A stretch of DNA of 64,000 nucleotides from Nostoc linckia z4 (GTDB lineage: Bacteria > Cyanobacteriota > Cyanobacteriia > Cyanobacteriales > Nostocaceae): assembly GCF_002608075.1 (NCBI RefSeq), contig NZ_LAHA01000006.1:22711-86710 (forward strand), written 5' to 3'. The position numbers and the translations under genes were made by a program. This document shows, one piece after another, positions 1 to 64,000 of the stretch (the stretch's first letter is position 1; each line of letters opens with the position of its first letter). The notes under the pieces were generated by a model. That model was not told the origin of the DNA. It did not search any database and saw only the letters and a program-made list of their open reading frames with translations.

Positions 1-82
1 CCCAGCCACAGCCACAGCCACAGTCACAGTCACAGCCCCAGCTCCAGCCACAGCCACAGCCCAAGCCCAAGCCCAAGCCCAA
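1..82. repeat. Hexanucleotide-like minisatellite encoding the kinase tail
   Basis: The plus strand is a run of AGCCAC, AGTCAC, AGCCCC and AGCCCA units. In the kinase frame on the minus strand it encodes alternating Ala with Trp, Val or Gly, and Thr-Val pairs. The repeat is in frame and continues past the window edge, so its full length cannot be seen. Confidence 0.85.
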
Positions 83-1101
83 ATTATGTACGGAGCGTTA
101 AACGCTGCTAATAAGGAGCCTATCAATAGGTAGCCTAATAATACACCAATCAACCAGTCCCAGGGAATAATTCTAGATGATTTAGTACTTGGTTTACTTA
201 GAATTGGCTCTAATAGCTTGGCTTTGGAACGAACAACTTCTTTTCTATGAACTGAAGCAACAGATGGTGGAGGCGTTGCTTTTGATACTTTTAGCATATT
301 CAACCATGCTTCCATAGATTGGGGGCGGTCGTTTGCCTCCAGCGCCATGCCTTTAAGAATTGCCTGATTTAATCTGTTGCTAATGCTTGGACTAATTTGT
401 TTAGGTGCAGTCAGAGAAGCATTATCGAGCTTGCGAGCTAGAGAAGTTGTAGGGCGTTGACCTGTCACTGCATAATAAAGCGTAGCAGCCAAACAATAAA
501 CATCAACAGTTGGCTCTCTACTGCCTCTGCTCATCTGTTCATAGGGCGCAAACCCTTCATTACCTGCAATACCCTTTGAACTCAAAGTTTTAGGCAAAAG
601 TTCCTTAGCGATTCCAAAGTCAATTAAAACGGCTTTGCCATTTCTCCGCACCATGATGTTTCCAGGATGGGCATCTCTATGTACTAAACCTGCTTGATGC
701 ACTACGCTCAAAGCTTCCCCAATTTGACGGATGCAGGGTACAATCTCTGCTTCTGGTAAAGCCCCCCTACGCCTCACCGCCTCAAACAAATTTTCTCCCT
801 CAACAAAGTCCATCACCAAACAGTGGATAGCACCTTCCCGAAACAAATCAATTACTCCCACAATGTGAGGATGAGGGTCTTCTGATAAGCGTGCGAGTAT
901 CCGCCCTTCTTGGATAAATCTGTCTATATACTTTTCATATTCCGGATCGTGGCTGAGGTATTCATTAGGTGTCTTAATTACAACTGTCTGATTTAGTTCA
1001 ACATGTAAAGCCTTATAAGTAATCCCGAATCCCCCCTGCCCAAGGACTTGCTCAATTACATATTTGCCACCTTGCAATTGTTGTCCTGCTATCCAGGGCA
1101 T
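1..1101 (-). CDS. Serine/threonine protein kinase with repetitive hydrophobic tail, C-terminus cut by window edge
   Basis: Open from an ATG at 1101 to the window edge (367 codons, no stop), so partial. The N-terminus MPWIAGQQLQGGKYVIEQ leads into a Gly-rich loop (GQGGFG), a VAIK-like lysine (VVIKT), the catalytic loop HRDAHPGN and DFGIAKEL, which together define a Hanks-type kinase predicted to phosphorylate Ser/Thr residues. HPGN in place of KPxN is common in cyanobacterial members. After the kinase domain comes a basic/Ser-rich linker and one clear membrane segment (WLIGVLLGYLLIGSLLAAF), then a run of alternating Trp-Ala, Val-Ala, Gly-Ala and Thr-Val from a hexamer-like DNA repeat at 1-82. 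The start is supported by alignment with the N-terminus of the upstream paralogue. The 60 bp gap suggests one transcript with that kinase. The substrate is unknown. Confidence 0.9.
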   Translation of the reverse strand, partial: MPWIAGQQLQGGKYVIEQVLGQGGFGITYKALHVELNQTVVIKTPNEYLSHDPEYEKYIDRFIQEGRILARLSEDPHPHIVGVIDLFREGAIHCLVMDFVEGENLFEAVRRRGALPEAEIVPCIRQIGEALSVVHQAGLVHRDAHPGNIMVRRNGKAVLIDFGIAKELLPKTLSSKGIAGNEGFAPYEQMSRGSREPTVDVYCLAATLYYAVTGQRPTTSLARKLDNASLTAPKQISPSISNRLNQAILKGMALEANDRPQSMEAWLNMLKVSKATPPPSVASVHRKEVVRSKAKLLEPILSKPSTKSSRIIPWDWLIGVLLGYLLIGSLLAAFNAPYIIWAWAWAWAVAVAGAGAVTVTVAVAVAG

Positions 1102-1161
1102 GAATACCTCTAAGTAAAAAATTACTTTAATGCAAGCATTTTAATGAGAGTTTAGCTAATT

Positions 1162-2196
1162 CTACGGTGTTTTGCTAGATGAAGGACTGGGAGACACTAA
1201 TGCTGGACTGGAAGACGGAGATGTTTTGATAAAAGGAATCCAACCAACTATGCCTGAAAGTAAGGTTCCAATTGCAGCAATGGCAGCTATCACAATTCCC
1301 CAAAACTGGATGTTTCGCTCCCAATTTGAGTTGGTGTTAGATGATACAATTACTGAAGGCTGAGAATTTTCCACAGTTAACCCTAAAGAATCGAGCCATT
1401 GGCGCATTGATTGAGGACGCTGTTTCGGGTCTAGTTGCATAGCTGTTAAAATTGCTTCATTGACGTGACGGCTGATTTGCTCGTTGAATTCTTTAGGAGA
1501 TACTAAATGCTCGCCGTCAACTTTGCGCTTTATTGCATCAACAGGTGTTCTTCCTGTCAAAAGTTTATACAGAGTAGCAGCTAGTGAATAAATATCGCTA
1601 TATGCACGAGTTATAGTACCTCTAGCGTAAAGCTCAGGGGGCGTAAATCCATCAGAAGTTTCCTTAGTTCGGCTTGTGGTTAAAATATGGTCAAAGTCCA
1701 AAGCTAAACCAAAATCAATTAGTACCGCTTCTAGCTGTCCCTCTCGCTTCCGCAACAAAATATTTCCTGGATGCACATCCCGATGAATCAGTTCATTTTC
1801 ATGTACAACTATCAGTGCTTCCCCAATTTGCTGAATGTAACGTAGTGCATCTGGTTCTGAAAGTATTGGTGGACGCAGGTCAGCCAAACTCACTTCATTT
1901 ACATACTCCATTACCAAACACAAACAGTCTGCTTCTTCAAAGGAGTCTACAACCTCCACAATGTACTTATGCTTACACTTTTGCAGCTTTAAAGCCTCCC
2001 GCAAAAACATTGTCTTTAGCCGTTCGCGCTCCAATTGACTAAGGGAATTTAGCAAGTCATCATTTAAGGTTTTAATGACAAAGCGATCGCCATTCTGATT
2101 TTTCACCAAATAAGTAATGCCAAAGCGTCCTCTTCCCAACTCTTTTTCAATGGTGTATTTTCCACCTTGCAAGCGATCGCCAACTCCCCAAGCCAT
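1162..2196 (-). CDS. Serine/threonine protein kinase with C-terminal membrane anchor
   Basis: Hanks-type kinase of about 344 residues. Visible motifs are LGRGRFG (nucleotide loop), FVIKTL (Lys), HRDVHPGN (catalytic loop) and IDFGLALDF (metal-binding DFG), followed by a single hydrophobic helix (FWGIVIAAIAAIGTLLSGIV) and a Ser/Pro-rich end, so the kinase domain probably faces the cytoplasm on a membrane anchor. I chose the ATG at 2196 over one 36 bp upstream because GGGAG lies at a suitable distance and the product then starts MAWGVGDRLQGG, matching the next kinase downstream. The two kinases are separated by 60 bp and look like tandem paralogues. The substrate is unknown. Confidence 0.9.
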   Translation of the reverse strand: MAWGVGDRLQGGKYTIEKELGRGRFGITYLVKNQNGDRFVIKTLNDDLLNSLSQLERERLKTMFLREALKLQKCKHKYIVEVVDSFEEADCLCLVMEYVNEVSLADLRPPILSEPDALRYIQQIGEALIVVHENELIHRDVHPGNILLRKREGQLEAVLIDFGLALDFDHILTTSRTKETSDGFTPPELYARGTITRAYSDIYSLAATLYKLLTGRTPVDAIKRKVDGEHLVSPKEFNEQISRHVNEAILTAMQLDPKQRPQSMRQWLDSLGLTVENSQPSVIVSSNTNSNWERNIQFWGIVIAAIAAIGTLLSGIVGWIPFIKTSPSSSPALVSPSPSSSKTP

Positions 2197-2376
2197 CTTT
2201 GCAACTCCCAAAATGCTTAGATTAATTCTCACACAAGAGAGCCTTAATAACTTGAGCCTAGCTTTGGAGAAAGACTGCGATCCAATACTGTTCGGTTAAG
2301 GCACCAGACGCGATCGCTTTTTTCTCCCTCTATTGCTAAACTAAAAACAACCTTTAGCTAGTGCAAAGGTAACTTT

Positions 2377-3183
2377 ATGACCTCTGCAACCAACCTCGAT
2401 ACCGATCTCACCCCATTTCCTGACCACACGCAGCTACCAGATTCCGATGGCACCTTTGTGAAAAATTGGCAAGAGCATCCCCAAAGTATCTTACTAACTG
2501 ACTCAATTACACCCATTCTTCAGCAATTACATCCAGAAGGTCAATATTGTATAGGTCAGGACTTAGGTATTTACTGGCGGTTAACAGATCCTCCAGAGAA
2601 AGGAGCAGTAGCACCGGATTGGTTTTATGTACCAAATGTACCGCCTTCGTTAGATGGACTTTCACGAAGGTCTTATGTGTTGTGGCGAGAGTTTATTGCA
2701 CCATTGATTGCTTTGGAATTTGTCTCTGGTGATGGCAAGGAAGAAAGAGACAAAACTCCTTGGAAGGGTAAATTTTGGATTTATGAGCAGGTGATTCATC
2801 CAGCTTTTTATGGCATTTATGAAGTGAATCAAGCCAGTGTGGAAGTTTATGAATTAATCGGAGGACAATATCAGTTATTAGCAGCAAATGAGCGCGGACA
2901 TTATCCCATACATCGTTTAGGCGTTGAATTAGGTCTGTGGCATGGACAATATCAGAACATGGAATTACCCTGGCTGCGCTGGTGGGATTTGCAAGGTAAT
3001 TTGTTGTTGACTGGCGATGAAAGAGCTGAACAAGAACGCCAACGTGCTGAACAAGAACGCCAACGTGCTGAACAAGAACGCCAACGTGCTGAACAAGAAC
3101 GCCAACGTGCTGAACAAGAACGCCAACGCAATGAGATTCTGATTGCTCAATTGCGATCGCTCGGCGTTGAACCAGAAGCTTAA
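2377..3183 (+). CDS. Uma2 family (DUF820) PD-(D/E)XK nuclease-like protein
   Basis: 268 residues. The core has the family pattern APDWFYV, then LIALEFVSGDG, then GKFWIYEQV and a GIYEV strand, giving the Asp, Glu and Lys expected of a PD-(D/E)XK active site. The family is massively expanded in filamentous cyanobacteria; its members are annotated as putative endonucleases, but their biological role is not established. The C-terminus is a charged helix made of five 7-residue units (AEQERQR) coded by a near-perfect 21-bp DNA repeat, then the conserved tail IAQLRSLGVEPEA. First of a tandem pair with the next gene; no toxin or antitoxin partner is visible. Confidence 0.85.
   Translation: MTSATNLDTDLTPFPDHTQLPDSDGTFVKNWQEHPQSILLTDSITPILQQLHPEGQYCIGQDLGIYWRLTDPPEKGAVAPDWFYVPNVPPSLDGLSRRSYVLWREFIAPLIALEFVSGDGKEERDKTPWKGKFWIYEQVIHPAFYGIYEVNQASVEVYELIGGQYQLLAANERGHYPIHRLGVELGLWHGQYQNMELPWLRWWDLQGNLLLTGDERAEQERQRAEQERQRAEQERQRAEQERQRAEQERQRNEILIAQLRSLGVEPEA
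3025..3129 (+). repeat. 21-bp tandem repeat encoding AEQERQR heptads
   Basis: Five nearly identical 21-bp units inside the first Uma2 gene. The second copy of the gene has only three, more diverged units, so the number of coiled-coil heptads has changed since the duplication. Confidence 0.9.
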
Positions 3184-3232
3184 GTCTATTGCTAAACTAA
3201 AAAACAACCTTTACCAGTGCAAAGGTAACTTT

Positions 3233-3994
3233 ATGACCTCTGCCATCAACCCCACTGACCTCACCCCTTTCCCAGACCACACGCAGCTACCAGAGTCTGA
3301 TGGCACATTCGTGAAAAACTTTCAAGAACATCCCCAAAGCATTCTCATCACCGACTCAATTCAACCGATATTACAAAAACTTCACCCTGATGGGCAATAT
3401 TGTATTGGTCAAGATTGTGGCATCTATTGGCGGATGACTGACCCACCAGAAAAAGGCGCAGTTGCACCAGACTGGTTTTATGTCGCCAATGTCCCGCCCT
3501 TACTCGATGGACAAATCCGCAGGTCTTATGTAATATGGCGAGAATTTATTGCCCCATTAATTGCCTTAGAATTTGTCTCTGGTGATGGCAGTGAGGAACG
3601 AGATACAACCCCTTGGAAAGGCAAATTTTGGATTTATGAGCAAGTAATTCGTCCTCCGTTTTATGGCATTTATGAAGTGGATAAAGCCAGCGTAGAAGTG
3701 TATCACTTAATTGAAGGCAAGTATCAGCCATTACCAACAAATGAACGGGGACATTATCTCATACATCCTTTAGGCGTTGAGTTAGGTATCTGGCATGGAG
3801 TTTACCAAAATATGGAATTGCCCTGGTTACGCTGGTGGGATTTGCAAGGTAATTTGTTGTTGACTGGCGATGAAAGAGCTGAACTTGAACGCCAACGCGC
3901 TGAACAAGAACGCCAAAGAGCTGAACTTGAACGCCAACGAAATGAGATTCTAATTGCCCAATTGCGATCGCTTGGTGTAGAACCAGAAGTCTAA
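3233..3994 (+). CDS. Uma2 family (DUF820) nuclease-like protein, tandem paralogue
   Basis: About 253 residues from the ATG at 3233, the position equivalent to the start of the upstream copy. An in-frame start 90 bp further upstream would overlap the end of that gene and is less likely. The same core residues are present (APDWFYV, LIALEFVSGDG, GKFWIYEQV, GIYEV), with a shorter C-terminal charged helix of three heptads before IAQLRSLGVEPEV. The family is predicted to have a PD-(D/E)XK nuclease fold, with unknown cellular function. The leader is duplicated with the gene, so both copies are probably expressed in the same way. Confidence 0.85.
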   Translation: MTSAINPTDLTPFPDHTQLPESDGTFVKNFQEHPQSILITDSIQPILQKLHPDGQYCIGQDCGIYWRMTDPPEKGAVAPDWFYVANVPPLLDGQIRRSYVIWREFIAPLIALEFVSGDGSEERDTTPWKGKFWIYEQVIRPPFYGIYEVDKASVEVYHLIEGKYQPLPTNERGHYLIHPLGVELGIWHGVYQNMELPWLRWWDLQGNLLLTGDERAELERQRAEQERQRAELERQRNEILIAQLRSLGVEPEV

Positions 3995-4065
3995 TATTTT
4001 GGAATCAGGTTAAAACTGGTAGAGGTGAAGCGTCTTGTTGTCAGACATTGCCGGGATTTTACCAC

Positions 4066-4120
4066 AAGCGATCGCTTAACTGCTTAATTACGCTCTTTAG
4101 GCATTGAACCGGATGCATAA
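4066..4120 (+). pseudogene. Decayed tail of a third Uma2 gene
   Basis: Just after the second Uma2 gene one frame reads A-stop-LRSLGIEPDA-stop, matching the conserved Uma2 C-terminus (IAQLRSLGVEPEA). The preceding GCGATCGC also matches the position of the HIP1 site found in both intact copies. No core domain remains upstream. I infer the remnant of a third duplicate. Confidence 0.55.
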
Positions 4121-4264
4121 TTTTTACCTACAGTCAATCGATTTTGGAATTTGGATTTTGGATTGCCAACAACTAACTCCCCCTGTGTCGGCGAGCTTCT
4201 ATTGAAACAAACCACTCTGGATAGAGGTAATTTTTAATCTAAAATCTAAAATTGCCACGGTCAA

Positions 4265-5395
4265 CTATTTATTCACCTCTAGCAACTGGGAAGTTTCTAA
4301 GCGACTCATCCACTTTGCAAAATAAACTCGATTTGCTTTTTCCTCGGATGGATCTTTTGTATCTAAAGGATAAGGCGCTAGTCCTAAAATCGCTGCTGTG
4401 GTTACGCAAAACATCGATTTTTGGAAGGTCATACAAATTTGTACTCGCAAATCATCTTCACCCCGGAGGCTGCGACGATAAATTTCATGCAAGTACTCTG
4501 GAAGAAAATGACGCATATCCTGCATCAACAAGGTGGGAGGAATACCAGCACCGCCGATGGGCAAAGGATCGGCGTACAATGCGCCATATTGGAATCGACT
4601 TTGATCTGGAGATATTTGATAAGCTTGGGCGTTGTATGAAACTGTACCGTGGAAAGGTGTTCCTCTAAAGAAAACTGCCTCTACATAAGGTATTGCTGTG
4701 TCTGCTAAGAAAGTCAAACCAACGTCTTGAGGAATGATGTCATAGAGTTTTTCCTTAATTTTGACGCTGTAGGTAATTGGCTTTGATGCACTTGCCACTA
4801 ATCCTGCTTTAATATGGTCTACAACTTGGGGAATTGATTTAATTTCGCCATTGTCGTAGCGGTCTGATAAGGTCAAGAAAATATCAGCCATCACTCGCCA
4901 AAATTGACCTAAACCAGTGTAATAAGCAGAAAGGCGTAACTGTTCCGTTAAAAAATCTGGAAACAGTTGATTGATGCCCAAAATTAAAGGATTATTTTTA
5001 AATTTAGCTTTGATTACGGCTTGCGCTCTTTCTTGAAATTCGTTTGTATCTAAATATTCATCTAGACCGCCACCACCGTGCCACATCATGGCTTTCATAC
5101 AATACTCAGCATATTCAAAATTAATGCGATCGTGCCACCAGTGACGCAGTAATTTTTGAAAAGATACTTCTCCGTTAAAGTATTTAAAAAAGGGGAAAAA
5201 TACTAAAAATTGGTGTTCGGCAATGTAATTTAGATTGATTGAATAAGCATCTAAAACCACGCCATAGCTTTTGAGAATACCAACCACTTCCACCACATTT
5301 TGTGGAGTATCAATGAGTAGTGCCTGTCCGGTTTGCAGACGTTCAATAAATTCAGGTAAAGGTTCGTTTGTAAATTTATTTCTAATAGTTACCAC
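4265..5395 (-). CDS. cupB: CO2 hydration protein CupB/ChpX of the NDH-1 CO2-uptake complex
   Basis: Member of the cyanobacterial ChpX/ChpY family, which converts CO2 to bicarbonate on the cytoplasmic face of specialised thylakoid NDH-1 complexes. The HWWHDR segment carries the His and Arg equivalent to the zinc ligands reported for CupA. I place the start at the GTG at 5395 (GGAG eight bases upstream, product MVTIRNKFTNEPL), giving 376 residues; sequence further upstream is translated intergenic repeat. The protein is short and lacks the longer insertion between FFKYF and HWWHDR that I recall in CupA, and no cupS follows. Both points favour CupB (NDH-1MS', the constitutive system) over CupA. 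Last gene of the ndhF-ndhD-cup unit. Confidence 0.85.
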   Translation of the reverse strand: MVTIRNKFTNEPLPEFIERLQTGQALLIDTPQNVVEVVGILKSYGVVLDAYSINLNYIAEHQFLVFFPFFKYFNGEVSFQKLLRHWWHDRINFEYAEYCMKAMMWHGGGGLDEYLDTNEFQERAQAVIKAKFKNNPLILGINQLFPDFLTEQLRLSAYYTGLGQFWRVMADIFLTLSDRYDNGEIKSIPQVVDHIKAGLVASASKPITYSVKIKEKLYDIIPQDVGLTFLADTAIPYVEAVFFRGTPFHGTVSYNAQAYQISPDQSRFQYGALYADPLPIGGAGIPPTLLMQDMRHFLPEYLHEIYRRSLRGEDDLRVQICMTFQKSMFCVTTAAILGLAPYPLDTKDPSEEKANRVYFAKWMSRLETSQLLEVNK

Positions 5396-5399
5396 TGCG

Positions 5400-5590
5400 A
5401 TTTCTCCATTAACTATTGGGCATTGGGCATTGGGAATGGGGAAAGGCAAAGGGGTATGGTTCGACAAGCTCACCAACCGGGGGAAAGGTTAAATTTATCC
5501 CTTTACCCTTTACCCTTTAACCTTTTTCCCTGCCCCTTTGCTCCCCATCTCCCCATCTCCTCATCTCCCCACTCTCTACTCCCCACTCCC
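5400..5590. repeat. Intergenic repeat cluster between ndhD4 and cupB
   Basis: Composed of GGGCATT heptamers, a TTCGACAAGCTCACCAACCG dispersed repeat (about 5459-5482), a CCCTTTA run, and CCCCATCT-type units running into the 3' end of ndhD4. The same dispersed repeat recurs inside MITE-like elements near 58.86 kb and 60.89 kb. It lies within the CO2-uptake operon and does not look like a terminator. Confidence 0.75.
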
Positions 5591-7081
5591 CATTTTCTTA
5601 TCCAAGGACACTGTTGCTACTACGTTTTGAGTATTGACCATTGCTGTAACTGTTGGTTCAGTCCAGCGTGCTAACCAAGAAGGTTGGATGCCAAAAATCA
5701 CAATTAGTAAGGCTAAAATGGCAGCAGGAAGGCGATCGCTCCAATATACGCGTGGTAAATTCACAACAGGTGCAGATAAGCGTCCAAAAAAGGCGCGGTT
5801 GACAAGTAATAAAAAGTAAACCGCTGTCAAACCATTACCAATCATGCACAGTAAGGTTTGTACTGGAAAAACTGCAAAACTACCGCGATAAACTACGAAT
5901 TCGGAAATAAACCCTACCATTCCCGGTATCCCAGCGCTGGCCATAACTCCCACAATCATTAAGCTACCAATTACCGGCATACCGCGTTCTGGGTTCAGTA
6001 GTCCTCTGAGAATTTCTAAATCCCGACTACCGGCTTTTTTATAAACAACGCCCACCAGCAAAAACAGCATTGCCGAAATCAAGCCGTGGCTAATCATTTG
6101 CATGACAGCACCCAGTACACTTAAAGGTGTCGCCGCCGCCGCCGCTATCAAAACGTAGCCCATGTGTCCAATGGAACTGTACGCCACCATTTTTTTCATA
6201 TCTGTTTGGGCGATGGCACAGGATGAACCATACAATACACTGACTGCGGCCCAAACTGCTAACCAAGGAGCCAAATAACCCCAGGCTTCTGGTAACAAGT
6301 TCATACCAAATCGCAGTAAGCCGTAAGTTCCCAACTTCAACAGTACCCCAGCCAACAGCACGGAAATCGGTGTGGAGGCTTCAACGTGAGCATCTGGTAA
6401 CCAAGTATGGAAGGGAACTAAGGGAATTTTAATCCCAAAACCTACCAAAATTCCCACTAACAGTAAAACTTGGGTTGCTAAAGGTAGAGTTTTTGGGTTC
6501 AAGGTTGCTAGCGCAAAGCTAGAAGAACCACTCAGCCAAACTATCCCCAGGAAACTTGCTAAAATCAAGATTCCGGAAACAGCAGTATAAATTAGGAATT
6601 TTGTTGCTGCATAGCCCCTTCTTGCACCACCCCAAATTGCTATTAACAAATATAGGGGAATCAGTTCCAGTTCGTAAAACAGGAAAAATAGCAGTAAATC
6701 CTGTGCTAAGAAGGCTCCAGTGACGCCGACACTTAGCAGTAGTATCAAAGAATAATACAATTTGGGACGTGCAAGGGATTCATCACTACTATAGATGGCG
6801 ATGGAAGTCAACAGGGCATTTAAAAGCAGCAATACCAAAGATAAACCATCTACTCCCAGGCTATAGTTCAAGCCTAAGGCATCTATCCAAGGAACTGACT
6901 CAGCAAACTGTTGACTGACTTCTCCAAGACGGAACTGAATTGTGAGTACAATTGTCAAAAACAAAGCGATAATCGCAAATACCAAAGCCACCCCACGGGC
7001 AAGTTTCCCACTAATGCCAGAGGGCCAGAAACCAATTAAAGCTGCGCCAATCAAAGGCACTAGAATTAAAGCACTAAGCAT
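5576..7081 (-). CDS. ndhD4: NAD(P)H-quinone oxidoreductase subunit NdhD4 (CO2-uptake type)
   Basis: 501 residues, strongly hydrophobic with about 14 membrane segments: an antiporter-like proton-pumping subunit (NuoM/NdhD family) of the thylakoid NDH-1 complex. Family motifs include the lysine-bearing helix GIKIPLVPFHTWLPDAHVEA and the conserved glutamate in LLFFLFYELELIPLYLL. Gene order ndhF-ndhD-cup marks it as a D3/D4 paralogue of the CO2-uptake complexes and not the respiratory D1/D2 form. The D4 assignment rests on the short Cup protein and on adjacency to the ccm operon, as I recall it in Anabaena. The C-terminal codons overlap an STRR stretch. Confidence 0.85.
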   Translation of the reverse strand: MLSALILVPLIGAALIGFWPSGISGKLARGVALVFAIIALFLTIVLTIQFRLGEVSQQFAESVPWIDALGLNYSLGVDGLSLVLLLLNALLTSIAIYSSDESLARPKLYYSLILLLSVGVTGAFLAQDLLLFFLFYELELIPLYLLIAIWGGARRGYAATKFLIYTAVSGILILASFLGIVWLSGSSSFALATLNPKTLPLATQVLLLVGILVGFGIKIPLVPFHTWLPDAHVEASTPISVLLAGVLLKLGTYGLLRFGMNLLPEAWGYLAPWLAVWAAVSVLYGSSCAIAQTDMKKMVAYSSIGHMGYVLIAAAAATPLSVLGAVMQMISHGLISAMLFLLVGVVYKKAGSRDLEILRGLLNPERGMPVIGSLMIVGVMASAGIPGMVGFISEFVVYRGSFAVFPVQTLLCMIGNGLTAVYFLLLVNRAFFGRLSAPVVNLPRVYWSDRLPAAILALLIVIFGIQPSWLARWTEPTVTAMVNTQNVVATVSLDKKMGSGE

Positions 7082-7100
7082 ACATTTGAGCTAACGGGGG

Positions 7101-7161
7101 ATGAGGGAGATAAGGGGGACAAGGGGGACAAGGGGGACAAGGGAGACAAGGGAGACAAGGG
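7101..7161. repeat. G-rich 9-mer tandem repeat between ndhF4 and ndhD4
   Basis: Repeats of GGGGGACAA and GGGAGACAA on the plus strand, so the operon mRNA is C-rich here. It fills most of the 125 bp gap between two co-directional subunit genes. Confidence 0.85.
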
Positions 7162-7206
7162 ATAATAACTCTTAACTACTAACTCCTAACTCCTAATTCA
7201 ACACTT

Positions 7207-9063
7207 TTAGAAGGGCAATTTATTGAATAAACCCAACGACCAGCTGATGAAAAATCCCAGGATGCTCACGACTGCTAGGATGGTTAGCATATAACCTTGG
7301 GATTGTCCAGAAATGCTGTACTTTAAACTTTGTCCGCCAATAATTGTGGCAAACCCAACTAAGTTCACTATACCGTCAACCAAATAGCGATCGCTCCAAG
7401 CAGAAATCTTAGATAGCACCGCTACTGCACTCACTACGGTGACTCGATAAACTCGGTCGATGTAAAAGTCATAACCCAACAAGTCTTGGAGAAATCTCCA
7501 TGCCAAAATTCTCGATCTTGACCAAGCTTTGTGCAGATAAATTGTAGAGCCTACACCTACTCCTAGTGCAGTAGAAGCAAACAAGGCTGACGCCACATAC
7601 CAATTAATACTTTCCCAATCAGGTAGCAGATACCATTGCTGTAGCATCAGGGGTAGAAGTAAAGTCAACACTGTCAAAGTCACCATTGGCAATGCCATCG
7701 GCCAACCAACTTCTGGCGTACGACGGGTTTTTGGTTGCGGTTTACCCCAAAAGACTAATCTAAATACTCTAGTCAAGTTCAATGCTGTTAAGCCATTGAC
7801 TATTAATAAAACTCCAATTACCCAAGGGCTAATAGTCACAAAACCGTCTGCCCATGCTAACATTGCCCAAAAGCTTCCTAATGGTAGGAGTGTCACCAGC
7901 CCTGCGGAACCGACGACGTAGGCAGTGGTAGTAGCTGGCATTCTTGACCATAAACCGCCCATTTCTGTCAAGTCTTGACTTTGGGTAGTTAAGATCACTG
8001 AACCAGAACTCATAAATAATAATGCTTTGGCGATGGCATGGGTTAAGAGCAACATCAAGGCGACACCACCTTGCTGCAAGCCAACTGCCAAAAACGCTAA
8101 CCCCATGTATGCACTGGTGGAGTGAGATAAGGCTCGTTTAATGTCTATTTGAGCTATGGATACTAATGTTGCACCAATGGCCGTCACTGTGCCCATGATT
8201 ACCAAAGCATTCAAAGCAACTGGTGATAGCGCTAACAATGGTTGTAGTTTAAATAGCAAATAAGCACCACCAGCTACTACCAAGGAATTTCGCATTACTG
8301 AGGCCGGGTTCGGCCCTTCCATTGCCTCATCTAACCACAGGTGCAACGGGAACTGGGCGCATTTCCCAGCAGGCCCAGCAATTAACGCCAACCCCAATAA
8401 TGTCGATGTCATTGGGCTTAAATTAGCCGTTTGCGCCCACTCATATAAATCGGAAAAATTCAAACTGCCGGCTGAGGTGGAAAGGGTGACTACAGCCATC
8501 AGCAGTAACAAGTCTCCCACCCGTTTGGTTAAAAACGCGTCTCGTGCCGCTGTCACTACTAACGGTTGAGCATACCAGAAACCCACCAGCAAATAAGTCG
8601 AAAGTGTCAACACTTCCAAAAGCGCATAACTCAAGAACAAAGAATCACTGATTGCTAAAGCACTCAGGGCTGCTTCAAAAAATCCCAGCAACGCAAAAAA
8701 ACGTGCTAGCGACCAGTCTTTTTCCATGTAACCCAAGGCGTAAACTTGTGCCATTAAGCTTAAGCCTGTAATTAAAACTGTTGCCCCAATACTCACTGGT
8801 GAGAGTTCTAAGGCAAAGGATAAGTCTAAATCCGCAGCTTTGAACCAGGTAACCAACAAATTTTGGGGTTCTCTATCCCAAATATCTTTAAATACAAACA
8901 AGCTATGGACGAAAGCCAAAATTGTCGTCAATAAGTTGAAGTATGCCGCAGGTCTTGGCCCTGTCCGTCGAATTATTCCCAACCCCCAGGGTAAGGTCAA
9001 AATTGCGCCGAATAAGCTATATAAAGGCACAAACCAACTCGTTAAAAATAAAAATTGACTCAT
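7207..9063 (-). CDS. ndhF4: NAD(P)H-quinone oxidoreductase subunit NdhF4 (CO2-uptake type)
   Basis: 618 residues, NuoL/NdhF family, the distal proton-pumping membrane subunit of NDH-1. Visible features are many membrane helices, the conserved segment AGPAGKCAQFPLHLWLDEAM with its lysine and the substrate-channel histidine region, and a C-terminal extension with amphipathic character (YDFYIDRVYRVTVV). First gene of the ndhF-ndhD-cup operon, transcribed away from ccmK2 across a 659 bp AT-rich divergent spacer. F3 and F4 paralogues are hard to separate by eye; F4 is favoured by context (short Cup protein, ccm neighbour, no cupS). Confidence 0.85.
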   Translation of the reverse strand: MSQFLFLTSWFVPLYSLFGAILTLPWGLGIIRRTGPRPAAYFNLLTTILAFVHSLFVFKDIWDREPQNLLVTWFKAADLDLSFALELSPVSIGATVLITGLSLMAQVYALGYMEKDWSLARFFALLGFFEAALSALAISDSLFLSYALLEVLTLSTYLLVGFWYAQPLVVTAARDAFLTKRVGDLLLLMAVVTLSTSAGSLNFSDLYEWAQTANLSPMTSTLLGLALIAGPAGKCAQFPLHLWLDEAMEGPNPASVMRNSLVVAGGAYLLFKLQPLLALSPVALNALVIMGTVTAIGATLVSIAQIDIKRALSHSTSAYMGLAFLAVGLQQGGVALMLLLTHAIAKALLFMSSGSVILTTQSQDLTEMGGLWSRMPATTTAYVVGSAGLVTLLPLGSFWAMLAWADGFVTISPWVIGVLLIVNGLTALNLTRVFRLVFWGKPQPKTRRTPEVGWPMALPMVTLTVLTLLLPLMLQQWYLLPDWESINWYVASALFASTALGVGVGSTIYLHKAWSRSRILAWRFLQDLLGYDFYIDRVYRVTVVSAVAVLSKISAWSDRYLVDGIVNLVGFATIIGGQSLKYSISGQSQGYMLTILAVVSILGFFISWSLGLFNKLPF

Positions 9064-9722
9064 TTAAATTTCCCTTGACGACTCAGCCTTAATTTTAAAA
9101 AAGCTTTCGGACAACTATTTAATTTAATTAAATTAATTTGCTAAAACCTCTACATTTGTTTACTATTGTTTAAACGAAAACTTCGGGGTATTTTTGCTTA
9201 ATTTTACCTTATTAAAGTTGATTAACATATAACTTTATATAAGCAAAAGCATTTACTTGCCTTAACATCATCCACCTTTTTACATTTGATTTCTACTTTG
9301 ACCAAAGTAATTTATTGAATATATTTGAAAAATTTATATGTTTTTTACTTAGTCATTGTACATGTAGCAAAAGTTAGGGAAATATAGAGACAGCAAAAGT
9401 TACAGCGTCTGCCACTCTTTTCCCACATCGGATTAGCCTTGGCTATGAATCTCGTTTTGTATATGTAATAAAGAAATTATAAAGCATAAGTGGCTGCTCT
9501 AGGAATCAGTAAACTTTAATTGCTTCTGGAGACAGATAAATTTTTGTTAAGTTTTTTAAAACTTTTTTATCATAAACTATTATAGTGATTTATATTGCCA
9601 GGGACGCCAAGCTTTCCTATGCTTAATTTGGAAGTGTTTTCTTAGCTCATTAAGATCAAGCTCTCCCCGTCAAAAATTTCAAATAACAGTACTGATTGGA
9701 TTAATTTTGTAGGAGTTCTGCG
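9064..9722. other. Divergent intergenic region between ndhF4 and ccmK2
   Basis: 659 bp, AT-rich and free of STRRs, unlike most gaps in this window. It must hold the promoters for both carbon operons. I see an 18-bp palindrome near ndhF4 and a good ribosome site (GTAGGAGTTCTGCG) just before ccmK2, but no confident -35/-10 pair. Confidence 0.7.
9119..9136. promoter_or_regulatory. Perfect 18-bp AT palindrome, candidate LysR-type operator
   Basis: TTAATTTAATTAAATTAA reads identically on both strands and lies 56 bp upstream of the ndhF4 start. CmpR-type sites are reported as TTA-N7/8-TAA and LysR boxes as T-N11-A, both of which fit this palindrome. A cmpR-like gene lies 5 kb away in the same cluster. 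The regulatory role is inferred; such AT palindromes can also arise by chance. Confidence 0.35.
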
Positions 9723-10031
9723 ATGCCAATTGCAGTTGGAATGATTGAAACGAAGGGCTTTCCAGCAGTCGTGGAAGCTGCGGATGCGATGGTGAAAGCA
9801 GCCCGTGTCACTTTAGTAGGGTACGAGAAAATTGGTAGCGCTCGTGTCACCGTGATTGTTAGGGGAGATGTATCGGAAGTTCAAGCTTCCGTAGCTGCTG
9901 GCGTGGAAGCGGCGAGAAGAGTTAATGGTGGTGAAGTTTTATCCACACATATAATTGCTCGTCCTCACGAAAACCTAGAATATGTCTTGCCGATACGTTA
10001 TACAGAGGCTGTGGAACAATTCCGTACCTAA
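9723..10031 (+). CDS. ccmK2: Carboxysome shell hexamer protein CcmK2
   Basis: 102 residues, a single bacterial microcompartment (BMC) domain. It starts [20 protein letters not shown] and carries the pore-lining motif KIGSA. CcmK hexamers tile the facets of the beta-carboxysome shell and let bicarbonate and RuBP pass. A strong ribosome site (AGGAG) sits 9 bases before the ATG. Being the shorter, first copy in a K-K-L-M-N order, it corresponds to CcmK2 of Synechocystis. A 94 bp gap separates it from the next copy. Confidence 0.95.
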
Positions 10032-10125
10032 AAGGTGTTTAACAAAGTAATTAGCACTTTTGTTGTTTTTTCGATCATCATCTGAGTGTGTCCAAAGCTA
10101 AAACTTTAAATAGGAATTAAAACTA

Positions 10126-10470
10126 ATGTCGATCGCAGTAGGAATGGTTGAAACGCTAGGCTTTCCGGCGGTAGTGGAAGCTGCTGATGCGATGGTGAAA
10201 GCAGCCCGCGTCACCTTGGTGGGTTATGAAAAAATCGGTAGTGGTAGGGTAACAGTAATTGTGCGGGGAGACGTATCAGAAGTTCAAGCTTCTGTAGCCG
10301 CAGGAGTTGAATCTGTGAAGCGAGTTAACGGCGGACAGGTACTTTCTACTCATATCATTGCACGTCCTCACGAAAACTTAGAATATGTCCTGCCAATTCG
10401 TTATACAGAAGACGTAGAGCAATTCCGGGAAAATGTGAATGCAATTCGTCCTTTTGGTAGAAGACCATAA
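10126..10470 (+). CDS. ccmK1: Carboxysome shell hexamer protein CcmK1
   Basis: 114 residues, a BMC-domain hexamer protein nearly identical to CcmK2 through the core (KIGSG pore loop, [17 protein letters not shown]). It has a short extra C-terminal tail ending IRPFGRRP, the feature that distinguishes CcmK1. It forms shell facets, probably mixed with CcmK2. The spacer before it contains a weak AAAGT/ACTTT inverted repeat with a T run (about 10039-10070) that could tune read-through. ccmL follows after 6 bp, so the two are translated from one mRNA. Confidence 0.95.
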
Positions 10471-10476
10471 TTTGTA

Positions 10477-10779
10477 ATGCAAGTTGCCAAAGTTCGCGGC
10501 ACAGTAGTTAGCACCCAAAAAGACCCAAGTCTTAGAGGTGTGAAACTACTGTTGTTACAATTGGTGGATGAAGAGGGAAACATCTTGCCACAGTATGAAG
10601 TAGCAGCAGATACTGTGGGAGCAGGAATAGATGAGTGGGTACTTGTCACTCGTGGCAGTGCCGCTCGTCAAATTGATGGCAATGGACAGCGTCCATTAGA
10701 TGCAGCAGTGGTGGCAATTATAGACACCATTCACGTTGCAGATCGCCTAATTTACAGCAAAAAAGATCAATATAGATAG
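10477..10779 (+). CDS. ccmL: Carboxysome vertex pentamer protein CcmL
   Basis: 100 residues, EutN/CcmL family. The N-terminus MQVAKVRGTVVSTQKDPSL and the GSAARQ segment are typical. CcmL pentamers cap the twelve vertices of the icosahedral shell. The start lies 6 bp after ccmK1. The downstream gap to ccmM is 241 bp and filled with heptamer repeats, with no terminator seen. Confidence 0.95.
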   Translation: MQVAKVRGTVVSTQKDPSLRGVKLLLLQLVDEEGNILPQYEVAADTVGAGIDEWVLVTRGSAARQIDGNGQRPLDAAVVAIIDTIHVADRLIYSKKDQYR

Positions 10780-10796
10780 TCAACGGTTAGAGAAGT

Positions 10797-10999
10797 TAGG
10801 AGTGAGCAGTGAGAAGTGAGAAGTGAGAAGTGAGAAGTTAGGAGTGAGGAGTGAGGAGTTAGGAGTAAGAAGTTAGGAGTTAGGAGTTAAAACCCATAAC
10901 TCATAACTCATAACTCATAACTCATAACTCATAATCCATAACCCATAACCCATAACTCATAACTCATAACTCATAACTCATAACTCATAACTCATAACT
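10797..10999. repeat. STRR heptamer array between ccmL and ccmM
   Basis: Two kinds of unit: AGTGAGA/AGTTAGG-type heptamers (about 10797-10890), then a long AACTCAT array (about 10892-10999). The two halves are roughly complementary (AGTTAGG against AACTCAT/CCTAACT types), so the transcript could fold into an imperfect hairpin inside the ccm operon. Confidence 0.85.
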
Positions 11000-11020
11000 T
11001 AATTCAGGAGGAATCTCGCG

Positions 11021-12679
11021 ATGGTAGTCCGCAGCACGGCGGCCCCCCCAACCCCGTGGTCAAGGAATTTAGCCGAACCCGACATCCATGAAACTGCCTT
11101 CGTACACAAATTTTCCAATTTGATTGGTGATGTACGCATAGGTGCAAACGTAATCGTTGCTCCGGGGACTACGATTAGGGCGGATGAAGGCACACCTTTT
11201 TATCTTGGTGAAAACACAAATGTCCAAGATGGAGTTGTGATTCATGGATTAGAGCAAGGTCGAGTAGTTGGCGATGACCAAGACAAATACTCGGTGTGGA
11301 TAGGCAAAAATGCTTGCATTACCCACATGGCTCTCATTCATGGGCCAGCTTATGTTGGAGACAATTCTTTCATTGGCTTTCGCTCTACAGTGTTTAATGC
11401 CAGGGTAGGTGCAGGTTGCATCGTGATGATGCACGCTTTGATTCAAGATGTAGAAATTCCGCCGGGTAAGTATATACCTTCAGGAGCGATAATTACCACC
11501 CAACAGCAAGCCGATCGCTTGCCAGACGTGCAAGACCGGGATAAGGAATTCGCTCATCATGTGGTTGGGATTAATCAGGCACTACGAGCTGGTTATCTCT
11601 GTGCTGAGGACGTAAAATGTATTGCGCCGATTCGGGACGAAATCGCTAAATCTTATACAGGTAATGGTATTACTGTTTTAGAGTTGGAAAGGAGTAATGA
11701 CGTGGGAAGTAATAGCTTGGGTGCAGAAACCATAGAGCAATTGCGCTATTTATTACAGCAAGGCTATAAGATTGGCACGGAGCATGTAGACCAAAGACGT
11801 TTCCGCACAGGATCTTGGACTAGTTGCCAGCCCATCGAACCGAGATCTTTAGGAGAAGCGATCGCTTCTTTAGAAAGTTGTCTGAGAGACCACACAGGCG
11901 AATACGTGCGGCTGTTTGGCATTGATAAAGGTAGACGCCGGGTATTAGAAACCATTATCCAACGTCCTGATGGTGAAGCCAAACCTACCACCACCTTTAA
12001 AGCTCCTGCTAGTTCTGGCAATGGCAGCTACAGCAGCAATTACAACAGCAATGGTAACGGCTCTGGCAGTGGCAAAATTAACAGTGAAACAGCAGAGCAA
12101 ATCCGACAACTGTTGGCTGGTGGTTATAAAATTGGTACCGAACACGTAGATGAACGCCGTTTCCGCACTGGTTCTTGGAGTAGTTGCAAGCCAATTGAAG
12201 CAACTTCCACAAATGCAGTAATTTCCGCAGTGGAAGAATGTATAGATAACCACCAAGGCGAATATGTGCGTTTAATTGGTATTGACACCAAGGCCAAGCG
12301 GCGCGTGCTAGAAAGTATCATTCAACGTCCTAACGGTCAAGTAGCTTCCTCTAGTAGCCAGAAATCTTCATTCACCAGCAGTGGCGGCTCTTCGACAACT
12401 ACAACAGCTACCAGTACTCGTTTGGATTCTGAAGTAGTAGACCAGCTCAAACAATTGTTAGCTGGAGGCTATAAAATTAGCATCGAACACGTAGACCAAA
12501 GACGTTTCCGTACAGGCTCTTGGACTAGTACGGGTCAAATTCAAGCCTCTTCACAAAGAGAAGCGATCGCAGCGGTAGAAGGACTCCTTGGCGAATTCCC
12601 AGGAGAATATGTACGGTTGATTGGTATTGACCCCAAAGCCAAGCGCCGGGTACTAGAAACGATTATTCAACGACCTTAA
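11021..12679 (+). CDS. ccmM: Carboxysome assembly protein CcmM (gamma-carbonic anhydrase plus three Rubisco small-subunit-like domains)
   Basis: 552 residues. Residues 1 to about 210 form a left-handed beta-helix gamma-carbonic anhydrase with the metal-site histidine segments DGVVIHG and [12 protein letters not shown], plus Cys194 and Cys200, the pair whose disulfide activates the enzyme in Thermosynechococcus. Three small-subunit-like domains follow (starting near 234, 352 and 471), each with [16 protein letters not shown] and ending IIQRP, joined by Ser/Gly/Asn linkers. They condense Rubisco in the carboxysome core. Domains 1 and 2 keep a cysteine pair (W.SC.PIE and the later SC or EC); domain 3 has lost both. 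A strong AGGAGG ribosome site precedes the ATG. An internal start gives the short form. Confidence 0.97.
11691..11704 (+). promoter_or_regulatory. Internal ribosome site and GTG start for short CcmM (CcmM35-like)
   Basis: GGAG at 11691-11694 is followed after 7 bases by an in-frame GTG at 11702 (residue 228), exactly between the carbonic anhydrase domain and the first Rubisco-like domain. The product would be about 325 residues, close to the CcmM35 form shown in Synechococcus to arise by internal translation initiation. Confidence 0.75.
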
Positions 12680-12830
12680 GCAGTTAGGAGTTAGGAGTTA
12701 GGAGTTAGGAGTTAGAAGTTAGGAATTGAAACAGATTGTTAATTCATAGCTCTGAACTTAAAATTTATAACTCCTCACTTTTAACTAACTCCTCACTCTT
12801 CACTCCTAACTTCTTAACTCTCTAATTTCT
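12677..12830. repeat. STRR cluster between ccmM and ccmN
   Basis: AGTTAGG heptamers are followed by AACTCCTCACTC-type units of roughly opposite sense, giving an imperfect inverted arrangement in the 175 bp gap. No terminator T-run is seen, so ccmN is probably still co-transcribed. Confidence 0.8.
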
Positions 12831-12854
12831 TCTGCCTTCCGAGGTTAAATTTCC

Positions 12855-13613
12855 ATGTCTGTGCCGCCACTGCGCCTCAGCAACAACTTTGAATCTTACA
12901 TTAGTGGTGAGGTGACTGTTCATCCAAGCGCGGTACTCGCACCTGGGGTAATACTCCAAGCAGCTGCAAATAGCAAAATCATCATTGGCCCAGGAGTCTG
13001 TATTGGCATGGGGTCGATTCTCCAAGTTCATGAAGGAACCCTAGAGGTGGAAGCCGGGGCAAATCTCGGAGCGGGGTTTTTGATGGTTGGCAATGGCAAA
13101 ATTGGGGCAAATGCTTGCATTGGTTCAGCAACAACAGTTTTCAATTCTTCAGTTGAACCCGGACAAGTAATTCCACCAGGTTCGATTTTGGGAGACACCA
13201 GTCGGCAAATTAGTCAAACAAAACAACTTAGTCCATCCCCAGATAATCCACCTGCTACAAGCGCAGAAAACAACAACAATAATGGCTTGGGGGAAGGCGA
13301 AGAAAAGTTAATTTCCTCAACTAACTTCTCCGCTTCGGCTTTTGTAGAATTAAAAGGGCGATCGCTTTCTTTCTTTAAATCTTCCGCTAGTGCTGAAAGC
13401 CAGTCTCCTCCACCACCGCCCAAACCTGTTAATGAGGCGGAACCTAATTTAGAACCAGCAGCCCCAGAAGAACCAACTCAACCAACCACAGAATCCCCCA
13501 ATAGCTTCGGGACTCAAATTTATGGGCAAGGCAGTATAAACAGACTGTTGACCACTTTGTTTCCCCATAGACAATCCTTGAGCAACCCAAACTCTGACGA
13601 TCAGTCCGAGTAA
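12855..13613 (+). CDS. ccmN: Carboxysome assembly protein CcmN
   Basis: 252 residues in three parts. Residues 1 to about 120 are hexapeptide-repeat beta-helix (IIIGPGVCIGMGSILQVHEG and similar), which binds the CcmM carbonic anhydrase-like domain. The middle is a long Pro/Asn/Glu-rich disordered linker. The C-terminal amphipathic helix (IYGQGSINRLLTTLFPHR) is the encapsulation peptide that docks the core to CcmK shell proteins. The order after ccmM is standard. A run of codons for PPPPPK and NNNNN marks low-complexity drift in the linker. Confidence 0.95.
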   Translation: MSVPPLRLSNNFESYISGEVTVHPSAVLAPGVILQAAANSKIIIGPGVCIGMGSILQVHEGTLEVEAGANLGAGFLMVGNGKIGANACIGSATTVFNSSVEPGQVIPPGSILGDTSRQISQTKQLSPSPDNPPATSAENNNNNGLGEGEEKLISSTNFSASAFVELKGRSLSFFKSSASAESQSPPPPPKPVNEAEPNLEPAAPEEPTQPTTESPNSFGTQIYGQGSINRLLTTLFPHRQSLSNPNSDDQSE

Positions 13614-13660
13614 GTGTTAATTGTAAGTTGTCGGCTTTTTCCGTATCTTGGAAAATTCAT

Positions 13661-14449
13661 ATGGAAACATTTAATCAACAGTCTATGAATACTATGCGTT
13701 CATCGGGTCAATTTGACGACCTTAAGGATACTGCCTTGGGCTTAGTTTCTACCCTTAGCTTCCCGGCGATCGTTGGCACGGCGGATATGATGCTCAAATC
13801 AGCTGGAGTTCACCTCGTTGGCTATGAAAAGATTGGTAGCGGTCATTGTACCGCCATCGTTCGGGGTGGAATTGCTGATGTCCGCCTTGCTGTAGAATCA
13901 GGCGTTCAAACTGCCGAACAATTTGGTCAGTTGGTTTCTAGTTTGGTGATTCCTCGGCCTTATCCCAATTTAGATATTGTGCTTCCCATCACAGCTCGTT
14001 TCACTAAATTGATGGAGGAAGGTAGTCACAGCCGTTTGAGTAATCAGGCAATTGGTTTGGTAGAAACGCGGGGATTTCCAGCAATGGTGGGCGCTTGTGA
14101 TGCCATGCTCAAAGCTGCTGATGTGCATCTAGCAGCTTATGAAAAAATAGGTGCGGGGTTGTGTACGGCGATTATTCGTGGTTCAGTAGCCAATGTTGCT
14201 GTAGCAGTGGAAGCAGGAATGTTTGAGGCAGAACGCATTGGGGAATTAAATGCTGTGATGGTGATTCCTCGTCCCCTAGACGAAATGGAACAAACTTTAC
14301 CGTTAGCAAGTTGTTGGATAGAACGAAGTCAACCCTTGAACTTGCCTGTAAATATTAAAGAGCAAGTAGCCGAAATCGAAATGTTAAGATTACCAGATTT
14401 AACGAAGTTACCAACAAAAATTGCAGAAGAAGTATGGAATGATGAATGA
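13661..14449 (+). CDS. ccmO: Carboxysome shell protein CcmO (tandem BMC domains)
   Basis: About 262 residues with two fused BMC domains: ALGLVSTLSFPAIVGTADMM with KIGSG, and AIGLVETRGFPAMVGACDAM with KIGAG. Each covers about 85 residues. CcmO is required for shell closure in beta-carboxysomes and forms pseudohexamers from trimers. I use the ATG at 13661; a TTG 33 bp upstream is also open. It is the last gene of ccmKKLMNO. The stop codon lies within a small GAATGAT repeat that, with the following sequence (about 14436-14492), can fold as an imperfect hairpin and may be the operon's end. Confidence 0.93.
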   Translation: METFNQQSMNTMRSSGQFDDLKDTALGLVSTLSFPAIVGTADMMLKSAGVHLVGYEKIGSGHCTAIVRGGIADVRLAVESGVQTAEQFGQLVSSLVIPRPYPNLDIVLPITARFTKLMEEGSHSRLSNQAIGLVETRGFPAMVGACDAMLKAADVHLAAYEKIGAGLCTAIIRGSVANVAVAVEAGMFEAERIGELNAVMVIPRPLDEMEQTLPLASCWIERSQPLNLPVNIKEQVAEIEMLRLPDLTKLPTKIAEEVWNDE

Positions 14450-14707
14450 TGAATGATAAAGTGTGAAAAATTCACATTCATTATTCAACATTCATCGTCT
14501 GCTAGAAGGCATCTTACGCTTTTCTTATTGTTCTGATAATAGCTTCTTCAATCCATAAGTCAAATATTTTTCTACTAATAGCGATAATAGAGTTTTATCT
14601 ATAATTAATAAAACTCATCAGTTTCTATAACCATCGCTACATCATTGACCGCTGTTCAGTAATACTAGATATATATCTATGAATCGCTATTTACAGGAGA
14701 ACTACCC

Positions 14708-15649
14708 TTGAATCAAGCGACGCTGCACCAATTAAAAGTCTTCGAGGCAGCGGCACGGCACAGTAGCTTTACTCGTGCTGCTGAGGAATTATTTCTCACC
14801 CAACCTACCGTTTCCATGCAGATTAAGCAATTGACAAAATCGGTAGGGTTACCATTATTTGAGCAGGTAGGTAAGCGGTTATATTTGACGGAGGCAGGAA
14901 GAGAATTATATGCCACTTGTCGGCAAATTTTTGATAATATAGCCCAGTTTGAAATGAAAGTGGCAGATTTAAAAGGGCTAAAACAAGGACAACTAAAGTT
15001 GGCAGTGATTACAACAGCGAAATATTTTATACCACGTTTGTTAGGGAAGTTTTGCGAACTTTATCCAGGTATTGATATCTCATTACAAGTGACGAATCAC
15101 GAACAAATTTTAGAACGGATGTCTCAAAATCTGGATGACTTATATATTATGAGTCAAATTCCAGAGAATATGGATATAACTTGCCAACCATTTTTAGAAA
15201 ATCCTTTAATAGTTTTTGCCCCAATAAATCATCCTTTATCCCATGAGAAAAATATTCCCATACACCGCCTAGCTGAAGAACCTTTTATTATGCGGGAACC
15301 AGGTTCCGGAACCCGTCGTGCTGTGCAAAGCTTATTTGACGAACAAGCTGTGAAGGTAAAAGTTAAGTTGGAATTGGGAAGTAACGAAGCAATTAAACAA
15401 GCGATCGTCGGTGGTTTAGGAATTTCTGTTTTATCTCGTCATACTTTACTATTGGACGCTTCACAGTTCAGCATTTTAGATGTCCAACATTTCCCCATTC
15501 ACCGAAATTGGTACATGGTGTATCCATCTGGGAAACAGCTATCTATTGTTGCTCGTGCTTATTATGATTATTTACTAGCTGCGGCCAAAAATATCGTAGA
15601 GCAAAACGCTACTTATATTTATAGTGCAGTTGAAGCAGGTAACAGATAA
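14708..15649 (+). CDS. cmpR: LysR-type transcriptional regulator, CmpR-like
   Basis: 313 residues. The N-terminal winged helix (LHQLKVFEAAARHSSFTRAA, then QPTVSMQIKQL) is followed by a LysR effector domain (VFAPINHPLS, FIMREPGSGTR, LGSNEAIKQAIVGGLGISVL). The wording is closer to CmpR, activator of the bicarbonate transporter genes, than to NdhR/RbcR as I remember them; CmpR activity responds to 2-phosphoglycolate and RuBP in Synechococcus. The start is a TTG at 14708 with AGGAG 8-9 bases upstream. It sits directly after the ccm operon in the same direction, so it probably controls inorganic-carbon genes, possibly including these. Confidence 0.85.
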   Translation: MNQATLHQLKVFEAAARHSSFTRAAEELFLTQPTVSMQIKQLTKSVGLPLFEQVGKRLYLTEAGRELYATCRQIFDNIAQFEMKVADLKGLKQGQLKLAVITTAKYFIPRLLGKFCELYPGIDISLQVTNHEQILERMSQNLDDLYIMSQIPENMDITCQPFLENPLIVFAPINHPLSHEKNIPIHRLAEEPFIMREPGSGTRRAVQSLFDEQAVKVKVKLELGSNEAIKQAIVGGLGISVLSRHTLLLDASQFSILDVQHFPIHRNWYMVYPSGKQLSIVARAYYDYLLAAAKNIVEQNATYIYSAVEAGNR

Positions 15650-15655
15650 ATATAT

Positions 15656-15815
15656 ATTGGGCATAGGGCATAGGGCATGGGGCATTGGGTATGGGGAATG
15701 TTGGATGAGTTTAATACTCGGCGACGAATATTTGATATTTGTGAATGAATCTTTGAACTCTCCTCCTCTGCCCCATGTTCCATGCCCTATCCCCCATGCC
15801 CCATCTCCCACGATG
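15656..15815. repeat. STRR cluster in inverted arrangement between cmpR and muiA-like gene
   Basis: GGGCATA/GGGCATG heptamers at about 15659-15700 are matched by CCCCATG/CCCTATC units at about 15770-15810 in the opposite sense, so the region can fold into a long imperfect hairpin. Such a structure could end transcription from cmpR, though there is no classical T-run. Confidence 0.75.
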
Positions 15816-15910
15816 GATTTTTAATTTTCAATTCCCCAAGGGGTTGACGCTCAGGCCAGGAAACATTAAAAATTAACCAGCGAACCATTCAAAATGGGGG
15901 AAAACTAACG

Positions 15911-17539
15911 GTGGTTAACCCGGAAATACAGTCTTGGCGCAAAACAGTACAAAGTGAGATTGTTGCTGTTACAGTCTACGCTGATAGAGCATTGGTGACA
16001 CGACGGGGTGTAGTTTCTTTAATAGGAATAGAACGGGAATTAGTAATTACCCCAGTGCCAGTAACTCTAGAATCTGAGTCTGTAAGGGTTAGCGGTAATG
16101 GTACGGTGGGAGTGCGGTTGCTGGGAGTGAGTAGCGATCGCATTTACACTACTGAACCTGTGGCAGAACGTGTAGCACATTTGACTAGGCAAATTCAGCA
16201 ACTAGAAGCCGAAAAACGCCACCTGCAAGCCCAAATTGATGCTTTGGCATTGCAATCTAGGTTTATCGAAGGCTTACGGGAAAAAACAGAAGAACCTTTT
16301 TCCCAGAGTTTATCGCGAAAAAATCTGAGTCTGAGCGAAACTTTGGATTTTCTCAACTTTCTTGGTAGCCAGTATAGTGAATATGCCATTGGTTCTGGAG
16401 AATGCAAAGCCCAACAGCAGGAATTAGATAAACAATTGCAAGCACTCCATACCTCATTGCAAAAAATCCAAACACCCCATCCCAAAGAAAGTTTGAGCTT
16501 AGTTGTAGCAGTTGAAGTTGCTGGTGAAGGCGAATTTGAACTGGAAGTATCATATTTGGTGAATCGCGCCAGTTGGACTCCATTATATGACTTGCGCTTT
16601 AGCACTACGAGCGATATTGTGCATTTGAGTTACCTGGCAGAAATTACTCAAAGCAGCGGCGAAGATTGGATTGGTGCAAGTCTCACTCTTTCTACTGCAA
16701 AACCCGGATTGGGTACACTTCCACCCAAACTTCAACCTTGGTATATTGATAGTCTACGTCCACAAATAGCACGACAACGATTTGCCGCACATCCACCACT
16801 ACTGCCCAGCATACCACCTCCACCTGCCGCAGCCAGAGCCGATATACAAGAAGAAGAAGAAGAAGTTACAGAGGATAGTTTCATAGCAGCAGAAAGTGTT
16901 ACAGCAGAAGTATCGAAAGAAGGAAGTGTAGTTACCTTTAAATTAAATGGTGGCGGTAATATTCCCAGTGATGGCGCACCACATAAAACAACAATATTTA
17001 ATGATGATTATCCTTGTAATTTTGATTATGTGGCAATGCCGCGCTTGGTAAGTTTTGCTTATCTGCAAGCGAATGTGAAAAATAGTCCCAACGGTGCGAC
17101 TTTGTTACCAGGCAAAGCAAATATTTTTCGCAACAATGTTTTTATTGGTGCTACTAGATTAGATAATATTGCACCAGGGCAAGAATTTAAACTTAATTTA
17201 GGAATTGATGAAGGTTTAAAAATTGAACGCGATTTAGTTGAACGTCTGGTAGATAAAAAATTAATTGGCAACCAGCGGCGGATTAATTATAGCTATCGGT
17301 TGATAATTACTAACTTACTTGATAAAGCAGCAAATTTACAAGTAACTGAACAATTACCTGTTAGCCGCAACGAACAAATTAAAGTGCGTTTGATTCGTTC
17401 TAACCCGCAAATTCAACTTGGGGAAATGGGTATTTTAGAATGGCAATTAACTCTTGCACCACAAGAGCGGCGAGAGATATATTACCAGTTTAATGTTGAA
17501 CATCCACCAGAGTTAACGGTGGTTGGGTTGGATATTTAA
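15911..17539 (+). CDS. MuiA-like (mucoidy inhibitor, DUF4139/DUF4140) protein
   Basis: 542 residues from a GTG. The N-terminal DUF4140-like beta domain (VTVYADRALVTRRGVV) is followed by a coiled coil (about 95-200, LTRQIQQLEAEKRHLQAQID), then the C-terminal DUF4139 beta domain (VSYLVNRASWTPLYDLRF, LSYLAEITQSSGEDW). The family is named after a mucoidy inhibitor of Citrobacter; its molecular role is unknown. No signal peptide is visible. A short acidic stretch (DIQEEEEEVTED) lies between the halves. No functional link to the carboxysome genes is evident. Confidence 0.85.
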   Translation: MVNPEIQSWRKTVQSEIVAVTVYADRALVTRRGVVSLIGIERELVITPVPVTLESESVRVSGNGTVGVRLLGVSSDRIYTTEPVAERVAHLTRQIQQLEAEKRHLQAQIDALALQSRFIEGLREKTEEPFSQSLSRKNLSLSETLDFLNFLGSQYSEYAIGSGECKAQQQELDKQLQALHTSLQKIQTPHPKESLSLVVAVEVAGEGEFELEVSYLVNRASWTPLYDLRFSTTSDIVHLSYLAEITQSSGEDWIGASLTLSTAKPGLGTLPPKLQPWYIDSLRPQIARQRFAAHPPLLPSIPPPPAAARADIQEEEEEVTEDSFIAAESVTAEVSKEGSVVTFKLNGGGNIPSDGAPHKTTIFNDDYPCNFDYVAMPRLVSFAYLQANVKNSPNGATLLPGKANIFRNNVFIGATRLDNIAPGQEFKLNLGIDEGLKIERDLVERLVDKKLIGNQRRINYSYRLIITNLLDKAANLQVTEQLPVSRNEQIKVRLIRSNPQIQLGEMGILEWQLTLAPQERREIYYQFNVEHPPELTVVGLDI

Positions 17540-17756
17540 ACAGCGTCACTAACAATGATTTAAATTTAACAGAGTATACTGAACCTGAACTTGATAAATA
17601 TAAATCTGTACTTGCTTTTTTCTCTGTATTTGCTTTCAGCATTTGCAATGTTTGATATGCACATATTTTTTAGCAAACGCACAAATTGACGGAGACGTTA
17701 TTGTTAGTTATTGTGAATTCAGGCATTTTTATCTAAAAAACTAAATATTAAAAAGC

Positions 17757-18035
17757 ATGATGGAGAATTGGGATAATCGAAAGAATCGCATTGAAGCATA
17801 TATTCAGAATCAGATTAAAGCATATCTTCTGTTCACAGAAATCTCTGCTTCTGAACTAAGTAGTAGTGAAAAAAGAGATCAAATACTGGAAGCCATCAAG
17901 CAAGGTACTAAGGAAGAAAGACTACAGAAATACTTGAAGAAAACTTGTGGGTTGCTGCAATTGATTGGGATGCAATCAAAGAAATTGGCGATCTTGCTAT
18001 TCAGACTAAATACTAAATGTGTTCTTATGGCATAG
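17757..18035 (+). CDS. Small hypothetical protein, probably frameshifted near its C-terminus
   Basis: The open frame encodes 92 residues; the first 60 are polar and helix-like (MMENWDNRKNRIEAYIQNQI). From about 17933 this frame turns into an odd Lys/Leu/Cys-rich tail, while the neighbouring frame reads LEENLWVAAIDWDAIKEIG and stops at 18016, which looks like real protein. Adding one A to the AAA at about 17926-17928 would join the two into QKILEENLW. I infer a one-base deletion or a sequencing error. The family was not recognised and no partner gene is apparent. Confidence 0.5.
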   Translation: MMENWDNRKNRIEAYIQNQIKAYLLFTEISASELSSSEKRDQILEAIKQGTKEERLQKYLKKTCGLLQLIGMQSKKLAILLFRLNTKCVLMA

Positions 18036-18101
18036 CCAAAAACTGCATCGGAATGCTTGGCTAATGTGTCATATGATGTTTAGTTAAATACTTATAATAT
18101 C

Positions 18102-18180
18102 TGTAGGTTGGTTGAGGAACGAAACCCAACACTTAATCGACATTCATGTTGGGTTTCACAGTTGTTCAACCCAACCTACA
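18102..18180. repeat. 79-bp palindromic dispersed repeat (MITE/REP-like)
   Basis: TGTAGGTTGGTTGAGGAACG at the left end is mirrored by CAACCCAACCTACA at the right, with inner arms AAACCCAACA and TGTTGGGTTTCA. The arms form an interrupted hairpin. A sequence of this type (GTAGGTTGGGTTGA) is familiar as a common dispersed repeat of cyanobacterial genomes. It lies between the frameshifted small gene and a Uma2 gene. Confidence 0.75.
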
Positions 18181-18355
18181 TTGATAGATTTTATTATAAG
18201 TAATCGGTCAAACTTGATATCACCTTGTCTCATCGATTCATGTTTATATTCCTACAGAAATACTTTATAATACCTGATATATCTAATAATAAGTTGCTAA
18301 TCGTCTATCTTTCTAACTGCTACGCTAAACTTATAACACTAAGACACTTCCTACC

Positions 18356-19033
18356 ATGTCTGTCGTTGAAAATTTAGCAAGCCCAGAAGATGTTATATTT
18401 CCCCCAGGGGATTTATATAGTGACGAACCGCCTTTGGAAACTGACTTACATCGGCTACAAATGACATTGCTGATTCAATGCTTGGAGTGGTTGTGGCGAA
18501 ATCGCAACGATTTCTATGCATCGGGTAATCTCACCATCTACTACAGTCCACGCCAACTCAAATCAGAAAATTTCCGAGGCCCAGATTTTTTTGTAGTGCA
18601 GGGGACTGAACGCAAACCTCGTAAAAGCTGGGTTGTCTGGGAAGAAGATGGCAAATATCCCAACCTCATTGTAGAACTGCTATCAGATTCCACGGCAGCA
18701 ACTGATAAAGGCTTGAAAAAACAAATTTACCAAGATATATTTCGTACACCAGAATATTTTTGGTTTGATCCCAATAATTTAGAATTCGCTGGGTTTGTTT
18801 TGCTAGCTGGTAAGTATCAACCGTTGGAACCTAATCCTCAAGGTTGGTTGTGGAGTCAGCAATTAGAGTTATATTTGGGGATTGATAGGGAAAAATTACG
18901 ATTTTTTACGCCTGAAGGAAAACTAATTCCAGCACCAGAAGAAGTTGCACAACAGGCGGAACTGGAAAAGCAACGTAGCGATCGCCTTGCAGCAAAACTG
19001 CGAGAATTAAATATAGATCCAGATAGTATTTAA
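18356..19033 (+). CDS. Uma2 family (DUF820) nuclease-like protein
   Basis: 225 residues with the family core: GPDFFVVQG, NLIVELLSDSTAATDKGLKK, then YQDIFRTPEYFWFDP, giving the Asp, Glu and Lys of the PD-(D/E)XK pattern. It is shorter than the tandem pair at the window start and has a charged C-terminal helix (QQAELEKQRSDRLAAKLREL) ending NIDPDSI. Divergent enough from the 2.4-4.0 kb pair not to be a recent copy. Cellular function is unknown. It is flanked upstream by the 79-bp palindromic repeat. Confidence 0.85.
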   Translation: MSVVENLASPEDVIFPPGDLYSDEPPLETDLHRLQMTLLIQCLEWLWRNRNDFYASGNLTIYYSPRQLKSENFRGPDFFVVQGTERKPRKSWVVWEEDGKYPNLIVELLSDSTAATDKGLKKQIYQDIFRTPEYFWFDPNNLEFAGFVLLAGKYQPLEPNPQGWLWSQQLELYLGIDREKLRFFTPEGKLIPAPEEVAQQAELEKQRSDRLAAKLRELNIDPDSI

Positions 19034-19204
19034 CAGTGGCAATTTTAGATTTTAGATTTTAGATTTTAGATTAAAAATCATTTTGTTAGATACTTCGCCC
19101 CTAGTTTGTGGAACAAATCGTTGCATCCAAAATTTAAGATCCTCAATCCCTTAGAGTGATATATTTCAATCCAAAATCCGCAATCCAAAATCCAAAATTG
19201 ATTG

Positions 19205-19405
19205 CTAGGGTTCTTCAGGAAAAACCCATTTTGGCGGTTCCGTCATTTTTCTTCGCAGACGTTCTTCAGCCATTTCCAACATTTTGTCTAAAGAAGTCTC
19301 TTCAACAAATTTGGCAGCTGCTTCTCTAAACTCAATATTAGGGCATTTATCCCCTAAAACGCAGCCGTTAACACAGGCTACAGCGCAGTTAATTTTTTGC
19401 TCCAC
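19205..19405 (-). CDS. Small conserved cysteine-rich cyanobacterial protein
   Basis: 66 residues from a GTG start with GAGAGG upstream. The N-terminal half has four cysteines (C-x3-C-x3-C-x5-C in CAVACVNGCVLGDKCPN), spacing that could hold a metal or cluster. The rest is helical (FVEETSLDKMLEMAEERLRR) and ends PPKWVFPEEP. I recall similar short proteins with this layout in other cyanobacteria but know no function for them. It is convergent with the Uma2 gene and stands alone; repeats flank both sides. Confidence 0.65.
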   Translation of the reverse strand: MEQKINCAVACVNGCVLGDKCPNIEFREAAAKFVEETSLDKMLEMAEERLRRKMTEPPKWVFPEEP

Positions 19406-19529
19406 AGTGAATTCCTCTCTCTAAAAGTTATGAGTTATAATTTCAACTCCTAACTTCTTAATTTTCAAACATTAGCTTCCAAATAAATTTTACCTTGGCT
19501 GTTGCCATCCCAATGGTCTAAATACTTAC

Positions 19530-19610
19530 CATTTAGAAAGTTAGGAGTTAGGAGTGAACCATTTAGAAAGTTAGGAGTTAGGAGTGAGGAGTTATGAGTT
19601 ACGCATTATG
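19530..19610. repeat. STRR heptamers upstream of mnmE
   Basis: GAACCATTTAGAAAGTTAGG occurs twice in tandem, embedded in AGTTAGG heptamers, a small local duplication that includes non-heptamer sequence. Confidence 0.75.
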
Positions 19611-19642
19611 TGGATTAGACACTAAAACCCTTGATTTATCGT

Positions 19643-19673
19643 TGTAGAGACGTTGCATTGCAACGTCTCTACA
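19643..19673. repeat. Perfect 15-bp inverted repeat (dispersed palindrome)
   Basis: TGTAGAGACGTTGCA, one T, then TGCAACGTCTCTACA: a perfect stem with a one-base centre. Palindromes of this kind are scattered in cyanobacterial genomes. About 107 bp upstream of mnmE. Confidence 0.85.
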
Positions 19674-19779
19674 GGGCGCACAATCCTTGATATTTCCTTG
19701 ATTTGGATAATTCACATCAGACGTGAGTTATGATTTTTACTCCTAAGTGCTAAACTTTTCACTCTCATAGAAACCCCTG

Positions 19780-21174
19780 ATGTCCCAACTCTTTGCCACT
19801 ACTGGAACTATAGCCGCCATAGCCACTGCTGTTGTCCCCCAACAGGGTAGTGTGGGGATTGTGCGGGTATCTGGTGACCAAGCAATGTCCATTGCTAAAA
19901 CTCTGTTTCACACACCAGGGCGACAAGTTTGGCAGACTCACCGGATTCTTTACGGTTACATCCGGCATCCCCAGACGCAACAATTGGTCGATGAAGCTTT
20001 ATTGCTGATTATGAAAGCACCCCGTTCTTACACCCGTGAAGATGTGGTGGAATTTCATTGCCACGGGGGAATTATGGCAGTGCAGCAGGTGTTACAACTG
20101 TGTTTGGAAAATGGTGCAAGGTTGGCTCAACCGGGAGAATTTACCCTCCGCGCCTTTTTGAATGGGCGATTGGATTTAACTCAAGCTGAAGGTATTGCTG
20201 ATTTGGTGGGAGCGAAATCGCCCCAAGCTGCCCAAACTGCCTTAGCTGGTTTGCAAGGAAAATTAGCTCATCCAATCCGGCAGTTACGCGCTAACTGTTT
20301 GGATATTTTGGCGGAAATCGAAGCTCGAATTGATTTTGAGGAAGACCTTCCTCCGCTGGATGATAAGGGAATAATATCAGAAATTGAGAAAATTGCCGCA
20401 GAAATTTCTCAGTTGTTGGCAACCAAAGACAAAGGTGAATTATTACGCACTGGGTTAAAAGTGGCAATTGTCGGGCGTCCGAATGTGGGTAAATCGAGTT
20501 TATTGAATGCTTGGAGCCAGAGCGATCGCGCCATTGTCACAGATTTACCCGGTACGACCCGCGATGTGGTGGAATCCCAGTTAGTTGTGGGGGGAATTCC
20601 CGTGCAGGTGCTTGATACTGCGGGAATTCGGGAAACAACAGACCAAGTAGAAAAAATAGGCGTGGAGCGATCGCGCCGTGCGGCAAATGCAGCTGATTTA
20701 GTCTTGCTCGCCATTGACGCTTCAGCAGGTTGGACTCAAGACGATGAAGAAATTTACCAACAAGTGCAACACCGTCCGTTAATTTTAGTGATTAATAAAA
20801 TTGATTTAGTACAAGAAAGTCAAAGCAAAAATCTTCACTCTCAAATACCAGATGGCAAATCTCAAATTTTTACCTCAGCTGCTAAAAATCAAGGTATTGA
20901 TGCTTTAGAAACAGCTATTTTAGAAATAGTTAAAGCTGAAAAAATCCAAGCTGCCGATATGGATTTAGCCATTAACCAAAGGCAAGCAGCAGCCTTAACC
21001 CAAGCCAAAATCTCCTTGCAACAGGTACAAGCAACTATTGAGCAACAGTTACCTCTTGATTTTTGGACAATTGACTTACGCGGTGCAATTCAAGCACTAG
21101 GAGAAATTACTGGAGAAGAAGTTACAGAATCAGTTTTAGATAGGATTTTTAGTAGATTTTGCATTGGCAAATAA
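19780..21174 (+). CDS. mnmE: tRNA modification GTPase MnmE
   Basis: 464 residues. With MnmG it forms the cmnm5/nm5 group on U34 of certain tRNAs. The N-terminal folate-binding domain ([21 protein letters not shown]) is followed by helices, an inserted G domain with GRPNVGKSS (P-loop), [13 protein letters not shown] and NKID, and the C-terminal FCIGK, whose cysteine is the family signature. Full length; nothing missing. The gene stands alone, between repeats and a GNAT gene. Confidence 0.97.
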
Positions 21175-21402
21175 AATTAAAATATGTTGAAAAATCAAAA
21201 TGTATAATTGATTTAATGTATAATATCTCTAATTATATTGATACAGATATAAAAATCCTATTTCATTTGTGAGAAATATCGATTTTGACTATTAACTGTC
21301 AACTGTTAACAGTCAACAAATCTAACATGTAATATTTCACAAATTATTTGGGATTGTTATAGATTTGACTGTCATTTAATCGAGCTTATAATTAATAACT
21401 AA

Positions 21403-21906
21403 ATGTACATCTCAATTCGCCAAGCAACTATACAAGATACTGTTATAGTCTCAGATATCTTATTAGAAGCAGCTTTGTGGCTCCAGCAGCGTGGTATACC
21501 TTTGTGGCATGATAGCGAACTTTCACCAGAATATATCTCTGAAGATGTTGCTAATGGTTTGTTTTTCATTGCTGAGTGGGCGGGTGAACCAGCTGGTACA
21601 ATCAAGTTTCAACTAGAAGATTTAGTTTTCTGGCCGGACATCCCCCAACAAGAGTCAGCATTTGTACATCGTCTTGCAGTCCGACGACGTTATTCTGGCG
21701 GGAAAGTCTCCTCGGCATTACTAGCTTGGGCTGTTGAACGCGCACAAACACTTGGTAAACTTTACTTACGTTTGGATTGTGAAGCTTCGCGTCCGCAGCT
21801 GAGAACAGTATATGAAAGCTTTGGTTTTCGCTATCACAGTGACAGACAAGTTGGTGCTTTTTTTGTCTCTCGCTACGAATATGAAATACCTCAACAAACA
21901 AGCTAG
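21403..21906 (+). CDS. GNAT family N-acetyltransferase
   Basis: 167 residues with the GNAT fold: GEPAGTIKFQ (beta strands 2-3), VHRLAVRRRYSGGKVSSALL (strand 4 and the acetyl-CoA pyrophosphate loop, here R-R-x-S-G-G-K instead of the usual Q/R-x-x-G-x-G/A), LYLRLDCEA and LRTVYESFGFRYH (C-terminal motif). Predicted cytoplasmic acetyl-CoA-dependent transferase; the substrate cannot be told from sequence. No operon partner. Confidence 0.85.
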   Translation: MYISIRQATIQDTVIVSDILLEAALWLQQRGIPLWHDSELSPEYISEDVANGLFFIAEWAGEPAGTIKFQLEDLVFWPDIPQQESAFVHRLAVRRRYSGGKVSSALLAWAVERAQTLGKLYLRLDCEASRPQLRTVYESFGFRYHSDRQVGAFFVSRYEYEIPQQTS

Positions 21907-22052
21907 TATCAATAATTTTGGCGTTACTGAATCAGAACATAAAATGCCATTTATTGCTGCTATCAATAAAAACAAGACTTACGCAAAAATAACGTAATTT
22001 CGTCATTACGAGCGATAGCGTACTAATCCCCCCTGACACTGTAATTGCTTTC

Positions 22053-22946
22053 CTACATAGGAAACTCCAAATTAATACTTTCTCCTCCCAGTGCTGTTTT
22101 AGATGTTAAATGTCGCTCTAACCAATTTTCTAAATCAGCTAGTACTTCTTGATAATTCAAGTCGTTTTGTAGTTCGTGATAAGCACCTGGATACTCGATT
22201 CTAGATTTATCCGAGTAACTCACACGCTGATAAAAAATTTTTCCTCCTTCAGGTAGAGTTACTCGGTCTGCTCCACCGTGGAGTATCAACAATGGTAATT
22301 GCCAATCACTAGCATGGGCATTAACCCAATCAACAGTAGCAAAGAATTCTGTAGCTAGACGCGCACTACCTCTGGTGTGGCGCAAAGAATCTTGAGCATA
22401 AGCAGCTAAAATTTTCTCATCCCGCGAACCACCGGAAAGATCTAGTCCTGTGTTTAAAGTAAAACGCGGCCAAATACGGGAAAGCAGTTTTCCTATAAGT
22501 AACCGGGTTTTTGATACTCCGACTTTTCCTAAAGCTGGTGCTAAGGTAATTACACCTTGCAATGTAGATGGTTGTTGGGGATAACGCAGAGCATAATCCA
22601 AAACAATCACTGAGCCTAAGCTATGACCTAAAAGAAAAATTGGCTTTCCTGGGTTTTGGGTTTTAATTAATTCTAAAAAAGCTCGCAAATCTTCACGAAA
22701 CTCACTCCAACCATTAATGTAGCCTCGTTGACCAGGGGAACGTCCATGACCGCGCAAATCAAAACCGTAGATAGCGTATTGCTTGGGTATAAAATGTTTA
22801 ATTAAGTTATCGTAGCGATCGCTGTGCGCCCCCAATCCATGTACGATCGCTAATATCGCCTTTACCTTTTCTTCTGGATACCAACTTTGGTAATACAGTT
22901 TTAACTTTCCTGCACCTTCAAATGTATCTGCTTGATAGTGGCTCAT
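22053..22946 (-). CDS. Lysophospholipase / monoacylglycerol lipase-like alpha/beta hydrolase
   Basis: 297 residues of the Hydrolase_4 type (PldB-like). GHSLGS carries the nucleophile serine. Other features are FDLRGHGRSPGQRGYI near the oxyanion region, LLILHGGADRVT with the acid aspartate, and AYHELQND with the catalytic histidine. No signal peptide, so cytoplasmic. It probably releases fatty acid from lysolipids or monoglycerides. It is divergent from the PlsC-type acyltransferase next door (about 150 bp between starts), a pairing that could serve lipid turnover, though this is inference. Confidence 0.87.
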   Translation of the reverse strand: MSHYQADTFEGAGKLKLYYQSWYPEEKVKAILAIVHGLGAHSDRYDNLIKHFIPKQYAIYGFDLRGHGRSPGQRGYINGWSEFREDLRAFLELIKTQNPGKPIFLLGHSLGSVIVLDYALRYPQQPSTLQGVITLAPALGKVGVSKTRLLIGKLLSRIWPRFTLNTGLDLSGGSRDEKILAAYAQDSLRHTRGSARLATEFFATVDWVNAHASDWQLPLLILHGGADRVTLPEGGKIFYQRVSYSDKSRIEYPGAYHELQNDLNYQEVLADLENWLERHLTSKTALGGESINLEFPM

Positions 22947-23099
22947 GAGATTAATTTGTTACCGTTGTTACCAATTAACTACTAGTTATCAAGGTACATT
23001 GTCAAGAAAATCGCTTCTATCTTCAGGAAGAATTACTATGTTTAACGGAAGTTACGAAACAAAACCGTATGAGCTTGATTTTTGAGAGATTTTGCTAGG

Positions 23100-24119
23100 A
23101 TGAATGCAGACACAGCCGCCATAGGTTTATCGGTGCGGTCAATGCAAAATCCCAAATTTCCCATCGACAATCTTTTGACATCGAGTCATCAGCAAGAAAA
23201 TAATACGCAATCACAGATTTTAGCGCCTGTAACCGATGCGAGTATTAAGCGCGTAAAGGAAGGTTTAGCCGCAGCTGGCGATGGCGCTGTTCGTCAAATT
23301 ATTCAGGAAGCACTCAATTGTCTAGAAGCCACACATCAAGAAAATTGTGAACCTAGAGTCAATCCTTGGGTGCGTCAATTTGTATTGCGATCGCTCATTC
23401 GTATTTTATTCCAAGTGGAAGTCGAACACCGCAACAGGATACCCCAACAACCAGCAATCTTAGCCGTTAACCATCTCCACCATATCGATCCATTACTTCT
23501 ATTAGCGGAACTTCCCACCCAACCCTATTACTATATTCTTGGCGATGCTCGTACTCTTTATAATAAGTGGTGGAAGCGCTTCATCCTGGGTTTTGCCGGA
23601 GGTGTAATTCCTCTCAAAAGGATATGGAAAGAAGAACTAGCTGTGATGGAAGCGGCTAAAGCAGGAAGAGAAGATTTAATCGATTTAGCCGCAGCGATCG
23701 AACACACAGTACCCACAGGGGAAGATATACACACATTGCGACAAATAGACCGCATTATTTTAGCAATTTTAGCTCGTGGTGATGGCATGATTCTGTTTCC
23801 TGAAGGAAAATTGGGAACAGTTGAAGCTCAATTGCATCTGCCATTAAAGCGTGGCACTATAATTTATGCTTTGCGTGGTGGCGTACCAATTATTCCCATT
23901 GCACTCATTGGCACTCATGACCTTTATTTGAGAAAAAAATTAACTATAAGGATAGGCGAACCATTACAATTTCCTTCCACAACCAGACCAAAACGCCAAG
24001 AAGTAGAGGTGGCTTTGCAAACTCTAGAAAAAGCCATGCTGAGTTTATTACCAACTAATTATCAGGAACCAACAGGCTTAAAACCTCTACGTCATTTCCT
24101 CAATCATATGTTGTGGTGA
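23100..24119 (+). CDS. PlsC-type 1-acyl-glycerol-3-phosphate acyltransferase family protein
   Basis: About 339 residues. The acyltransferase box NHLHHID (H-x4-D) and FPEGKLGT are present, with a following PIIPIALIGTHDLY strand. An N-terminal extension of roughly 100 residues precedes the catalytic domain. Members move an acyl chain to lysophosphatidate or related acceptors at the membrane. The exact start is uncertain: a TTG at 23082 and ATGs at 23100 and 23142 are in frame, and none has a convincing ribosome site. Which acyl acceptor it uses is unknown. Confidence 0.82.
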   Translation: MNADTAAIGLSVRSMQNPKFPIDNLLTSSHQQENNTQSQILAPVTDASIKRVKEGLAAAGDGAVRQIIQEALNCLEATHQENCEPRVNPWVRQFVLRSLIRILFQVEVEHRNRIPQQPAILAVNHLHHIDPLLLLAELPTQPYYYILGDARTLYNKWWKRFILGFAGGVIPLKRIWKEELAVMEAAKAGREDLIDLAAAIEHTVPTGEDIHTLRQIDRIILAILARGDGMILFPEGKLGTVEAQLHLPLKRGTIIYALRGGVPIIPIALIGTHDLYLRKKLTIRIGEPLQFPSTTRPKRQEVEVALQTLEKAMLSLLPTNYQEPTGLKPLRHFLNHMLW

Positions 24120-24123
24120 AAAA

Positions 24124-24420
24124 TCACTTTTCTAAAAATTTGGTAATCTTGAAATTTGATGTTCCCTCCCAACAGTGATTTAAAAATGCACTTACTTGAG
24201 CATCTGCTGAATCAGCCGATTCTTTAGAAGCATTAAACTGAACTGCTGTCACAATATACTCAAAAATAATCACAAACTGCTTTTGGGGTGAAATTCTTTC
24301 AACAACAATTGTTTCACCTACTTGAGGAATTTGCGGTACATCCACCACAAAAGTTTCAATCTTTGGTTTATCTAGTGGATTTTTGAAATTGAAATATTTC
24401 GAGTAAACAATAACTTTCAC
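24124..24420 (-). CDS. Hypothetical protein, 98 residues
   Basis: Not recognised. The N-terminus MKVIVYSKYFNFKNPLDKPK starts with a short beta strand, followed by repeated beta-like segments (KIETFVVDV, GETIVVERISP, QFVIIFEYIVTAVQF) and an Ala/Ser/Asp-rich helix. No signal peptide or membrane helix. Its stop is only 4 bp from that of the acyltransferase, tail to tail. The composition looks like real protein, so I keep it, but no function can be proposed. Confidence 0.6.
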   Translation of the reverse strand: MKVIVYSKYFNFKNPLDKPKIETFVVDVPQIPQVGETIVVERISPQKQFVIIFEYIVTAVQFNASKESADSADAQVSAFLNHCWEGTSNFKITKFLEK

Positions 24421-24776
24421 TTTATTAAAGTATATTTAACACTAAACTATATAAACTTCGTCCAAATTGAGAAGTGGACATCTTCAAAAGGGAACGAGGG
24501 AATAAATAAAAAGGATTAAAATTATACTAAGTTTTTTGTCAAAAATCAAATATCATTTTTACATACAGCATATTGCAGGTAACTGAGATACAAGTTTTCA
24601 GAACAAAGCTATATGTTAATCAGCTTTTAACCCTGTTCCCTGTTAAGTACACGATCTTGACTCTTGTGGGATGGGCGTCTCGCCCGTCCGGGGCGGGCTA
24701 GAGAGCTTACACCACAAGAAATTTGCTTGCAACATTAAAGGCTTACCACGCCACTATCTTTACTACAAATTACGAA
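24421..24776. other. Intergenic region with one structured repeat
   Basis: 356 bp between two minus-strand hypothetical genes. Apart from the hairpin repeat at 24662-24718 I see only AT-rich sequence and no coding signal. Confidence 0.6.
24662..24718. repeat. Compound palindromic repeat (REP-like)
   Basis: Outer arms TCTTGTGG and CCACAAGA enclose an inner GGGCG-TCT-CGCCC hairpin and a GGGGCGGGC stretch. This resembles the GC-rich REP-like hairpins common in cyanobacterial intergenic DNA, here partly disrupted. Confidence 0.65.
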
Positions 24777-26426
24777 TTATTTATTGCCTTGCCACACTCG
24801 TTGTAACGATTGAAAAAGCTTCGCAAATATTTCTTCTAACCAAAGAATAACAGCATCGAGCCATTCTAGAATTTTCTCTAGAGGATGTTTTTCATAACCC
24901 ATTGTAGTTGCTTTGGTTTCTATCCAGTCTGGCTGTGCTTCAACTTCGGTGGTTTGAGAAAACCGCTGTTGAGAAATTTCCCCTTTATGAGTTTTGCTAT
25001 GAACTTGCGAAATCGCCTTTTGAGTTTTTTGGAAAGAGGTAACTTTTGCAAATGTTTTGCGAATTGAGGTGAGATGACGAGTTATTTTTTTCCTTTGTAC
25101 TAATTCTGATTTGGCTTTCGGCTGTTGTCGATGTAAATTTTTTGGCCAGAAAATCCCTGTTGATAAACTTGCAGCTAAAGCAGGAGTTGTGTTTTCAGGA
25201 ATTGGAACTGCTTTTTCAGTAACTTTTTCGCCATTGCCAAACAAGTCACTCCACGTTAACCAAGGATCGTTTGTTAAATCCTGGTTTGGCAGGTTACGGT
25301 TTTTAAATAAAGCTTTTTTTGGGTAACTAAATAATAATCTATTTTGCTGGTTGTCAGCAATTGTTGATTCCAGTGTTTTTCGATTCCTAACGCCAAAAAA
25401 GTAATTTAGCGCAGCTTCAATTAAAGCCTGGACATTGAATGTATGAGTTTCTATATCGTCTGCGGCAACTGCCATTTTTCCCTTAGCAGTTAACTGTTCT
25501 TTTCCATAGATAAATACATTTAACTGAGTTTGGGCTACTTGGATAATTTTTTGGCTACCTTGTTGAACGGGTATTAAAGCCTTTGATTCTACTGTGGCAA
25601 CAGCTAAATCTAAAAATGTGAATAATTTGCTGGAGTTGAGTGAATTGTTTGATGTTGTGCCTGGTAGAATCGGTATTTTAACCGGATTTTCTCCAGTTAA
25701 TTTTGCCAATAAACCATCAATTTGTGGTAATAATTCTTGGTCTTTTTGAGCTTGAATTAATCGCCAAGACTGCCAGTAACGAGCAACTTCATTAATAATT
25801 TTTTCTTCTAGTTTTGCCTGCTGTTGGGGTGTTAAAATATCGAGTATTTCATTGCCAGTGGTGACAAGTACCAAATTCCGATTCAGTAAATTAGTGGCAA
25901 CTCCTTGGATAGTTGCAAGATGCTGTTTGAGAGAATTTTCTGGGGACGAAGATTGGATACTTGCGGTGGAACGATCTGTAATAGTTGGAGAATGAATAAT
26001 ATTAGTGTCTGTGGAATTTTTAGAGATAGATTTTTGCCAAAAAATTCCCAAAAAGCTCAAAGGATTGAAACTTTGAGAATTTTGTTTCGGAGTAGCCACT
26101 ACCTCCTCCGATGACAGATAATAAACTGTCTCTAATACCTGCTCAATGGGAGTATCAACATTTAAATGATTCTCTGGCTGAAAATCGGTATCATTTGATG
26201 GTAAATTCAGCCTGGATTGTGGTTCTTTGGTGTGTAGCGTTTTCGCATCTGCTTCAGATGATTGAAACAGTAGATACACTGGGTAAAGTAGCAATTCCAC
26301 ACCCCACTTAGTGGCAACTTGTAAATGCCGGAAGCTGTTTCCCCACTGTTGTGTCAACCGCCGAGATTGCTGGTGGACAAAATTAAATAGTCTGCTTTGA
26401 TAACGACCAGAAGAACCAGAAGACAT
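24777..26426 (-). CDS. Hypothetical protein, about 549 residues, conserved N-terminal motif
   Basis: No domain recognised with confidence. I place the start at the ATG at 26426 (MSSGSSGRYQSRLFNFVHQQ); an ATG 66 bp upstream is also open. The basic N-terminal region (QQSRRLTQQWGNSFRHLQVA, then WGVELLLYPVYLLFQ) looks like the conserved part and could lie on a membrane. The long middle is polar and low-complexity, with a LALIEAALNYFFGV-like hydrophobic helix near residue 340. A C-terminal amphipathic segment (LDAVILWLEEIFAKLFQSLQ) closes it. It is divergent from the alpha-mannosidase gene by 103 bp. Probably a cyanobacterial-specific protein of unknown role. Confidence 0.7.
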   Translation of the reverse strand: MSSGSSGRYQSRLFNFVHQQSRRLTQQWGNSFRHLQVATKWGVELLLYPVYLLFQSSEADAKTLHTKEPQSRLNLPSNDTDFQPENHLNVDTPIEQVLETVYYLSSEEVVATPKQNSQSFNPLSFLGIFWQKSISKNSTDTNIIHSPTITDRSTASIQSSSPENSLKQHLATIQGVATNLLNRNLVLVTTGNEILDILTPQQQAKLEEKIINEVARYWQSWRLIQAQKDQELLPQIDGLLAKLTGENPVKIPILPGTTSNNSLNSSKLFTFLDLAVATVESKALIPVQQGSQKIIQVAQTQLNVFIYGKEQLTAKGKMAVAADDIETHTFNVQALIEAALNYFFGVRNRKTLESTIADNQQNRLLFSYPKKALFKNRNLPNQDLTNDPWLTWSDLFGNGEKVTEKAVPIPENTTPALAASLSTGIFWPKNLHRQQPKAKSELVQRKKITRHLTSIRKTFAKVTSFQKTQKAISQVHSKTHKGEISQQRFSQTTEVEAQPDWIETKATTMGYEKHPLEKILEWLDAVILWLEEIFAKLFQSLQRVWQGNK

Positions 26427-26529
26427 AATAGTAATTTTTGAGTTCGAGTCTTGTTTAGTTGTGAGACTCCCGCCGAACAATAAAAACCACAAACTGTTAA
26501 TGATTGTGTGCCCTCATTTTAGCGAAAAT

Positions 26530-29500
26530 ATGACTCAAATTATCTCTGAATCTCAAACCAATTTAATCTCAGAAGCTATTGAGCAATTACGCTCTTTTTC
26601 TCAGGTGAATCTTCAGTCTACTTGGTTATACCGAGAATCTGACGAGATGATTACTGATGTGACAGCTGCTAATTTATCTAATTGGCAACCTGTAGAATTG
26701 AACGCAAAGGAACATATTGCTTGGACAGGGGGGAAAAAAGTTCTATGGTTAGGGCAAAAATTAATTGTTCCCCAAGACTTACATGGTTATCCACTCACTG
26801 GGTTATCTTTGCGACTGGCGTTACTTTGGTGGGCTGATGCTGCTGAAATTTATGTGAATGGAGAGTTAGCGCTGGAGGGTGATTTATTTGATTGTTCGCC
26901 GAGAGTGCTGTTGAGTCGCAAGGTAACGCCGGGGGAAGAATTGATTGTTGCATTGCGGCTAGTCAGTCCGGGACATTGTGATGGTGCTTTAGTGCGATCG
27001 CTCCTTGTTTATGAGTCTAATGATGATGATAATCCCGATCCGGGTTTTGTGGCTGATGAGTTGGCTGTTTTACAGCTTTATTTGCAAAACTTTGCACCAG
27101 AAAACTTGGATGTTTTAGTACAAGCAGTGAGAAACATAACCAACCGTCCAGATGCAAAGCCAAAAGAGTGGGTAAAGTCGTTAAGGCAAAATCTAATTCA
27201 ATCCCAAATCCAAAATCTAAAATCCAAAATCTACCTGCTTGGTCACGCTCATCTAGATTTAGCATGGTTGTGGCCTGTGAGTGAAACTTGGAATGCAGCA
27301 CAAAACACTTTTGAATCAGTGTTAAAGTTGCAAGCAGATTTTCCAGAATTAATTTTTTGTCATTCCACTCCGGCGCTTTATGCTTGGATTGAAGAACATC
27401 GCCCGGATTTATTTAAAGCAATTCAAGCACAAGTAGCAGCCGGAAAGTGGGAAGTTCTCGGTGGAATGTGGGTAGAACCGGAACTAAACTTGATTGCTGG
27501 TGAATCGATTGTGCGTCAGTTATTGTATGGTCAGCGATACATACAAGAAAAATTTGGCAAACTTTCCCCTGTGGTGTGGGTTCCAGACTCTTTTGGTTTT
27601 TGTGCAACTTTACCGCAGTTTTTCGCTAATGCTGGAGTTGAGTATTTTGTCACCCAAAAGTTACGCTGGAACGATACTACTAAATTTGATTATGGTGCTT
27701 TTTGGTGGCGATCGCCTGATGGTAGTCAAGTATTTAGTTTCATGTCTGCAACCATCGGTGAAGCCATCGACCCAATAAAAATGGCATCATACGCCCTAGA
27801 ATGGCAAAATCAAACAAACTTACCAGAATCTCTCTGGCTTCCCGGTGTCGGCGACCACGGCGGCGGCCCCACCCGTGATATGTTAGAAACCGCCCAACGC
27901 TGGCAAAAATCCCCCTTCTTCCCAGATTTAGAATTTACCACCGCCGAAAAGTATTTACAGCAAATCCAATCAGGAGTCAGAATTCAGAATTCAGAATTCA
28001 GAATTCAGAATTCAGAAGTCAGAAGTTATGATTCTTCCTCATCCCCCCCACCTCCCCATCTCCCCATCTCCCCACCTCCCCATTTCCCCACTTGGAATGA
28101 CGAACTCTACCTGGAATTCCATCGTGGCTGCTACACTACCCATGCAGACCAAAAACGCTGGAATCGTCGTTGTGAAACTTTATTGTATGAAGCAGAACTG
28201 TTTGCAACTTTGGCAAACATTAGCTGTGGTGTGACGTATCCCAAAGCCGAAATCGAAGTTGCTTGGAAACAGGTGTTATTTCAACAGTTTCACGATATTT
28301 TGCCTGGTTCTTCCATTACCCAAGTTTATCAAGATGCCTTGGTTGAATGGCAAGAAATCCAACAAACAGGAACGAAGATATTACAAGAATCATTGCAGGC
28401 GATCGCATCTCACATTACCCTACCACAACCACCAAAACCCAATAGTTTACCTATTTTTATTTTCAATTCTCTCAACTGGCAGCGTTCTGAGGTAGTTTCT
28501 ATCACCTTACCCGCACCAGCAACAACTACCCAACAATGGCAAATTTACGATACTTCCGGCCAGTTGCTTATCTCCCAATTATCTCAACCATCAACTTTAC
28601 TATTTCTCGCCCCCGAAATCCCACCCATAGGCTACCGCCTCTTTTGGCTTTCCCCCTCATCTCCCACCCTGGACGAACCTAAAGCTACATCCCCACAATG
28701 GGTTCTAGAAAATGAATTTCTGCGAGTCGTCATAAATCCTGAAACGGGAGATTTATCAAGTGTTTTTGACAAAACTTATCAACGCGAAGTTTTGAATGGT
28801 GCGGGGAATCAACTGCAAGCTTTTAAAGATAGCGGTCAATATTGGGATGCTTGGAACATAGACCCCAACTATACCCAACATCCCTTACCCGCAACCAATC
28901 TTCAATCTATTGAGTGGGTAGAACAAGGGGTGGTGGAAAATCGTCTGCGTGTGGTGCGTCAGTTGGGTAATTCAGAATTTTGCCAAGATTATATTCTCCA
29001 AGCTGGTTCCCCTGTGCTGAAAATTTCCTCTAAAGTCAACTGGCAAGAAAATCAGGTATTGCTAAAAGCTGCTTTTCCTCTCAACATTGAAGCAGACTTC
29101 GCTACCTATGAAATCCCCTGTAGCGCAATTCGCCGTACCACTAAACCCCAAAACCCCGCAGAACAAGCAAAATGGGAACTTCCAGCCTTACGTTGGGCTG
29201 ATTTAACCAGCGAAACAAATGAGGGTTTATACGGAATCAGTTTACTCAATGATTGTAAATATGGTTACGATGCCAAGCCTAATCAATTACGCCTCACATT
29301 ACTACGTAGCTCCAATTGGCCAGACCCCGAAGCCGACCGAGGTTTCCATGAATTCACCTATGCCTTATATCCTCATCCGAATACCTGGCAATCAGCCCAT
29401 ACAGTACAGCATGGCTATGAATTAAATACACCCCTACAAGTGATAGTAAACCCACTCCCCAGTCACCAGTTAACAGGAGCCACTGCGGTCTTGGGGTTTC

Positions 29501-29826
29501 CCCAAATGAAGCAAGTGCCGTTTAACACTCAACATTCAGCAAGCTTTTTAAATTTGTCATCCGCAAATCTGATTTTGATGGCTTTGAAGCCAGCAGAAGA
29601 TGATCCACAGGAGTTAATTCTGCGGTGTTATGAATGTCACGGAGAAACAGCCGAGTTATGTGTGCGAAGTGATTTAGGAATAACTCTCGGAAATACGGTA
29701 GATTTGTTAGAGCGTTCTGCTGCTAATGCTGCCCAATTCTCATCTGGGCAACAAATCTTGACAATACAGCCTTGGAAAATCGCTAGTTTCAAGGTGACAC
29801 CAGCGACTAACCCCAGGCTTGGGTAA
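26530..29826 (+). CDS. GH38 alpha-mannosidase with repeat-derived insertions
   Basis: About 1098 residues from the ATG at 26530. The GH38 catalytic domain has HAHLDLAWLW (zinc ligands His241 and Asp243) and WVPDSFGF (nucleophile Asp353), then a three-helix bundle (QVLFQQFHDILPGSSI) and the C-terminal beta domains typical of the family. It removes alpha-mannose from glycans; with no signal peptide visible, it is probably cytoplasmic, where such enzymes recycle free oligosaccharides. Two stretches are not family sequence: residues about 220-234 and about 481-523, both made of DNA repeats found between genes elsewhere in this window, in frame. Confidence 0.92.
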   Translation: MTQIISESQTNLISEAIEQLRSFSQVNLQSTWLYRESDEMITDVTAANLSNWQPVELNAKEHIAWTGGKKVLWLGQKLIVPQDLHGYPLTGLSLRLALLWWADAAEIYVNGELALEGDLFDCSPRVLLSRKVTPGEELIVALRLVSPGHCDGALVRSLLVYESNDDDNPDPGFVADELAVLQLYLQNFAPENLDVLVQAVRNITNRPDAKPKEWVKSLRQNLIQSQIQNLKSKIYLLGHAHLDLAWLWPVSETWNAAQNTFESVLKLQADFPELIFCHSTPALYAWIEEHRPDLFKAIQAQVAAGKWEVLGGMWVEPELNLIAGESIVRQLLYGQRYIQEKFGKLSPVVWVPDSFGFCATLPQFFANAGVEYFVTQKLRWNDTTKFDYGAFWWRSPDGSQVFSFMSATIGEAIDPIKMASYALEWQNQTNLPESLWLPGVGDHGGGPTRDMLETAQRWQKSPFFPDLEFTTAEKYLQQIQSGVRIQNSEFRIQNSEVRSYDSSSSPPPPHLPISPPPHFPTWNDELYLEFHRGCYTTHADQKRWNRRCETLLYEAELFATLANISCGVTYPKAEIEVAWKQVLFQQFHDILPGSSITQVYQDALVEWQEIQQTGTKILQESLQAIASHITLPQPPKPNSLPIFIFNSLNWQRSEVVSITLPAPATTTQQWQIYDTSGQLLISQLSQPSTLLFLAPEIPPIGYRLFWLSPSSPTLDEPKATSPQWVLENEFLRVVINPETGDLSSVFDKTYQREVLNGAGNQLQAFKDSGQYWDAWNIDPNYTQHPLPATNLQSIEWVEQGVVENRLRVVRQLGNSEFCQDYILQAGSPVLKISSKVNWQENQVLLKAAFPLNIEADFATYEIPCSAIRRTTKPQNPAEQAKWELPALRWADLTSETNEGLYGISLLNDCKYGYDAKPNQLRLTLLRSSNWPDPEADRGFHEFTYALYPHPNTWQSAHTVQHGYELNTPLQVIVNPLPSHQLTGATAVLGFPQMKQVPFNTQHSASFLNLSSANLILMALKPAEDDPQELILRCYECHGETAELCVRSDLGITLGNTVDLLERSAANAAQFSSGQQILTIQPWKIASFKVTPATNPRLG
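27187..27231. repeat. Dispersed repeat (AAAATCTAAAATCC type) inside the mannosidase gene
   Basis: Units such as ATCCAAAATCTAAAATCC, identical in kind to intergenic repeats near 4.2 kb and 19.1 kb and to the insert in rnpB, lie in frame just before the HAHLDLAW motif. They encode IQSQIQNLKSKI. Confidence 0.75.
27971..28096. repeat. STRR array inside the mannosidase coding region
   Basis: AGAATTC/AGTCAGA heptamers followed by CCCCATCT/CCCCACCT units, in frame, encoding RIQNSEFRIQNSE and then a Pro/His/Ser stretch. The flanking family sequence resumes at TWNDELYLEFHRG. Confidence 0.9.
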
Positions 29827-29888
29827 GGCACTATTCTTTAGTCGGTGGTCAGTCTTGCTTTTCCACCGATTAATGCCCAATGCCGAAT

Positions 29889-30020
29889 CTAGTCTTCATG
29901 ATCTTCAAAAGGATCGCTCAACTGCTTACTGGGAGGGCCAAAAGATGTATAAATTCCATAGCCTGTAATGGCAATCAAAACAGCAGCTACAGAAATGCTA
30001 AGAACTATTGCAGGTTCCAT
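29889..30020 (-). CDS. psbN: Photosystem II assembly protein PsbN
   Basis: 43 residues, beginning MEPAIVLSISVAAVLIAITG and ending QLSDPFEDHED. One N-terminal membrane helix and a polar tail match PsbN, which assists assembly and repair of the photosystem II reaction centre. The gene is on the strand opposite psbH, 85 bp apart, the usual divergent arrangement in cyanobacteria. Confidence 0.96.
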   Translation of the reverse strand: MEPAIVLSISVAAVLIAITGYGIYTSFGPPSKQLSDPFEDHED

Positions 30021-30105
30021 AATTTTAAGATTGATTATGAGTGCTATTCTTATAGAATATTACAGAAGATTAAAAAAAGCTTGGGCAAGTAATCTTAGGT
30101 GAACT

Positions 30106-30309
30106 ATGGCACAAAGGACTAGGTTGGGAGATATCCTGAGACCACTGAACTCTGAGTATGGGAAAGTGGCACCAGGTTGGGGTACTACCCCTGTAATGGC
30201 TGTTTTTATTTTGCTGTTTTTTGTGTTTCTGCTGATTATTCTGCAACTTTACAATAAAACAATCTTGATTCAGGATGTGAATGTTGATTGGCGGAGTTTA
30301 GGACGCTAA
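30106..30309 (+). CDS. psbH: Photosystem II reaction centre protein PsbH
   Basis: 67 residues: [20 protein letters not shown], then [20 protein letters not shown] and one membrane helix, ending [11 protein letters not shown]. PsbH is a single-helix subunit of the photosystem II core next to CP47, needed for stable assembly and electron flow on the acceptor side. A rho-independent terminator follows 41 bp after the stop. Confidence 0.98.
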
Positions 30310-30350
30310 TTGATACACACTTATCTGATTTGGATCGCGAATGAACTCAC

Positions 30351-30373
30351 ACCCGGCTAGTCCGGGTTTTTTT
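30351..30373 (+). terminator. Rho-independent terminator of psbH
   Basis: ACCCGG, a 5-base loop, CCGGGT, then a run of seven T. Compact GC-rich hairpin in the right position and orientation. Confidence 0.9.
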
Positions 30374-30476
30374 GTCAGTAAGAAGTCAGGAGTCAGAATT
30401 CAGGAGTCAGAATTCAGGAGTCAGGAGTCAGAATTCAGAAGTCAGAAGTCAGAAGTCAGAATTCAGGAGTCATATC
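30374..30476. repeat. STRR array downstream of psbH
   Basis: AGTCAGAATTCAGG-type 14-mers and AGTCAGA heptamers. Same unit family as the insertion in the alpha-mannosidase gene. Confidence 0.85.
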
Positions 30477-30570
30477 ATGTTCGGATAATTACTTATGATA
30501 AAAGTAAGGATGAGAACTAAGAAGTATGCCAAAAAGAATCAGTATAGCCATGCATTTATAGCAGTCCGAT

Positions 30571-30668
30571 TTGATTAATAAACTCGTCAATACCAGATTA
30601 TATGGTTACTAGCACAAGGAAAACAGACGGAAGAAGTAGAGGAAGTAACAGGCTACATTGGCTTGTGG
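30571..30668 (+). pseudogene. Transposase remnant (helix-turn-helix N-terminal fragment, IS630-like)
   Basis: One frame reads YQIIWLLAQGKQTEEVEEVT followed by GYIGLWSIWQ, resembling the N-terminal helix-turn-helix of IS630-type transposases (WLLA.GKST.EVA..TGYS). No start, no catalytic DDE part and no terminal repeats are visible; the fragment runs into the 3' end of the Uma2 gene. Confidence 0.45.
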
Positions 30669-31301
30669 TCAATTTGGCAGACCTCCAGCTTGAAAAATCT
30701 GTTGAGCAGTTAAATTTAATTCGGGAAATGTAGGCGATTGTATGCAGTCTGTACCTCTAAATTGTTTTCCTCTATATTCACCTTCATCACTTAAATAATA
30801 AATTGTAATTGTTGGCTGTTTGGGGTCGCCTATCAACTCTTTGCTACCCAAACCTGCATAATCCACAATCCAATATTCTTGAATACCCATTTCTTCATAA
30901 TCAGCAAACTTTTTATGATAATCATCTCTCCAGTTAGTACTGACTACTTCAATCACTAATGGTATTGATTCTGGTTTACTAAGGATTGATTGTTTTTCCC
31001 ATAGTGGTTCATTGCCCAAGTTTGAAAAATTCATTAATAAAACATCTGGATAGTACCCTGACGTTTTATTTCCTGGTTTCACTGTAGCGGTTTTAGGTAT
31101 ACCGTAAAAAAGTTTAAGGCGAAGGCATTCATAACCTAAAATAACTGTTAAAAAAGCTACAATTAGCTCGTGCTTACCTGATGGTGGCGGCATTTGAATA
31201 ATATCTCCATCATGTAATTCATATCGAATATTTTCTGGTTGTGTTTCTAAAAATTCTAAAAATTCATTAAATGTAAATAGTTTTTGTAGAGATTGTGTCA
31301 T
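30669..31301 (-). CDS. Uma2 family (DUF820) nuclease-like protein
   Basis: 210 residues, the standard family length. Core: YPDVLLMNFSN, SIPLVIEVVSTNWRDDYHKK, FADYEEMGIQEYWIVDY, giving the PD-(D/E)XK Asp, Glu and Lys plus the conserved EYWIVD strand. It has the N-terminal TFNEFLEFLETQPENIRYEL typical of the family and no C-terminal coiled coil, so it belongs to a different subgroup from the 2.4-4.0 kb pair. The 3' end abuts a transposase remnant. Function unknown. Confidence 0.88.
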   Translation of the reverse strand: MTQSLQKLFTFNEFLEFLETQPENIRYELHDGDIIQMPPPSGKHELIVAFLTVILGYECLRLKLFYGIPKTATVKPGNKTSGYYPDVLLMNFSNLGNEPLWEKQSILSKPESIPLVIEVVSTNWRDDYHKKFADYEEMGIQEYWIVDYAGLGSKELIGDPKQPTITIYYLSDEGEYRGKQFRGTDCIQSPTFPELNLTAQQIFQAGGLPN

Positions 31302-31753
31302 GGTTGGTAACTTCCTAGTTCATCTTTATTACTTGCTAGTCTTAGACCTCGTTTTGTTGCTTGACACTGTTGTTCGCCTGGTGGCTCAACTCGCTGATGT
31401 TCTAGTTTTTCCGTTTCATAGGTTGTTCTTAGCGATTTTGGCTAGCAGAGAGTGAATTTAGACATAGATGCAAACCGAACAGTTGCTCAACTCTACATAC
31501 AGCAAATTTCAAGTAAATGAAGTACACCGATAGGGGCGCATAGCTATGCGCCCCTACGATTATCTGTACCTCACCAAGGTACAATATGCTGTAAATACTT
31601 GGTTCACTACACTAGACTCAATCTTTAATTGTCAGTGACATAAGACATCACTTTCTCGTGGGGCGATCGCTTTCTATAATAGGCGATTATTGAGTAGACT
31701 ACATAAATATGTAAGTCTATATAGTGGTTTTAGGATTTATCGGAGATAAAAAA
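31302..31753. other. Intergenic region with a MITE-like palindrome
   Basis: About 450 bp between a minus-strand Uma2 gene and tatA/E. It holds the inverted-repeat element at 31498-31593 and a HIP1 site; the ribosome site of tatA/E (CGGAGATAAAAAA) is at its end. No gene seen. Confidence 0.6.
31498..31593. mobile_element. MITE-like inverted repeat with 26-bp perfect central palindrome
   Basis: The arms TACAGCAAATT...GAAGTACA and, on the other strand, TACAGCATATT...GAGGTACA flank a perfect 26-base palindrome (31531-31556) whose half is TAGGGGCGCATAG. The outer arms are imperfect, and the whole is about 96 bp. A degraded relative of the centre occurs at about 38328-38355. Confidence 0.6.
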
Positions 31754-32026
31754 ATGAATATATTTGGTATCGGTCTACCAGAAATGGCTGTAATTATGGT
31801 AGTAGCACTGTTAATCTTTGGCCCAAAGAAGTTACCAGAGATTGGCCGCAGCGTCGGCAAAACAATTCGCAGCTTTCAAGAAGCTTCTAAGGAATTTCAA
31901 AGTGAGTTTCAAAAAGAAGCCGAACAATTAGAAGAAGCTGTAAAAACTACCGCAGAATTGGAACCCAAGCAAATCGAGCCTGCTAAATCACAGCACGACG
32001 CTGCTAATTCTTCACAAGTTGGCTAG
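31754..32026 (+). CDS. tatA: Twin-arginine translocase subunit TatA/TatE
   Basis: 90 residues from the ATG at 31754, which has GGAG seven bases upstream; an ATG-like start 30 bp earlier gives an untypical extension. One N-terminal membrane helix (PEMAVIMVVALLIFGPKKLP) with the FGPKKLPE hinge is followed by an amphipathic helix (IGRSVGKTIRSFQEASKEF) and an acidic tail. It oligomerises to form the pore of the Tat pathway, which exports folded proteins to the thylakoid lumen or periplasm. Confidence 0.94.
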   Translation: MNIFGIGLPEMAVIMVVALLIFGPKKLPEIGRSVGKTIRSFQEASKEFQSEFQKEAEQLEEAVKTTAELEPKQIEPAKSQHDAANSSQVG

Positions 32027-32039
32027 AAAAAACATAACT

Positions 32040-32215
32040 ATTTTGGATTTTGTAGTTATTGGACATTGGACATTGGGCAAACAGGGCATTGGCCAAACAG
32101 GGCATTGGGAACAAGCAGTTCTTGGCAGAGGGGAAGATTTTCTCCCCAGCTCCCCAGTCTCCTCATCTCCCCATGCCCCATGCCCTATGCCCCATGCCCC
32201 TAAAATTGATTGATT
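32040..32215. repeat. STRR cluster between tatA and pth
   Basis: GGACATTGG/GGGCATTGG units, then CCCCATGCCCTATG units of the opposite sense, capable of folding back. It can be read as protein upstream of pth, but this is repeat and not gene. Confidence 0.8.
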
Positions 32216-32223
32216 GTACCAAA

Positions 32224-32865
32224 ATGACAGAAGCTGTTACGCAACCAGCTTTGGTGATTCCCCAGCTAATTGTCGGGTTGGGGAATCCAGAAAGCAAATA
32301 TGACCAAACACGCCATAATATTGGCTTTGCTGCTGTGGAAGCTCTCTGTAGTGCTTGGGGCATTACCTTAGCAGAAAATCGCAAGTTTCAAGGAGAGTAC
32401 GGTGAGGGTATGGCACCAGGTGGAGGAAAAATTCGCTTGCTCAAGCCCTTGACTTATATGAATCGTTCGGGACAAGCTATACAATCAGTGACGAGTTGGT
32501 ATAAATTACCGCCTGAGTCGGTGTTGATAATTTATGACGATATGGATTTACCTTTGGGAAAGACTCGTTTGCGCTTGTCTGGTTCTGCTGGGGGACATAA
32601 TGGAATGAAAAGTGCGATCGCACATCTGAACACTCAAAATTTTCCCCGTTTGCGAATCGGTATTGGTAAACCCAAAGATGCAGCTAATAAAGATGATTCG
32701 GATACTATCTCCCATGTACTAGGGCGATTTTCTGCTAGCGAAAATCAACTGATGTCTCTCGTACTTCAGTTCGTGGTTGATTGTGTAGAACTAACCCTAA
32801 AACAGGGAGTAGAAAAAGCGATGAATGTTTGTAATAGTCGTACTATTAGTAACTCTGAGTCTTGA
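32224..32865 (+). CDS. pth: Peptidyl-tRNA hydrolase
   Basis: 213 residues from the ATG at 32224. It has the family motifs LIVGLGNPESKYDQTRHNIG (with the catalytic histidine), FLKPLTYMNRSG as LLKPLTYMNRSG, YDDMDLP (Asp) and GSAGGHNGMKS. The enzyme frees tRNA from peptidyl-tRNA dropped by stalled ribosomes and is essential in most bacteria. A longer open frame upstream is translated STRR, so the start is placed at MTEAVTQPALVIPQ. Confidence 0.95.
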   Translation: MTEAVTQPALVIPQLIVGLGNPESKYDQTRHNIGFAAVEALCSAWGITLAENRKFQGEYGEGMAPGGGKIRLLKPLTYMNRSGQAIQSVTSWYKLPPESVLIIYDDMDLPLGKTRLRLSGSAGGHNGMKSAIAHLNTQNFPRLRIGIGKPKDAANKDDSDTISHVLGRFSASENQLMSLVLQFVVDCVELTLKQGVEKAMNVCNSRTISNSES

Positions 32866-32945
32866 TGACTGGTGACTGATGACTGATGACTGATGACTGG
32901 AAAATCAGGATTTATCTCCCTTGTCTTCCTTGTCTCCCTCATCTC

Positions 32946-33013
32946 CCGGTTGGTGAGCGTACTTCGACTCCGCTCAGTACAAGTTCGCGTAGCGTCTCGT
33001 AGAGAAGTCGAAC
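32946..33013. repeat. Small dispersed repeat (SDR-like) cluster
   Basis: Contains GTACTTCGACTCCGCTCAGT and GCGTAGCGTCTCGTAGAGAA, the latter typical of the small dispersed repeats described in Nostoc. The two halves share ACTTCGACT/AGTCGAA in opposite sense, giving a fold-back. Flanked by CTCATCTCCC-type STRRs. Confidence 0.65.
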
Positions 33014-33255
33014 CTCATCCCCCTCATCCCCTCCCATCTCCCAGGCTGCTTATTTTGGTTGATGGGCAGCAATTTTAGCTTGCTCCATCCAACCAATATA
33101 AAGCTCCTATACACTCTGTGTATAAGTAAACTGACTCATCGACACCGAAACAAATCGGTGAGGTACATCTTAATTTTTGTAAGAATAATGGCGATGGTGC
33201 CGTTGCCTGTTGTAGGTTATTACCTCAAGCAACGTCAGTACCAAAGCAAATAGGT

Positions 33256-33435
33256 TTATTTAAAACGTCTTTTGCGTCTAGCTGCCACTGCCTTACGTTT
33301 GCGTTTTTCCAACGGTGTTTCAAAGTGCCGATGATATTTTACGTCAGCCAATATGCCAGCTTTGGATACCTGGCGTTTAAATCGACGTAAAGCTGAATCT
33401 ATTCCTTCGTTCTCTCCTAGAACAACCTGGGTCAT
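33256..33435 (-). CDS. rpsU: 30S ribosomal protein bS21
   Basis: 59 residues from the ATG at 33435 ([20 protein letters not shown]), with a 33 bp upstream start also open but not typical. The very basic C-terminus ([17 protein letters not shown]) is characteristic. bS21 binds the small subunit near the 3' end of 16S rRNA and aids initiation. It stands alone here. Confidence 0.95.
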
Positions 33436-33814
33436 TCTTGCCTTGTCCTCATAATCAATAGTTTCCATTGTAATAGTAGCCTCAACCTTAGTAAAACCCC
33501 CTGAACAAAGCTATGATTAGGAGGCTGTTCTCCTGGTTGAGAACTGAAATTAACATTTAGCTACAAGTTTAATCTAATTCAGGTGGTTGATTGTTGAGTG
33601 TTAACTATTGACTGTTGAGTGTTGACGGTTCACAGTTGACAGTAGCAATGGAATTTTTACTTGCAAGTCCCTGAGCATAACTTTTTTGTTTTAATTTAAT
33701 CGTGAAGTTTGGGGACTAAAGCCTTGTTAATTTTGACTTCTGGATTCTGGATTTTGATACTCAGTTGCCCTCAAAGAGAATACTCTCACTTCCAACTCCC
33801 AGCCTGAGTAGTAT
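33436..33814. other. Intergenic region without recognised gene
   Basis: About 380 bp. It holds TTGACTGTTGAGTG-type short repeats near 33585-33645; otherwise nothing I can support. Confidence 0.55.
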
Positions 33815-34156
33815 TTAAAAGTGAATTCTGCCTTCATTAAATAATTTATATCCCACTGCTAATGCAGTGAAAGCAACTAATAAATTCCATAAGCTAGTGG
33901 ATCTAAAAATTACTCCACCACTCAAGAAAACTAGCACTACACCAACGCCTAACAATATCCATCCCAAATTGCTAGCTTCTCTGTGAAAAAACACTAGTGT
34001 AAAAGTACCAGCCATCATTGCTAAAACTGAGGCTGTAGCAGGTAAGCTCCGGGAAAAAGAATAGTAACCTGCCACAAATATGATGTTTTGAGTAAAAAAA
34101 TATAATCCTGTAAAAAGTAATATTAAACCTATAAGTTTGATCCACAGTCTGCCCAT
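33815..34156 (-). CDS. Conserved small membrane protein of unknown function
   Basis: 113 residues with four predicted membrane helices: LIGLILLFTGLYFFTQNIIF, SVLAMMAGTFTLVFF, LGWILLGVGVVLVFLSGGVI and LWNLLVAFTALAVGY. Short loops, no obvious catalytic motif. The regular composition and length suggest a genuine inner or thylakoid membrane protein of a type seen in cyanobacteria. No partner gene is close. Confidence 0.7.
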   Translation of the reverse strand: MGRLWIKLIGLILLFTGLYFFTQNIIFVAGYYSFSRSLPATASVLAMMAGTFTLVFFHREASNLGWILLGVGVVLVFLSGGVIFRSTSLWNLLVAFTALAVGYKLFNEGRIHF

Positions 34157-34541
34157 AGTATTTGTATATGATTTTTATGTGGCTGAACCTAATTTTATTC
34201 GGACTCATACTGGAGTTTTGAAATTAGTAATAAAATTTACGTAAAATTATTTTAATTTTTGTTCACGTATATTTACTTAGATTGTTTCGGCTGTGTGGAG
34301 GTGCTGGTGTAAGTAAAGCTGATTACAGAAAGTACTTCTTGCCAGGGTGCGATCGAGGTGCTTTAATAGCGATCGCATTCCGCAAAAGTTTCATACATAC
34401 AAGACACCAAGCAACTCGATATTAGATATTGCTGGTGATGTTCATAAAATTACAGACTCAAAACATTTAACTCAAAGGTATGACAAGCTAGTAGCATATC
34501 CTTGACACTAAATTCTCCCAAACAGCTAAATAGGAGCATAT
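34157..34541. other. Intergenic region upstream of the SPFH gene
   Basis: About 385 bp, AT-rich with two HIP1-like GCGATCG sites. It separates divergent genes and must contain both promoters; none is certain. No repeat array. Confidence 0.5.
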
Positions 34542-35384
34542 ATGGAGCCAATCATTGCTATAGTCCTAGCCCTTATAGGTTATGCCTTAGGTTCTGCCAA
34601 ACTGATTAATCAAGGTAGTGAAGCTTTAGTGGAACGCCTGGGACGGTATCATCGCAAACTTAAACCAGGGCTAAACTTTATTGTTCCCTTGGTGGATCAA
34701 ATTGTCATGGAAGATACCACGCGAGAGCAATATATCGACATCAAGCCCCAAAATGTAATTACCAAAGATAATATTTACGTAGAAGTAGATGCGATTGTAT
34801 ACTGGCGGATTATAGATATTGAGAAAAGCTTTTACGCTATTGAAGATCTCCAAGGAGCATTGGTGCAGCTGGCCACAACCACGTTGCGAGAAATCATTGC
34901 TCAAAACACCCTTGAGCAAACCAACGTCTCTAGAGCGGAGATGGATACAGCTATCTTAAATCAGTTGAATGAAATCACAGCAGATTGGGGAGTACAAATT
35001 CTGCGGTTAGATCTTCAAAGAATTACTTTACCTGAGAGTGTACGTAAATCTAGGGAAGATGAGCAAGCTGCTGAAATCAAAAAACGGGCACTAATTACGG
35101 AAGCGGAAGGACAAAAAGAAGCCGCCATTCGCAAAGCAGAAGGAACTATGACTTCAGTAGAAATCATTGCTAAAGCCTTACGTTCTAATCCAGAAAGTAA
35201 GGAAATTCTGCGGTATCTGGTGGCTCAAGATTACGTCAAAGCCAGCCAACAACTAGGCGAGAGCAATAATGCCAAAATTGTCTTTGTCGATCCGGCTAAC
35301 TCCACAGAGATGTTTCAGGAGTTAATTGCTGAGTCAGTGAATAACGAAGATCGCCCCCAAAAATCAGAAAACGGAACTACTTAA
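34542..35384 (+). CDS. SPFH/Band 7 protein (stomatin/paraslipin-like)
   Basis: 280 residues. An N-terminal membrane helix (IIAIVLALIGYALGSAKLI) is followed by the Band 7 domain with the family sequence GSEALVERLGRYHRKLKPGL and VDAIVYWRI, then a coiled coil rich in Glu/Ala/Lys (ITEAEGQKEAAIRKAEG) and a short C-terminal helix. Such proteins form large membrane rings and act with FtsH-type proteases or as microdomain scaffolds. No NfeD partner gene adjoins it. Confidence 0.9.
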   Translation: MEPIIAIVLALIGYALGSAKLINQGSEALVERLGRYHRKLKPGLNFIVPLVDQIVMEDTTREQYIDIKPQNVITKDNIYVEVDAIVYWRIIDIEKSFYAIEDLQGALVQLATTTLREIIAQNTLEQTNVSRAEMDTAILNQLNEITADWGVQILRLDLQRITLPESVRKSREDEQAAEIKKRALITEAEGQKEAAIRKAEGTMTSVEIIAKALRSNPESKEILRYLVAQDYVKASQQLGESNNAKIVFVDPANSTEMFQELIAESVNNEDRPQKSENGTT

Positions 35385-35523
35385 GGGAAGTGGGAGTTGC
35401 TGAGTGTTAATTGTTGACTGTTGACTGCCAACAGTGGAATATTTTTGATTTGGAATTTCCAAAGAGCAACTTGATTGGCGGTGTTTTCTTTTGCTATTCC
35501 CTACTCCCCACTCCCTGTATTTG

Positions 35524-36384
35524 TTAACAGTCACCTTGTGCGGTTCGTCGGAATATTGCATCAGCTACCAAAGAAACATCGCGCATTTGTTGGACATCGT
35601 GAACCCGGAGGATATCAGCTCCATTTGCGATCGCAGCACAACAAGCTGCTGCGGTTCCCCAAACTCGCGCTTTGGGATCTGGTTGATTGAGAATCTTACC
35701 AATAAAGCTTTTACGAGACGCTCCTATTAAAATAGGACAGTCTAATGCCCACAGCGATGGCAATCGCTGAAAAATTTCTAAATTTTGCTCATAATTCTTC
35801 GCAAAACCAATACCAGGATCGATAATCACTTTATTTGCATCGATTCCCACAGCAGTTGCAGCCGCAATTTGCTTTTGCAAAAAACTCAAAATCTCTGCCA
35901 TCAAATCCTGATAATCAGTCATCTGTTGCATGGTTTGTGGCGTTCCTCGGATGTGCATTAAGATAATCGGGACGCCTAAATCGGCTACTGTTGGCAACAT
36001 TTCCGAATCAAAGCTACCCCCAGAAATATCATTAATCATATCTGCCCCAGCTTCTACAGAAGCCCTAGCCACAGCCCCACGGGTAGTATCCACAGAAATC
36101 GGTACTGAAATGGACGGTCTGACTACCTCTAATACAGATAGCACGCGGTGGAGTTCTTCTTCGAGAGTTATTTGCTTTGCCCCTGGTCGAGTTGATTGAC
36201 CACCCACATCGATGATGTCAGCACCAGCAGCCACCAATGCTTGCGCCTGGACTAAAGCCGCAGAGGTAGTGTTAAACTCGCCCCCATCGCTAAAGCTATC
36301 AGGGGTGACATTCAAAATGCCCATCAAATAAGTCCGCTGTCCCCACTCAAAACAGCGTTCTCGAATTATCAAATTACTTGGCAT
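35524..36384 (-). CDS. folP: Dihydropteroate synthase
   Basis: 286 residues. GILNVTPDSFSDGGEF is the pterin-site signature and DVGGQSTRPGA the pABA/pyrophosphate loop; GIGFAKNYEQN and ILIGASRKSFIG complete the TIM-barrel motifs. It joins pABA to 6-hydroxymethyl-dihydropterin pyrophosphate in folate synthesis. It follows tpiA on the same strand after 132 bp containing a hairpin, so the two may share a transcript. Confidence 0.96.
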   Translation of the reverse strand: MPSNLIIRERCFEWGQRTYLMGILNVTPDSFSDGGEFNTTSAALVQAQALVAAGADIIDVGGQSTRPGAKQITLEEELHRVLSVLEVVRPSISVPISVDTTRGAVARASVEAGADMINDISGGSFDSEMLPTVADLGVPIILMHIRGTPQTMQQMTDYQDLMAEILSFLQKQIAAATAVGIDANKVIIDPGIGFAKNYEQNLEIFQRLPSLWALDCPILIGASRKSFIGKILNQPDPKARVWGTAAACCAAIANGADILRVHDVQQMRDVSLVADAIFRRTAQGDC

Positions 36385-36476
36385 AAAAAATCAGAACTCA
36401 GAACTCACAAGTCAGAATTCAGAATATTTCACTTAATAAAGTTAAAAATCGCAGCGAAGGCTGGCTTTGATATTAG

Positions 36477-36504
36477 CCTTTCCCATGCAGATAGCATGGG
36501 AAGG
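36477..36504 (-). promoter_or_regulatory. Stable hairpin between tpiA and folP
   Basis: In the transcript sense CCTTCCCATGC, a 5-base loop, GCATGGGAAAGG: an 11-12 bp stem beginning 12 bp after the tpiA stop codon. There is no T-run, so it may protect an mRNA end or attenuate read-through more than terminate. Confidence 0.55.
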
Positions 36505-36516
36505 ATAAAAGGCACA

Positions 36517-37263
36517 TCAGACTGACTTATAGTTAACAATCCGAGCGAAACTCTCGGCTTCGAGACTTGCTCCTCCCACTAAAACGCCATCAATTTCTGG
36601 TTGAGCCATGATTTCATCAATATTATTTGGCTTGACTGAGCCGCCATATTGAATTGATACATTGGGATTGTTCAATTGGCTACGAATTAAGCCAATTATG
36701 CGATTAGCTTCTACAGCTTCACAAGTATCACCAGTGCCAATTGCCCAAATCGGTTCATAGGCTATCACCAAATTGTCCTGATCGATATCTACCAAGCCTT
36801 TGTCGAGTTGGAGACTAATCAGTGATTCGGTTTCTTTGTTATCTCGTTGTTCTTTGGTTTCGCCAACACAAAGAATCGGGGTTAAACCAAACCTTTGAGC
36901 TGTTCGCAGACGCAGATTAACAGTGGCGTCCGTTTCACCAAAGTATTGGCGTCGTTCGCTATGACCGACAATCACAAAGCGCACGCCAATTTCTATCAGC
37001 ATCGGGGGAGAAATTTCACCAGTGTAGGCTCCATATTCTTCCCAATGGACATTTTGCGCCCCCAGTTGTACGCGACTACCATGTAAATTCCTAGACAAAA
37101 CGCTGAGATTAGTGAAAGGAGGGCACAACAGTACTTCACGTTCTTCAGGCGTTTCCTGTAGGTGGGGCAGAAATCCTTGTAAAAACTCTTCGGACTCTGC
37201 CTGGGTTTTGTACATTTTCCAGTTACCGGCAATAACTATTTTTCGCACGGGTAATTTCGTCAA
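36517..37263 (-). CDS. tpiA: Triosephosphate isomerase
   Basis: 248 residues. Motifs: AGNWKMYKT (substrate lysine), VIVGHSERR (electrophile histidine), [11 protein letters not shown] (catalytic glutamate and loop 6), YGGSVKPNN. It interconverts dihydroxyacetone phosphate and glyceraldehyde 3-phosphate in glycolysis and the Calvin cycle. An alternative GTG start five codons in would give the common N-terminus [12 protein letters not shown]. Confidence 0.97.
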
Positions 37264-37617
37264 GATCCTAACGCTACTAGATGCATTTTTCAGTCTAGAA
37301 CTTTTTGGGATGCAATCAGCATTTTAAACAAAAGCTTGACTGCTTTTATTGCTACACGCTTTTTGACAAGCTTGACCGGCTTACCGAATGATTTTTCAGT
37401 ATCTAAGAATTTGCCCAACTCTTTTAACAGTGGGTTTGTAGGACGGTGGAGAGGTTTAGCTGTAATTATTAATACATTAATTAGCCATATATTGTCACCA
37501 CCACTGAAACTTTACACAACTTTATAAAGTTAAGATGATTTATCGTTATTATCACGTTAGTTTTTAAAAGTAGGTGGGTAGTATAAATTACCGAAAAACC
37601 TGATTTTCCATATAGCT
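37264..37617. other. Intergenic region without recognised gene
   Basis: 354 bp between divergent tpiA and the HupE-like gene. One 63-codon open frame lies here but has no family resemblance. No repeats. Confidence 0.5.
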
Positions 37618-38292
37618 ATGTTCAAAACTAAATTATCAGAATTCCGTGTTAAACCGGAATTTTATACCTTGAAATTAGCCGATCGCCATATTGCAGCGAT
37701 GGCAGCTCTGATTTTAATTAGCTTGCTAAGTTCCTTGACTGGAACGCCTACTGTTCGAGCCATTTCTAACTATTGGGAAGGTTCCATCTGGGGAATAGCA
37801 GATCCAGTCATTAACTCAAAGTGCTTAGTTGGTATTATTACTATTGGCTTACTGTCATCTATATTTGTTCGTGGCGCTTTGATAGTTGGATATTTTGTCT
37901 TAGCAGTAATTTTGGGGATTATAATTCATTTATTGCAGATAAATTTACCAGGAATAGAAATAGCCATAGGTATTTCTACTATTTTCTTAGGTACAATGCT
38001 CATCAACGCAAATCAAGTAAACTTTATGTTACTTGCTTTGGTGAGTATTAGTGTTGGTTTCTTGCAGGGTTACATTCACGAACAATCTATTACTGTGTCA
38101 GGAATAATACCTGTAATTCCCTATATATTAGGTATTGCCTTAACTCAGTTTGCAGTTACCATGAGCGTTAGAGAAATTGGTAGTGCGATGGGTATGGGGG
38201 AAATCAACCGAATTGTACCTTGGAAAATTAGTATTGCTGGCTTTTGTTTGTGTGCGATCGCAATGGTGTTTTTGAGCAATTCAATTATCTAA
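37618..38292 (+). CDS. HupE/UreJ-like integral membrane protein
   Basis: 224 residues with about six membrane helices. The stretch IHLLQINLPGIEIAIGISTI, then a helix ending GFLQGYIHEQS, matches the HupE/UreJ pattern (PG.ELGI...L, F..FHGYAHG). Family members accompany hydrogenase or urease operons and are thought to move nickel or cobalt. The N-terminal metal signature HPxxGxDH is not seen; the equivalent place reads ADPVINSKCLVG, so metal transport is doubtful. No hydrogenase or urease gene is near. Possibly a diverged cyanobacterial member with another cargo. Confidence 0.65.
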   Translation: MFKTKLSEFRVKPEFYTLKLADRHIAAMAALILISLLSSLTGTPTVRAISNYWEGSIWGIADPVINSKCLVGIITIGLLSSIFVRGALIVGYFVLAVILGIIIHLLQINLPGIEIAIGISTIFLGTMLINANQVNFMLLALVSISVGFLQGYIHEQSITVSGIIPVIPYILGIALTQFAVTMSVREIGSAMGMGEINRIVPWKISIAGFCLCAIAMVFLSNSII

Positions 38293-39001
38293 ATCAAGTC
38301 TTTTAGTTCAATACAATACAGTCATTGCTAGGGACGCATAGCTAACTGTGTGTCCTCATAGCCTGTTTGTAGTATTACTCAAACTTCATTGGCGAATACA
38401 TATAGCGCTTTAAAGTCTCTTGGGGACTTTAAAGTAAAAAAAATATTCTATAGAAGACTGTTGACTGTTAACTTTGAACTGTCAACGCTTTAACCGGAAT
38501 TATTTATTTTTTGCAGTTCCCTGAGTATCTGGGTTTTAGGATCGGTTTATGTCTTAAACTATGCTTCAACCGCCATACATATTTGTCTTGGAAGTGCATA
38601 GCCTTTTGACTAAAGAAAATTTAGACTAATTGATTTTGCCAGCAATGGTTATCAGCATAAATAAAAGGAATAAAATTAATATTCTGAGCAACCTTATCTG
38701 ATTCTATACTGAAAGATGAAAGGTAAATTGCAATTCTCTAAACTGATAATTAGCACTGAGAACAACCTAATTTATCGCCTTTTAGCTATTGTTTGACGAA
38801 AAATTAAACAACAAATGTATAATTACTTCAACTTAATTGTATAAGTACTTAAACACAACATTAGATAGATGCATCAAACAACAAAATCACACATATTATC
38901 GAAATGATAATCTTAATCTCATGTTTGTACTGAAATTATTTATTTCAATTGAAATTAGGAATTTGACTAATATGCTGTCTCAAAATTAAGGTGTTAAACA
39001 A
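38293..39001. other. 709-bp intergenic region with two palindromes
   Basis: AT-rich. It contains a degraded copy of the GGGGCGCATAG palindrome (about 38328-38355), a perfect 10-bp inverted repeat at 38408-38434, and TTGACTGTTAACTTTGAACTGTCAA-like fold-back sequence (about 38460-38486). No gene with support was found on either strand. Confidence 0.6.
38408..38434. repeat. Perfect 10-bp inverted repeat
   Basis: CTTTAAAGTC, seven bases, GACTTTAAAG, followed on the plus strand by an A-rich run. There is no T-run on the side of a nearby gene, so it is not a standard terminator. Confidence 0.6.
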
Positions 39002-39301
39002 ATGATTGCAACAGGAATTGAAGTAAAAATAAATCGTTTGGAATCTATTGTGGAACAAATTGGAGAAGCAGTACTTTCTACCACTGAGACAATCGAACGT
39101 CTCGCAGAAAGATTGGAGACTGTCAGCACACAACTTGAAGCACAAGGACAGCAGGTGCAACAACAAGGCTATCAAATTGTTGCTTTATGCGACGCAGTAC
39201 AAACTCTCGCCGAATCTCAGCAAAATTCGCTGCAAAAACTCAACGAACTAACACATACTCTAGATAGATTTATGTATTTAATTCAAGGAGATGCTGGTTA
39301 A
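39002..39301 (+). CDS. Small coiled-coil protein, hypothetical
   Basis: 99 residues, almost entirely alpha-helical with heptad spacing (IEVKINRLESIVEQIGEAVL, TIERLAERLETVSTQLEAQG, QQVQQQGYQIVALCDAVQTL). No signal peptide or membrane helix. Likely to oligomerise; short proteins of this kind are frequent in filamentous cyanobacteria, without known function. It is convergent with surE. Confidence 0.6.
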   Translation: MIATGIEVKINRLESIVEQIGEAVLSTTETIERLAERLETVSTQLEAQGQQVQQQGYQIVALCDAVQTLAESQQNSLQKLNELTHTLDRFMYLIQGDAG

Positions 39302-39334
39302 CAATATAAAAGTAAAAAGAAGTTCGGATATATA

Positions 39335-40015
39335 TCAAACTCTCAATTGAGTGACGGCGATATTGCCAGAAAAACATACATCGACATCACTACCAGGAGT
39401 GCGATCGCGTTTGCCATACTCTCCTACATAATAAAAATCATTACCCTCAATGCGATAATTGACGGGCAAAGGTTTGATACAGGGTTGGCAAAACACCATC
39501 TTAGGATCTGGTTCTCCCGGTTGTAAATGTGGCAAATTGACATTCCAAAAACATCCAGGTTCCAGGGGACGGTTGAGTAAATCTGCTAACACTTGAGTTG
39601 TGAATTTAGCAGCCAAATCCCAATCGAAGTTTTGCTTTGCTTTGCGATAATGAGAAATGGCAATTCCCGGAATACCGTGCATTGCAGCTTCTCGCACAGC
39701 AGCAACCGTACCGGATATGTAGACATCGACTCCTAGATTACCACCAGCGTTAATACCTGAAAGTACAAATTTGACATCTGGCGTAATTTGTGTTATAGCA
39801 ATCCTCACACAATCAGCAGGAGTGCCAGCGATGGCATACTCAGTTTCAGAACGTCGTTGCAGGTTGATGGCACTAGTCGTAGTGACTTGATGTCCACAGC
39901 CAGACAGATGATTTACAGGAGCCGCAATAATAGCATTTTTGCCGTTGACAGCTTTTACCAAGGCTCGGATACCAGGAGCGTCAATACCATCATCATTAGT
40001 GAGAATTATAGTCAT
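39335..40015 (-). CDS. surE: 5'-nucleotidase SurE
   Basis: 226 residues from the ATG at 40015 (MTIILTNDDGIDAPGI). The NDDG metal-binding motif, SGCGH (NxxxS-type loop), SGINAGGNLG and SGTVAAVREA are all family signatures. It removes phosphate from nucleoside 5'- and 3'-monophosphates and short polyphosphate, and is linked to stationary-phase survival. A longer open frame upstream is translation of the MITE-like element at 40046-40201. Confidence 0.95.
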   Translation of the reverse strand: MTIILTNDDGIDAPGIRALVKAVNGKNAIIAAPVNHLSGCGHQVTTTSAINLQRRSETEYAIAGTPADCVRIAITQITPDVKFVLSGINAGGNLGVDVYISGTVAAVREAAMHGIPGIAISHYRKAKQNFDWDLAAKFTTQVLADLLNRPLEPGCFWNVNLPHLQPGEPDPKMVFCQPCIKPLPVNYRIEGNDFYYVGEYGKRDRTPGSDVDVCFSGNIAVTQLRV

Positions 40016-40045
40016 ATATTTATTTAAGTAGCTTGGCGTAAATAT

Positions 40046-40201
40046 TAGACTTCTAAGAGAAGTAGGGAAAAGGGGAAGGGCCCCCTCTGGGGAAAAGGGG
40101 CAGGGGAAAGGGGGAAAGGTTTGGTATTTTCGCTTTTCCCCAATAAAGATGTATCCCTTTGACCACAAGAGTGCAAAAAGCAATTGATTGCAAGAGGTCT
40201 A
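40046..40201. mobile_element. MITE-like element, TAGACTTCT...AGAGGTCTA (copy 1)
   Basis: 156 bp. Its left end TAGACTTCTAAGAGAAGTAG and right end TTGCAAGAGGTCTA are related as inverted repeats, with G-rich then C-rich interior (GGGAAAAGGGGAAGG, TTTCCCC) and the internal segment CCTTTGACCACAAGAGTGCA. The same ends and interior recur at 42222-42375, 58780-58912 and 60843-60967. No coding capacity. Confidence 0.8.
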
Positions 40202-40318
40202 TTTATCGTTGGCATCGGGCAAGACGTAGAAGGCTTTAGTTGTGGATACTAAAAAAATCTTGCTGATTCTACCAAAAATATTCAGAATACGATACAATTT
40301 CTAGATGGTTTGCAAATT

Positions 40319-40356
40319 CCGCCCTCAGCATTTGGGTTAACTCCCACAAGGGCGGT
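40319..40356. promoter_or_regulatory. Nested hairpin (CCGCCCT...AGGGCGG)
   Basis: Outer stem CCGCCCT/AGGGCGG encloses an inner TGGG-TTAACT-CCCA stem, followed by TGTTT. It lies about 200 bp upstream of psb32 and could be a terminator-like or structured leader element. No assignment beyond structure. Confidence 0.4.
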
Positions 40357-40557
40357 GTTTCTTGCAAGTAGCGAGTGTGTTAGGTCAAAGTTAATACTGA
40401 TAGCCCACTCATAGAAAATTTGTACAATAAAAAATCCTGTAAAATATATATCTGCCAGTAGTAGCAGAAACATTCTATTGCAGAATACTCAGAACTAGAT
40501 GATTTTTACAGCGGTTCTATAGTATTTTTGGTGCAAGCCCGTCTTAGAGTTAATACG

Positions 40558-41301
40558 ATGAAACAGCTCATCAAGCAATTATTTACCAATAAAAAACATT
40601 TCATTCGGCTGATCTTACCAATAGTGACGGTTATTTTGTCAGCGTCGCTGTTTACCGCACCCGCTTTAGCCACGGGTGTCTATCAAATACCGAATCTGAC
40701 ATCAGGAAATGACACCTGGGTTTTAGATCAAGGTGAAGTCATCAGTCGTCTGAACGAAGGTAAGATTAGCAGCGCTTTGCAGGATTTGGCAAAGCAAACT
40801 GGTAAAGAAGTGAGAATCGTTACCATTCGCCACTTTGACTACGGCGAAACAGCCGAAAGCTTTACTAAAGAACTGTTTGAAAAATGGTTTCCCACAAAAG
40901 AAGCCCAAGCAAATCAAACTTTATTGGTTCTTGATACAGCGACCAACAATACCGCTATTATTACTGGCGATGGCGTTAAATCATTGCTCACAGACTCCAT
41001 TACCGAGAGTGTAGCTAATGAAACTCTAAGTACGCCACTACGTAAAGGTAATAAATACAACCAAGCCTTTATTGATGCTAGCGATCGCCTCGTCGCCATC
41101 CTTTCAGGCAAACCAGATCCAGGGCCTCCCCAAATCGCTGAAAATGTTCAGGTAGAAGGTACTTTCAAGGACGCAGAAGAAACTAAAGCTGTCCAAGGTA
41201 GTGCTACAGCTTGGGTAATAGGATTATTAATTGCCGCCACCGTTATTCCAATGGCCACTTACTATATCTACCAAATCAATCAGCCATCATCTGATGGGTA
41301 A
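40558..41301 (+). CDS. psb32: Psb32-like TPM domain protein (TLP18.3 family)
   Basis: 247 residues from the ATG at 40558; an upstream in-frame start adds ten unlikely residues. A basic N-terminus and hydrophobic segment end in TAPALA, a signal peptide to the lumen or periplasm. The TPM (TLP18.3/Psb32/MOLO-1) domain follows (WVLDQGEVISRLNEGKISSA to LSGKPDPG), with NQTLLVLDTATNNTAIITGD in its core. A C-terminal membrane helix (AWVIGLLIAATVIPMATYYI) anchors it. Psb32 protects photosystem II during photodamage and repair. Confidence 0.88.
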   Translation: MKQLIKQLFTNKKHFIRLILPIVTVILSASLFTAPALATGVYQIPNLTSGNDTWVLDQGEVISRLNEGKISSALQDLAKQTGKEVRIVTIRHFDYGETAESFTKELFEKWFPTKEAQANQTLLVLDTATNNTAIITGDGVKSLLTDSITESVANETLSTPLRKGNKYNQAFIDASDRLVAILSGKPDPGPPQIAENVQVEGTFKDAEETKAVQGSATAWVIGLLIAATVIPMATYYIYQINQPSSDG

Positions 41302-41302
41302 T

Positions 41303-41663
41303 GGCAAAGTTTGGAGTTTGGAGTTTGGAGTTTGGAGTTTGGAGTTAAGAGTTTGGAGTTAAAAGTTAAGAGTTAAGAGTTAAGAGTTTGGAGTTTGGAG
41401 TTAGGAGTTAGGAGTTTAGAATTTGAAGTTAGCAGTCGTGAATTTCTAAGTTTTAACATCTAATTCCTAATTGTTAACTTCTAACTCATAATTCCTTATT
41501 TCTCACTCATAACTCTTCCCTTCTCACTAATAACTTCTAATTCATAACTTCTAACTCCTCACTCATAACTCCTCACTTCTAACTTCTAACTCCTAACTTC
41601 TAACTCCTAACTCCTAACTCTTAACTCATAACTCCTAACTCCTAACTCCTCACTTTTCACTCT
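41303..41663. repeat. Long STRR array (361 bp) in inverted arrangement
   Basis: The largest array of the window. The left half is GGAGTTT/GAGTTAA/AGTTAGG heptamers (to about 41435); the right half is AACTTCT/AACTCCT/AACTCAT units of opposite sense to 41663, ending 3 bp before the stop codon of the DUF4346 gene. The whole gap between two convergent genes is repeat and could form a long imperfect hairpin. Confidence 0.92.
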
Positions 41664-41665
41664 TA

Positions 41666-42055
41666 TTAATCTTGAACATATTCTTGTTCTGTAATTAAAG
41701 CGACTTCAGCCCGGACAAATTCTCGGCCTAAATAAGCTGCATGATTTAATTGAGTGACTGGGGAAGGCTGAGTTTCTTCAAAGATTTTTACGCAAAGTTC
41801 TTTGGCTGTTCTGCCACTAAAAACTGTGGTGTGAGTTCGTTCTACCTTTTCTCGTGCAGGAATTACCTTTCCTGTTTCTGGATCGACTGCTAAACCGCGT
41901 TCATCAATAACATTTGTAAAATGCTTGGCATAAATTAACTCTGCGTCTCTATCCAAGTAAATGATGAAATATCCACCGGGATCGAGGTCAATATGACGCT
42001 GAGAAAGTCGATCGTCAATTGCTGCTAAATCTTTAACCATTAAATCTGTGAGCAT
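41666..42055 (-). CDS. DUF4346 domain protein
   Basis: 129 residues from the ATG at 42055. It matches the short DUF4346 family known in cyanobacteria (DPGGYFIIYLDRDAELIYAK, HFTNVIDERGLAVDPETGKV, GRTAKELCVKIFEE, LNHAAYLGREFVRAE). This domain also occurs fused to dihydropteroate-synthase-like and methyltransferase-type proteins; the activity is unknown. No membrane segment. The 3' end abuts the STRR array and the 5' side faces a MITE-like element. Confidence 0.8.
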   Translation of the reverse strand: MLTDLMVKDLAAIDDRLSQRHIDLDPGGYFIIYLDRDAELIYAKHFTNVIDERGLAVDPETGKVIPAREKVERTHTTVFSGRTAKELCVKIFEETQPSPVTQLNHAAYLGREFVRAEVALITEQEYVQD

Positions 42056-42221
42056 TATCAAAGGCAAATTTTTTCTTAAGAGTTTTTACACTCTATCTCA
42101 AGTGTAATTCTTTGTTTACCCTCTGAGTTGTAAATGGGGAGTAGGGAATAGGGAAGAATAAACTATTGGGCTTTTAAATTGCATGGTTACCTGTTAAGTT
42201 AGTTGACTGTTTAGTGTTGAC

Positions 42222-42375
42222 TAGACTTCTTGCATAAGTCGGGAAAAGGGGAAGGTGGGGCCCCCTCTGGGGATAAGGGGCAGGGGGAAAGGGTAAAGGT
42301 TTTGTATTGTCCCCTTCCCCTTTAACCTTTTCCCTTTTCCCAACTCTTGCAAAAAACACTTTTGCAAGAGGTCTA
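42222..42375. mobile_element. MITE-like element (copy 2)
   Basis: 154 bp, from TAGACTTCTTGCATAAGT to TTTTGCAAGAGGTCTA. The ends are inverted repeats of about 17 bp. The interior has GGGAAAAGGGGAAGG, the palindrome GGGGCCCCC within CCCCCTCTGGGG, and complementary CCCTTTTCCC. Lies between the DUF4346 gene and a GNAT-like gene, outside both. Confidence 0.85.
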
Positions 42376-42446
42376 CTGTTTACGGTTAACTGTCAACCAT
42401 CAACAATCAACATCAAAAAAATTCCCATATACTGAGTTTTCGATGT

Positions 42447-43631
42447 TTAGGAATCTCCACGATTACTAAATGGCAACTCTGCATTAATCGCCTCAATCTC
42501 CTGTTGTTCGAGTTGATTTACTTCTTTAATATAGGGGCGGAGAATTTGTCCTAAACGATTATTGTAAAAGCGGTGCAGACTGTGATTGGGCATGGCGGGG
42601 AAGCCACGCCGTTTTTTATGGCGTCCACCAGCGCCAGGGTCAAAAATTTGGATGTTGTTAGCGATCGCCCACTCAATCGGTGCATAATAACAAGCATCAA
42701 AATGCAGACAATCTATTTCTTGAAAACTTCCCCAATACCTGCCATAGAGTTTGTCTTCTTTAAACAAACAAAAGGACATTCCTAAAGGATAAGAATTATC
42801 TTCTTCGCTATATGCGGCAAAAAACAAAACTCGATGGCGATAATCAGTCTCTAGTTGTTCAAAAAACCTCTGTGTCAGGTATTTGCTACCCCACCAGCCA
42901 AATTTATCACAGGTGTCTGTATAAAACTCATACATCAAACGAAAGCAAGATGAAGGAATGCGATCCCCAGTTAATGGTTGCAATCGTAAACCTGCTTTTT
43001 CCACAGCTTTCCGTTCGCGTTTGATATTGCGACGTTGATTAGCATTAAATACTTGCAAATAGTCATCAAAAGTTTTAAAACCAGAATTTTCCCAAATGAA
43101 GCTGTGGTGCAACCAACTCGTAAAACCATGCCGTTCTAACATCGGCCGCCATTGGGGATCGACAAAGAGAAAATGACAACCAGAGATGCGATTTTTAGCG
43201 CAGAAAGTGTCAATTTCATGCACAATTATCGCTGTAATTTCTTCTTCATCTTCTCCTGGGGCAATTAAAAACCGATAACCCTCAGCGGGGGTAAATGGTG
43301 TCATTCCCAGCAGTTTGGGATAATAGCGTATGCCAATGCGATCGCTTAACTCTGCCCATTGATGATCGAAGACAAACTCACCAGAACTATGTCCTTTGAG
43401 ATAAAGAGGGGCCGCAGCAATCAGTGTTCTGTCTCGCCACAACGTCAAATGATTGGGCAACCAACCAGTTTTAGGTGTAGCACTGTGGGAAGTTTCAAGA
43501 TTATTCAGCCACTCCCACTCTAAAAATGGTGTTTTGAGTGGTACAGCCAAAGCATTCCAGGCATCTTGCGGTACTTCGGCGATTTTGTCCGTCCAAAGAA
43601 CAGAATAGCGGGGTTTGAGTTGTTCCACCAT
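42447..43631 (-). CDS. FemAB/GNAT-like protein of the COG3146 (DUF482) family
   Basis: 394 residues from the ATG at 43631 (MVEQLKPRYSVLWTDKIAEV); upstream frame is translated STRR. Family features: WNALAVPLKTPFLEWEWLNNLE near the N-terminus, SCHFLFVDPQW-type strand, QRRNIKRERKAVEKAGL, and FDPGAGGRHKKRRGF near the C-terminus. The fold is that of FemAB/GNAT aminoacyl or acyl transferases, often annotated as peptidoglycan-related; the substrate is unproven. Stands between a MITE-like element and an STRR cluster. Confidence 0.82.
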   Translation of the reverse strand: MVEQLKPRYSVLWTDKIAEVPQDAWNALAVPLKTPFLEWEWLNNLETSHSATPKTGWLPNHLTLWRDRTLIAAAPLYLKGHSSGEFVFDHQWAELSDRIGIRYYPKLLGMTPFTPAEGYRFLIAPGEDEEEITAIIVHEIDTFCAKNRISGCHFLFVDPQWRPMLERHGFTSWLHHSFIWENSGFKTFDDYLQVFNANQRRNIKRERKAVEKAGLRLQPLTGDRIPSSCFRLMYEFYTDTCDKFGWWGSKYLTQRFFEQLETDYRHRVLFFAAYSEEDNSYPLGMSFCLFKEDKLYGRYWGSFQEIDCLHFDACYYAPIEWAIANNIQIFDPGAGGRHKKRRGFPAMPNHSLHRFYNNRLGQILRPYIKEVNQLEQQEIEAINAELPFSNRGDS

Positions 43632-43649
43632 TGTGTCAGTTGTTAAGAG

Positions 43650-43800
43650 AGTAGGGCATGGGGCATTGGGTATGGGGCATTGGGTATGAGAAGAGGACAA
43701 GGGAAGGGGGACAAGGAGGACAAGGTAGCAATCTTTGTCCCTTGTCTCCCCGATCTCCCCATCTCCCCATACCCCATGCCCCATTCCCCATACCCAATTC
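43650..43800. repeat. STRR cluster upstream of the COG3146 gene
   Basis: GGGCATGGGGCATTGGGTAT units, a GGGGGACAAGGAGGACAAGG stretch, then CCCCATCTCCCCATACCCCA units in the opposite sense. A fold-back arrangement like that at 15656-15815. Confidence 0.85.
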
Positions 43801-43825
43801 CTTAATTAGCCTAATCTAAGAAAGC

Positions 43826-44647
43826 TCATCGTTGCAGGCGATAGTGCAAAAATACTTCTTGCTCGACTGTATTAACTTCTATAAGCTGCAATTTGGGAGC
43901 TAAATCAGATAAAAATCCTTGTCCGTCTACCGGTGTGGGTGCGTCAGTACCGCCTAAAATCAATGGACAAACAGTCAACCATAATTCATCGATTAAATCT
44001 AATTGCAGTAAGGAAGCTACCAATTGACCGCCACCTAAAACCACTAAGCGTGTTATATGTAGAGTGGCTAGATGCTTCAAAGCTGTGGAAATATCAATTT
44101 CTCCCGTTGGTGTTTCAAAAACCAGAATCCGCTCAAATTTTGGAGTATACTCCTTTGCTGAGGTTTGGGAGATGCCATTTTGCCGTGGTTTTGAGAGTTC
44201 TTGTAAGTGCCACCCTTCTGGGGAACCAGTGCCATTTTCCTCTTTCTTCAGTTCAGGCAAGTGGTCTGTAAGTGTATTTTCGCATTGATTCCAGGAAGCT
44301 GCTCCCGCCATCGTCGTCAATAACCAGCGTTGAACTGGTTGCTTAAAAAAGCTAATTTCCGGATTGAGGTTTCCAGAATGTGTAATCACTATATGAATTG
44401 GCTGGAGGGGTTTAACCCCTTGTGCCCGACATTGCAATAAGTTCGGATCTGATATTGTAAGTGTTGTTCCGTAGGCACTTAGAGTACCAGCACCGAATAA
44501 AACGGCATCAGAGGCAGCGATTTGTTTTTCTAAGTGCGCTTTATCAGCCCTTGAACCAAACCGAGCAGGCGATCGCCTATAATCTGCTATCTTGCCATCT
44601 GCACTCATCGCTAAAACAACTGTAGTATGAGGACGATGTTGCAGCAT
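43826..44647 (-). CDS. RibD C-terminal-type reductase (dihydrofolate reductase fold)
   Basis: 273 residues. RPHTTVVLAMSADGKIADYR, DAVLFGAGTL and TRLVVLGGGQLVASLLQLDL match the RibD reductase domain, which reduces the ribosyl group of the pyrimidine intermediate of riboflavin synthesis with NADPH. There is no deaminase domain, so it would act with a separate deaminase or on another substrate. Between QRWLLTTMAGAASW and FERILVFET there is an unusually polar stretch of about 50 residues (KKEENGTGSPEGWHLQELSK) that looks like an insertion. Confidence 0.8.
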   Translation of the reverse strand: MLQHRPHTTVVLAMSADGKIADYRRSPARFGSRADKAHLEKQIAASDAVLFGAGTLSAYGTTLTISDPNLLQCRAQGVKPLQPIHIVITHSGNLNPEISFFKQPVQRWLLTTMAGAASWNQCENTLTDHLPELKKEENGTGSPEGWHLQELSKPRQNGISQTSAKEYTPKFERILVFETPTGEIDISTALKHLATLHITRLVVLGGGQLVASLLQLDLIDELWLTVCPLILGGTDAPTPVDGQGFLSDLAPKLQLIEVNTVEQEVFLHYRLQR

Positions 44648-45077
44648 TCAATTACTTTCACAATTTTCGTGTTTTGCTTTAAAGTGTGTAGGTGGAAAAA
44701 AATTCCTCCCTACAAACTACTATTTCACTATTTAAACCGCGTCTACTTTGAAACCCTGAATTTTTTTCAAAATCAAGTTTTATCTCCCAATTGTAGACTC
44801 TTTCTCGTTCTTGGTTTCCCGTTCGCTGTTCACTTTTGAAAAACTCCTCTTCTCAACTTGAATGAAGTTTAACTACTGTATTCATATGCAACATAAATCG
44901 TTTTTAAATCCACCGTATATAACTTTTGGTATACTAGGTTTCTTTTTCAACTATAACAATTTGTTATTTTTAAACATTGAAAATAAAGTTATGATAACAT
45001 GATGAAATGTCTCATTTAGCCGATCTAAGTTGCATATCTTTGCTTTTACGGTTTGCAGATGCAAAGTGAGACAGTCG
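44648..45077. other. Intergenic region without recognised gene
   Basis: About 430 bp, very AT-rich, between divergent genes. A 70-codon open frame exists but is low-complexity. No repeats or hairpins of note. Confidence 0.5.
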
Positions 45078-47219
45078 ATGACTAATTCCCGCCAATCATC
45101 CTTTCGCCGAATTTTAGTAACGAGAATATTGCTTTTATTCGTCCCAGTTTTGCTTGTAGGTGAAATTGTGGCTTTGAATAAAGCACGTACTAGCCTATTG
45201 GCAACTGCCCGTCAGAATTTAACAGAAAGCGCTATTAGTAAAGCTGAGAAAACTGTAGATGCCATCACTCTATTAAAAGCGCATTTGCTCAGTGTCAGTA
45301 AAACCACAGTAATTCCCTCAAACTTGCCCATAAATGAAGAGGAAGAAATTCTCAAGCAACTAAGGCAACGACTCCCAGCAAGTATTGAGTGCGTCCAATT
45401 AACAGAAGTCGTCAATCAGAAAATAATTGCCAGTGATTGCGGCGATGAAGTAATTGGAGAATTAAAATTTCCTTTGCCTAATGACGGAGTTGATGTTAAA
45501 GCAGTCTTTCCGCCAAAATCAGGAATGACTGGTAAAAGAAACAGTCAAAATCAGCTGCAATTAGTCTTATCTGCACCAGTTAGCGATCGCCGAACAAATT
45601 TAGTTTACAGTTTAAGTATTAAATCAAGACTCTATCAACAAACCAAAAATCGGCCGGGATCGCTTACAGGTGCAATGGTAGTGATTGCCGAAGATGGTAC
45701 AATTTTGGCGCATCCATTAACAGGTTGGGTAGGAACTAATATCGAACAGCATTCAAATGCTTCCCAACTCAAAAGCATAATCAAAAATGCAATTGCTGGA
45801 CGCAACGATTCCATAAATTTATCATTTAAGGAACAAGACAAAGAACAAGAATTAGTAGCTGGCTATACAGCGATCCCTAATCCACTCAGTCAACAACAAC
45901 AGCAAAAATGGATAATTTTAGCTGTCACCACAGTTGATAATGCCCTTTTTGGTTTAGAAGAAATCAAACTCATCCTCATTGTTTTAACAGTTGGTTTAAT
46001 AGGTGCAAGTTTATTAGCATCTTTATATCTAGCTCCTTACTTGGCAAGTCCTGTAGAAGAATTACGAGATTACGCTCTCAATATTCACTCTCACCACGCT
46101 GCACAACCAGTTCCTCGCAACTTCAAAATCCGAGAATTTGACCAACTAGCTCAAGCACTAGACCAAATGGTGCAACGGCTAAAAGCTGGGTCAGAAGAAC
46201 TAGAAACCGCTTGGAAAGAAGCAAAAAGCGCTAACCAAGTTAAAAGTCAGTTTTTGGCTACAACTTCCCACGAATTGAGAAACCCATTGAATATTATTAT
46301 TAACTGTATTCGCTTGGTTGCAGATGGTTTATGTGATGACCGAGAAGAAGAACTAGAGTTTCTCAAACGTGCAGATGAAACAGCAATTCACCTGCTAGGA
46401 ATTATTAATGATTTACTCGATATTTCTAAAATTGAAGCGGGGAAACTTTCAGTAGTTACAGCACCTCTTGACTTACGACAATTATTACTAGAGGTGATTA
46501 ACTTACAATCAGTTAATGTTCAACAAAAAGGCTTGCAATTGAAATGTGAGTTAGGTACTGAACCGATACCAATTAACGCAGATGCAGTAAAACTCAAGCA
46601 GGTGTTAATTAATGTTATCGGTAACGCCACCAAATTCACTGACAGTGGAAGCATTACCATCACTACAGACATTGAATATAGTAATGGTAAATCTCAAGCA
46701 GTAGTGTTTGTTAAAGATACAGGTATAGGTATCGATCCCGCACAACAGCACAAATTATTTCGCCCCTTTGTAATGGTGAATGGCGTAACCACACGTCAGT
46801 ATGAAGGTACTGGACTGGGGCTAGCAATTTCACGTAACTTAATCGAACTCATGGGAGGTACCATCACTCTTGAAAGTGTGGGACTTCATCAAGGTACAAC
46901 AGTCAAGATTACCTTACCTTTGATTGATATTTCTCTGTTACCTATTTCTCACAAACAAGGAAATGCAGGCGATATTGGATTTTCCTCTGGAAACGAGGGG
47001 GTAAAGGTAGGCCGTCAACCTCATCCACAGGAGTCAGAAAGAGTTGTAGCAGTGGGGAGCAGCAAAACCCAGAAAGTACAGACAAACAAAAATAACTCCC
47101 CAAACCTTCAGCAGCTACCTGGTAAAGAGATTTATCAAATTAGTCTTTCACCCCAGCAAACTATCCTGCTCAGTCTCCCAAAAGGAGGGGTTTATGCAAA
47201 TGGGACTTCTCAAAGGTGA
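45078..47219 (+). CDS. Membrane sensor histidine kinase
   Basis: 713 residues from the ATG at 45078. First membrane helix (VTRILLLFVPVLLVGEIVAL), an extracytoplasmic sensor region of about 270 residues with a Cache-like core (GAMVVIAEDGTILAHPLTGW), a second membrane helix (IVLTVGLIGASLLASLYLAP), a HAMP linker, then HisKA (TTSHELRNPLN, phospho-acceptor His) and HATPase_c with VIGNATKF (N box), DTGIGI (G1) and GTGLGLAISR (G2). After the kinase core comes a 100-residue low-complexity tail. No response regulator is adjacent; the ligand is unknown. Confidence 0.93.
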   Translation: MTNSRQSSFRRILVTRILLLFVPVLLVGEIVALNKARTSLLATARQNLTESAISKAEKTVDAITLLKAHLLSVSKTTVIPSNLPINEEEEILKQLRQRLPASIECVQLTEVVNQKIIASDCGDEVIGELKFPLPNDGVDVKAVFPPKSGMTGKRNSQNQLQLVLSAPVSDRRTNLVYSLSIKSRLYQQTKNRPGSLTGAMVVIAEDGTILAHPLTGWVGTNIEQHSNASQLKSIIKNAIAGRNDSINLSFKEQDKEQELVAGYTAIPNPLSQQQQQKWIILAVTTVDNALFGLEEIKLILIVLTVGLIGASLLASLYLAPYLASPVEELRDYALNIHSHHAAQPVPRNFKIREFDQLAQALDQMVQRLKAGSEELETAWKEAKSANQVKSQFLATTSHELRNPLNIIINCIRLVADGLCDDREEELEFLKRADETAIHLLGIINDLLDISKIEAGKLSVVTAPLDLRQLLLEVINLQSVNVQQKGLQLKCELGTEPIPINADAVKLKQVLINVIGNATKFTDSGSITITTDIEYSNGKSQAVVFVKDTGIGIDPAQQHKLFRPFVMVNGVTTRQYEGTGLGLAISRNLIELMGGTITLESVGLHQGTTVKITLPLIDISLLPISHKQGNAGDIGFSSGNEGVKVGRQPHPQESERVVAVGSSKTQKVQTNKNNSPNLQQLPGKEIYQISLSPQQTILLSLPKGGVYANGTSQR

Positions 47220-47325
47220 GACAATTTTAGATTTTGGATACTTCGACAGGCTCAGTACAAGTTTTGGATTTTGGATTTGTTTGGCCCTATCTGCTGGCGT
47301 TAGGCTATTTAGTCATTCTCCTTGG

Positions 47326-48579
47326 CTATTGGTTGAGAAAAACAACTTTACCGTCTTCTTTAAGAGATACCGTCAAAGCTGCAAGGATTTCTACTAACTG
47401 CGTCCCGACCCAGCCAGAAGAAATTTCTGAGGGGGTATTGTTAAGAATAGAGACAACAAAGCGATCGCAAACCCGTTGTAAAGGTTCTCCTGGTTCTAAT
47501 TCCAGCATCACCTGACTTTGATTCACAGGAATAAATTGGTTACCTTGTTGTTCAAACTCCCCATGTAGCAGGGTTAGAGGTGAAGATAGTGACAATTCAT
47601 CAAAAATTAAACTACCACGACTGCCTACAATCCCCAATCGTCGCTGCTTATCGGGATTGAGCCAGCACAAGTGAATATAAGCTTGAAAGTTATCTGGGTA
47701 TGTCAGTGTTATCCATACTAAGTCAGCTAGTCCTTGGGACGGAGACACGGAGACACCGAGAGAAGTCACAGCCCCGGCTTGGGACGGAGACACGGAGACA
47801 CGGGGACGCGGTGAGGAAGTTGGAGTATTCTCTACCAGACGCTGCGCGTTCGCGAAGCGTTCCGCAGGAAAGGCGGTTTCCGTCGAGTCCAAACTTCCGA
47901 ACTCGAAGGGGGACGCACAGAGTAATTTTTCTGTGTCCCCGCTTCTCCCACTGTCCGCGTCTTCCCCCACTGCTCCCTGTAGCCATACCATACCCTTTGC
48001 CTGTACTTTCACAGGGGATTGACCCAACCAAGTGTTAAAAATAGCAATATCGTGAATCGCTAAGTCCCATAAAGCATCAACATCTTGGCGCACAGGGCCT
48101 AAATGGGTGCGGGTAGCGTAGCCATAGCGCAAATCCCCTAATTTACCGGCTTGAACTACAGTTTGTCCCCGCTCAACTGCTGGGTGGAATAAATAGGTGT
48201 GGTCAACCATCAGTATTAAATTATGCTGCTCTGCTAACTGGCAAAGCTCCCGGCATTCTGCTGGGTCGAGAGTTAGGGGTTTTTCTGCCAAAACATGGTA
48301 TCCCTGTTGCAGAGCGTCTTGAATTAAAGCATAGTGAGTGCTAGCTGGAGTAGCGATCGCCACTGCTGTCAGCCCTGGCACTTGCTTCAAATCCTGCCAT
48401 TGTGTTGTTAATATTACATCCTCATTTAAATTAAACTGCTGTTTTACCCCTGTCAATCTTTCTGGATGCGGGTCTACCACAGCAATCACACTGACGGATG
48501 GATGTGCTAAAAAATTTCGTAATAAATGCACACCCCAACGCCCAACTCCGATAACAGCGATTTTAATTTGATTTGTCAT
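47326..48579 (-). CDS. Gfo/Idh/MocA family oxidoreductase with repeat-derived insertion
   Basis: 417 residues. The N-terminal Rossmann fold with IGVGRWGVHLLRNF, then AIATPASTHY and AEKPLTLDPAEC (the conserved EKP), identify an NAD(P)-dependent sugar or cyclitol dehydrogenase. LWDLAIHDIAIFNTWLG carries the DLxxHD-like catalytic motif. Residues about 202-287 (from EDADSGRSGD to SVSPSQGLA) are encoded by dispersed repeats and interrupt the C-terminal alpha/beta domain before DLVWITLTYPD. Without the insert the protein would have a normal length near 335. The substrate is unknown. Confidence 0.87.
   Translation of the reverse strand: MTNQIKIAVIGVGRWGVHLLRNFLAHPSVSVIAVVDPHPERLTGVKQQFNLNEDVILTTQWQDLKQVPGLTAVAIATPASTHYALIQDALQQGYHVLAEKPLTLDPAECRELCQLAEQHNLILMVDHTYLFHPAVERGQTVVQAGKLGDLRYGYATRTHLGPVRQDVDALWDLAIHDIAIFNTWLGQSPVKVQAKGMVWLQGAVGEDADSGRSGDTEKLLCASPFEFGSLDSTETAFPAERFANAQRLVENTPTSSPRPRVSVSPSQAGAVTSLGVSVSPSQGLADLVWITLTYPDNFQAYIHLCWLNPDKQRRLGIVGSRGSLIFDELSLSSPLTLLHGEFEQQGNQFIPVNQSQVMLELEPGEPLQRVCDRFVVSILNNTPSEISSGWVGTQLVEILAALTVSLKEDGKVVFLNQ
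47730..47975. repeat. Cluster of dispersed repeats inside the oxidoreductase gene
   Basis: Two copies, 45 bp apart (47733 and 47778), of CTTGGGACGGAGACACGGAG, then an SDR-like segment GCGTTCGCGAAGCGTTCCGC (about 47845), then a GGGGACGCACAGAG/TTCTGTGTCCCC hairpin (about 47910-47940). All are in frame with the host gene and introduce no stop codon. Confidence 0.85.
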
Positions 48580-48669
48580 TTTTTATTTAGTCATTAGTTA
48601 TTAGTCATTGGGTGTGGGGGATGTTGACTGTTGACTGATGACCAGGGACACTCAGAGTTATTATTCTTC

Positions 48670-48706
48670 CATGCCCCATGCCCCATGCCCCATGCCCCAT
48701 GCCCAA
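48670..48706. repeat. CATGCCC heptamer array
   Basis: At least five consecutive CATGCCC heptamers between rnc and the oxidoreductase gene; a textbook STRR. Confidence 0.9.
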
Positions 48707-48749
48707 TAACAACCATCTGAATTATTAATTTAATTCAAATCTTTTGAGT

Positions 48750-49469
48750 TCAGGGTTTTTCCTGATTTGTAATTGCTAAAAAAGCTACTTTAGCTGCTGC
48801 TTGTTCGGCGGTTTTGATTGAGCGTCCTTTACCTTGTCCGAGCATGTTTCCGTGTAGCCAGACTTCAGCAACGAAACGTTCTTGGTTGCGGTGGGGTTGA
48901 TTGACTTCTACAACTCGGTATTCTGGTAAAACTTTAAATTGTGCCTGTGTCCATTCTTGTAGAGCAGCTTTGTAATTAAGCCTAGCTGGATCGAGGCGAA
49001 TTTCTGCGGCTAGTTGTTGAAAGTGGGGATCTAGCCAAGGGCGAATCAGTTCTAGATTTTGAGTACTTAAGTAAAGCGCACCCAAAACTGCTTCAAAAGC
49101 ATCAGCTAGTCGTGACTCTTGACCAACTTTATCAGCCGTAGCACTGCCAGCAACTAGCAAATATAGCTCCAAACCATATTCTCTAGCTAATTGGGCGAGA
49201 ATGCGATCGCTCACCAACACCGAACGAATTGCCGCAAAATCCCCCACTGGACAATCTGGGTAATTTTCCCACAACACCACAGCTGACACTAGCCTTACCA
49301 CTGCGTCACCAACAAACTCCAACTGTTCATAATTTGCTGAGTCAGAAACAGTGGGATGAGTTAGCGCTAAGTCCAATAGTTGCCATTTGATTGGTGCTTG
49401 TGCAGACAAACCAAATTTTTTGACTAAGCTTTCGAGTTGTCGTTGACGGCGTGGATAAACTAGGGTCAT
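48750..49469 (-). CDS. rnc: Ribonuclease III
   Basis: 239 residues. The RNase III signature is EQLEFVGDAVVRL with the catalytic Glu and Asp; DAFEAVLGALYLS gives the second acidic set. A C-terminal double-stranded RNA-binding domain follows (NYKAALQEWTQAQFKVLPEY, GQGKGRSIKTAEQAAAKVA). The enzyme cuts double-stranded RNA in rRNA processing and antisense control. The spelling NYEQLEF with Gln in place of Arg/Lys is typical of cyanobacterial forms. No era or other partner adjoins it. Confidence 0.93.
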   Translation of the reverse strand: MTLVYPRRQRQLESLVKKFGLSAQAPIKWQLLDLALTHPTVSDSANYEQLEFVGDAVVRLVSAVVLWENYPDCPVGDFAAIRSVLVSDRILAQLAREYGLELYLLVAGSATADKVGQESRLADAFEAVLGALYLSTQNLELIRPWLDPHFQQLAAEIRLDPARLNYKAALQEWTQAQFKVLPEYRVVEVNQPHRNQERFVAEVWLHGNMLGQGKGRSIKTAEQAAAKVAFLAITNQEKP

Positions 49470-50029
49470 CAGTTCTTAGTCAAGAGTGATTAGTGATTAG
49501 TTATTGCTCATTGATAAATCAAGAGAAAATCCGTAATCAGTAGGCTAATGTCCAGATTAATGATATTACAAGCATTCGAGATTACTTTTTTTCAAAAGTA
49601 CAAATTAATCGTATATCTTGAGCGATCGAATGGTGCTACAAGTAATATATGTAGTACGTTTTTGGTACAAATTAGCTATTAATCAGTTTACTCAAAATTG
49701 CTCTAGCCTGTATGTGTCTAGCTTGATGTTGTCTCAAAAAGTCTGCAACTAATACCAATTATCGAAAATCAAGCAACAGATACAAACCCGGCAACATAGC
49801 AAAGCTTTCATACTGTATCCATTTACCAGTTTTATTAAGATAAGTTACAAAAAATTATTCTTTAAGTAACTTAACTACAAGCTAGAGTTAATACAAGTTA
49901 AGCCCAATTTATACATACTGATGTTTAGCTACTAATTTACGCCTGATGTGAATCAAAAAATACTATGTTCCCATAAGTGTTTCGAGCCATTACTATGGCA
50001 ATAAATTTTCTAAATTTAATTATTAAAAA
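49470..50029. other. 560-bp intergenic region without recognised gene
   Basis: AT-rich, no repeat arrays and no coding frame of note. It lies downstream of the caspase-EAL gene and upstream of rnc. No clear terminator was found after the caspase-EAL stop. Confidence 0.5.
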
Positions 50030-52297
50030 TTATTCTCCTAATATCTGCTTTCTTAAAAAATCACTTTTTTCTTGAGATAATCGGTAAATTGTAGGTTCTG
50101 CTTTTCCAATTATATGACCTTGTACATAACTAATATTTAGATTTTTCAGTTGATTTAGTGTAACTGGTGAATTTTCATCTAATCCTTCAACAATTATACT
50201 TGCTGGATTTAATGGATTAGTTATTGAAACTATTTGTTGAACAAATTTAATAATAACATCAACTGTTTGATGATAGAGAATTTCACGGTCAATTTTTATA
50301 TAAGGTGGATTAAGTCCTGCTAATCGAGAAACTGACGCATAACCAACTCCAAAATCATCAATGCCAAATTTGATTTTTAGTTCCTGAACATATTTAGCCA
50401 ATATAATTCTAAATGTATCTAAAGGAGATTTAAGTTTAATTCCATCCTGATACATTGGCAAATCAACTTTTTCAGAAATTTCTAAAATTAGTTTTCTAGC
50501 TGGAATCTGATTGCTTATTCCCTCTTTAACAATCTCACGAACAGTTTTAAAATAGGCTGTTCGCATTAGAGACTCTGGATACACATTCACTGATAGAGGA
50601 AGTATTTCATGAGATCTACTTTGTTTTGCTTGAATCAATGCTTGTCTATAGCTATTAGCTGCAAGATTAAGAAGAAATTGGTCTAACTCAATTGTAAATT
50701 TACGTCCCCATAGTTCAGCAGCATAGAATAGATCAACAGGAGCAGTCAAGCTATCTGGATCGCGAGCAAGAGCTTCCCAACCACTAATTGAAAATGTATC
50801 TAAATCAAGAATAGGTTCAAAATATATAATAATTTTGGATAAACGATCGCAAAAAAGATTAAACCTTTTTTCATAGAAAGAAAAGGGAACAAAACCATAA
50901 CTTTTCTTTAAATTATCAAGAATTGCTGCTTCAACTCTTGAAGGATGTAAATACAAGTCCTGGCTAGCTATATAGAAAGTCGATATGATTGTACAGTAAG
51001 CATCACTAAGTAAATAAGAATCTTTTAATAAACCACAAACTAATATAAATTCATTATCTAAAGTATCTAAAGGTATCAATATAAAAGCTTTAGATACTGA
51101 TTCTTGTTCATCATAATGAATTCTATAAATTCCTTTACGATCGACACTAAAGATAGAACTAATGGGAATATTAGAAAGAATTTTGTGTTTGAGAATATCT
51201 GCATAAACATTATCATCAATAATCTGGCTGAAATTGCTTTGTGCTTTTACAGCCCAACTATTTTGATTTTTGGTGCGATGTATTAAAAACACTAAGTCTG
51301 CGTCTGAAGTTTGTCTAATAACTTCAAGAATATAGCTTTGAACTGTGGCTACTTTATCTTCAGTCTTACTAAATAAACCTTTAACAGAATATTCTCCTAA
51401 TCGTTCAGCTAATCTACTAATAAAAGATTCAAAAGGTTCTAATAAGCTTGGGATAGGATTATAATATCTAGTATTACTTGTATTTTTATAATCTTCTAAT
51501 TTAATTTCTCCTATATGAATTTTGGGCTGAATTGTTTCTAAAACTGGAACAGGCATAGATTTTGCTTTCGCTAATATAATTTCAAAGCCCTTATCTCTTA
51601 AGACAATGATTTTAGGAGTCATATTAGGAAGAACTTCTTGTATTTTGCTAGTAGCATACTCATGAAGCTCTAATATTGATACTTGTCCATCATTATTAAG
51701 ATCGCCTGCTCCTGTTTCTATACCTTCTACTAAATAATTTGTGTATACAGATAGCTCTAAGTTTTGCTGTTCAAAAGAATACTCAGTAGAGCTGGAAGAT
51801 GTCAGAACTACTCGTCCTTCTGAACCTAGTTGTCCTTGTAAATCAACGGAATTATCATTCTTAGCAGATAGAATTGGATCAAAGGCTCCACTAAAACAGC
51901 AGTCGAGTATGATTATCTGCCTCTTAGCACGGCTACGTTTCATTACTTCATGAATAAAGTTTGCAGGGACAGCAGTTGACCGTATTAATTCTCCCTTTGA
52001 GTTTTTCTTTGTTGTGCGAGTTGCAAAGTACAAATGACCGCTGTCATCCTTAATACCATGCCCAGAAAAATACAAAAGTATTAAATCTTCTTTAGTTCGC
52101 TCTGAGAAAAGTGCTTCAATTTCGTACTGCATTGTTTGAGGGTCAGGATTCTTTAGACTTTTTAGCTCATCAAAATCCCCCATGTCAGGGTCTTGCAAAA
52201 CCCGACGCAATGCTTCAATATCTTTCACCGCTGCTGGAAGAGGATTTAACCCAGGTTCATATTCATCGACTCCAATTAGCAATGCTATTTTTGCCAT
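50030..52297 (-). CDS. Caspase (orthocaspase)-EF-hand-EAL fusion protein
   Basis: 755 residues. Residues 1-245: caspase-like domain with YFSGHG (His80) and LDCCFSGA (Cys134), the catalytic dyad; within it a canonical EF-hand loop (residues 199-210, D.N.DG.VS..E) suggests calcium control. Residues about 310-455: poorly defined alpha/beta region, perhaps GAF-like. Residues about 475-750: EAL cyclic-di-GMP phosphodiesterase domain retaining E508 (EAL), N571, E606, D647/D648 (IDDFG), K668, E704 and Q726, so probably active. No signal peptide or membrane helix; soluble. It lies 61 bp after an EACC1-like gene on the same strand, an arrangement known for caspase-type conflict effectors. Inference: a regulated protease whose activity is tied to cyclic-di-GMP. 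Confidence 0.9.
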   Translation of the reverse strand: MAKIALLIGVDEYEPGLNPLPAAVKDIEALRRVLQDPDMGDFDELKSLKNPDPQTMQYEIEALFSERTKEDLILLYFSGHGIKDDSGHLYFATRTTKKNSKGELIRSTAVPANFIHEVMKRSRAKRQIIILDCCFSGAFDPILSAKNDNSVDLQGQLGSEGRVVLTSSSSTEYSFEQQNLELSVYTNYLVEGIETGAGDLNNDGQVSILELHEYATSKIQEVLPNMTPKIIVLRDKGFEIILAKAKSMPVPVLETIQPKIHIGEIKLEDYKNTSNTRYYNPIPSLLEPFESFISRLAERLGEYSVKGLFSKTEDKVATVQSYILEVIRQTSDADLVFLIHRTKNQNSWAVKAQSNFSQIIDDNVYADILKHKILSNIPISSIFSVDRKGIYRIHYDEQESVSKAFILIPLDTLDNEFILVCGLLKDSYLLSDAYCTIISTFYIASQDLYLHPSRVEAAILDNLKKSYGFVPFSFYEKRFNLFCDRLSKIIIYFEPILDLDTFSISGWEALARDPDSLTAPVDLFYAAELWGRKFTIELDQFLLNLAANSYRQALIQAKQSRSHEILPLSVNVYPESLMRTAYFKTVREIVKEGISNQIPARKLILEISEKVDLPMYQDGIKLKSPLDTFRIILAKYVQELKIKFGIDDFGVGYASVSRLAGLNPPYIKIDREILYHQTVDVIIKFVQQIVSITNPLNPASIIVEGLDENSPVTLNQLKNLNISYVQGHIIGKAEPTIYRLSQEKSDFLRKQILGE

Positions 52298-52358
52298 TCT
52301 AATATCTCTATCTTGTAGTAAAACTTTTAAAAATTATTTTTTATTTTTCATAACACTT

Positions 52359-52739
52359 TTATTTATCTGCTATGAATTCTTGAGCAGCTTTAATAGCTAG
52401 TTCTAGTTCTTCTCGACTATGAGCAGATACTTTCAATTTTTTACCGTTTGCTTCTACCTCTAGCTGAATAGACTTTCCACCGAGACGATCGCCTAGAAAA
52501 CTGAATAATTTCTTTGTATTCTCTATATTGAATTCTGCTGTTAACATTCCTAGTAAAAAACCACCTAAAGCTTTATTGCCTTCTGGAGGATTAGGATCGT
52601 ATACACGAGCAACATTTTCTATTTCATCCATCTCTTTCAGTTCAGTTATAAACCATTGAACTTGCTCATCTTGCTCTCCAGGTTCTAAATTTGGATCGTT
52701 GAAATTGAATGTAAGTCTTACATTAGATTTGTTTGCCAT
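52359..52739 (-). CDS. EACC1-like protein (effector-associated constant component)
   Basis: 126 residues. The layout matches the EACC1 family as I know it: an N-terminal beta strand and helix with a regular acidic spacing (NDPNLEPGEQDEQVQWFITE), a D.NPPEGNKALGG segment, a hydrophobic helix (FLLGMLTAEF, then LFSFLGDRL) and a final beta hairpin and helix (SIQLEVEANGKKLKVSAHSR, then EELELAIKAAQEFI). EACC1 proteins are encoded beside caspase or other effectors in predicted multi-component conflict systems; the biochemical role is unproven. Upstream gene of the two-gene unit. Its own ribosome site is weak (AAGG), while a strong one serves a tiny upstream frame. Confidence 0.75.
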   Translation of the reverse strand: MANKSNVRLTFNFNDPNLEPGEQDEQVQWFITELKEMDEIENVARVYDPNPPEGNKALGGFLLGMLTAEFNIENTKKLFSFLGDRLGGKSIQLEVEANGKKLKVSAHSREELELAIKAAQEFIADK

Positions 52740-52776
52740 TCTTTTTTGCCTTATGCAGTTAACCTGTAAGCCTCAT

Positions 52777-52812
52777 CTACGTAATTGTTTTTTTTTGCAC
52801 GTTACAAGTCAT
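52777..52812 (-). CDS. Candidate short leader ORF upstream of the EACC1 gene
   Basis: ATG at 52812 with AGGAGG 8 bases upstream, the best ribosome site in this region, followed by 11 codons (MTCNVQKKTIT) and TAG. The frame contains nine consecutive A. A one-base slip there would extend it to 20 residues (ending DEAYRLTA) and bring its stop close to the EACC1 start. It may be a translated leader that couples to, or attenuates, the downstream gene. Speculative. Confidence 0.35.
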   Translation of the reverse strand: MTCNVQKKTIT

Positions 52813-52987
52813 TAATATTACCTCCTAAATAAGGACATCAAAAAATTTGCAACAAATATTAATTCAGATTTGCCCATTATTCAAGTAAAATTTCTACCGC
52901 CACTAGAGGTGTTAGTCATATTATTGGCGGACACAAAGAAATAAGAGTTTCAGAGAGTTTTTGCGTAAGTCCTAACAAAATGGGTAC

Positions 52988-53032
52988 AAAAAAAATAATG
53001 GAGTACAAACCGAAAAAGTTTGATACTCCATT
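52988..53032 (-). terminator. Rho-independent terminator of rnpB
   Basis: In the minus-strand sense AATGGAGTATCAAAC, a 7-base loop, GTTTGTACTCCATT and eight T. A 14-bp stem with one bulged base, just beyond the 3' end of RNase P RNA. Confidence 0.92.
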
Positions 53033-53037
53033 TTGAA

Positions 53038-53464
53038 GGAAAGAGCAGCACATAAGCCGGGTTCTGTTCTCTTGCGAGGGCAGTTATCTATCTGGGACGC
53101 CTGTTACCAGACGCCTCTAGCGGCTCTTGTTGAGCGGAACTGGTAAAAGACCAACCGTAGTTCCTTCGGCCTTGCTCCCAACCGGGGTTTACCGAGCCAG
53201 CACCTCTCGATGCTGCTGGTGCGCTCTTACCGCACCTTTGCACCCTTACCAAACAATTTTGGATTTTGGATTTTGGATTTTAGATTCAATCCAAAATTTA
53301 AAATCTAAAATCTAAAATTGATTGGCGGTATCTTTCTGTGGCACTATCCTCACGATCGCTCGCACTGGACGTTATCCAGCAAGTTTGGTCTTTCGGGAGT
53401 CCGGACTTTCCTCAAACCAGTGATTATCACCGATCTGCAACCGCCTGCGTCTACTCTCTCCCTA
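53038..53464 (-). ncRNA. rnpB: RNase P RNA (class A) with STRR insert
   Basis: Catalytic RNA that trims the 5' leader of pre-tRNA. The universal segments are present: GAGGAAAGTCCGGACTCC near the 5' part, AGGGTGCAAAGGTGCGGTAA in the middle, and ACAGAACCCGGCTTATG at the 3' end. The 5' end is placed where AGGGAGAGAGTA can pair with the 3' end TGCTCTTTCC to form helix P1. A 60-70 nt repeat insert lies between the two halves, as known in heterocystous cyanobacteria. A strong terminator follows. Confidence 0.95.
53256..53322. repeat. STRR/dispersed repeat inside rnpB
   Basis: TTTTGGATTTTGGATTTTGG and AAAATCTAAAATCTAAAATT units in opposite sense, so the insert folds as its own hairpin in the RNA, between GGTAAGGGTGCA and GGCGGTATC when read on the plus strand complement. 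Same unit family as in the alpha-mannosidase gene. Confidence 0.9.
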
Positions 53465-53683
53465 CCTCCAGTGTAATCTTGGATGGCATATTGTGTTAAA
53501 TTAGTAAACCTATTTCAGTGGCAATTTGACGTTGAGTGATGACTGATAACTGATGACTGTTGAGTAAGTGCAATAGCTTATTAACATGTTGAGAAAACTG
53601 ATTAATTCTAGCAATGGCATAAATAAAGATGCCTTTTTAGCCTGTCAACCGTCAACCATCAACCATCAACCATCAACAACTTA

Positions 53684-54376
53684 TTACTTCTTCTTGTTCC
53701 AAGGTAGTGCATAAGTCCAAGGCAATTTTCTGACTGTGAAAGGACAGTTGATAATGCTAATAGGAGGAAAATTGACACCGGGAGCTAAACCTACACGCAC
53801 CTCAGATACTCTTAATACTAGTTGTAGGGAAAAGTCTAATTCTTTTCTTCTATTTATAAAGTCGTTGTACAATTTTTTTTGCCCTTTTTGCAGTCCATTG
53901 ATATCAATGAGTGGTTTGTTAGCTGAGTAGGTGCCATTTTCTTGGCGCTGCAAAACATCTTCTGCTGTGACTGTCTCAGAAAGTGTCTTTTTGGGGGCAA
54001 TCAAGCTAGGGCTTTGGGGTACAGCTAAATCGCGGGTTAAGTCTGGTGATTTGCGAATTACTCGGCGCGATTGTTTGCTATGTTCAACTACTAAAGAACT
54101 GTTGTCCCAATCAACGTATACAGCAATATTTTCAGATTTATTTTCAATACTCAGTCCTAAATCTTTCAGGTCGTCAATGGCGTATGAGGATTTGAATTTA
54201 AAGGAAACACCAATTTTGTCGTCGAGATTTTGCTCTTTTAGCTGGTCGTCAACAACTCCTTTTTTAAATTCAAATTTAACTTGGTCGTCGATGGATTCAA
54301 CCATGCGGTTAAAAACATAGGAAACAACAATAATATAAATGGTCAAAATTATTAAATTCTGGTCGCTACTCCTCAT
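53684..54376 (-). CDS. Hypothetical membrane-anchored protein, 230 residues
   Basis: Not recognised. N-terminal membrane helix (NLIILTIYIIVVSYVFNRMV), then a mixed region with beta character (VKFEFKKGVVDDQLKEQNLD, SENIAVYVDWDNSSLVVEHS) and a C-terminal part KELDFSLQLVLRVSEVRVGL ending in NKKK. Composition is that of a real protein. It lies upstream of rnpB and downstream of corA on the same strand, 63 bp after corA's start side, so it may share control with neither. Function unknown. Confidence 0.6.
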   Translation of the reverse strand: MRSSDQNLIILTIYIIVVSYVFNRMVESIDDQVKFEFKKGVVDDQLKEQNLDDKIGVSFKFKSSYAIDDLKDLGLSIENKSENIAVYVDWDNSSLVVEHSKQSRRVIRKSPDLTRDLAVPQSPSLIAPKKTLSETVTAEDVLQRQENGTYSANKPLIDINGLQKGQKKLYNDFINRRKELDFSLQLVLRVSEVRVGLAPGVNFPPISIINCPFTVRKLPWTYALPWNKKK

Positions 54377-54439
54377 ATTTTTAAAATATTAACTCCCACA
54401 ATAATGAATGTATATTCGATTCAGCGATCGCCTGCAATC

Positions 54440-55582
54440 TTAATCACGCTTAACTGGTACAGAATTTTGTAGCCATCCTCGCTGCCAAAAAAACCATAAA
54501 AGACAAACTGAGATGGCCACCATAACTGCTAAACATGCCGGGTAACCCCAGTACCAATTTAATTCAGGCATATTATATGGCGATTTCTCGGTATTGAAAT
54601 TCATACCATATATTCCGGCAACAAAAGTCAATGGAATAAAAATTGACGAAACCACTGTCAACACTTTCATGATTTCATTCATTTTGTTGCTCACTGCTGA
54701 AAGATATACATCCATGAGTCCAGATGCTAGTTCTCGGTAAGTTTCCACCATATCCATTACTTGTACAGCATGGTCGTAACAATCTCGCAGGTAAATTCCC
54801 ACCTCTTCACTAATTAAATCACTACCATCACGAATTAAAGAATTAATTGCATCTCGCTGCGGCCAGATAGCACGACGTAATTGCAGTAATTCTCGCCTAA
54901 TTTGATAAATATTTTGTAGTGTTTGCGGAGTCGGTTTAACTATCACTTCTTCTTCTAATTCTTCGATTCGCTCGCCATAAAGTTCCAGCACTGGAAAATA
55001 GCCATCAATAATGGCATCTAAGATAGCATAAGCTAAATAATCAGCTTTTTTAGTGCGAATGATGCCTTTGCTTTTTTCAATTCGCGATCGCACTGGTTCA
55101 AAACAATCATGTTCTGGTTCTTCTTGGACTGTCAGCAAATAATTTTTACCCAGGATCAAACTCACTTGTTCGCTATAAAAACCACATGTTTTTTCCTTGG
55201 GTACTACCATCCGAGAGATGAAAATTAATTGGTCTTCATAATCCTCTGTTTTCGGACGCTCTGGTACATTGACTACATCTTCTAAAACCAGAGGATGTAA
55301 ATTAAAAACTCTACCCAATCTTTGTAAGATATCTTGACTACCTAAACCTTGTACGTCCACCCAAGAAACGCTTTCCATATCTAGATATGGCATACATTCC
55401 TCTGGAGTTGATATTTGTTCGCGAATACAATTCGTCTGGTTGTAATCAATCAAGAAAATTATTGGCGGTGGAGCATCTGCATCAATAAAAATCGTTCCTG
55501 GCAGAGTTCCTGGTTGGTGGTGAAACTCATCTTCAAATGCCTTTGTTACTACTTTTAGAGCGCGGTGCAATTTTCGTGGCAT
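54440..55582 (-). CDS. corA: CorA-type magnesium/cobalt transporter
   Basis: 380 residues. A large N-terminal cytoplasmic domain (VSWVDVQGLGSQDILQRLGR and LVLEDVVN) precedes two C-terminal membrane helices. The first ends in the selectivity motif GMNF (YGMNFNTE), the second is LAVMVAISVCLLWFFW, with a basic tail. CorA forms a pentameric Mg2+ channel in the plasma membrane. All landmarks are intact. It stands in an interval between groEL and a hypothetical gene. Confidence 0.96.
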   Translation of the reverse strand: MPRKLHRALKVVTKAFEDEFHHQPGTLPGTIFIDADAPPPIIFLIDYNQTNCIREQISTPEECMPYLDMESVSWVDVQGLGSQDILQRLGRVFNLHPLVLEDVVNVPERPKTEDYEDQLIFISRMVVPKEKTCGFYSEQVSLILGKNYLLTVQEEPEHDCFEPVRSRIEKSKGIIRTKKADYLAYAILDAIIDGYFPVLELYGERIEELEEEVIVKPTPQTLQNIYQIRRELLQLRRAIWPQRDAINSLIRDGSDLISEEVGIYLRDCYDHAVQVMDMVETYRELASGLMDVYLSAVSNKMNEIMKVLTVVSSIFIPLTFVAGIYGMNFNTEKSPYNMPELNWYWGYPACLAVMVAISVCLLWFFWQRGWLQNSVPVKRD

Positions 55583-55735
55583 GAAATATTACCTAATAGT
55601 CATTAGTCATTGGTCATTGCTCATTGGTGAATGAGAGGGGGCAAATGATATACACGTTATTTTATAAAAAGTAAAAAAAGGTGGTAAGTTACCAGCAATA
55701 GAGATAACATATTGCTTCTGAATCAGCAATGGTAT

Positions 55736-55767
55736 AAAAAAACAGTTTGCCCTGGCAAGACAAACTG
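55736..55767 (-). terminator. Rho-independent terminator downstream of groEL
   Basis: In the minus-strand sense CAGTTTGTC, a 7-base loop, GGCAAACTG and seven T. It lies about 115 bp after the groEL stop, with an STRR array between them. Confidence 0.85.
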
Positions 55768-55796
55768 CTGCAACAAAAATATTAATCTTAAGAGCC

Positions 55797-55868
55797 AGCA
55801 AATTCTGGATTCTAAATTCTGAATTCTGGATTCTGGATTCTAAATTCTGGATTCTGGATTCTGGATTC
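55797..55868. repeat. STRR array between groEL and its terminator
   Basis: ATTCTGGATTCTAAATTCTG-type units, seven bases each with variations, in the groEL 3' untranslated region. Confidence 0.88.
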
Positions 55869-55881
55869 GGGTCAGCAGAGT

Positions 55882-57546
<1,665 letters not shown>

Positions 57547-57575
57547 TTATTTCTCAAGCGCTTCCATTAGACAAT

Positions 57576-57602
57576 TTAGCACTCACAGGTCAAGAGTGCT
57601 AA
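57576..57602 (-). promoter_or_regulatory. CIRCE operator (HrcA binding site)
   Basis: TTAGCACTC-N9-GAGTGCTAA, a perfect match to the inverted repeat bound by the HrcA repressor of chaperonin genes. It lies 33 bp upstream of the groEL ATG, so the gene should be heat-inducible through HrcA. Confidence 0.97.
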
Positions 57603-57699
57603 TGTCTCCAACAAGTCAAGTTACAAATGGAATTGAAAAATTGATTAATATACAGGTGATCCTCATATTAAATACTGGCAGTAATGCTTGAATTGGGAG

Positions 57700-58782
57700 A
57701 TGAACCTAGACAACTCCCTTAAATCCCTTGGTATTGTCGAACCTAGCGGCACCGGCTGGTTGGCAGTAGTATTTACATTCCTCTTAGCTTGGCTTGTAAC
57801 CTGGCGTTTAATTCCCACTGTACGCAAATTCGCCTTGCGAGTAGGTTGGGCAGACCAACCAAACGCACGGCGGCTGAATCGAGAACCTTTGCCCAATGCA
57901 GGCGGGCTAGCTATCTACGCCGGTGTAATCGCCGCGCTGGTATTAGCTAGTCTTTTACGACCCATCGAAGTCCAAAACGTATTGGCTCAGGTACTAACTA
58001 TTCTCTTGGGGGGTTCAATATTAGTCCTAGTGGGCTTTATTGACGATCAGTTCGGTTTACCACCCTCCGTTCGTTTGTGGGCACAAATTGTCACAGCACT
58101 GTTACTCGTAGCTAACGGCATCAGTGTGAAAGTGATGTTTGGCACACCCATCGACTCACTTCTGTCCATGTGCCTGACAGTACTATGGGTAGTGGGGATT
58201 ACCAACGCCATCAATTTAATGGATGGGATGGATGGTTTGGCGGGAGGAATCAGCTTTATTACCGCCATGAGTTTGTTGGGGGTTTCAGCTCAATTTAACA
58301 ATCGTGCGGCGGCTACTTTAGTTTTGGCAGCCTTAGGGGGTGCGGCACTGGGCTTTTTACGCCACAACTTCCATCCGTCACGGATTATTATGGGCGATGC
58401 TGGAGCGTACTTTTTCGGCTATGTATTGGCAGCAACTAGTATTTTAGGCAAACTGCAACAAAACACAGTGTACGCTCTGGTACCCACGGTTTTATTTTTG
58501 TTGTTGCCCGTACTAGATACTACTCAAGTATTTGTACGAAGGCTATTAGCAGGAAATAACCCTCTGAGCACTCCTGGCAAAGACCACCTGCATCACCGCT
58601 TGCTAGCCTGGGGACTCTCCCAACGCCATGCAGCATTCACACTGTGGGGAGTTACTTTGGTTTGCAACTTACTAGCGATGAGAATACAAGGTATGACTTT
58701 CGCTGTCATGTTAGCCACCGCCAGTAGTATTATTATTCTTTTGGGCTTTACTGTGTGGCAAAGGATACGTCAACAACATTAG
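57700..58782 (+). CDS. WecA/MraY-like glycosyl-phosphate transferase
   Basis: About 360 residues with ten or so membrane helices. Motifs: FIDDQFGLPP (DD pair for Mg2+), NAINLMDGMDGLAGG, GDAGAYFFGY and HLHHRLLAWG. This is the polyprenyl-phosphate GlcNAc-1-phosphate transferase type (WecA/TagO), which starts polymers such as O-antigen or wall glycans on a lipid carrier. I prefer the ATG at 57700 (MNLDNSLKSLG) over a TTG 12 bp upstream. Its stop codon TAG is the first three bases of the MITE-like element at 58780. Confidence 0.9.
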   Translation: MNLDNSLKSLGIVEPSGTGWLAVVFTFLLAWLVTWRLIPTVRKFALRVGWADQPNARRLNREPLPNAGGLAIYAGVIAALVLASLLRPIEVQNVLAQVLTILLGGSILVLVGFIDDQFGLPPSVRLWAQIVTALLLVANGISVKVMFGTPIDSLLSMCLTVLWVVGITNAINLMDGMDGLAGGISFITAMSLLGVSAQFNNRAAATLVLAALGGAALGFLRHNFHPSRIIMGDAGAYFFGYVLAATSILGKLQQNTVYALVPTVLFLLLPVLDTTQVFVRRLLAGNNPLSTPGKDHLHHRLLAWGLSQRHAAFTLWGVTLVCNLLAMRIQGMTFAVMLATASSIIILLGFTVWQRIRQQH

Positions 58783-58912
58783 ACTTCTTGCAGAAGTAGG
58801 GAAAAGGGAAAGGGGAAAGGGGGTGCATGTTTGGTATTTTCCCTTTCCCCGGTTGTGAGCTTGTCGAACCATTAACATGATTCCCTTTGACCACAAGAGT
58901 GCAAGAGGTTTA
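58780..58912. mobile_element. MITE-like element (copy 3) that supplies two stop codons
   Basis: 133 bp from TAGACTTCTTGCAGAAGTAG to AGTGCAAGAGGTTTA. Its first TAG is the stop of the WecA-like gene and its last TTA is, on the other strand, the TAA stop of hppD. The interior includes CGGTTGTGAGCTTGTCGAAC, the reverse of the dispersed repeat at about 5459. Confidence 0.85.
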
Positions 58913-59977
58913 TTGTAGACTACCGCGTTTAATTTGTTCGCTTTCAATGGCTTCAAATAAAGCACGAAAGTTGCCTTCGCCAAAACCTTGAGCTTGGAAA
59001 CGGCGCTCAATGAATTCAAAGAAGAATGTCGGCTGTTCAAATATTGGTTGGGTAAAAATTTGTAGTAATAATGGCGCGTTATTTCGTCCATCTAAAGGAG
59101 TATATTCTTGCCAATCAACGAGAATTTCTTGTTGGGCGATCGCTGCAATTTCTATATCTGATAATGGAAATTTCGGACGCTGTTTTAATTGTGTGTAATA
59201 GCTTTGGGGAACTGAAAGCAAGGATAAACCACTAGCACGAAATTTGGCGATCGCACTTACAAGATTTGTTGTCCGCAAAGCAATATGTTGAATACCTGGC
59301 CCCCGATTTACATCTAAAAATTCCTGAATTTGCGAATTTCTAGAAGCTGGTTCATTAATTGGCAATTGGACGTTGCCGTTACGCGAAACCATCACTTGAC
59401 TATGTAAAGCAGAGCGATCGGTTTTAATTTTAAATACCTGCTGTGGTTTAAAATCGAGGATGTTTTCATACCAAGCAACAGCACGTTCTAAATCGCCAAT
59501 TGCCACATTCAGTACGATGTGATCTATGGCAGTAATTAAAGAAGACGCAGGGACACGGGGAGAAGGAGACGCGGTGAAAGAATCTACTCCTCTTTCTATC
59601 AATGTATGAGTCAGTCCGCCCCAAGCGGCAATTTTGCTGGACTTAACAGATATTTCGCCTACATTTTCTTCTAGTATGGGTTGTAAAACTGTGGCACCGT
59701 GGATTTTAGCATGTGCGATCGCTGCTTCTACGTCTTCCACAACAAAGGCAACATCGGCTACGCCAGGGGGATATTGACGGAGAAATTCAGCCACCGGACT
59801 TGTGGGTAACAGTGGTGAAGACAGCAAAAAGCAGACGTTACCACTTTTAACGACTTCCGTACAAGTATGAAATGAACTACTGTGATGGGCTGCTGCTTGA
59901 AAACCAAGATGGTTTACAAACCAATCCCGCCACTTTTTGGCGTTTTCTACATAGAAATGAACGCTATCGAGTTTCAT
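58910..59977 (-). CDS. hppD: 4-hydroxyphenylpyruvate dioxygenase
   Basis: 355 residues. Two vicinal-oxygen-chelate domains; the C-terminal one supplies the iron ligands in IDHIVLNV (His), GIQHIALRT (His) and FFFEFIERR (Glu). It makes homogentisate from 4-hydroxyphenylpyruvate, the first committed step to tocopherol in cyanobacteria. The last codons (GSLQ) and stop run into the adjacent MITE-like element, so the extreme C-terminus may be altered. A short repeat-like SFTASPSPRVPASS linker joins the two domains. Confidence 0.94.
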   Translation of the reverse strand: MKLDSVHFYVENAKKWRDWFVNHLGFQAAAHHSSSFHTCTEVVKSGNVCFLLSSPLLPTSPVAEFLRQYPPGVADVAFVVEDVEAAIAHAKIHGATVLQPILEENVGEISVKSSKIAAWGGLTHTLIERGVDSFTASPSPRVPASSLITAIDHIVLNVAIGDLERAVAWYENILDFKPQQVFKIKTDRSALHSQVMVSRNGNVQLPINEPASRNSQIQEFLDVNRGPGIQHIALRTTNLVSAIAKFRASGLSLLSVPQSYYTQLKQRPKFPLSDIEIAAIAQQEILVDWQEYTPLDGRNNAPLLLQIFTQPIFEQPTFFFEFIERRFQAQGFGEGNFRALFEAIESEQIKRGSLQ

Positions 59978-60092
59978 AGTTACTGAAAATCCAGCATATC
60001 AGCTTATATATCTTTAAATTTTGCCTTTTTTGCTAAATTTTCAGGTCTTTCCCAGGCAAGAATTATGTAAGCGAACTACAATGTCTCCAGAC

Positions 60093-60797
60093 CTAAAAAA
60101 ACAAATGACTATCGGGTTGAATGTTTATCTCCATTGGTACAGCTTGCGGTTCGGCAGAAAGGGCAAAGAAAATCGCATTGGCGGCAGTTTCAGCACTAAG
60201 CATTTTTTTCCGGTCTACTTTTAAGCTGACGTTATCCCAAAAAGGAGAATCTACCCCACCAAAGTAGAATAGCGTGAACTTGATACCAAAGCGCTTGAGT
60301 TCCTCTGCCATGCATTTGCTAAAACCGACAACACCAAACTTGGAAGCAGAATAAGCCGCCGCCATTCCCATTGAATGCTTGCCGAGAATTCCTACCACAT
60401 TACAGATGTGACCAGACTTGTGTTTTTGCATCTCTTGGGCAGCAGCCTGAGTGGTGTAGAAACTGCCTTTTAAGTTGACATCTAACATTTTGTCTAAATC
60501 AGCAGGTTCCAGGCTATTGTAAGGCTTGAGTATGCCAGCACCAGCAGCATTCACCAAGATATCAATTTGACCAAACTCAGCAACAGTTTTTTCAATCAAA
60601 GTCTTTACTTGTTGAGGATCGGTAATATCGGTGGGAACGGTCAAAACTTGCCCTGGTAAATCAGCAGCCAGTGTGGTTAAACGCACCGCATCCCTCGCAG
60701 CCAATACAAACTTCACTTTGCTAGAAGCAAGTTTACGTGTTAAAGCTGAACCAATACCGCCGGTAGCACCGACAATAACAACGACTTTATCTTGCAT
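60093..60797 (-). CDS. Short-chain dehydrogenase/reductase
   Basis: 234 residues of the classical SDR type: GATGGIGSAL (cofactor loop), NAAGAG, and the catalytic YSASK, preceded by the expected Asn and VVGILGKHSM in the serine position's region (a Gly-Ile-Leu replaces the usual SSxxG). NAD(P)-dependent oxidoreductase of unknown substrate. It follows hppD on the same strand after about 115 bp; no pathway link can be claimed. Confidence 0.87.
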   Translation of the reverse strand: MQDKVVVIVGATGGIGSALTRKLASSKVKFVLAARDAVRLTTLAADLPGQVLTVPTDITDPQQVKTLIEKTVAEFGQIDILVNAAGAGILKPYNSLEPADLDKMLDVNLKGSFYTTQAAAQEMQKHKSGHICNVVGILGKHSMGMAAAYSASKFGVVGFSKCMAEELKRFGIKFTLFYFGGVDSPFWDNVSLKVDRKKMLSAETAANAIFFALSAEPQAVPMEINIQPDSHLFF

Positions 60798-61311
60798 TTT
60801 AATATTTACATTTCTTCACATCTTTTTACATAATACTGAATTATGAACTCAAGAGGCACTCTTGTGGTCAAAGGGATACATGTTAATGGTTCGACAAGCT
60901 CACCAACCGGGGAAAGGTTAAAATACCAAACATATACCCCCTTTTCCGGACTTCTGTAAGAAGTCTAATACATACGTCAGTCATCAGAATACGGGAAAGT
61001 TATTTTGTGCGACTGGCGGATAGCTTGCTTAGCTATAGTAATCCGATTTGATTCCTGAAATTATCTGCGTAGGTAGGGAACAGGGAATAGGGAACAGGGA
61101 ACAGAAAAGAAGGGTATAGATGTGTACTGAATCTTGTTCAAAAATCAAATAGGAGTCCTATATCAGTGGCGGGTCTGAATCCCCCACTGAAAGATTGCTG
61201 AATTCTGTATTCTTCTTCAATTTCTGAAAAACTCAATACACTTCGTACTCTGTTTTTCCTGTTGTCTGTTTCCTATCTACACAAGTAAATTTTTCTCATC
61301 AAACCAAATTT
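60798..61311. other. 514-bp intergenic region with MITE-like element
   Basis: It holds a fourth MITE-like element (60843-60967), a CCGATTTGATTCCTGAAATT stretch near 61047 with a counterpart (GTCCGATTTGATT) near 30567, and GGGAACAGGGAATAGGGAAC-type repeats near 61078-61105. No gene supported. Confidence 0.6.
60843..60967. mobile_element. MITE-like element (copy 4, reverse orientation, one end altered)
   Basis: Right end ACTTCTGTAAGAAGTCTA matches the left ends of other copies in reverse. The left part AGAGGCACTCTTGTGGTCAA matches their right part. It contains GGTTCGACAAGCTCACCAAC. The left tip has lost the GTCTA end, so the copy looks partly decayed. Confidence 0.75.
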
Positions 61312-62604
61312 CTATTGCAGCATTACCTCATAGTCTTTGCCATTTGGTTTTAATACAAATGTAGAAGATGATTCTAAATATTTGGTAAAACTAGAACCTA
61401 ATTTTAGCTTTTTTAGAATTGAAGTAGGAGATATTCCTGTTATTTTTTGTATCTCTGTACCTAGTTTAGATACAGATAATTTAGTTTGAGGAGAATTGAT
61501 TTGAAACTCTCGAATTATTTTTAATAAAAATTTATCTAATGTCTGGCGATCGCCAATTTGAATAAACTTGTCTTCTTTCTCTAGTTTAATGTTAATCGAT
61601 TGTGTAGATAATTCATCTTGAGGATAAATTGCTTCTGCAATTTCTGGAGGATGTTGATGAATGTTAGTATTGAGATTACGCCTTTCTTCAAATAAATTCG
61701 CAATAGTGGCTAAATTTTGTAATTTCGTATTGATTGAATTTTGTTCATTTTTAATTAAATCCTGAATTTCTGCAACTACTTGTTGCAAAGATGGAATTTC
61801 TCTGGCTATTGTTATAGAATAATGAGTTAAGTTACCAGTATTTCTGTTTTCTATATGCAAAGTTTGTCCTTGTCTACGCACCCAATAAACAATCAAGCCT
61901 TGATTTTGCAGTTCGTTACAGAGGTGAACTAAAATTCCATCGCCAGAACAGACAAAAATTTCTTTAACTGTGGGATATGAGCGTAATATAGAAGCACCAA
62001 ATCCAATCATTTTAGCATCAGCACTATCCTTACCTCCAGGCACATGAATCAGTTGATAGCCACGCTTATACAGTTCAATATCGTGCTTACCAATACTGGG
62101 ATTTCTCCAATTAGCAAATGCTAATTTAACTTCCAGTGCATACTCACATATACTCGCTAAAAATAATTCAGAATTAATATCTAATTTTAAATTTTCCGCG
62201 TCTAAAAGTAAAAGAGAAATTTTTGTTTCTAATTGATGTTTCTGTTTGCTTTCCTGTTTTGGGTGAAGTTTTTGAATAAATTGGTTAAAAGTATCAGATT
62301 CTAGCAAATCTGGGGATAATAAAATTTTCCTTAGTTCTTCAGCAAAAAGCGAACTAAAAGAACTAAGGCTTATTTCTGTCAATTTTTCTTCTATTGGTAG
62401 TTTTTTTGCTAAAGCAATTTCTGTAGCTTCAGCCACAGTTGATTTAGTATGTCCATTACTATTAGCAATCAAATCACTTTCTACCAAAGGAGAAAGTATT
62501 GGTTCAAGGAATTGTTTACCACAGTTTTTGCACAGGTAATTCTGCTTGCCATTCCGACGACCATTTTTACGATATGAAGTAGATTCGCACCGGGGACATT
62601 TCAT
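61312..62604 (-). CDS. Zinc-ribbon/NYN nuclease/LOTUS-like protein
   Basis: 430 residues. Residues 3-28: four-cysteine zinc ribbon (CPRC...CKNC) like that of IS1-type InsA proteins (QNYLCKNCGKQFLE). Residues about 127-270: NYN/PIN-like nuclease with LLLLDAENLKL (Asp135), GGKDSADAKM (Asp193, Asp196) and VCSGDGI (Asp222), the expected acidic cluster. Residues about 345-425: winged-helix module with LSVSKLGTEIQKITGISPTS and KLKLGSSFTKYLE, resembling OST-HTH/LOTUS RNA-binding domains. Soluble; probable RNA-targeting nuclease. Upstream of it is pstB but in the same direction with 150 bp between. Function unproven. Confidence 0.8.
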   Translation of the reverse strand: MKCPRCESTSYRKNGRRNGKQNYLCKNCGKQFLEPILSPLVESDLIANSNGHTKSTVAEATEIALAKKLPIEEKLTEISLSSFSSLFAEELRKILLSPDLLESDTFNQFIQKLHPKQESKQKHQLETKISLLLLDAENLKLDINSELFLASICEYALEVKLAFANWRNPSIGKHDIELYKRGYQLIHVPGGKDSADAKMIGFGASILRSYPTVKEIFVCSGDGILVHLCNELQNQGLIVYWVRRQGQTLHIENRNTGNLTHYSITIAREIPSLQQVVAEIQDLIKNEQNSINTKLQNLATIANLFEERRNLNTNIHQHPPEIAEAIYPQDELSTQSINIKLEKEDKFIQIGDRQTLDKFLLKIIREFQINSPQTKLSVSKLGTEIQKITGISPTSILKKLKLGSSFTKYLESSSTFVLKPNGKDYEVMLQ

Positions 62605-62754
62605 TTTTTATTGAGGTGGTCTAAAGCAGATACTCTTCTTAAGTTTATATTATAAAAAATTATCTTCGCTTAAATTAGTATTGCCCAACACAAGAAAAAC
62701 TCAAAACTCGTGGAAATTAAATTACAGTCATTTGTTTTGATTTTTAGCCAAATT

Positions 62755-63534
62755 TTAATTGATGCGGGCAAAAACGTAATCGCGGGTACGGGAATCAAGG
62801 GGATTTGTAAAAATTTTATTTGTAGTACCAAATTCAACCATTTGAGTAATCCGATTTTCATTGCTGTGAAAGAAAGCCGTAAAATCAGACAGGCGAGTCA
62901 CTTGTTGCATGTTGTGGGTGACAATTACAATTGTCAACTCAGAGCGCAAGCTCTGAATCAGATTTTCAATTTGCATACTACCAATAGGATCGAGACCCGA
63001 ACAAGGTTCATCCATTAATAAAACTTTTGGTTTAACTGCCAAAGCGCGGGCAATACATAATCTTTGTTGTTGTCCTCCAGAAAGTTCTAAAGCAGATTTG
63101 TGCAATTTATTTTTCAGTTCATCCCAAAGTTCCGCAGCTTTAATGGCAGATTCGACAATTGCATCTAATTCTACTTTCGGATGCCATCCAACTAATTTCA
63201 CACCATAGGCAACATTATCATAAACGCTCATAGGAAAAAGATTTGGCTTAGGAAAAACCATACTAATTTGGCGACGTAATCTACTTAAATTGACACGACG
63301 CTCATAAATATTTTGTCCATAAAATTCTACTCTTCCTTCAACAGTTACCTCTGCTTCTAATTCATTCATCCGATTTAACGATTTAAGAAAAGTAGACTTG
63401 CCACAACCACTAGAACCAATAATTGCCGTGATTTGGTTTTGGTAAATATCCATTGACACACCTTCAACTATCTTTTGAGTCTCGTAATAGAAGCTGAAGT
63501 TTTTGACTCTGATGGCTGAAATTAGTTTACTCAT
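62755..63534 (-). CDS. pstB: Phosphate ABC transporter ATPase PstB
   Basis: 259 residues from the ATG at 63534; a start 33 bp upstream is less likely. Walker A GSSGCGKST, signature LSGGQQQR, Walker B VLLMDEP with the following CSGLDP, and THNMQQVTRLSDFTAFF near the C-terminus, which is specific to PstB. It drives high-affinity phosphate import with PstS, PstA and PstC. It differs from usual PstB in MVFPKPNLFP (Q-loop normally FQ.PNPFP), so the Q-loop glutamine is replaced by Pro-Lys. Tandem with a second pstB upstream. Confidence 0.93.
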   Translation of the reverse strand: MSKLISAIRVKNFSFYYETQKIVEGVSMDIYQNQITAIIGSSGCGKSTFLKSLNRMNELEAEVTVEGRVEFYGQNIYERRVNLSRLRRQISMVFPKPNLFPMSVYDNVAYGVKLVGWHPKVELDAIVESAIKAAELWDELKNKLHKSALELSGGQQQRLCIARALAVKPKVLLMDEPCSGLDPIGSMQIENLIQSLRSELTIVIVTHNMQQVTRLSDFTAFFHSNENRITQMVEFGTTNKIFTNPLDSRTRDYVFARIN

Positions 63535-63721
63535 ATTCCCAAAACGTGTGAAACAATACTTGACCAAGTAAGGTATTACAAATCAGCAGTGCTGTTTCAC
63601 TATGTTACTCCTAAAAGGAGAACTTCATGGAAAATACGTAAGTATATAGTAAATATATAGCAAATATACCGTTAGTAAACGTTTATATTAAATTATGTCG
63701 CAAAAATCATTGTTGAGAAAA

Positions 63722-63800
63722 TGAGGGAGGTGGGGAGATGGGGAGATGGGGAGATGGGGAGCTGGGGAGAATAGTTAATGACCAATGACTAATGACTAAT
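63722..63800. repeat. STRR array between tandem pstB genes
   Basis: GGGGAGATGGGGAGATGGGG heptamers, then a short GACCAATGACTAATGAC stretch. Confidence 0.88.
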
Positions 63801-63807
63801 TGACTTT

Positions 63808-64000
63808 TTACCCAAAACGTCCTGAAATGTAGTCGCGGGTGCGGGGGTCGATTGGGTTGTTGAAGATTTGTTCTGTAGCGCCAAATTCAATCATTTGACC
63901 AATTCGACTTTCATCGGTGCTAAAGAAAGCTGTAAAATCAGAGACGCGAGCAGCTTGCTGCATGTTATGGGTAACGATCGCAATGGTCAACTGAGACCGC
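63808..64000 (-). CDS. pstB: Phosphate ABC transporter ATPase PstB, second copy, partial (C-terminus only)
   Basis: The last 64 codons ([20 protein letters not shown] ... GRFG) of another PstB; the gene continues past the window edge. It contains the [17 protein letters not shown] and [20 protein letters not shown] ends typical of PstB, more canonical in spelling than the copy downstream (VARLSD type). It probably belongs to a larger pst operon that also includes the 62.8 kb copy. Confidence 0.93.

Follow-up and report, generated by a model that had tools for sequence, protein, structure and literature searches.

Bacterial proteins that join an LK-nuclease (DUF88/NYN) domain to an OST-HTH domain have been known since 2010 (Anantharaman, Zhang and Aravind, PMC2848206). 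In the accessible part of that report, they were proposed to be standalone enzymes of RNA degradation and were thought to be ancestral to germline RNA regulators of animals; no conserved association of their genes with known systems of RNA processing was reported. The acidic patch of human MARF1 comprises Asp358, Asp426, Asp427, and Asp452, and nuclease activity was strongly reduced when 426 and 427 were both mutated (PMC6294520, accessible part). The open-licence literature, as far as its text was accessible, yielded no description of a zinc ribbon combined with NYN and LOTUS domains or of a linkage of such a gene to pst genes. Of the cyanobacterial reports accessible in part, one describes Npun_R1332 of Nostoc punctiforme, a NYN gene with strong induction that adjoins RNase III and was for this reason taken as a different gene (PMC7660261), another names a NYN gene of Mastigocladus (PMC9284123), and a study of phosphorus in Trichodesmium does not mention NYN in its accessible main text (PMC6411698).

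The window, i.e. the whole stretch of 64,000 nucleotides analysed (G000:C91:22711-86710), belongs to a genome of 8.99 Mb. On its minus strand, the ORF listing and translation gave a gene for a 430-aa protein (61312..62604) with an ATG start codon at 62604; the plus-strand frame over 61312..62604 was closed by many stops. Profiles, structure models, and structural alignments confirmed the three modules of the first-pass annotation in the order zinc ribbon, NYN domain, and LOTUS domain. The closest named relative in a tree of 117 NYN cores was Nostoc sp. ATCC 43529. Against Nostoc and Desmonostoc (six comparisons), purifying selection was strongest in the ribbon (dN 0-0.04 versus dS 0.10-0.38) and the NYN domain (dN 0.03-0.08 versus dS 0.29-0.57). 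The protein is probably (at roughly 0.62) an RNA endonuclease that cyanobacteria have inherited vertically and that belongs to the MARF1/limkain kind, in which an LK-nuclease is combined with LOTUS.

The NYN (PIN-like) nuclease domain comprises residues 126-268 (61801..62229, minus strand). Pfam PF01936 matched residues 132-242 with 31.2 bits (cut-off 24.2), and the NYN profile matched 39 of 40 family members at E<=0.1. These 40 sequences (alignment A2) were chosen from among the window protein and the 79 loci that made up the best 80 of 248 matches in a profile scan of genome contigs, all with cyanobacterial titles. VIA-align superimposed residues 126-266 on the NYN domain of mouse MARF1 (5yaa) with Z 13.0, rmsd 3.3, and 131 aligned residues, which placed MARF1 first among the candidates supplied by Foldseek; VPA0982 followed with Z 11.9. 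Foldseek itself, run with the whole model, returned mixed folds, none at E<=0.001, with MARF1 at rank 31, and solved structures contained no convincing relative when searched by sequence, whether with the lone protein or with a profile. Asp135, Glu137, Asn138, Asp196, and Asp222 were invariant in all 40 ribbon-clade sequences. Of the two aspartates that the first-pass annotation put forward for mutagenesis, Asp135 stands as a target, but position 193 is N in 27, D in 12, and S in one of the 40 sequences; it is Asp196 and Asp222 that equal Asp135 in invariance. The motifs D-x-E-N, A-D, and C-S-S-D were also kept in all nine ribbonless paralogues of alignment A3. The aspartates are spaced by 61 and 26 residues in the window protein and by 68-69 and 25-26 in human MARF1; from these spacing numbers alone, we infer that Asp135, Asp196, and Asp222 correspond to the MARF1 patch, and Ala195 seems to replace one of the two neighbouring aspartates of MARF1. 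All 40 sequences have L, I, or V at position 224, so that the second D of the SGDxD motif is missing; this motif is present in L143-L145, which together with L146 (G000:C21:30057-30497, 389 aa, N-terminal half coiled-coil-like by eye) are other NYN proteins of the same genome.

The LOTUS/OST-HTH winged helix at the C-terminus (residues 346-430, 61315..61569, minus strand) was recognised mainly by its modelled fold. Predicted separately, residues 346-430 reached a mean pLDDT of 92.4 and aligned to the Tejas LOTUS domain 8wxs with Z 10.1 and rmsd 2.1 (71 aligned residues, target of 75 residues), followed by the LOTUS domains of TDRD5 (Z 9.1) and TDRD7 (Z 8.6), whereas general winged helices scored Z values of approximately 6 to 7. 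Residues 349-430 of the full model aligned to the Oskar LOTUS domain over 71 residues (Z 7.2, VIA-align). The segment thus matched a winged-helix fold, and its designation as LOTUS-like was borne out by structural alignment. The Pfam profiles gave a mixed answer, with NYN above its cut-off, but InsA and OST-HTH below theirs; OST-HTH scored 12.4 bits with the window protein (cut-off 23.8) and matched 13 of the 40 family members at E<=0.1 (best 1.1e-4). In the full-length model, which was built from the 40 sequences (mean pLDDT 77.1, pTM 0.41), the ribbon, the NYN domain, and the C-terminal domain were mostly above pLDDT 80, and the linkers 38-78, 115-125, and 317-345 were below 50, so that the relative placing of the domains is not fixed by the model. 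Two helices of moderate model confidence (residues 78-113, 62266..62373, minus strand) partly align with the N-terminal helical region of a ribbonless paralogue (alignment A1), and a long modelled helix (residues 273-315, 61660..61788, minus strand) is a possible dimer or spacer element.

The ribbon (residues 1-34, 62503..62604, minus strand) contains Cys 3, 6, 25, and 28 and matched NCBIfam NF050000 (IS1_IS1595_Zn) over residues 3-34 with 50.7 bits (E 1.9e-13, cut-off 28), as expected from the InsA-like four-Cys ribbon initially proposed. NF050000 was matched by 36 of the 40 aligned family members; the Pfam InsA model (PF03811) remained at 16.7 bits with the window protein (cut-off 26.1) and matched 34 of the 40 at E<=0.1 (best 4.7e-9). 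Residues 1-30 were modelled with pLDDT >90, and the four cysteines were kept in 36, 36, 36, and 37 of the 40 sequences. The IS1 transposase model NF033558 reached 38.2 bits at a cut-off of 100, and the structure model had no helix-turn-helix of the InsA type behind the ribbon, with residues 38-78 at pLDDT <50. As judged from profiles and model, the protein is not a transposase, because neither a helix-turn-helix nor a transposase domain follows its ribbon. The ribbon cysteines were gone in six relatives that form one subclade (L114, L118, L122, L124, L125, and L142); within the first 40 residues, five of them had no cysteine and L114 had one, and their N-termini still resemble the ribbon (MKNPRRSPDRF... 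versus MKCPRCESDQV...). On sequence evidence, the cysteines were lost later, in one subgroup of the ribbon clade, and because they are gone there, zinc appears dispensable in that subclade, whose members represent natural zinc-free NYN-LOTUS variants. The same ribbon module was found fused to other cyanobacterial proteins. L170 (G001:C32, 799-1944, plus strand) is a sigma-70-like factor with regions 2 and 4 above the Pfam cut-offs, an IS1-type ribbon near the C-terminus, and possibly a helix-turn-helix after it. L148 (G024, 1342-2427, minus strand) and L149 (G026, 382-1695, plus strand) are long acidic proteins with a C-terminal ribbon and a common LEPYR(R/K)MVRS stretch close to the start, for which Pfam at E<=0.001 gave zinc ribbons and no other domain.

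In the proposed mechanism, the NYN domain would cut single-stranded RNA using Mg2+ or Mn2+, and LOTUS and ribbon, located one at each end on flexible linkers, would keep the RNA in place or confer selectivity for it. Two copies of the protein may pair through the long helix; the protein would act alone as an RNA decay or processing factor. RNA decay had already been considered in the first-pass annotation and is the likeliest of its functional readings, given the MARF1-like NYN domain, invariant aspartates, and LOTUS; the sub-threshold OST-HTH score, the apparent Ala195 in place of a MARF1 aspartate, and the six relatives without ribbon cysteines limit this assignment. The probable RNA endonuclease looks like a settled household enzyme rather than a fresh transposon capture, because its ribbon looks like one old acquisition and its gene frequently lies beside phosphate-uptake genes.

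A match to the gene was found in all 22 same-genus relatives and was an intact single ORF in 19 of them; the three others had a C-terminal piece (G009), two ORFs (G016), or stops (G019). Some Nostoc genomes carry decaying or split copies, in which stops or an interrupted frame lie close to the N-terminal part: L024 (G019), L025/L098 (G016), and L072. Some match occurred in 38 of 39 genomes, the own one included, which in several was merely the ribbon against some other ORF. In a phylum-wide sample, 61 of 386 genomes matched the family profile at E<=1e-10, ribbonless paralogues counted; all but one belong to the same order, and a few hold pieces only, such as G179 with a piece containing stops. 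With an intact copy missing in three of 22 relatives and the family present in 61 of 386 genomes, the gene is not essential to cyanobacteria at large. The ribbonless paralogues stood in tandem with ribbon genes in L049, L099, L103-L106, and L108.

To place the ribbon within the family, 117 of 150 ORFs with a NYN core were used in a first tree; the 33 others (32 locus ids) were mostly duplicate locus ids of the same genomes, besides the fragments L072, L096, L100, and L127, the broken L024, and the intact ribbon gene L010. A fully supported branch separated 31 rows without ribbon from 86 others: 79 with the ribbon, six with the cysteine-less ribbon region, and one (L098) with its N-terminus in another ORF. 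All 79 ribbon rows fell into one clade (support 100/100), and the ribbon label required 4 changes versus a mean of 32.4 in shuffles. A second tree of 71 rows (30 hand-picked from the first and 41 new, both L215 rows omitted as the genome of L049) again united all 28 ribbon rows (support 99/100) and, with L146 alone as outgroup after L143-L145 had fallen to the score filter, had its root on the ribbonless side; this fits a single gain of the ribbon rather than a loss, though weakly, because the outgroup branch was 6.6 changes per column long. Since the ribbon rows form one well supported clade that spans several cyanobacterial families, the ribbon was most likely an old single acquisition, and a recent capture from a transposon was rejected on account of the common old clade of its carriers in both trees. 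The window ribbon shared 63% identity with the ribbon of an IS1-like ORF in the same genome (G000:C2) and up to 88% with a NYN ribbon from another family. For 56 of 57 NYN ribbons, the nearest ribbon outside their own clade belonged to another NYN protein and not to the small sample of 17 other ribbons, a result favoured by the unequal sample sizes. The initial view of a captured ribbon is therefore retained as a single gain, but not as a recent event, and the supposed transposon derivation did not find support in the ribbon-versus-IS1 comparison, in which NYN ribbons lay nearest one another. The counter-possibility raised with it, a ribbon ancestral to the family, holds for the one clade across several cyanobacterial families and not for NYN-LOTUS proteins as a whole. 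Ribbon and NYN core distances correlated over the 79 rows (Mantel r 0.82); when each of 14 clades was represented by a single row, r dropped to 0.08 (357 of 999 permutations as high), so co-evolution of the two was discarded as a conclusion that a 33-residue ribbon cannot show.

The gene lies 150 bp downstream of pstB' (62755..63567, minus strand), a second PstB-type phosphate ABC-transporter ATPase whose TIGR00972 score of 344.1 bits was barely above the cut-off of 343.2. The first pstB (63808..64000, minus strand, TIGR00972 380 bits) is cut by the window end, beyond which pstA, pstC, and pstS continue (ORFs of G000:C91:83000-94000); the corresponding locus L225 has two pstB genes in one pst cluster. 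On the other side follow an SDR-family oxidoreductase (60093..60797, minus strand, named by eye) and a VOC/HPPD-like dioxygenase (58910..59977, minus strand, from Pfam of the L084 homologue), both conserved downstream neighbours in Nostoc. Many Nostoc loci show the order pstS-C-A-B-B', ribbon gene, SDR, and HPPD-like VOC protein, in many cases followed by a HAD hydrolase; of these neighbours, the window genome contains the pst genes, SDR, and VOC. With only four pstB genes over the cut-off in 9 Mb of the own genome, chance adjacency is unlikely. In Microcoleaceae, the order is UbiD (divergent), ribbon gene, pstS-C-A-B, permease, ribbonless gene, SDR, and VOC (L120 and L134, overlapping parts of one contig), whereas Oscillatoria has a tandem of the ribbon and the ribbonless gene, with an sphX-type pst operon pointing towards both.

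That the gene adjoins pst genes in Nostoc and some of its relatives hints at a role in phosphate physiology. The corresponding explanation, a phosphate-linked RNA decay factor that acts with Pst (in Nostocaceae with pstB') in RNA recycling or in tuning of the pst transcript at low phosphate, is tentative and rather improbable. It is favoured by a pst gene within 1.5 kb in 43 of 76 ribbon rows versus 18 of 52 others, where rows are not independent, the others include fragments, NYN pieces <600 bases were left out, and tblastn may have taken other ABC ATPases for pstB. It is also favoured by the variety of arrangements (pstS-C-A-B-B' upstream, pstS-C-A-B downstream, or an sphX-type operon convergent or divergent) and by the occurrence of both operon types beside the ribbon gene. 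In a quick pstB tree, eight of nine sphX-operon rows and one unlabelled row formed a lineage (support 100) apart from the pstS type, and the pstB' directly before the gene in Nostocaceae formed its own lineage of 13 rows. Thirteen loci whose flank reaches 4 kb or more have pstB' before the gene and no other pst gene on its strand; the tree contained four of these loci plus L099, which has a shorter flank. A phosphate-coupled RNA decay factor of filamentous cyanobacteria, in which the often stand-alone PstB' and the ribbon-bearing nuclease would be a conserved Nostocaceae pair that links phosphate transport to RNA turnover, with an ex-transposase-type ribbon that now selects RNA, appears more doubtful still.

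However, pst proximity was concentrated in Nostoc/Calothrix loci (32 of 35 ribbon rows within 1.5 kb versus 11 of 41 elsewhere), which makes the phosphate explanation slightly less likely; no pst gene lay within this distance in Okeania (0/4), Hormoscilla (0/3), Trichodesmium (0/3, one without right flank), or G054-type Nostocaceae (0/4). A Pho box, defined as three tandem CTTAACCT-like boxes after the consensus in the accessible part of PMC1906773, was scored against 20 shuffles for each upstream region, with regions <150 bases left out. At p<=0.05, it was found in nine of 127 NYN upstream regions, about the chance level, while the positive controls pstS (21/29) and sphX (9/9) scored; the window gene scored 14 versus 13-16 in its shuffles, i.e. 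there is no box. Membership in the Pho regulon on the basis of an upstream box was accordingly rejected. An operon with pstB' was likewise rejected, given that 12 of 18 aligned regions carry a promoter-like TTGACA-16-TATAyT element ahead of the gene and some show a hairpin with T run behind pstB'. The window's own intergenic region (62605..62754, minus strand) has TATAAT without TTGACA. A terminator between pstB' and the gene is weakly supported by sequence; folding of three regions gave z values of -1.17, 0.76, and -0.19 and hence no unusual stability. The main alternative explanation of the adjacency is shared descent of gene order, since UbiD, SDR, and HPPD-like VOC genes are also frequent neighbours. 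The phosphate role is thus a lead, not a result.

A DNA-directed protein, whose ribbon and winged helix would attach to DNA and whose NYN domain would cleave structured DNA, is improbable, although a transposase origin of the ribbon would point that way. Its ribbon family is named after DNA transposases, and the folds also resemble 5'-nucleases (T5 exonuclease, Z 9.1) and DNA-binding winged helices, but the NYN and LOTUS matches, MARF1 at the head of the former, outranked these DNA-linked structures, and the model lacks the InsA-type helix-turn-helix mentioned above.

A role in defence against phages or mobile elements, with the ribbon recognising transcripts or ends of insertion sequences, is very improbable. 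Points in its favour are the transposase-type ribbon, the build-up of retrotransposon RNAs in MARF1-null mouse oocytes (PMC6294520, accessible part), and OST-HTH fusions with S1 domains, which serve as an effector module in some predicted bacterial conflict systems (PMC8195603, accessible part). However, the PADLOC library of 2023 gave no family for the window protein up to E 10, no defence island was seen at the loci, and inheritance was vertical under purifying selection beside household neighbours. The defence factor of the first-pass annotation was therefore dropped, as it also sits poorly with matches in all 22 same-genus relatives. LabA is a NYN protein of the cyanobacterial clock. A non-cutting RNA-binding regulator comparable to it would fit the apparent Ala in place of a MARF1 active-site Asp and the missing second D of SGDxD, but is the most improbable reading, as three aspartates and Asn138 invariant in 40 of 40 sequences would in our judgement be unusual for a pure scaffold.

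The roles of bacterial NYN-LOTUS proteins are little known, and the family described here is well delimited and has a third module that likely binds nucleic acid. The ribbonless paralogues and the relatives without zinc ligands provide a natural experiment, and both the choice of substrate and the way bacteria use LOTUS can be tested directly in culturable Nostoc. The ribbonless paralogues (e.g. L134, L138, L103:3272-4684) share the NYN core and the C-terminal LOTUS domain with the window protein, but have an N-terminal helical region in place of the ribbon and an extra region after NYN, perhaps a further winged helix (alignment A1). MARF1 (limkain b1) of animals shares NYN and LOTUS and the fold quantified above; the bacterial window protein, whose activity is predicted, differs in having no RRM that was found, one LOTUS domain versus eight in MARF1, and an added ribbon. 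With IS1 InsA and IS1595 transposases (NF050000, PF03811), it has the four-Cys ribbon in common, but not what follows it there. By the features tested in sequence and model, it fits the LK-nuclease plus OST-HTH kind, whose members pair a nuclease of the NYN type with one or two OST-HTH/LOTUS domains at the C-terminus. That kind has no conserved neighbourhood of RNA processing, and the frequent neighbours here, pst and quinone-related genes, are not RNA-processing genes either. The accessible part of PMC2848206 mentions RNA-binding Zn-knuckles with the nuclease domain but not the N-terminal IS1/IS1595-type ribbon that the window protein adds, and it is this ribbon that is unusual, the pairing of NYN and LOTUS in bacteria being already known.
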